Assembly: GCA_003694825.1 (NCBI GenBank)
Contig: RFJS01000321.1
Location: forward strand, 1 to 12,872
Direction of reading: 5' to 3'
From: Verrucomicrobiota bacterium
Lineage (GTDB): Bacteria; Verrucomicrobiota; Verrucomicrobiia; Opitutales; Opitutaceae
DNA: 12,872 nucleotides
The notes under the pieces are model-generated. The model searched no databases. It was not told the origin of the DNA and was given only the letters and a program-made list of their open reading frames with translations. Made by a program: the position numbers and the translations under genes. This document shows, one piece after another, positions 1 to 12,872 of the stretch (position 1 is its first letter; each line of letters opens with the position of its first letter).

Positions 1-2
1 AC

Positions 3-2582
3 TTTCTGCAGTTCGGGGAAGTGTTCAATGGGGACCCTCGTTACCTGAGCCAATGGAGCACGGCCGCGGGGATCGACACCGTGCTGGATTTCGGCCTGGT
101 CTTTCAGATGCGGGAGTTCGTGTCGCGTGGCCGGTCCTCGGATACGCTCTACAACCTTTTCGACCAGGACGATCTTTATACCGACCACGACAGCAACGCC
201 GCATCGCTGGTGACGTTTCTGGGAAATCACGACATCGGCCGCTTCGGGTTTTTCCTGCGGGAGGACAATGCCCTGGCGCCGGACGAGCGCCTGCTCGATC
301 TCGCGGAGTTGGGCTATGGCCTGCTCTTTACCGTGCGTGGCCAGCCCTGTGTCTACTACGGGGATGAGCAGGGGATGGTCGGCACGGGCGGAGATACCGG
401 GGCGCGCGAGGATATGTTTGCCACGGCGGCATCCGGCTACCGCGACCTGCGGCGGATCGGGACGAGTGCCCGCGGCGATGTGGATAAGTATGACGAGGCG
501 CATCCGCTCTATAAGATGATCGCACACCTGGCCGAGCTGCGGCGGAGCCACGCGGCATTGCGCGACGGCGCGATGTGGTTGCGGCCGGTCGGCGATCAGC
601 GGGTGTTCGCCTTTTCGCGCGTCGATCGTGACGAGCGGCACGAATACGTGGTCGTGGCGAATAACTCGCGCACCGAGAGCGTCACCGTGACGGTGCCGAC
701 TTCGCAGGCGCCGGGTGGGCGGCTCGCGCGCGTCTTCGATTCGGAAATGCCGGGCGCGCCCGATGGGGCCGAGGTGACGGCCGACGCCCAGGGGCGGATG
801 ACGGTCCAGCTCGGACCGCTGCAGTTCGGCGTGTGGCGGGCGCGCGAGCCGCTCGGTGCGGGGACGCCCATCACCTCGCTGCAGGTCTCCGTGCCGTCAG
901 CGAACGGGGGCGTGATCACGGTGTGGCGGGAGACGACCGAAGGGCAGTCCTTTCCATCGCGGGCGGAAGTGCGGGCCGAGCTGTCGCCGCAGCCCGACTA
1001 CGCGGAAGTCACCTTCGCGCTGGAGCGCACGGATCGGCCAGGGCAGTTCGAAATCCTCGGAGTGGACGACGCGCCGCCGTATCGTGTCTATTGGCGCCCG
1101 CCGGCGGACCTGGAGCCGGGGCAGTCCTTTCGGATCGTGGCGACGGCCACGGATCGGCGCGGACACCACGCCGTCGGGTCGGCCGAGGGACTTTCGTATG
1201 CCCGCAGCGGCACGGTGGAGGTCGGGGTGAAGGGCAGCGAGATCCCGTCTTTCACGGCGATGCCGACGGGTGTATCCGTCGAGGCCGGCACGTCGGTGCG
1301 GCTGTCGGTGGCGGCGCAGGGCGTGCCGGAGCCCGTCCTCGAGTGGGTGACGAACGAGGGCGAGCCGGCCGGCGCCGGGGCGTGGATCAAGCTGCGCGAG
1401 CCCGATGAAGGCGACGGCGGGGCGTTTGCCGCCCGGGCGCGGAGTTTTGTCGCCACCGTGACGCATGTGCCGGCCGTGGTCGAGGTCGGCCCGCGCGCGC
1501 TGCCGCTGATCGTGACGCCACCGGAGAACCGACAGGTGCCGCTCGGCGGAAGTGTGGTGTTTTCCGTTGAGGTGGCTGGGGACGGCCCCTTCGCGTATCA
1601 ATGGACACACGACGGGGAGCTTCTCGCCGGGGCGGACGAGCCGTCGCTCACGCTCTCGGGCGTGCGTGCGGAGGATGCCGGGCGCTACGCGGTGCGGGTG
1701 AGCAATGGAGCGGGGACGATTGAAAGTCGGCCGGCATGGTTGCTCGTCGGCGACGCGGTCGAGGGCCGGTTGGTCAATCTCTCGGTGCGTTCGCGGGCCG
1801 GCGTCGGTGACGAGACGCTGATAGCCGGGTTTGTCGTGGACGACGCCGGCGGCGGCACGACCGGAGCCCTGGTCCGGGGCGTGGGGCCGACCCTCGCGGA
1901 GTTCGATGTCGAGGCGGCACTGGCGGATCCCGAGCTGGTGCTTTTCGGACCCGACGGTGGTGAGGTCGCCGCCAATGACAACTGGGGCGGATCGGATGCG
2001 CTCGTGGAGGCCTTCGGTCGGGTCGGCGCCTTCGAACTCGCCGCTTCGGACAGCCTCGATGCGGCGCTCTCCACCGGACTGAGCGGCGGCGCCTACACGC
2101 TGCATGTGCGTGGACGCGATGGCGCGGTGGGGGTGGCGTTGGCGGAGGTGTATCGCGATGCAGCCGCTGGTGACAGCGGGCGGTTGTTGAACGTCTCGAC
2201 GCGGTCTTTCGTCGGCACAGCCGACGAGAAGCTCATCGTCGGGTTTGCCGTCGATGGCACCGTGCCGAAGCGGATCCTCGTCAGGGGAATCGGGCCGACG
2301 CTGGCGATGTTCGGCGTCACCAGCGTGCTGCCGGATCCGGTGGTGAAGCTTTTTCGCGATGGAGAAGCGGCCGTGATCGCGGCAAATGACGACTGGGCCG
2401 GCGCCGCGGTGCTGGAGGACGCCTTCGGAGAGGTCGGCGCCTTCGCGCTCGCGGCGGACAGCCTGGATGCCGCGCTGGTCGAGACGCTGGCCCCCGGCAG
2501 CTATTCCGTGCACCTCGAGGGCTTCGGCGGCGATACCGGCATCGGTCTGGTGGAGGTCTACGAGCTGGGCGAGGTGCCTTGA
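3..2582 (+). CDS. GH13 alpha-amylase-family protein with Ig-like and C-terminal repeat domains (5' truncated)
   Basis: The frame is open to the left edge, so the start lies outside the window; the GTG at 21 falls inside the catalytic domain and is not a real start. Counting residues from nt 3, the sequence opens with FLQFGEVFNGDP, where E6 fits the GH13 general acid (conserved region III). Region IV is FLGNHDIGRF, with N75, H76 and the second catalytic-site Asp D77. RGQPCVYYGDEQGM is also typical of alpha-amylases. The family hydrolyses or transfers alpha-glucans. An amylase-type C-terminal beta domain follows (about residues 175-280), then two Ig-like regions (about 290-400 and 405-500), one canonical Ig I-set domain (about 500-585, with YQWTHDG and EDAGRYAVRVSNGAG) and two tandem repeats of about 130 residues. 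It is probably secreted or surface-exposed, but the signal peptide would lie outside the window. The substrate is not determined. It ends with TGA at 2580-2582. Confidence 0.9.
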   Translation, partial: FLQFGEVFNGDPRYLSQWSTAAGIDTVLDFGLVFQMREFVSRGRSSDTLYNLFDQDDLYTDHDSNAASLVTFLGNHDIGRFGFFLREDNALAPDERLLDLAELGYGLLFTVRGQPCVYYGDEQGMVGTGGDTGAREDMFATAASGYRDLRRIGTSARGDVDKYDEAHPLYKMIAHLAELRRSHAALRDGAMWLRPVGDQRVFAFSRVDRDERHEYVVVANNSRTESVTVTVPTSQAPGGRLARVFDSEMPGAPDGAEVTADAQGRMTVQLGPLQFGVWRAREPLGAGTPITSLQVSVPSANGGVITVWRETTEGQSFPSRAEVRAELSPQPDYAEVTFALERTDRPGQFEILGVDDAPPYRVYWRPPADLEPGQSFRIVATATDRRGHHAVGSAEGLSYARSGTVEVGVKGSEIPSFTAMPTGVSVEAGTSVRLSVAAQGVPEPVLEWVTNEGEPAGAGAWIKLREPDEGDGGAFAARARSFVATVTHVPAVVEVGPRALPLIVTPPENRQVPLGGSVVFSVEVAGDGPFAYQWTHDGELLAGADEPSLTLSGVRAEDAGRYAVRVSNGAGTIESRPAWLLVGDAVEGRLVNLSVRSRAGVGDETLIAGFVVDDAGGGTTGALVRGVGPTLAEFDVEAALADPELVLFGPDGGEVAANDNWGGSDALVEAFGRVGAFELAASDSLDAALSTGLSGGAYTLHVRGRDGAVGVALAEVYRDAAAGDSGRLLNVSTRSFVGTADEKLIVGFAVDGTVPKRILVRGIGPTLAMFGVTSVLPDPVVKLFRDGEAAVIAANDDWAGAAVLEDAFGEVGAFALAADSLDAALVETLAPGSYSVHLEGFGGDTGIGLVEVYELGEVP
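1765..2575 (+). repeat. Two tandem protein repeats of about 130 residues at the C-terminus of the amylase-like protein
   Basis: Repeat A spans about 1765-2160 and repeat B about 2185-2575. Both begin GRLVNLSVRSRAG / GRLLNVSTRSFVG. Both then contain LI(A/V)GF(V/A)VD, LVRG(V/I)GPTLA.F.V, DP.(L/V).LF and AAND(N/D)W(G/A), followed by AFG.VGAF.LAA.DSLDAAL, and both end with a VY motif (AEVYRDA / VEVYELG). The divergence shows an old duplication rather than a recent one. I recall this type of repeat from many extracellular Verrucomicrobia proteins. Its function is unknown; a beta-rich adhesion, spacer or sorting role is inference. Confidence 0.8.
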
Positions 2583-2750
2583 GTTCGTTTCCCGGGGATG
2601 GGATGGAGAGCCGATGGTGGATGGGAGCAAGGGGCGATCGTCTCGAGCCCGGGACAGGCAGGGCAAACGACCCGGTGGATCGGCGGTTTTTGCGTCCGGC
2701 TCTGAGGTTTTTCCCGCCGATGCCGATTTTGAGGGAAACTCCCTGTCCTC

Positions 2751-4277
2751 GTGGAAGACATCTACGCAACCCTGAAGGCGGCCAACCGGCTTCCGACTCT
2801 GCCGGCCGTGGCCATTCGTATTATCGAGCTGGCCAGCTCCGAGGCGACCTCGATCGAGGATGTCGCCGAGGCGATCCAGTGTGATCCCGCGCTGACGGCA
2901 CGGATCCTGAAGTGTCTCAGCTCGCCGCTGTTCGGGCTTGGGTTTGGCGGGAGCACGCTGGCCGAGGCGGTGGCGCGCATCGGCCTGCGCGGCACGCAGA
3001 TGATGGCCCTCTCCTTCACCCTCGTGTCGCAAAAGCATCGGGCCGCCTGTGCGAGCTTTGCCTTCGATCGTTTCTGGTCGGAATCTCTCGGCCGGGCGGT
3101 GGCGGCCCGCTGTCTCGCGCGGCACCTGCGCGGGTGGGATCCGGAAGAGGCTTTCATCACGGGGTTGCTGGCCCGCATCGGGCAGCTGGTTTTCGCCACA
3201 GGGGCGGGAACGCGCTATGAGGCCGTGCTCAGCGGTGTGGGGGAGGGACTGGCCGCCGACCTTGCGCGGCGCGAGCGAGCGGAGTTCGGCATCGATCATC
3301 TCGAGCTTGGCGAGCGGCTCCTGCGCGACTGGCAGTTGCCCGAGATCGTCTGGAAGACCATCGGGAATCTCTCCGGGGAGGCCACCGATGTCACGCGAGC
3401 TGTGCGTATCGTGCGGATCGCCGATGGCATCGCCCAGTTTCTCACCAATGTGGCCCGGCACAACGCCGATGACGTCCGGCTGCTCACGGACGAGGCGGTC
3501 GATCAACTCGAGGTGGAGGCGGGGGATTTTCGCGAACTGCTCGAGGAGGTCGGGCAGAATTGGACGATTTACGGCCAGATGCTCTCGGTGCCGACTTCGA
3601 AGGTGCCGGATCTCGCGCTGATCGAGGAGCAGGCCGAGGAGCGGCGCATGGCGCTGGAGATCGCGTCCGAGATCGAGGTAAACAACCTGCGAGCGGAAAA
3701 TGAACAGCTCGGCCAGGAGGCGCGCCGGGACCGGCTGACAGGTCTGTTCAATCGCGCCAGCTTCGACGACGCGCTTCCTCAGGCCCTGGTCGAGGCGGCC
3801 GCGACAGGGGATCCACTCACCCTGCTCATGATCGACGCGGACCACTTCAAGTCCGTCAATGACACCCACGGCCACCAGGTCGGCGACGGTGTGCTGCGGC
3901 ATCTCGCCGGGATCATCCAGGCGAACCTTCCCGAGACGGCCCGGGCCTTTCGCTACGGCGGAGAGGAGTTTGCCGTGATCGCACCGGCCTGCGGGACGGA
4001 ACCGGCCTGCGGGCTCGCCGAGACGATTCGCACTGCGGTCGAGCGCACCCCTTACGTCGAGGCGGCGCTTCGGCTCGATCTCACCGTCAGCATGGGGGTC
4101 GCCGTCACTGAAGTGGAGGGCGTGCCGCCGACGGCGGTCGGCCTCATCGCCTGGGCGGACGAGCGTCTCTACGAGGCCAAGCGGGGTGGGCGCAACGCCT
4201 GGCGCATCCGCCCGCCGGAGAAGACGCGTGTCGCGTGGTGGCGGCGGATCGGGCGAGTCTTTTCGCGCTCGAACTGA
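2751..4277 (+). CDS. HDOD domain - GGDEF diguanylate cyclase
   Basis: This 508-residue protein has an N-terminal HDOD domain (about 12-210), seen as LPTLPAVAIRIIEL, IEDVAEAIQCDPALTARILK and the later HLELGERLLRDWQLPEIVW. A charged helical linker (about 288-325) is a likely coiled-coil signalling helix, and a GGDEF domain covers about 326-485. The active-site motif is intact (GGEEF, 403-407), as is the metal-binding region IDADHFKSVNDTHGHQVGD (from 361). The protein should therefore make cyclic di-GMP from two GTP. The RxxD inhibitory site, expected just before RYGGEEF, is absent (PETARAF), so classical product inhibition is not predicted. No membrane segment is visible, so it is cytoplasmic. 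The GTG start yields a standard HDOD N-terminus. A GAGGGA at 2731-2736 could serve as an SD, but it is far from the start and lies in a small hairpin (AGGGA-AAC-TCCCT, 2732-2744). The gene is separated from its neighbours on both sides. Confidence 0.9.
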   Translation: MEDIYATLKAANRLPTLPAVAIRIIELASSEATSIEDVAEAIQCDPALTARILKCLSSPLFGLGFGGSTLAEAVARIGLRGTQMMALSFTLVSQKHRAACASFAFDRFWSESLGRAVAARCLARHLRGWDPEEAFITGLLARIGQLVFATGAGTRYEAVLSGVGEGLAADLARRERAEFGIDHLELGERLLRDWQLPEIVWKTIGNLSGEATDVTRAVRIVRIADGIAQFLTNVARHNADDVRLLTDEAVDQLEVEAGDFRELLEEVGQNWTIYGQMLSVPTSKVPDLALIEEQAEERRMALEIASEIEVNNLRAENEQLGQEARRDRLTGLFNRASFDDALPQALVEAAATGDPLTLLMIDADHFKSVNDTHGHQVGDGVLRHLAGIIQANLPETARAFRYGGEEFAVIAPACGTEPACGLAETIRTAVERTPYVEAALRLDLTVSMGVAVTEVEGVPPTAVGLIAWADERLYEAKRGGRNAWRIRPPEKTRVAWWRRIGRVFSRSN

Positions 4278-4399
4278 AAGCAGACGGCACGCCGCCGCGC
4301 CACGTGCCTGCCGGGCATCCGCGGGGGAGCAGGTGCGAGGGGGAGGGAGAGGCTGTGGTCGCGCGCATCGGCCCTTCGCCCTTGCTCGCCGTCGCGCCC

Positions 4400-4432
4400 G
4401 GCGCGAAGAACGAGTGTGCGCGCCATTTTTTT
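4400..4432 (+). terminator. Probable intrinsic terminator of the HDOD-GGDEF gene
   Basis: An all-GC 6-bp stem, GGCGCG (4400-4405) with CGCGCC (4419-4424), encloses a 13-nt loop and is followed by A and seven Ts (4426-4432). It lies 123 nt after the stop codon. A second hairpin, TCGCGC-CCG-GCGCGA (4392-4406), overlaps its left arm and could compete with it. The stretch from 4278 to 4391 shows nothing else that I can support. Confidence 0.6.
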
Positions 4433-4515
4433 CAGGAGGGCGCCGGTTTATAGGTCGGCCATCCGTGATCTTCCGTAGGGGTTGTGTGAAATTTGCCGAC
4501 GGTGGGCTGAAAACC

Positions 4516-4544
4516 TTGACGGAGATTTGACGACCACCATATCT
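4516..4544 (+). promoter_or_regulatory. Candidate promoter of the nrdB-nrdA operon
   Basis: TTGACG (4516-4521) resembles a -35 element. ATATCT (4539-4544), 17 bp downstream, is a weak -10 candidate and lies inside the first NrdR box, a usual position for a repressor. The assignment rests on this overlap and on the position upstream of nrdB; the -10 match is poor. Confidence 0.4.
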
Positions 4545-4551
4545 CGTGGTC
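4532..4551 (+). promoter_or_regulatory. NrdR box 1
   Basis: The sequence GACCACCATATCTCGTGGTC has 6-bp inverted arms GACCAC/GTGGTC around an 8-bp AT-rich core. The inner 16 bp (4534-4549) agree closely with the NrdR consensus acaCwAtATaTwGtgt. NrdR is the zinc-finger/ATP-cone repressor of ribonucleotide reductase genes and binds paired boxes. The site lies 140 bp upstream of the nrdB start and 32 bp from box 2. Confidence 0.85.
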
Positions 4552-4563
4552 CTCGGACATCCC

Positions 4564-4583
4564 GACCACAATACCTTGTGGTC
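4564..4583 (+). promoter_or_regulatory. NrdR box 2
   Basis: The sequence GACCACAATACCTTGTGGTC has the same outer arms as box 1 and a different 8-bp core. The inner 16 bp (4566-4581) match the NrdR consensus apart from the centre and the outermost bases. The box-to-box distance of 32 bp, about three helical turns, is the spacing typical of cooperative NrdR pairs. Confidence 0.85.
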
Positions 4584-4690
4584 AGCAACTCGTGAGGAAC
4601 TTTTCCTCGCCCCCCGGAGCTGGCTGCGGATTGTCGGGATCGACCGCTGCTTTTCCTCCTCTTTCCAACCTCTCTCTCGCGATCCAACCT

Positions 4691-5776
4691 ATGAACAAGA
4701 CCTACCAGATCGGCAATCGCACATTCGTGCTCGATCAGGCCAAAGCCGAGGCCGCCTTCGCCGCCAAGAAAGTCATCCTCGGGCGGGAAACCATGACCTT
4801 CAACCTCCTCCCGCTCAAATACCAGTGGGCCTACGATCTCTACCGCACGATGAAGGCCAACCACTGGGAGCCCGAGGACATCCCCATGGGCAAGGACATC
4901 GAGCAGTGGAAGGATGCCGATCTGCTCACGGACGTCGAACGGTGGATCATCATGATGGGCATCGGCTACTTCTCGGCCGCCGAGGGGATCGTCGGGGACA
5001 ACATCATCCACGTCGTCCGCGAGCTCGTCACCGCGCCCGAACTCAAGCTCGTCCTCGGCCGTCACGCGCACGAGGAGAACATCCACGCCGACAGCCTCCT
5101 CTACATGATCAGCTCGCTGGGCATCAACCCCCACGAGTGCGAGGCCATGTTTGAGGACATCGAGACGATCCGCAAAAAGAACGAGTTCGTCACCCGCACC
5201 TCACACCTGTTGCGGCGCGATCTCGATCTGAACGACCCGAAGAACAAGCAGCTTTTCGGCAAGAACATCTTCGTCTTCGGCCAGTGCATGGAGGGAACGC
5301 AATTCTACGGCCTGTTCGGCATGGTGCTCTCCCTCTATCGGCAGAACAAATTTTCCGGCATCGGCCAGATGTTTCGCTACACTCTGCGCGACGAGTCCAA
5401 CCACATCGAACTCTTCCGCAACCTCTTCATGGATCTTGTCAGCGAGAACCCGGAGATCTGGACTGATGAATACAAGGAAGAACTCCGGGAAACCATGCGC
5501 GAGGCCGTCGCCCTCGAAAAGGAATTCATCCGCGACTGCCTTCCGGTCAACGCCGTCGGCTTGCGCGTGGAAGACTTTCTTCAATACATCGACTACATCG
5601 CCGACCGGCGCCTCGCCGGCTGCGGTCTCGAGCCGTTGACCGGCGGCGTGGCGAATCCTCTGCCGTGGCTTGCGGAGATGATGGACATCAAGAAGGAACA
5701 GAACTTCTTCGAAGGCCGCGTCACCGAGTATCAGAAAGCCTCCGCTCTCGAAGTCGCGGACGACGACGAACTCTGA
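4691..5776 (+). CDS. nrdB: Class I ribonucleotide reductase beta subunit, class Ic-like (Leu in place of the radical Tyr)
   Basis: This 361-residue small subunit supplies the oxidant that starts ribonucleotide reduction in NrdA. The dinuclear metal ligands are all present: E98 (FSAAEGIV), E129 and H132 (EENIH), E201 (MEGTQFY), and E235 and H238 (RDESNH). The residue four after H132, which is the radical Tyr in classes Ia/Ib, is L136. The first ligand is Glu instead of Asp. Both features match the class Ic (Chlamydia trachomatis-type, Mn/Fe cofactor) pattern. W59, Y138 and Y230 also sit at positions corresponding to the functional Trp and Tyr residues of the chlamydial enzyme. I chose the ATG at 4691 (MNKTYQIGNRTFVLD). 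The frame extends to a GTG at 4592, but that stretch reads as non-conserved leader, and 4592 follows the NrdR boxes by only 8 bp. No clear SD is visible. The gene is first in an operon with nrdA, 214 bp downstream. Confidence 0.93.
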   Translation: MNKTYQIGNRTFVLDQAKAEAAFAAKKVILGRETMTFNLLPLKYQWAYDLYRTMKANHWEPEDIPMGKDIEQWKDADLLTDVERWIIMMGIGYFSAAEGIVGDNIIHVVRELVTAPELKLVLGRHAHEENIHADSLLYMISSLGINPHECEAMFEDIETIRKKNEFVTRTSHLLRRDLDLNDPKNKQLFGKNIFVFGQCMEGTQFYGLFGMVLSLYRQNKFSGIGQMFRYTLRDESNHIELFRNLFMDLVSENPEIWTDEYKEELRETMREAVALEKEFIRDCLPVNAVGLRVEDFLQYIDYIADRRLAGCGLEPLTGGVANPLPWLAEMMDIKKEQNFFEGRVTEYQKASALEVADDDEL

Positions 5777-5782
5777 TCGCCC

Positions 5783-5892
5783 GGTCCGCCGGACCCCCGC
5801 AAGGTATCAATTTATCAAGGACGGCTTCGGCCGTCCGCCCACCGACCCTCAACCCCAGACCAGGACACAGCCGGAATACCCCGCCTCCGGGG
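5783..5892 (+). other. Cluster of three hairpins in the nrdB-nrdA gap
   Basis: The 214-bp gap holds GGTCC-GCC-GGACC (5783-5795), then a perfect 7-bp stem GGACGGC/GCCGTCC with a UUCG tetraloop (5819-5836), then CCCCG-CCTC-CGGGG (5879-5892). None is followed by a T-run, so they are not obvious terminators. They could stabilise the nrdB mRNA 3' end, mark an RNA-processing site, or lower nrdA expression relative to nrdB. Confidence 0.5.
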
Positions 5893-5990
5893 AAGCTCTG
5901 CCCGGCGCGGAGCCTCACCCCGACAGCACTGCGCGCTTGTTCAACCGCTTCTCCAGCCAACCAACATACCTCCTCAGCCTGCTCACAGCC

Positions 5991-8900
5991 ATGCCGACCA
6001 ACATTCAGCTCGAAGAAGATCTCACCCTCAAGCGGTTCGTCACGGTCCCGCCCGACCAGAAACCCAGCTTCAACTGGCGCGGCCTCATCCCCGACGACGA
6101 GCGCCGTCACGAGGCCATCCGCGTCGTCTGCCCGCATGGCGAGGAAGCCTTCGATCTCGGCGAAGTCGTCGACACCATCGGCCGGGGCCTCACCAACGTC
6201 CTCCTCGCCCACGAAGAGCAGGACATTTTCAATGAGCAGAACCGCAACTGGGTGGAAAAAACCGCCCGCCGTATCGCGGCCGCCCTCGAGGCGCGGCTCA
6301 CCGAGGAGACGCCCGTGCGCATCACGCTCAGCGATCTCTATGCCCTCATCGAGAGCATCCTCGTCGCCGACAAGGCCTACGAAGTCGCCAAGAGCATCCT
6401 CATCCACCGCTCCCGCAAGCTCGGCGCCACCATGGGCGAACGGTTTGTGCCGGTGCGCCTGATACGTCGCAATGGGCACATCGTCCCGTGGAACGAGGCC
6501 AAGATCGAAATCGCCGTCCGCAAGGCCTTCCTCACGCTCGAGCGCGATTCCGCTCCGGCCGTCGACATCGCCCGCGCCGTCACCGAGCGCGTCCTCCAGT
6601 CCCGCCAGGCCTTCATGCACATCGAGGAAGTCCAGGACCTCGTGCAGGAAGAGCTGATGCGCCAGGGCTATTTCAAAGTGGCCGAGCAATACATCCTCTA
6701 TCGAGCCCAGCGCGCTCAGATCCGCGCCCGCGAGCGCGTCGAGCCCGAGCCGGCCCCCGAACAGAATCAGCTCGTCGTGGTCAAGCGCTCCGGTGGCGAA
6801 AACTACTTCTGGGACGGCGTCGATCTGCGCAAGCGCATCGAATTCGCCCGCATCGGCCTCGATCTGTCGCTCTCGGATGACGAGATCGAGACCGAGCTTC
6901 GCCGCTCCATCTTCGATGAGATCTCGCAGAAGGATCTCAACAACACCATCGTGCTCAACGCCAAGACCCTCATCGAGCGCGACGCCGACTTTGCGAAGTT
7001 CGCCGGCCGCATCCAGCTCACCTACATCTACGAGGAAGTCCTCGGCTGGGACATCGTGCGGGACGGCATCGGCGCCCTGAAGGAATTTCATCGGCGCTAC
7101 TTCCGGCACTACATTGCGCGCGGCATCGAGATCAAGCGCCTCAACCCCGCGCTCGAGTCCTACGACCTCGACAAGCTCGCCGAAGCGCTCGATCCCTCCG
7201 CCGATCTCGAGTTCGACTTCCTCGGCATCCAGACCCTCTACGATCGCTACCTCATCGTCGACAAGACCATCAAGCCGGCCCGCCGCCTCGAAACGCCCCA
7301 GCTTTTCTGGATGCGTGTCGCTATGGGCCTCTACCTCGGGGAGGCGGAAAACCGCGAGGACCACGTCCTCTCCCTCTACCAGCTCTACAAAAGCCGCCGC
7401 TTCTGCAGCAGCACCCCCACGCTCTTCAACTCCGGCACGCCGCACTCCCAGCTCTCCTCCTGCTACCTCTACTGGGTCGACGACTCCATCGAGGGCATCA
7501 TGCAGCGAGGCATCGCCGAAAACGCCTACCTCGCCAAGTGGGCCGGCGGCCTCGGCGGCTCCTGGACCAGCGTCCGTGGCACCGGCGCCTACATCGCCGG
7601 CACCAACGGCGAATCCCAGGGCGTCATCCCCTTTCTCAAGCTGCACAACGACCAGCTCGTCGCCGTCAACCAGGGAGGCAAGCGCAAGGGCTCGGGCTGC
7701 GCCTACCTCGAGTCCTGGCACAACGACATCTTCGACTTCCTCGAGCTGCGCCGCAACACCGGTGACGACCGTCGACGCACCCACGACATGAATACGGCCA
7801 ACTGGATTCCGGACCTCTTCATGAAGCGCATGGAGGCCCGCCAGCACTGGACCCTCTACCGCTCGTCGGAGACGCCGGACCTGCACCACCTCTACGGCCG
7901 CAAATTCGAGGAACGCTACGTCGAATACGAAAAAATGGCCGAAGAGGGGAAGATCTGGAGCAAGCGCATCCCGGCCATCGAGCTGTGGAAAAAAATGCTC
8001 CAGATGCTCTTCGAGACCGGCCACCCGTGGATCACCTTCAAGGATCCCTGCAACATCCGCTCCCCGCAGGACCACGTCGGCGTGATCCACTCCTCCAACC
8101 TCTGCACCGAGATCACCCTCAACACCGGGCCGGACGAAACCGCAGTCTGCAATCTCGGCTCCGTCGTGCTCGACAATCACCTCAAGGAGGATGGCTCGCT
8201 CGATCTCGAGAAACTTCGCGAAACCGTGCGCATCGCCATCAGGGCCCTCGACAACGTCATCGACCTGAACTTCTACCCGACCGAAGCGGCGAAGCGCTCG
8301 AACCCCCGCCACCGGCCCATCGGCCTCGGCGTCATGGGCCTGGCCAACGCCCTTTACAAGAAGAACCTGTCCTTCGCCTCAGAGGCCGCCGTCGAATTCA
8401 ACGACGAGTTCATGGAGGCCATCGCCTACTTCGCCTACGAGGCCTCCAGCGACCTCGCGGCCGAGCGCGGCAGCTACTCCACCTTCAAGGGGTCGAAGTG
8501 GGATCGCGGTCTCCTGCCGCCGGATACGCTCAAGCTCCTCGCGGAAGAGCGGGGCGAGCCCATCGACGTGCCGGCCGGCGGGCGCATAGACTGGGATGCG
8601 CTGCGGGAAAAAATCCGCCGGCAGGGCATGCGCAACAGCAACGTGCTCGCCATCGCGCCCACCGCCACGATCTCCAACATCATGGGCACCTCGCCCTGCA
8701 TCGAACCGACCTACAAAAACCTCTACGTCAAATCCAACCTCTCCGGCGAGTTCATCGTTCTCAACCAGTATCTCGTGCGCGACCTCAAGGCCCGCGGGCT
8801 GTGGAACCGCGACATAATCGACGACCTGAAATACTTCGATGGTGAACTCACCAACATCGCGGCCGTTCCCGATGACCTGAAGGAGAAATACCGCACGGCC

Positions 8901-9248
8901 TTCGACATCGACTACAAGTGGTTCATCGAGGCCGCGGCCCGGCGTCAGAAGTGGATCGATCAGTCGCAGAGCGTGAACCTCTTCATCTCCAGGCCCGACC
9001 TCAAGACCCTCTCTCACATGTATCGGGCCGCCTGGCACAAAGGGCTCAAGACCACCTACTACTTGCGCTCACTCCAGGCCTCCAACATCGAAAAGGCGAC
9101 GGTCGCGGCGAAGAAGGAAGTCCGCGGTGTCATCGCCGGCCAGAACGGGGACAACGGCACCGCCCGGCGCACCTACACCGAAGCCGAGAAGCGGGCCTGC
9201 TCGCTCGAAGCGATGCGCAACGGTGAAGAATGCGAGGCGTGTCAGTAG
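5991..9248 (+). CDS. nrdA: Class I ribonucleoside-diphosphate reductase alpha subunit with three ATP-cones
   Basis: This 1085-residue catalytic subunit reduces ribonucleotides to deoxyribonucleotides using the oxidant of NrdB. Three N-terminal ATP-cone-like regions are seen: about 37-148 (divergent), about 153-245 (canonical, VRLIRRNGHIVPWNEAKIE) and about 258-345 (divergent, VVVKRSGGENYFWDGVDL). The catalytic barrel follows, with N703, C705 and E707 (NLCTE), the redox pair C491 (SSCYLYW) and C720 (AVCNLGS), the radical-transfer tyrosines Y1023 and Y1024 (TTYYLRS), and the C-terminal shuttle pair C1081/C1084 (CEACQ). It is much longer than E. coli NrdA (about 760 residues) because of the extra cones; the chlamydial enzyme is similarly long. 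I chose the ATG at 5991 over the TTG at 5937 because the upstream 18 codons look like leader. No SD is visible. The last 19 codons lie inside a 146-bp tandem repeat. Confidence 0.95.
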   Translation: MPTNIQLEEDLTLKRFVTVPPDQKPSFNWRGLIPDDERRHEAIRVVCPHGEEAFDLGEVVDTIGRGLTNVLLAHEEQDIFNEQNRNWVEKTARRIAAALEARLTEETPVRITLSDLYALIESILVADKAYEVAKSILIHRSRKLGATMGERFVPVRLIRRNGHIVPWNEAKIEIAVRKAFLTLERDSAPAVDIARAVTERVLQSRQAFMHIEEVQDLVQEELMRQGYFKVAEQYILYRAQRAQIRARERVEPEPAPEQNQLVVVKRSGGENYFWDGVDLRKRIEFARIGLDLSLSDDEIETELRRSIFDEISQKDLNNTIVLNAKTLIERDADFAKFAGRIQLTYIYEEVLGWDIVRDGIGALKEFHRRYFRHYIARGIEIKRLNPALESYDLDKLAEALDPSADLEFDFLGIQTLYDRYLIVDKTIKPARRLETPQLFWMRVAMGLYLGEAENREDHVLSLYQLYKSRRFCSSTPTLFNSGTPHSQLSSCYLYWVDDSIEGIMQRGIAENAYLAKWAGGLGGSWTSVRGTGAYIAGTNGESQGVIPFLKLHNDQLVAVNQGGKRKGSGCAYLESWHNDIFDFLELRRNTGDDRRRTHDMNTANWIPDLFMKRMEARQHWTLYRSSETPDLHHLYGRKFEERYVEYEKMAEEGKIWSKRIPAIELWKKMLQMLFETGHPWITFKDPCNIRSPQDHVGVIHSSNLCTEITLNTGPDETAVCNLGSVVLDNHLKEDGSLDLEKLRETVRIAIRALDNVIDLNFYPTEAAKRSNPRHRPIGLGVMGLANALYKKNLSFASEAAVEFNDEFMEAIAYFAYEASSDLAAERGSYSTFKGSKWDRGLLPPDTLKLLAEERGEPIDVPAGGRIDWDALREKIRRQGMRNSNVLAIAPTATISNIMGTSPCIEPTYKNLYVKSNLSGEFIVLNQYLVRDLKARGLWNRDIIDDLKYFDGELTNIAAVPDDLKEKYRTAFDIDYKWFIEAAARRQKWIDQSQSVNLFISRPDLKTLSHMYRAAWHKGLKTTYYLRSLQASNIEKATVAAKKEVRGVIAGQNGDNGTARRTYTEAEKRACSLEAMRNGEECEACQ

Positions 9249-9509
9249 GACGCAGCCGGGCGAAGCCTCGGGCCCGCTTCGAGGGGCACCGTTCCGAGCG
9301 AAGCGACAACCCGAGGCGCGCGAGCGCCGAGGCAAAGCGGGCCTGCTCGCTCGAAGCGATGCGCAACGGTGAAGAATGCGAGGCGTGTCAGTAGGACGCA
9401 GTCGCGTGAAGCCTCGGGCCCGCTTCGAGGGGCACCGTTCCGAGCGAAGCGACAACCCGAGGCGCGTGAGCGCCGAGGCAAAGCGGGCCTGCTCGCTCGA
9501 AGCGATGCG
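9189..9509 (+). repeat. 146-bp tandem repeat containing the 3' end of nrdA (2.2 copies)
   Basis: Copy 1 is 9189-9334, copy 2 is 9335-9480, and a third copy is cut off after 29 bp (9481-9509). The unit consists of the last 19 sense codons and stop of nrdA (60 nt) plus 86 nt of downstream DNA. Copies 1 and 2 differ at four bases by my alignment: three in the stretch just after GGACGCAG and one in a hairpin loop. The period is not a multiple of three and a stop precedes copy 2, so the second nrdA tail is not translated as part of NrdA. The unit is rich in short inverted repeats built on CGAAGCG/CGCTTCG. It could have arisen by unequal exchange between the 29-bp copies. Confidence 0.95.
9315..9328 (+). 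other. GNRA-loop hairpin in repeat copy 1
   Basis: GGCGC-GCGA-GCGCC forms a 5-bp stem with a GCGA tetraloop. The equivalent hairpin in copy 2 (9461-9474) has a GTGA loop, so the one difference in this part of the repeat keeps both the stem and a GNRA-class loop. Confidence 0.5.
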
Positions 9510-9524
9510 GATCTGGCCATGCCC

Positions 9525-9548
9525 CTTGCCGCAGAAAAATGCGGCAGG
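9525..9548 (+). terminator. Possible terminator or mRNA 3' end hairpin downstream of nrdA
   Basis: The stem TGCCGCA (9527-9533) / TGCGGCA (9540-9546) has a GAAAAA loop and can be extended by one wobble and one C-G pair to 9525/9548. No T-run follows on the plus strand, so it would be an atypical terminator. It is the strongest simple hairpin between the tandem repeat and the convergent TAC operon. Confidence 0.35.
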
Positions 9549-9732
9549 ATCCCCTCTCTCATGGCCCGGGCATCTCTGTCGGTCGCGCTCACTCTGGAAT
9601 GCGGTGCCATCCGATGAGCAGGTTTGATTCCCCCTTAAGTCTCGTCGGAGGTCCTCTGCAACGGTGACGAACGAAACTCGTGTGAGGCTCGCGCCCCTGC
9701 TGCCCGACAACGGGGCGGAGAGGTGATGCGGC
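9549..9732. other. Non-coding stretch between the nrd operon and the TAC operon
   Basis: With the tandem repeat, nearly 500 bp separate the nrdA stop from the end of the convergent chaperone gene. I see no credible gene in this part. The only notable signal is GCAACGGTGA at 9658-9667, identical to a 10-mer in the nrdA tail, within a 26-base ungapped similarity (20 matches) to the end of nrdA (9213-9242 region). Confidence 0.4.
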
Positions 9733-10212
9733 TCACGCTCTTGTTTTCCCTTTCCCCCTGGTGCGGCGTGTCTTACGGCCCGCAGGCTTTTGCGATGGTT
9801 CCGGAGTTTCGTCCGGGCCGAGGAAGGATACAGAAGGAAGCGTGAGCATGCCATGTGGACCTCGGGAAGTGATGGCACTCACCATTTCCCGGGTCGCGCC
9901 ATAGAGCATGGATGCTCCAGTGACCCGGATGAGACGCTCGGGGTCGTAGGGATACTTCTCGTGGACCGCGTAGTGCCCTTCGACCGCTATGCACCCTGTA
10001 TAAGGTGGAGGAGCGGTCTCCTTTTGGCCGCTGAGGCGAATCACCAAACGCACTCGCCACTGTCGGGGACAATCGGACAAGGCCTCTACGTGGCGTTCCA
10101 CATCGATCTGTCCCGGACCGTGGTTTTCCCCTTCGGAGGCGACAATCTGCACCTCGCGAAATACTTGAGAGAGAATCTCGAGCGGTGAGGGGCTAAGCTG
10201 CATCTTCGGCAT
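9733..10212 (-). CDS. SecB-like chaperone of a toxin-antitoxin-chaperone module
   Basis: This 159-residue protein resembles the SecB export-chaperone family. It starts MQLSPSPLEILSQVFREVQI and has a central beta-rich region containing VEGHYAV. It also has the SecB-like segment LYGATREMVSAITSRG (103-118) with the LPSVSF strand (125-130), corresponding to the PYARE..s.l..rG...l.LpPinF region of SecB. A basic tail (RKTRRTRGKGKTRA) ends the protein. It overlaps the antitoxin gene by 20 nt; if the second Met (M4, 10203) is used, by 11 nt. This position, after a toxin and antitoxin, marks it as the dedicated TAC chaperone, which in M. tuberculosis (Rv1957) binds the antitoxin and protects it from aggregation and proteolysis. 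A housekeeping SecB is less likely in this context. Confidence 0.8.
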   Translation of the reverse strand: MPKMQLSPSPLEILSQVFREVQIVASEGENHGPGQIDVERHVEALSDCPRQWRVRLVIRLSGQKETAPPPYTGCIAVEGHYAVHEKYPYDPERLIRVTGASMLYGATREMVSAITSRGPHGMLTLPSVSFLGPDETPEPSQKPAGRKTRRTRGKGKTRA

Positions 10213-10639
10213 CGCGGTCTGCGGGGCGGCGGCGGATCAACCGTGGGGAAGGTGCCTGGCGAATCGGTCGGAGATTGGTTCCCGGATCAAGCGTGATCCG
10301 TTCCTGGCTCGACGGTGCACATGGATAATGGATCCACGATACCCGATGGCCCTGTGGAACAAAGGTTTGGACAAGGTCGGCTCCGACTGCCGCCCCGGTC
10401 CGAACGAGCGTGTCGATCGTCAGATTCTCGTCGCCACTGAGCAGCTTGGTAATCCGTGACGGGCGAACGCCCATACGACGGGCGAGCTCAGAGCGACTGA
10501 TGTTCTCGCGATGCATGAAGTCGAGAAGCGCCTCGACGATCTCGAGTTTCTTGCGTTCGACCTGTGACTCGATCGTCGCGAGCGATTGGGCGAATGCTTC
10601 TGCGAGAGAGTCGCGTTCGGAAGTGATTTGGATATTCAT
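10193..10639 (-). CDS. HigA-type XRE antitoxin with a C-terminal chaperone-addiction-like extension
   Basis: This 148-residue protein has a helical N-terminus and an XRE helix-turn-helix (about 34-90), seen in ISRSELARRMGVRPSRITKLLSGDENLTI. Such antitoxins bind both the toxin and the operon operator. After the HTH comes an unusual extension of about 58 residues (91-148) with hydrophobic/aromatic residues (FVPQGHRVSWIHY, W102 and Y105) and a polar, Arg/Asp-rich end. In TAC modules a C-terminal chaperone-addiction (ChAD) segment with a key Trp makes the antitoxin dependent on the SecB-like chaperone; equating this tail with ChAD is inference. The start ATG overlaps the toxin stop (ATGA, 10636-10639) and the end overlaps the chaperone gene, so the three are translationally linked. 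Confidence 0.88.
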   Translation of the reverse strand: MNIQITSERDSLAEAFAQSLATIESQVERKKLEIVEALLDFMHRENISRSELARRMGVRPSRITKLLSGDENLTIDTLVRTGAAVGADLVQTFVPQGHRVSWIHYPCAPSSQERITLDPGTNLRPIRQAPSPRLIRRRPADRDAEDAA

Positions 10640-11100
10640 GGTCGGTCGATGAGCGTGAATGAAGCGGTTTTATCGCGCTTCGCCGCGAAATAGCGCTGCT
10701 TGATGCCTTGGGCTTTTTGAATGTCTCTCTGTTGTTGGCGCGGCGTATTCTTTTTGCCGCCGTTCGTGCAGAGGATCAGTTGTTGATCGATACCCGAGAG
10801 TGTATCGAAGAATGCATAGAGACGGATGCCATGGCGCTTGAACTCGAAGATGCCAATGGGCAGAGACTTGAAGATTTCCTGGTTGCGGCAGTCGGGGTTG
10901 TTGGCGACATGCCCGATGCGGGCGACAAGCTGCCGCCACTTGGTGCTGTCATCCTTTCGGAGCTTCTCCAGCAATTCGCGTGCGGGAGCCTTTCCATTGA
11001 TCGTTAACGTGGCGACACGGAGACTTTGGCCAACGTGCAGGGTGTGGATGATGATGTCAACGGCACCTTTCACCTTTAAGTGAAATCTTGATCGGAGCAC
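10636..11100 (-). CDS. HigB/RelE-fold (Gp49-like) toxin
   Basis: The frame gives 154 residues. The core (about 28-140) matches the Gp49-like HigB family: LRVATLTINGKAPARELLEKL, then IFEFKRHGIRLYAFFDTL (84-101), then LILCTNGGKKNTPRQQQRD (108-126) and a final helix KAQGIKQRYFAAK. Members are usually ribosome-dependent mRNA interferases that halt translation, kept in check by the antitoxin. It is the first gene of the operon, an order typical of HigBA modules. The start is uncertain: the GTG at 11100 gives a 27-residue N-terminus before the conserved core, and an in-frame GTG at 11073 gives a shorter one. Neither has a good SD, and an inverted repeat (11068-11085) overlaps the region. Base composition is visibly less GC-rich than in nrdA or the membrane protein, which suggests acquisition as a unit. 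Confidence 0.83.
   Translation of the reverse strand: MLRSRFHLKVKGAVDIIIHTLHVGQSLRVATLTINGKAPARELLEKLRKDDSTKWRQLVARIGHVANNPDCRNQEIFKSLPIGIFEFKRHGIRLYAFFDTLSGIDQQLILCTNGGKKNTPRQQQRDIQKAQGIKQRYFAAKRDKTASFTLIDRP
11068..11085 (-). promoter_or_regulatory. Candidate operator of the TAC operon
   Basis: On the plus strand TTTCAC (11068-11073) and GTGAAA (11080-11085) form a perfect 6-bp inverted repeat with a 6-bp T/A-rich spacer. XRE antitoxins autoregulate by binding such sites near the first gene. It lies inside the frame if the toxin starts at 11100, and at the very start if the GTG at 11073 is used. A second pair, TTGATC/GATCAA on the minus strand, flanks the stretch just upstream. Confidence 0.4.
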
Positions 11101-11136
11101 TCATCGTGCGTGCTTTTGGGGTGATTCAGATCAAAC

Positions 11137-11149
11137 GCTCCATTGGAGC
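11137..11149 (-). terminator. Weak hairpin between the membrane glycosyltransferase gene and the TAC operon
   Basis: GCTCC-ATT-GGAGC forms a 5-bp stem, followed on the minus strand by only three Ts (GTTTGATC). It might be a weak terminator or just a structured spacer. The 72-bp gap and common direction also allow read-through from the membrane protein gene into the toxin gene. Confidence 0.25.
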
Positions 11150-11172
11150 CGCATCAATGACGATTCCGGTTA

Positions 11173-12872
11173 TCACAGAGGCAACGACGGGCGCCTTTCC
11201 CGCACCAGCACCAGCACCTCGCCACCGTTCGTGGCGAAGCCGAGGATGTAGCCGTGTGCGTTGAGGCCGGAGAGGCGGGCGGCGGTTTCCGGCTCGAAAC
11301 GGCGCAGATCGTCGTCGACGACGATGGCGGCGGCACCTTCGGCCGCGAGCCACGCCGCCAGTGACTCCGGTGTCTCGAGATCGCGCTGGGGGATGCCGAT
11401 GCGGACAAATTCCATGTTGGCGGCCCAGACCAGGCCGGGACCCCATGCCGCGACGCGGGTCCCCGGCGGGAAGGTCTCGGCGAGGTAATCGACCGCTTTC
11501 TGCTCGGGGTCACCGAAGGGCGTCACGGGGACGCGGAAGGCGGGCCCGGCGCGCAGCGCGAGGCTTCCGGACAGGAGGATGAGTGCGCCGGCGAGCGCGG
11601 CAGCGGGCGCATGCCGCTCCCGCAGAATGTCGTGGGCGATCCATGCGATCCACAGCGTCAGGAGCAGAACGAGCGCGGCGAACACCGCGGTGCTGTTGGG
11701 CTTGAGCAGGATCGCGGCGAGGATCGCGGCGGTGGCGAGGCCTACCGTCCACACGCGGCGCTCCCGTCGGCTGTCGAGGTTGCGGGCCCAGGCGTCGACG
11801 CCGATCGCGGCGATGGGGAACCACGCGAGGAAGGGGATGAGCAGATGGTGGGGCTGAAAACACAGCAGCACGTAGAGCCCGGCATACGCGCTCCAGGCGA
11901 TGAGCAGCGCGGCGAGCGGGAGGGCGCGCCGTTGGACCAGTGCCAGCAGGCCGCGCACCGCGAAGAGCGCAAGGGCGATGCCGAGGTATTTGCCGTATCC
12001 GTCGAAGGCGTGGCCGGCGGCTGATCGGGTCAGCCGCGGGATTCGCGCGAAATAGGCGGCCGGATTGCGGGCGATGGCCCGGAAGATCGAGTCTGCGTTC
12101 TCCTCGGGAGTGCCGAAGAGACGCCGGGCCTCGATCTCGCCTTCCACGTAGGGTTGCCGGCCGCCGTAGGTGTCGGCGAAGGCCATGCCGTGCCCCTGCT
12201 CGAAGGTCGCATAGGCGCGGTGGCGTGTGCCCAGTGCCCACTCGCCCGTGACCGCGCCGTGCAGGACCACGTAGCCGCCGGTCAGTGCGAAAAATGGGAG
12301 CAGGATCGCCGGAAGGGCCTGCCGCAGGCGGCGTTCGCGCCAGGCGGCGAACGCGGCGAAGGCCGCGAAGGTGACGAACAGCACCGGGGCTTCGTTGCGG
12401 GAGAGCGCGGCGAGGCCGATGAAGGCCGACGCGCGCCAGAGCCGCTCGAATGCACCGCGGCGCATCACCGGGATCATCTCCGCCAGGGCCAGGCCGGCGA
12501 AGGCGGCAAACATGGCGTTGGTCCCGTTGTCGAGAAGCAGGACGATCGCCGGGGAGACCGCGGCCAGCGCGATGAGAATCAGCGGATGCGCTTCCTCGCG
12601 CAGGGCGCGGGCGATGCGAAATGTCGCGACCCAAAGCAGGAGAAAGAATACCCCGCGTCCGATCCAGCAGGTGTACTCAAGCCAATGGCGCGCTCCCTGG
12701 ATACACAGGTAGATGACGGAATAGACGGCGTCGACCGCGGGGTTGAGGGCGTATTCGGGCAATTGCCCGGAAGCGATCAGCCGCCCCTGATAGATGTAAA
12801 CGGCTTCATCCCACTTGCCGATGCGGCTCAGCGGCGGGATCAGCGCGTTGAAGACCATGGCGAGCTGGGCCA
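11173..12872 (-). CDS. Polytopic membrane glycosyltransferase-like protein (GT-C/GT39-like), 5' part probably beyond the window
   Basis: The frame is open to the right edge. The ATG at 12858 is the first visible start, but in-frame codons before it (AQLA) join a hydrophobic stretch (MVFNALIPPL), so the first membrane helix may begin outside the window. GKWDEAVYIYQGRLIASGQLP (from about residue 14 after that Met), with its Asp-Glu, resembles the first extracytoplasmic loop of dolichyl/polyprenyl-phosphate-dependent GT-C transferases (PMT/ArnT type). Many hydrophobic segments follow, such as GVFFLLLWVATF, LILIALAAVSPAIVLLL, LIAWSAYAGLYVLLCF and WTVGLATAAILAAILL. A soluble C-terminal domain of about 135 residues starts near GDPEQKAVDYLAETFPPGTRV. 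It probably transfers sugar from a lipid carrier at the outer face of the inner membrane. The acceptor is unknown and no glycan-pathway neighbour is visible. Confidence 0.7.
   Translation of the reverse strand, partial: AQLAMVFNALIPPLSRIGKWDEAVYIYQGRLIASGQLPEYALNPAVDAVYSVIYLCIQGARHWLEYTCWIGRGVFFLLLWVATFRIARALREEAHPLILIALAAVSPAIVLLLDNGTNAMFAAFAGLALAEMIPVMRRGAFERLWRASAFIGLAALSRNEAPVLFVTFAAFAAFAAWRERRLRQALPAILLPFFALTGGYVVLHGAVTGEWALGTRHRAYATFEQGHGMAFADTYGGRQPYVEGEIEARRLFGTPEENADSIFRAIARNPAAYFARIPRLTRSAAGHAFDGYGKYLGIALALFAVRGLLALVQRRALPLAALLIAWSAYAGLYVLLCFQPHHLLIPFLAWFPIAAIGVDAWARNLDSRRERRVWTVGLATAAILAAILLKPNSTAVFAALVLLLTLWIAWIAHDILRERHAPAAALAGALILLSGSLALRAGPAFRVPVTPFGDPEQKAVDYLAETFPPGTRVAAWGPGLVWAANMEFVRIGIPQRDLETPESLAAWLAAEGAAAIVVDDDLRRFEPETAARLSGLNAHGYILGFATNGGEVLVLVRERRPSLPL

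Follow-up and report, generated by a model that had tools for sequence, protein, structure and literature searches.

The window, a stretch of 12,872 nucleotides from a Verrucomicrobiota bacterium (contig RFJS01000321.1), carries on its minus strand three intact, overlapping open reading frames (ORFs) for a HigB-like toxin, an HTH antitoxin and a SecB-like chaperone (Table 1). The genes are adjacent and co-oriented, as expected of a toxin-antitoxin-chaperone (TAC) module, and the ORF coordinates agree with the gene order and overlaps given in an earlier note on this DNA: 4 nt between toxin and antitoxin (10636-10639) and 20 nt between antitoxin and chaperone. At other loci, relatives of all three genes stand in this order too, so the arrangement is not due to chance.

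Table 1 Features of the three-gene locus and the basis of each assignment.
Feature	Coordinates	Strand	Basis
Toxin ORF	10636-11100	(-)	ORF call
Toxin, HigB/Gp49-like (RelE superfamily), putative ribosome-dependent mRNA endonuclease, 145 aa from GTG 11073	10636..11073	(-)	
Antitoxin, XRE/HTH, HigA-like, 148 aa	10193..10639	(-)	ORF call; HTH_3 E 2.3e-6; TIGR02607 1.1e-5 (under that model's cut-off); PADLOC PDC-M64B 9e-11
Antitoxin C-terminal tail, Trp102 to stop, putative chaperone-addiction region (W102-I-H-Y), end D-A-E-D-A-A	10193..10336	(-)	Comparison with relatives and with the M. tuberculosis HigA1 ChAD
20-nt overlap, last antitoxin codons and first chaperone codons (ATGCCGAAGATGCAGCTTAG) in two frames	10193..10212	(-)	Sequence
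GCA GCT TAG, terminal Ala-Ala-stop, putative ClpX C-terminal degron	10193..10201	(-)	Sequence; degrons of other TACs
SecB-like chaperone (TAC type), 159 aa; SecB core ~1-130; basic tail 143-159 (pLDDT <50)	9733..10212	(-)	ORF call; family, profile, predicted fold

The genome (G000) consists of 3.2 Mb in 601 contigs and is 80.6% complete. Beyond the chaperone end lies an ORF (5937-9248) which we take, by recognition, to be the large chain of ribonucleotide reductase; the small chain, at 4592-5776, has a PF00268 match. Just ahead of the TAC operon, the 3′ end of the large-chain ORF (ACSLEAMRNGEECEACQ) is tandemly repeated (9189-9509; period 146 bp, ~2.2 copies, 97%), and a two-domain protein with HDOD and GGDEF domains is encoded at 2751-4277. 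Beyond the toxin end, at the contig end, is a gene for a membrane protein that matches PMT_2 below threshold. Promoter and terminator scans yielded no more than they did in shuffled sequence, and a palindrome search of 11020-11200 found only one, within the toxin gene.

Toxin and chaperone families

The 145-aa form of the toxin is likelier than one starting at 11100, since relatives align from, or start at, 11073. It has the HigB/RelE fold and the conserved catalytic residues of HigB/Gp49 toxins, with E77, K79, R84 and K108 aligning to the proposed HigB catalytic residues in our own mapping through the alignment. The sequence itself is divergent: the window toxin scored 12.9 bits against PF05973 (cut-off 23.9), had nothing at E 0.1 in the family-wide scan and no match in PADLOC, and PDB sequence searches with the toxin alone or with a first profile of 6 sequences returned unrelated weak matches only. 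PF05973 nonetheless matched 15 of the 18 aligned family members at E ≤ 0.1.

The chaperone behaved similarly. Alone, it had no match in Pfam (PF02556 included), NCBIfam, PADLOC or PHROGs at the limits used, and only unrelated weak matches in a PDB sequence search. Among 5.8 billion proteins searched there were 52 matches, its own record included, and 34 of the 52 aligned sequences (the window's and 51 matches) matched PF02556 at E ≤ 0.01. The family profile matched SecB of H. influenzae (1fx3) at E 2.1e-5 and SecB of E. coli at E 0.03. The chaperone was modelled by AlphaFold2 with a mean pLDDT of 81, showing four long strands and a helix; the model's best Foldseek match was M. tuberculosis Rv1957 with the ChAD peptide (5mtw; E 2.6e-6, 20% identity), followed by the E. 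coli and H. influenzae SecB proteins, and 5mtw, 1qyn and 1fx3 were all matched with probability 1.00. A SecB fold for the 159-residue protein, on which the earlier note had staked its reading, is thus present by model and by family profile. The profile matches which that note proposed to look for were found for the antitoxin (HTH_3, E 2.3e-6); the window toxin stayed below the cut-off and the window chaperone did not match PF02556 alone, although the families of both do. Its view of the trio as TAC-type is supported by a HigB-fold toxin, a tailed HTH antitoxin and a chaperone of SecB fold, for which the TAC chaperone of M. tuberculosis was the best match in the PDB, and its impression that toxin and chaperone are distant from the mycobacterial ones holds (14% and ~20% identity, respectively).

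Most of the named records with chaperone relatives are from Verrucomicrobiota (Opitutales, Coraliomargarita, Puniceicoccaceae, Akkermansiaceae and others); one of 12 loci is from a MAG labelled Spirochaetaceae. The closest measured chaperones in other whole genomes (47-50% identity; G093, G162, G533 and G474) come from other families or another class, while five of the same family are 33-38% identical to the window's (G003, G016, G689, G691 and G709). Such closer relatives outside its own family suggest that the chaperone may have been horizontally transferred. It matched none of 50,697 phage records and, weakly, 2 of 72,556 plasmid records, where the partner MqsA ends in -LALS in one and in -LEAA in the other. 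One plasmid MqsA-SecB pair (L092, NZ_CP020372.1) lies directly upstream of DISARM drmA, and an IMG/VR contig classed as viral (L046) carries a HigB-HTH-SecB trio.

The toxin partner varies. A HigB profile matched the toxin frame at 21 of the 46 loci with chaperone and antitoxin, a count which is partly by construction because 14 of the 18 profile rows are, or equal, the toxins of these loci. Four of the remaining 25 loci were named by Pfam: HicA-HicB beside the chaperone at L031, MqsA-like antitoxins at L045 (under the MqsA cut-off) and L021, and a sub-threshold DUF4258 toxin at L027. This resembles the exchange across HigBA, MqsRA and HicAB TACs, and exchange of toxin-antitoxin families around SecB is already published (PMC5105189).

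The SecB-like gene could instead encode an export chaperone that happens to lie behind an ordinary HigBA pair, with an antitoxin that works without it. The family profile found the window gene and no other SecB in the window genome; the assembly is 80.6% complete and could have missed a solitary SecB. Known TAC chaperones can, if overexpressed, replace E. coli SecB (PMC5105189). In a scan of 57 genomes, PF02556, which detects the E. coli control and not the window gene, matched in 3, all at sites of chaperone-search matches, and none of these matches was a solitary SecB. We consider an export gene very unlikely, as the coding overlap has a fixed register, the tail and -AA end are limited to one antitoxin length class (see below), the chaperone family is recurrently paired with HigB, HicAB and MqsA-like modules and its occurrence is patchy (phylum, 23 of 387 genomes; order, 20 of 372), unlike that of a housekeeping export gene.

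Of 39 genomes with a chaperone, 8 also have an N6_Mtase (PF02384) no more than 7 kb from it (G162, G089, G533, G647, G249, G519, G451 and G401; the G451 chaperone is a fragment) vs 0.41 expected under random placement, which we read as defence-island company and not as function, because the 7-kb limit was set after the distances had been seen and accessory genes cluster anyway. Two genomes with weak chaperone matches (G007 and G033) were left out of this count, and N6_Mtase had no match on the window's own contig.

The antitoxin tail and its dual-coded end

The window antitoxin ends in -DAEDAA, at sequence level a putative ClpX-type C-terminal degron. We compared it with 72 clusters of relatives (P0059-P0130), leaving out its near twin P0058. 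With length classes set after the lengths had been seen, 48 of the 49 clusters in the tailed class (140-150 aa) end in -AA, as do 0 of the 23 of other length. In 14 of the 49 tailed clusters, and in none of the 23 others, the longest contig has the same size as the contig of a chaperone match; all 14 end in -AA, and the shared size suggests, indirectly, linkage to the chaperone. The one untailed form viewed in its DNA context (L053) has neither toxin nor chaperone in its 3.4-kb locus, and its genome (G641) is absent from the 20 genomes of the order with a chaperone match; for the other untailed forms, the lack of a shared contig size no more than hints that no chaperone lies beside them. This lone antitoxin (1495-1929) lies between an ORF which, named by eye, is presumably type I restriction subunit-like and a toxin-antitoxin-like two-gene pair, also recognised by eye. 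Two further relatives are worthy of note: P0041, a SecB-like protein with a C-terminus like the end of that restriction-subunit-like ORF, and P0124, a 137-aa antitoxin ending like the Lys-rich tail of the chaperone P0029, as if the chaperone had been deleted.

Trp102 is near-invariant across the whole antitoxin family, including most of the short, untailed relatives. It was therefore dropped as a mark of the chaperone-addicted form and cannot be claimed as a chaperone-binding residue; it may serve the antitoxin itself. The W-x-x-aromatic motif resembles the M. tuberculosis ChAD as described in PMC5105189 and PMC6377645.

Antitoxin ends were then counted at loci with a chaperone. For each locus we chose the antitoxin manually, taking the frame that ends where the chaperone begins; chaperone starts were set by a scripted rule. 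Nine of the 55 distinct SecB frames were dropped: small fragments (L011 and L022), frames truncated at locus ends and duplicating other rows (L032 and L033), one at a contig end (L038), one without an antitoxin frame (L042), a fusion remnant (L002) and two short chaperone frames (L072 and L074). Among the 46 antitoxins kept, 36 end in Ala (25 of them in -AA) and 10 in another residue; in comparison ORFs of at least 150 aa from the window and the fetched loci, the -AA end was found in 1 of 143 and the Ala end in 10 of 143. Gp49-HTH pairs without SecB, a small and unclean control, gave 7 antitoxins at 11 loci, of which 1 ends in -AA and 3 in -A.

The remnants raise the question of whether the window module is itself a decaying or inactive copy. 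At L002 (G039) the remains of antitoxin and chaperone are fused in one frame, as if by deletion, L072 and L074 have short chaperone frames and at L035 the toxin is split over two frames. The window ORFs are all intact and overlapping and the toxin retains E77, K79, R84 and K108, so that decay seems most improbable here. The L002 contig also carries a ribonucleotide reductase gene ~11 kb from the fusion remnant.

Another alternative is that the Ala-Ala end is no degron but a by-product of the codons for the chaperone N-terminus. We tested this on 27 of the 28 loci with an overlap of at least 11 nt (L026 was omitted as a near copy of L023). The register of the antitoxin stop relative to the chaperone frame was constant over all 27 pairs; the final and penultimate antitoxin codons each begin on a base that serves as third position in a chaperone codon, the chaperone codons often being for Gln-Leu or Pro-Leu. 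The -AA end is also commoner at long overlaps (18 of 28, with Ala in 26 of 28) than at overlaps below 11 nt (7 of 18, with Ala in 10 of 18). The shared wobble base, however, is G, which gives Ala, far more often than expected from pooled codon usage for the same amino acids: in 25 of 27 pairs at the final codon vs 12.0 expected (reached in 0 of 200,000 simulations) and in 19 of 27 at the penultimate codon vs 10.6 expected (P = 5.5e-5), although these P values exaggerate the significance because the sequences in the counts are related. Without Met codons, G was found at the penultimate position in 15 of 23 pairs vs 6.6 expected. Seven antitoxins with a short overlap or none (L045, L005, L068, L030, L073, L076 and L027) end in -AA as well. 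We therefore think a by-product unlikely; the direction of the wobble bias argues for an Ala-Ala end that would be selected for itself.

Proposed mechanism and relation to known TAC systems

With its gene order, overlaps and folds, its family-wide tail and Ala-Ala end and its Ala-Ala-favouring codon choice, all seen in this analysis, the window module is a newly found HigB-type TAC, a distant member of a kind already known from M. tuberculosis and E. coli. We are confident that the trio is a chaperone-addicted type II toxin-antitoxin module, in which the antitoxin, unstable by itself, is probably preserved by the SecB-like chaperone, so that the toxin is held off from cutting RNA. The steps from mRNA cleavage and operon repression to chaperone binding, degradation by ClpXP and triggering are inferred from published TACs. 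On this analogy, the toxin, with its HigB fold, would act on the ribosome by cutting mRNA, and the antitoxin would bind the toxin and repress the operon. The C-terminal tail would destabilise the antitoxin, as its ssrA-like Ala-Ala end should be recognised by ClpXP, unless the chaperone binds the tail, perhaps around W102-I-H-Y, allowing the antitoxin to fold and the degron to be hidden. A client such as a newly made phage protein could then draw the chaperone away, upon which the antitoxin would be degraded and the toxin would halt translation. Chaperone-controlled toxin neutralisation, thought likely in the earlier note, would follow the same analogy.

The comparison with M. tuberculosis HigB1-HigA1-Rv1957, from another phylum, covers the chaperone and toxin proteins. 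SecB-like chaperones are also found in the HigBA, MqsRA and HicAB TACs of G. lovleyi, V. cholerae and M. methanica, whose chaperone dependence was shown in E. coli (PMC5105189); the window module, known from its sequence, is likened to them by description. CmdTAC (PD-T4-9) of E. coli has a SecB-like CmdC, a CmdA which ends in LAA and is degraded through ClpP, and a toxin that is an mRNA ADP-ribosyltransferase, unlike the HigB-fold toxin of the window (PMC11618068). PADLOC PD-T4-9_C matched 4 of 52 chaperone family members at E ≤ 0.01, and the window chaperone had no match. HigBAC of E. coli C496, with a HigB toxin, HigA and SecB-like HigC, is like the window trio by description, and is activated when a phage tail protein disrupts HigA-HigC (PMC11980606). 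ClpXP signals at TAC antitoxin ends are published for CmdA (PMC11618068) and HigA1 (PMC8165232). In our literature search, in which most subscription journals lay outside coverage, no characterised Verrucomicrobiota TAC was found, in agreement with the earlier note, and a search for a dual-coded degron in SecB-linked antitoxins found no report.

We tentatively suggest, as a possibility we would not yet favour, that in Verrucomicrobiota the degron and the first chaperone codons may be one two-frame stretch of DNA selected in both frames. The tag would thus be tied to the gene for its own masking chaperone, and a mutation severing the chaperone would tend to remove the tag as well, so that the cell would be left with a stable, untailed antitoxin and would not kill itself; the short antitoxins would have arisen through escapes of this sort.

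The restriction-modification company described above is consistent with the part in phage defence that E. coli TACs are reported to play (PMC11618068 and PMC11980606). The present locus brings HigB-type TACs to Verrucomicrobiota, where the existence of tailed and untailed antitoxin relatives makes addiction testable by comparison, and a dual-frame degron would be a simple mark by which to recognise addicted antitoxins in genomes.
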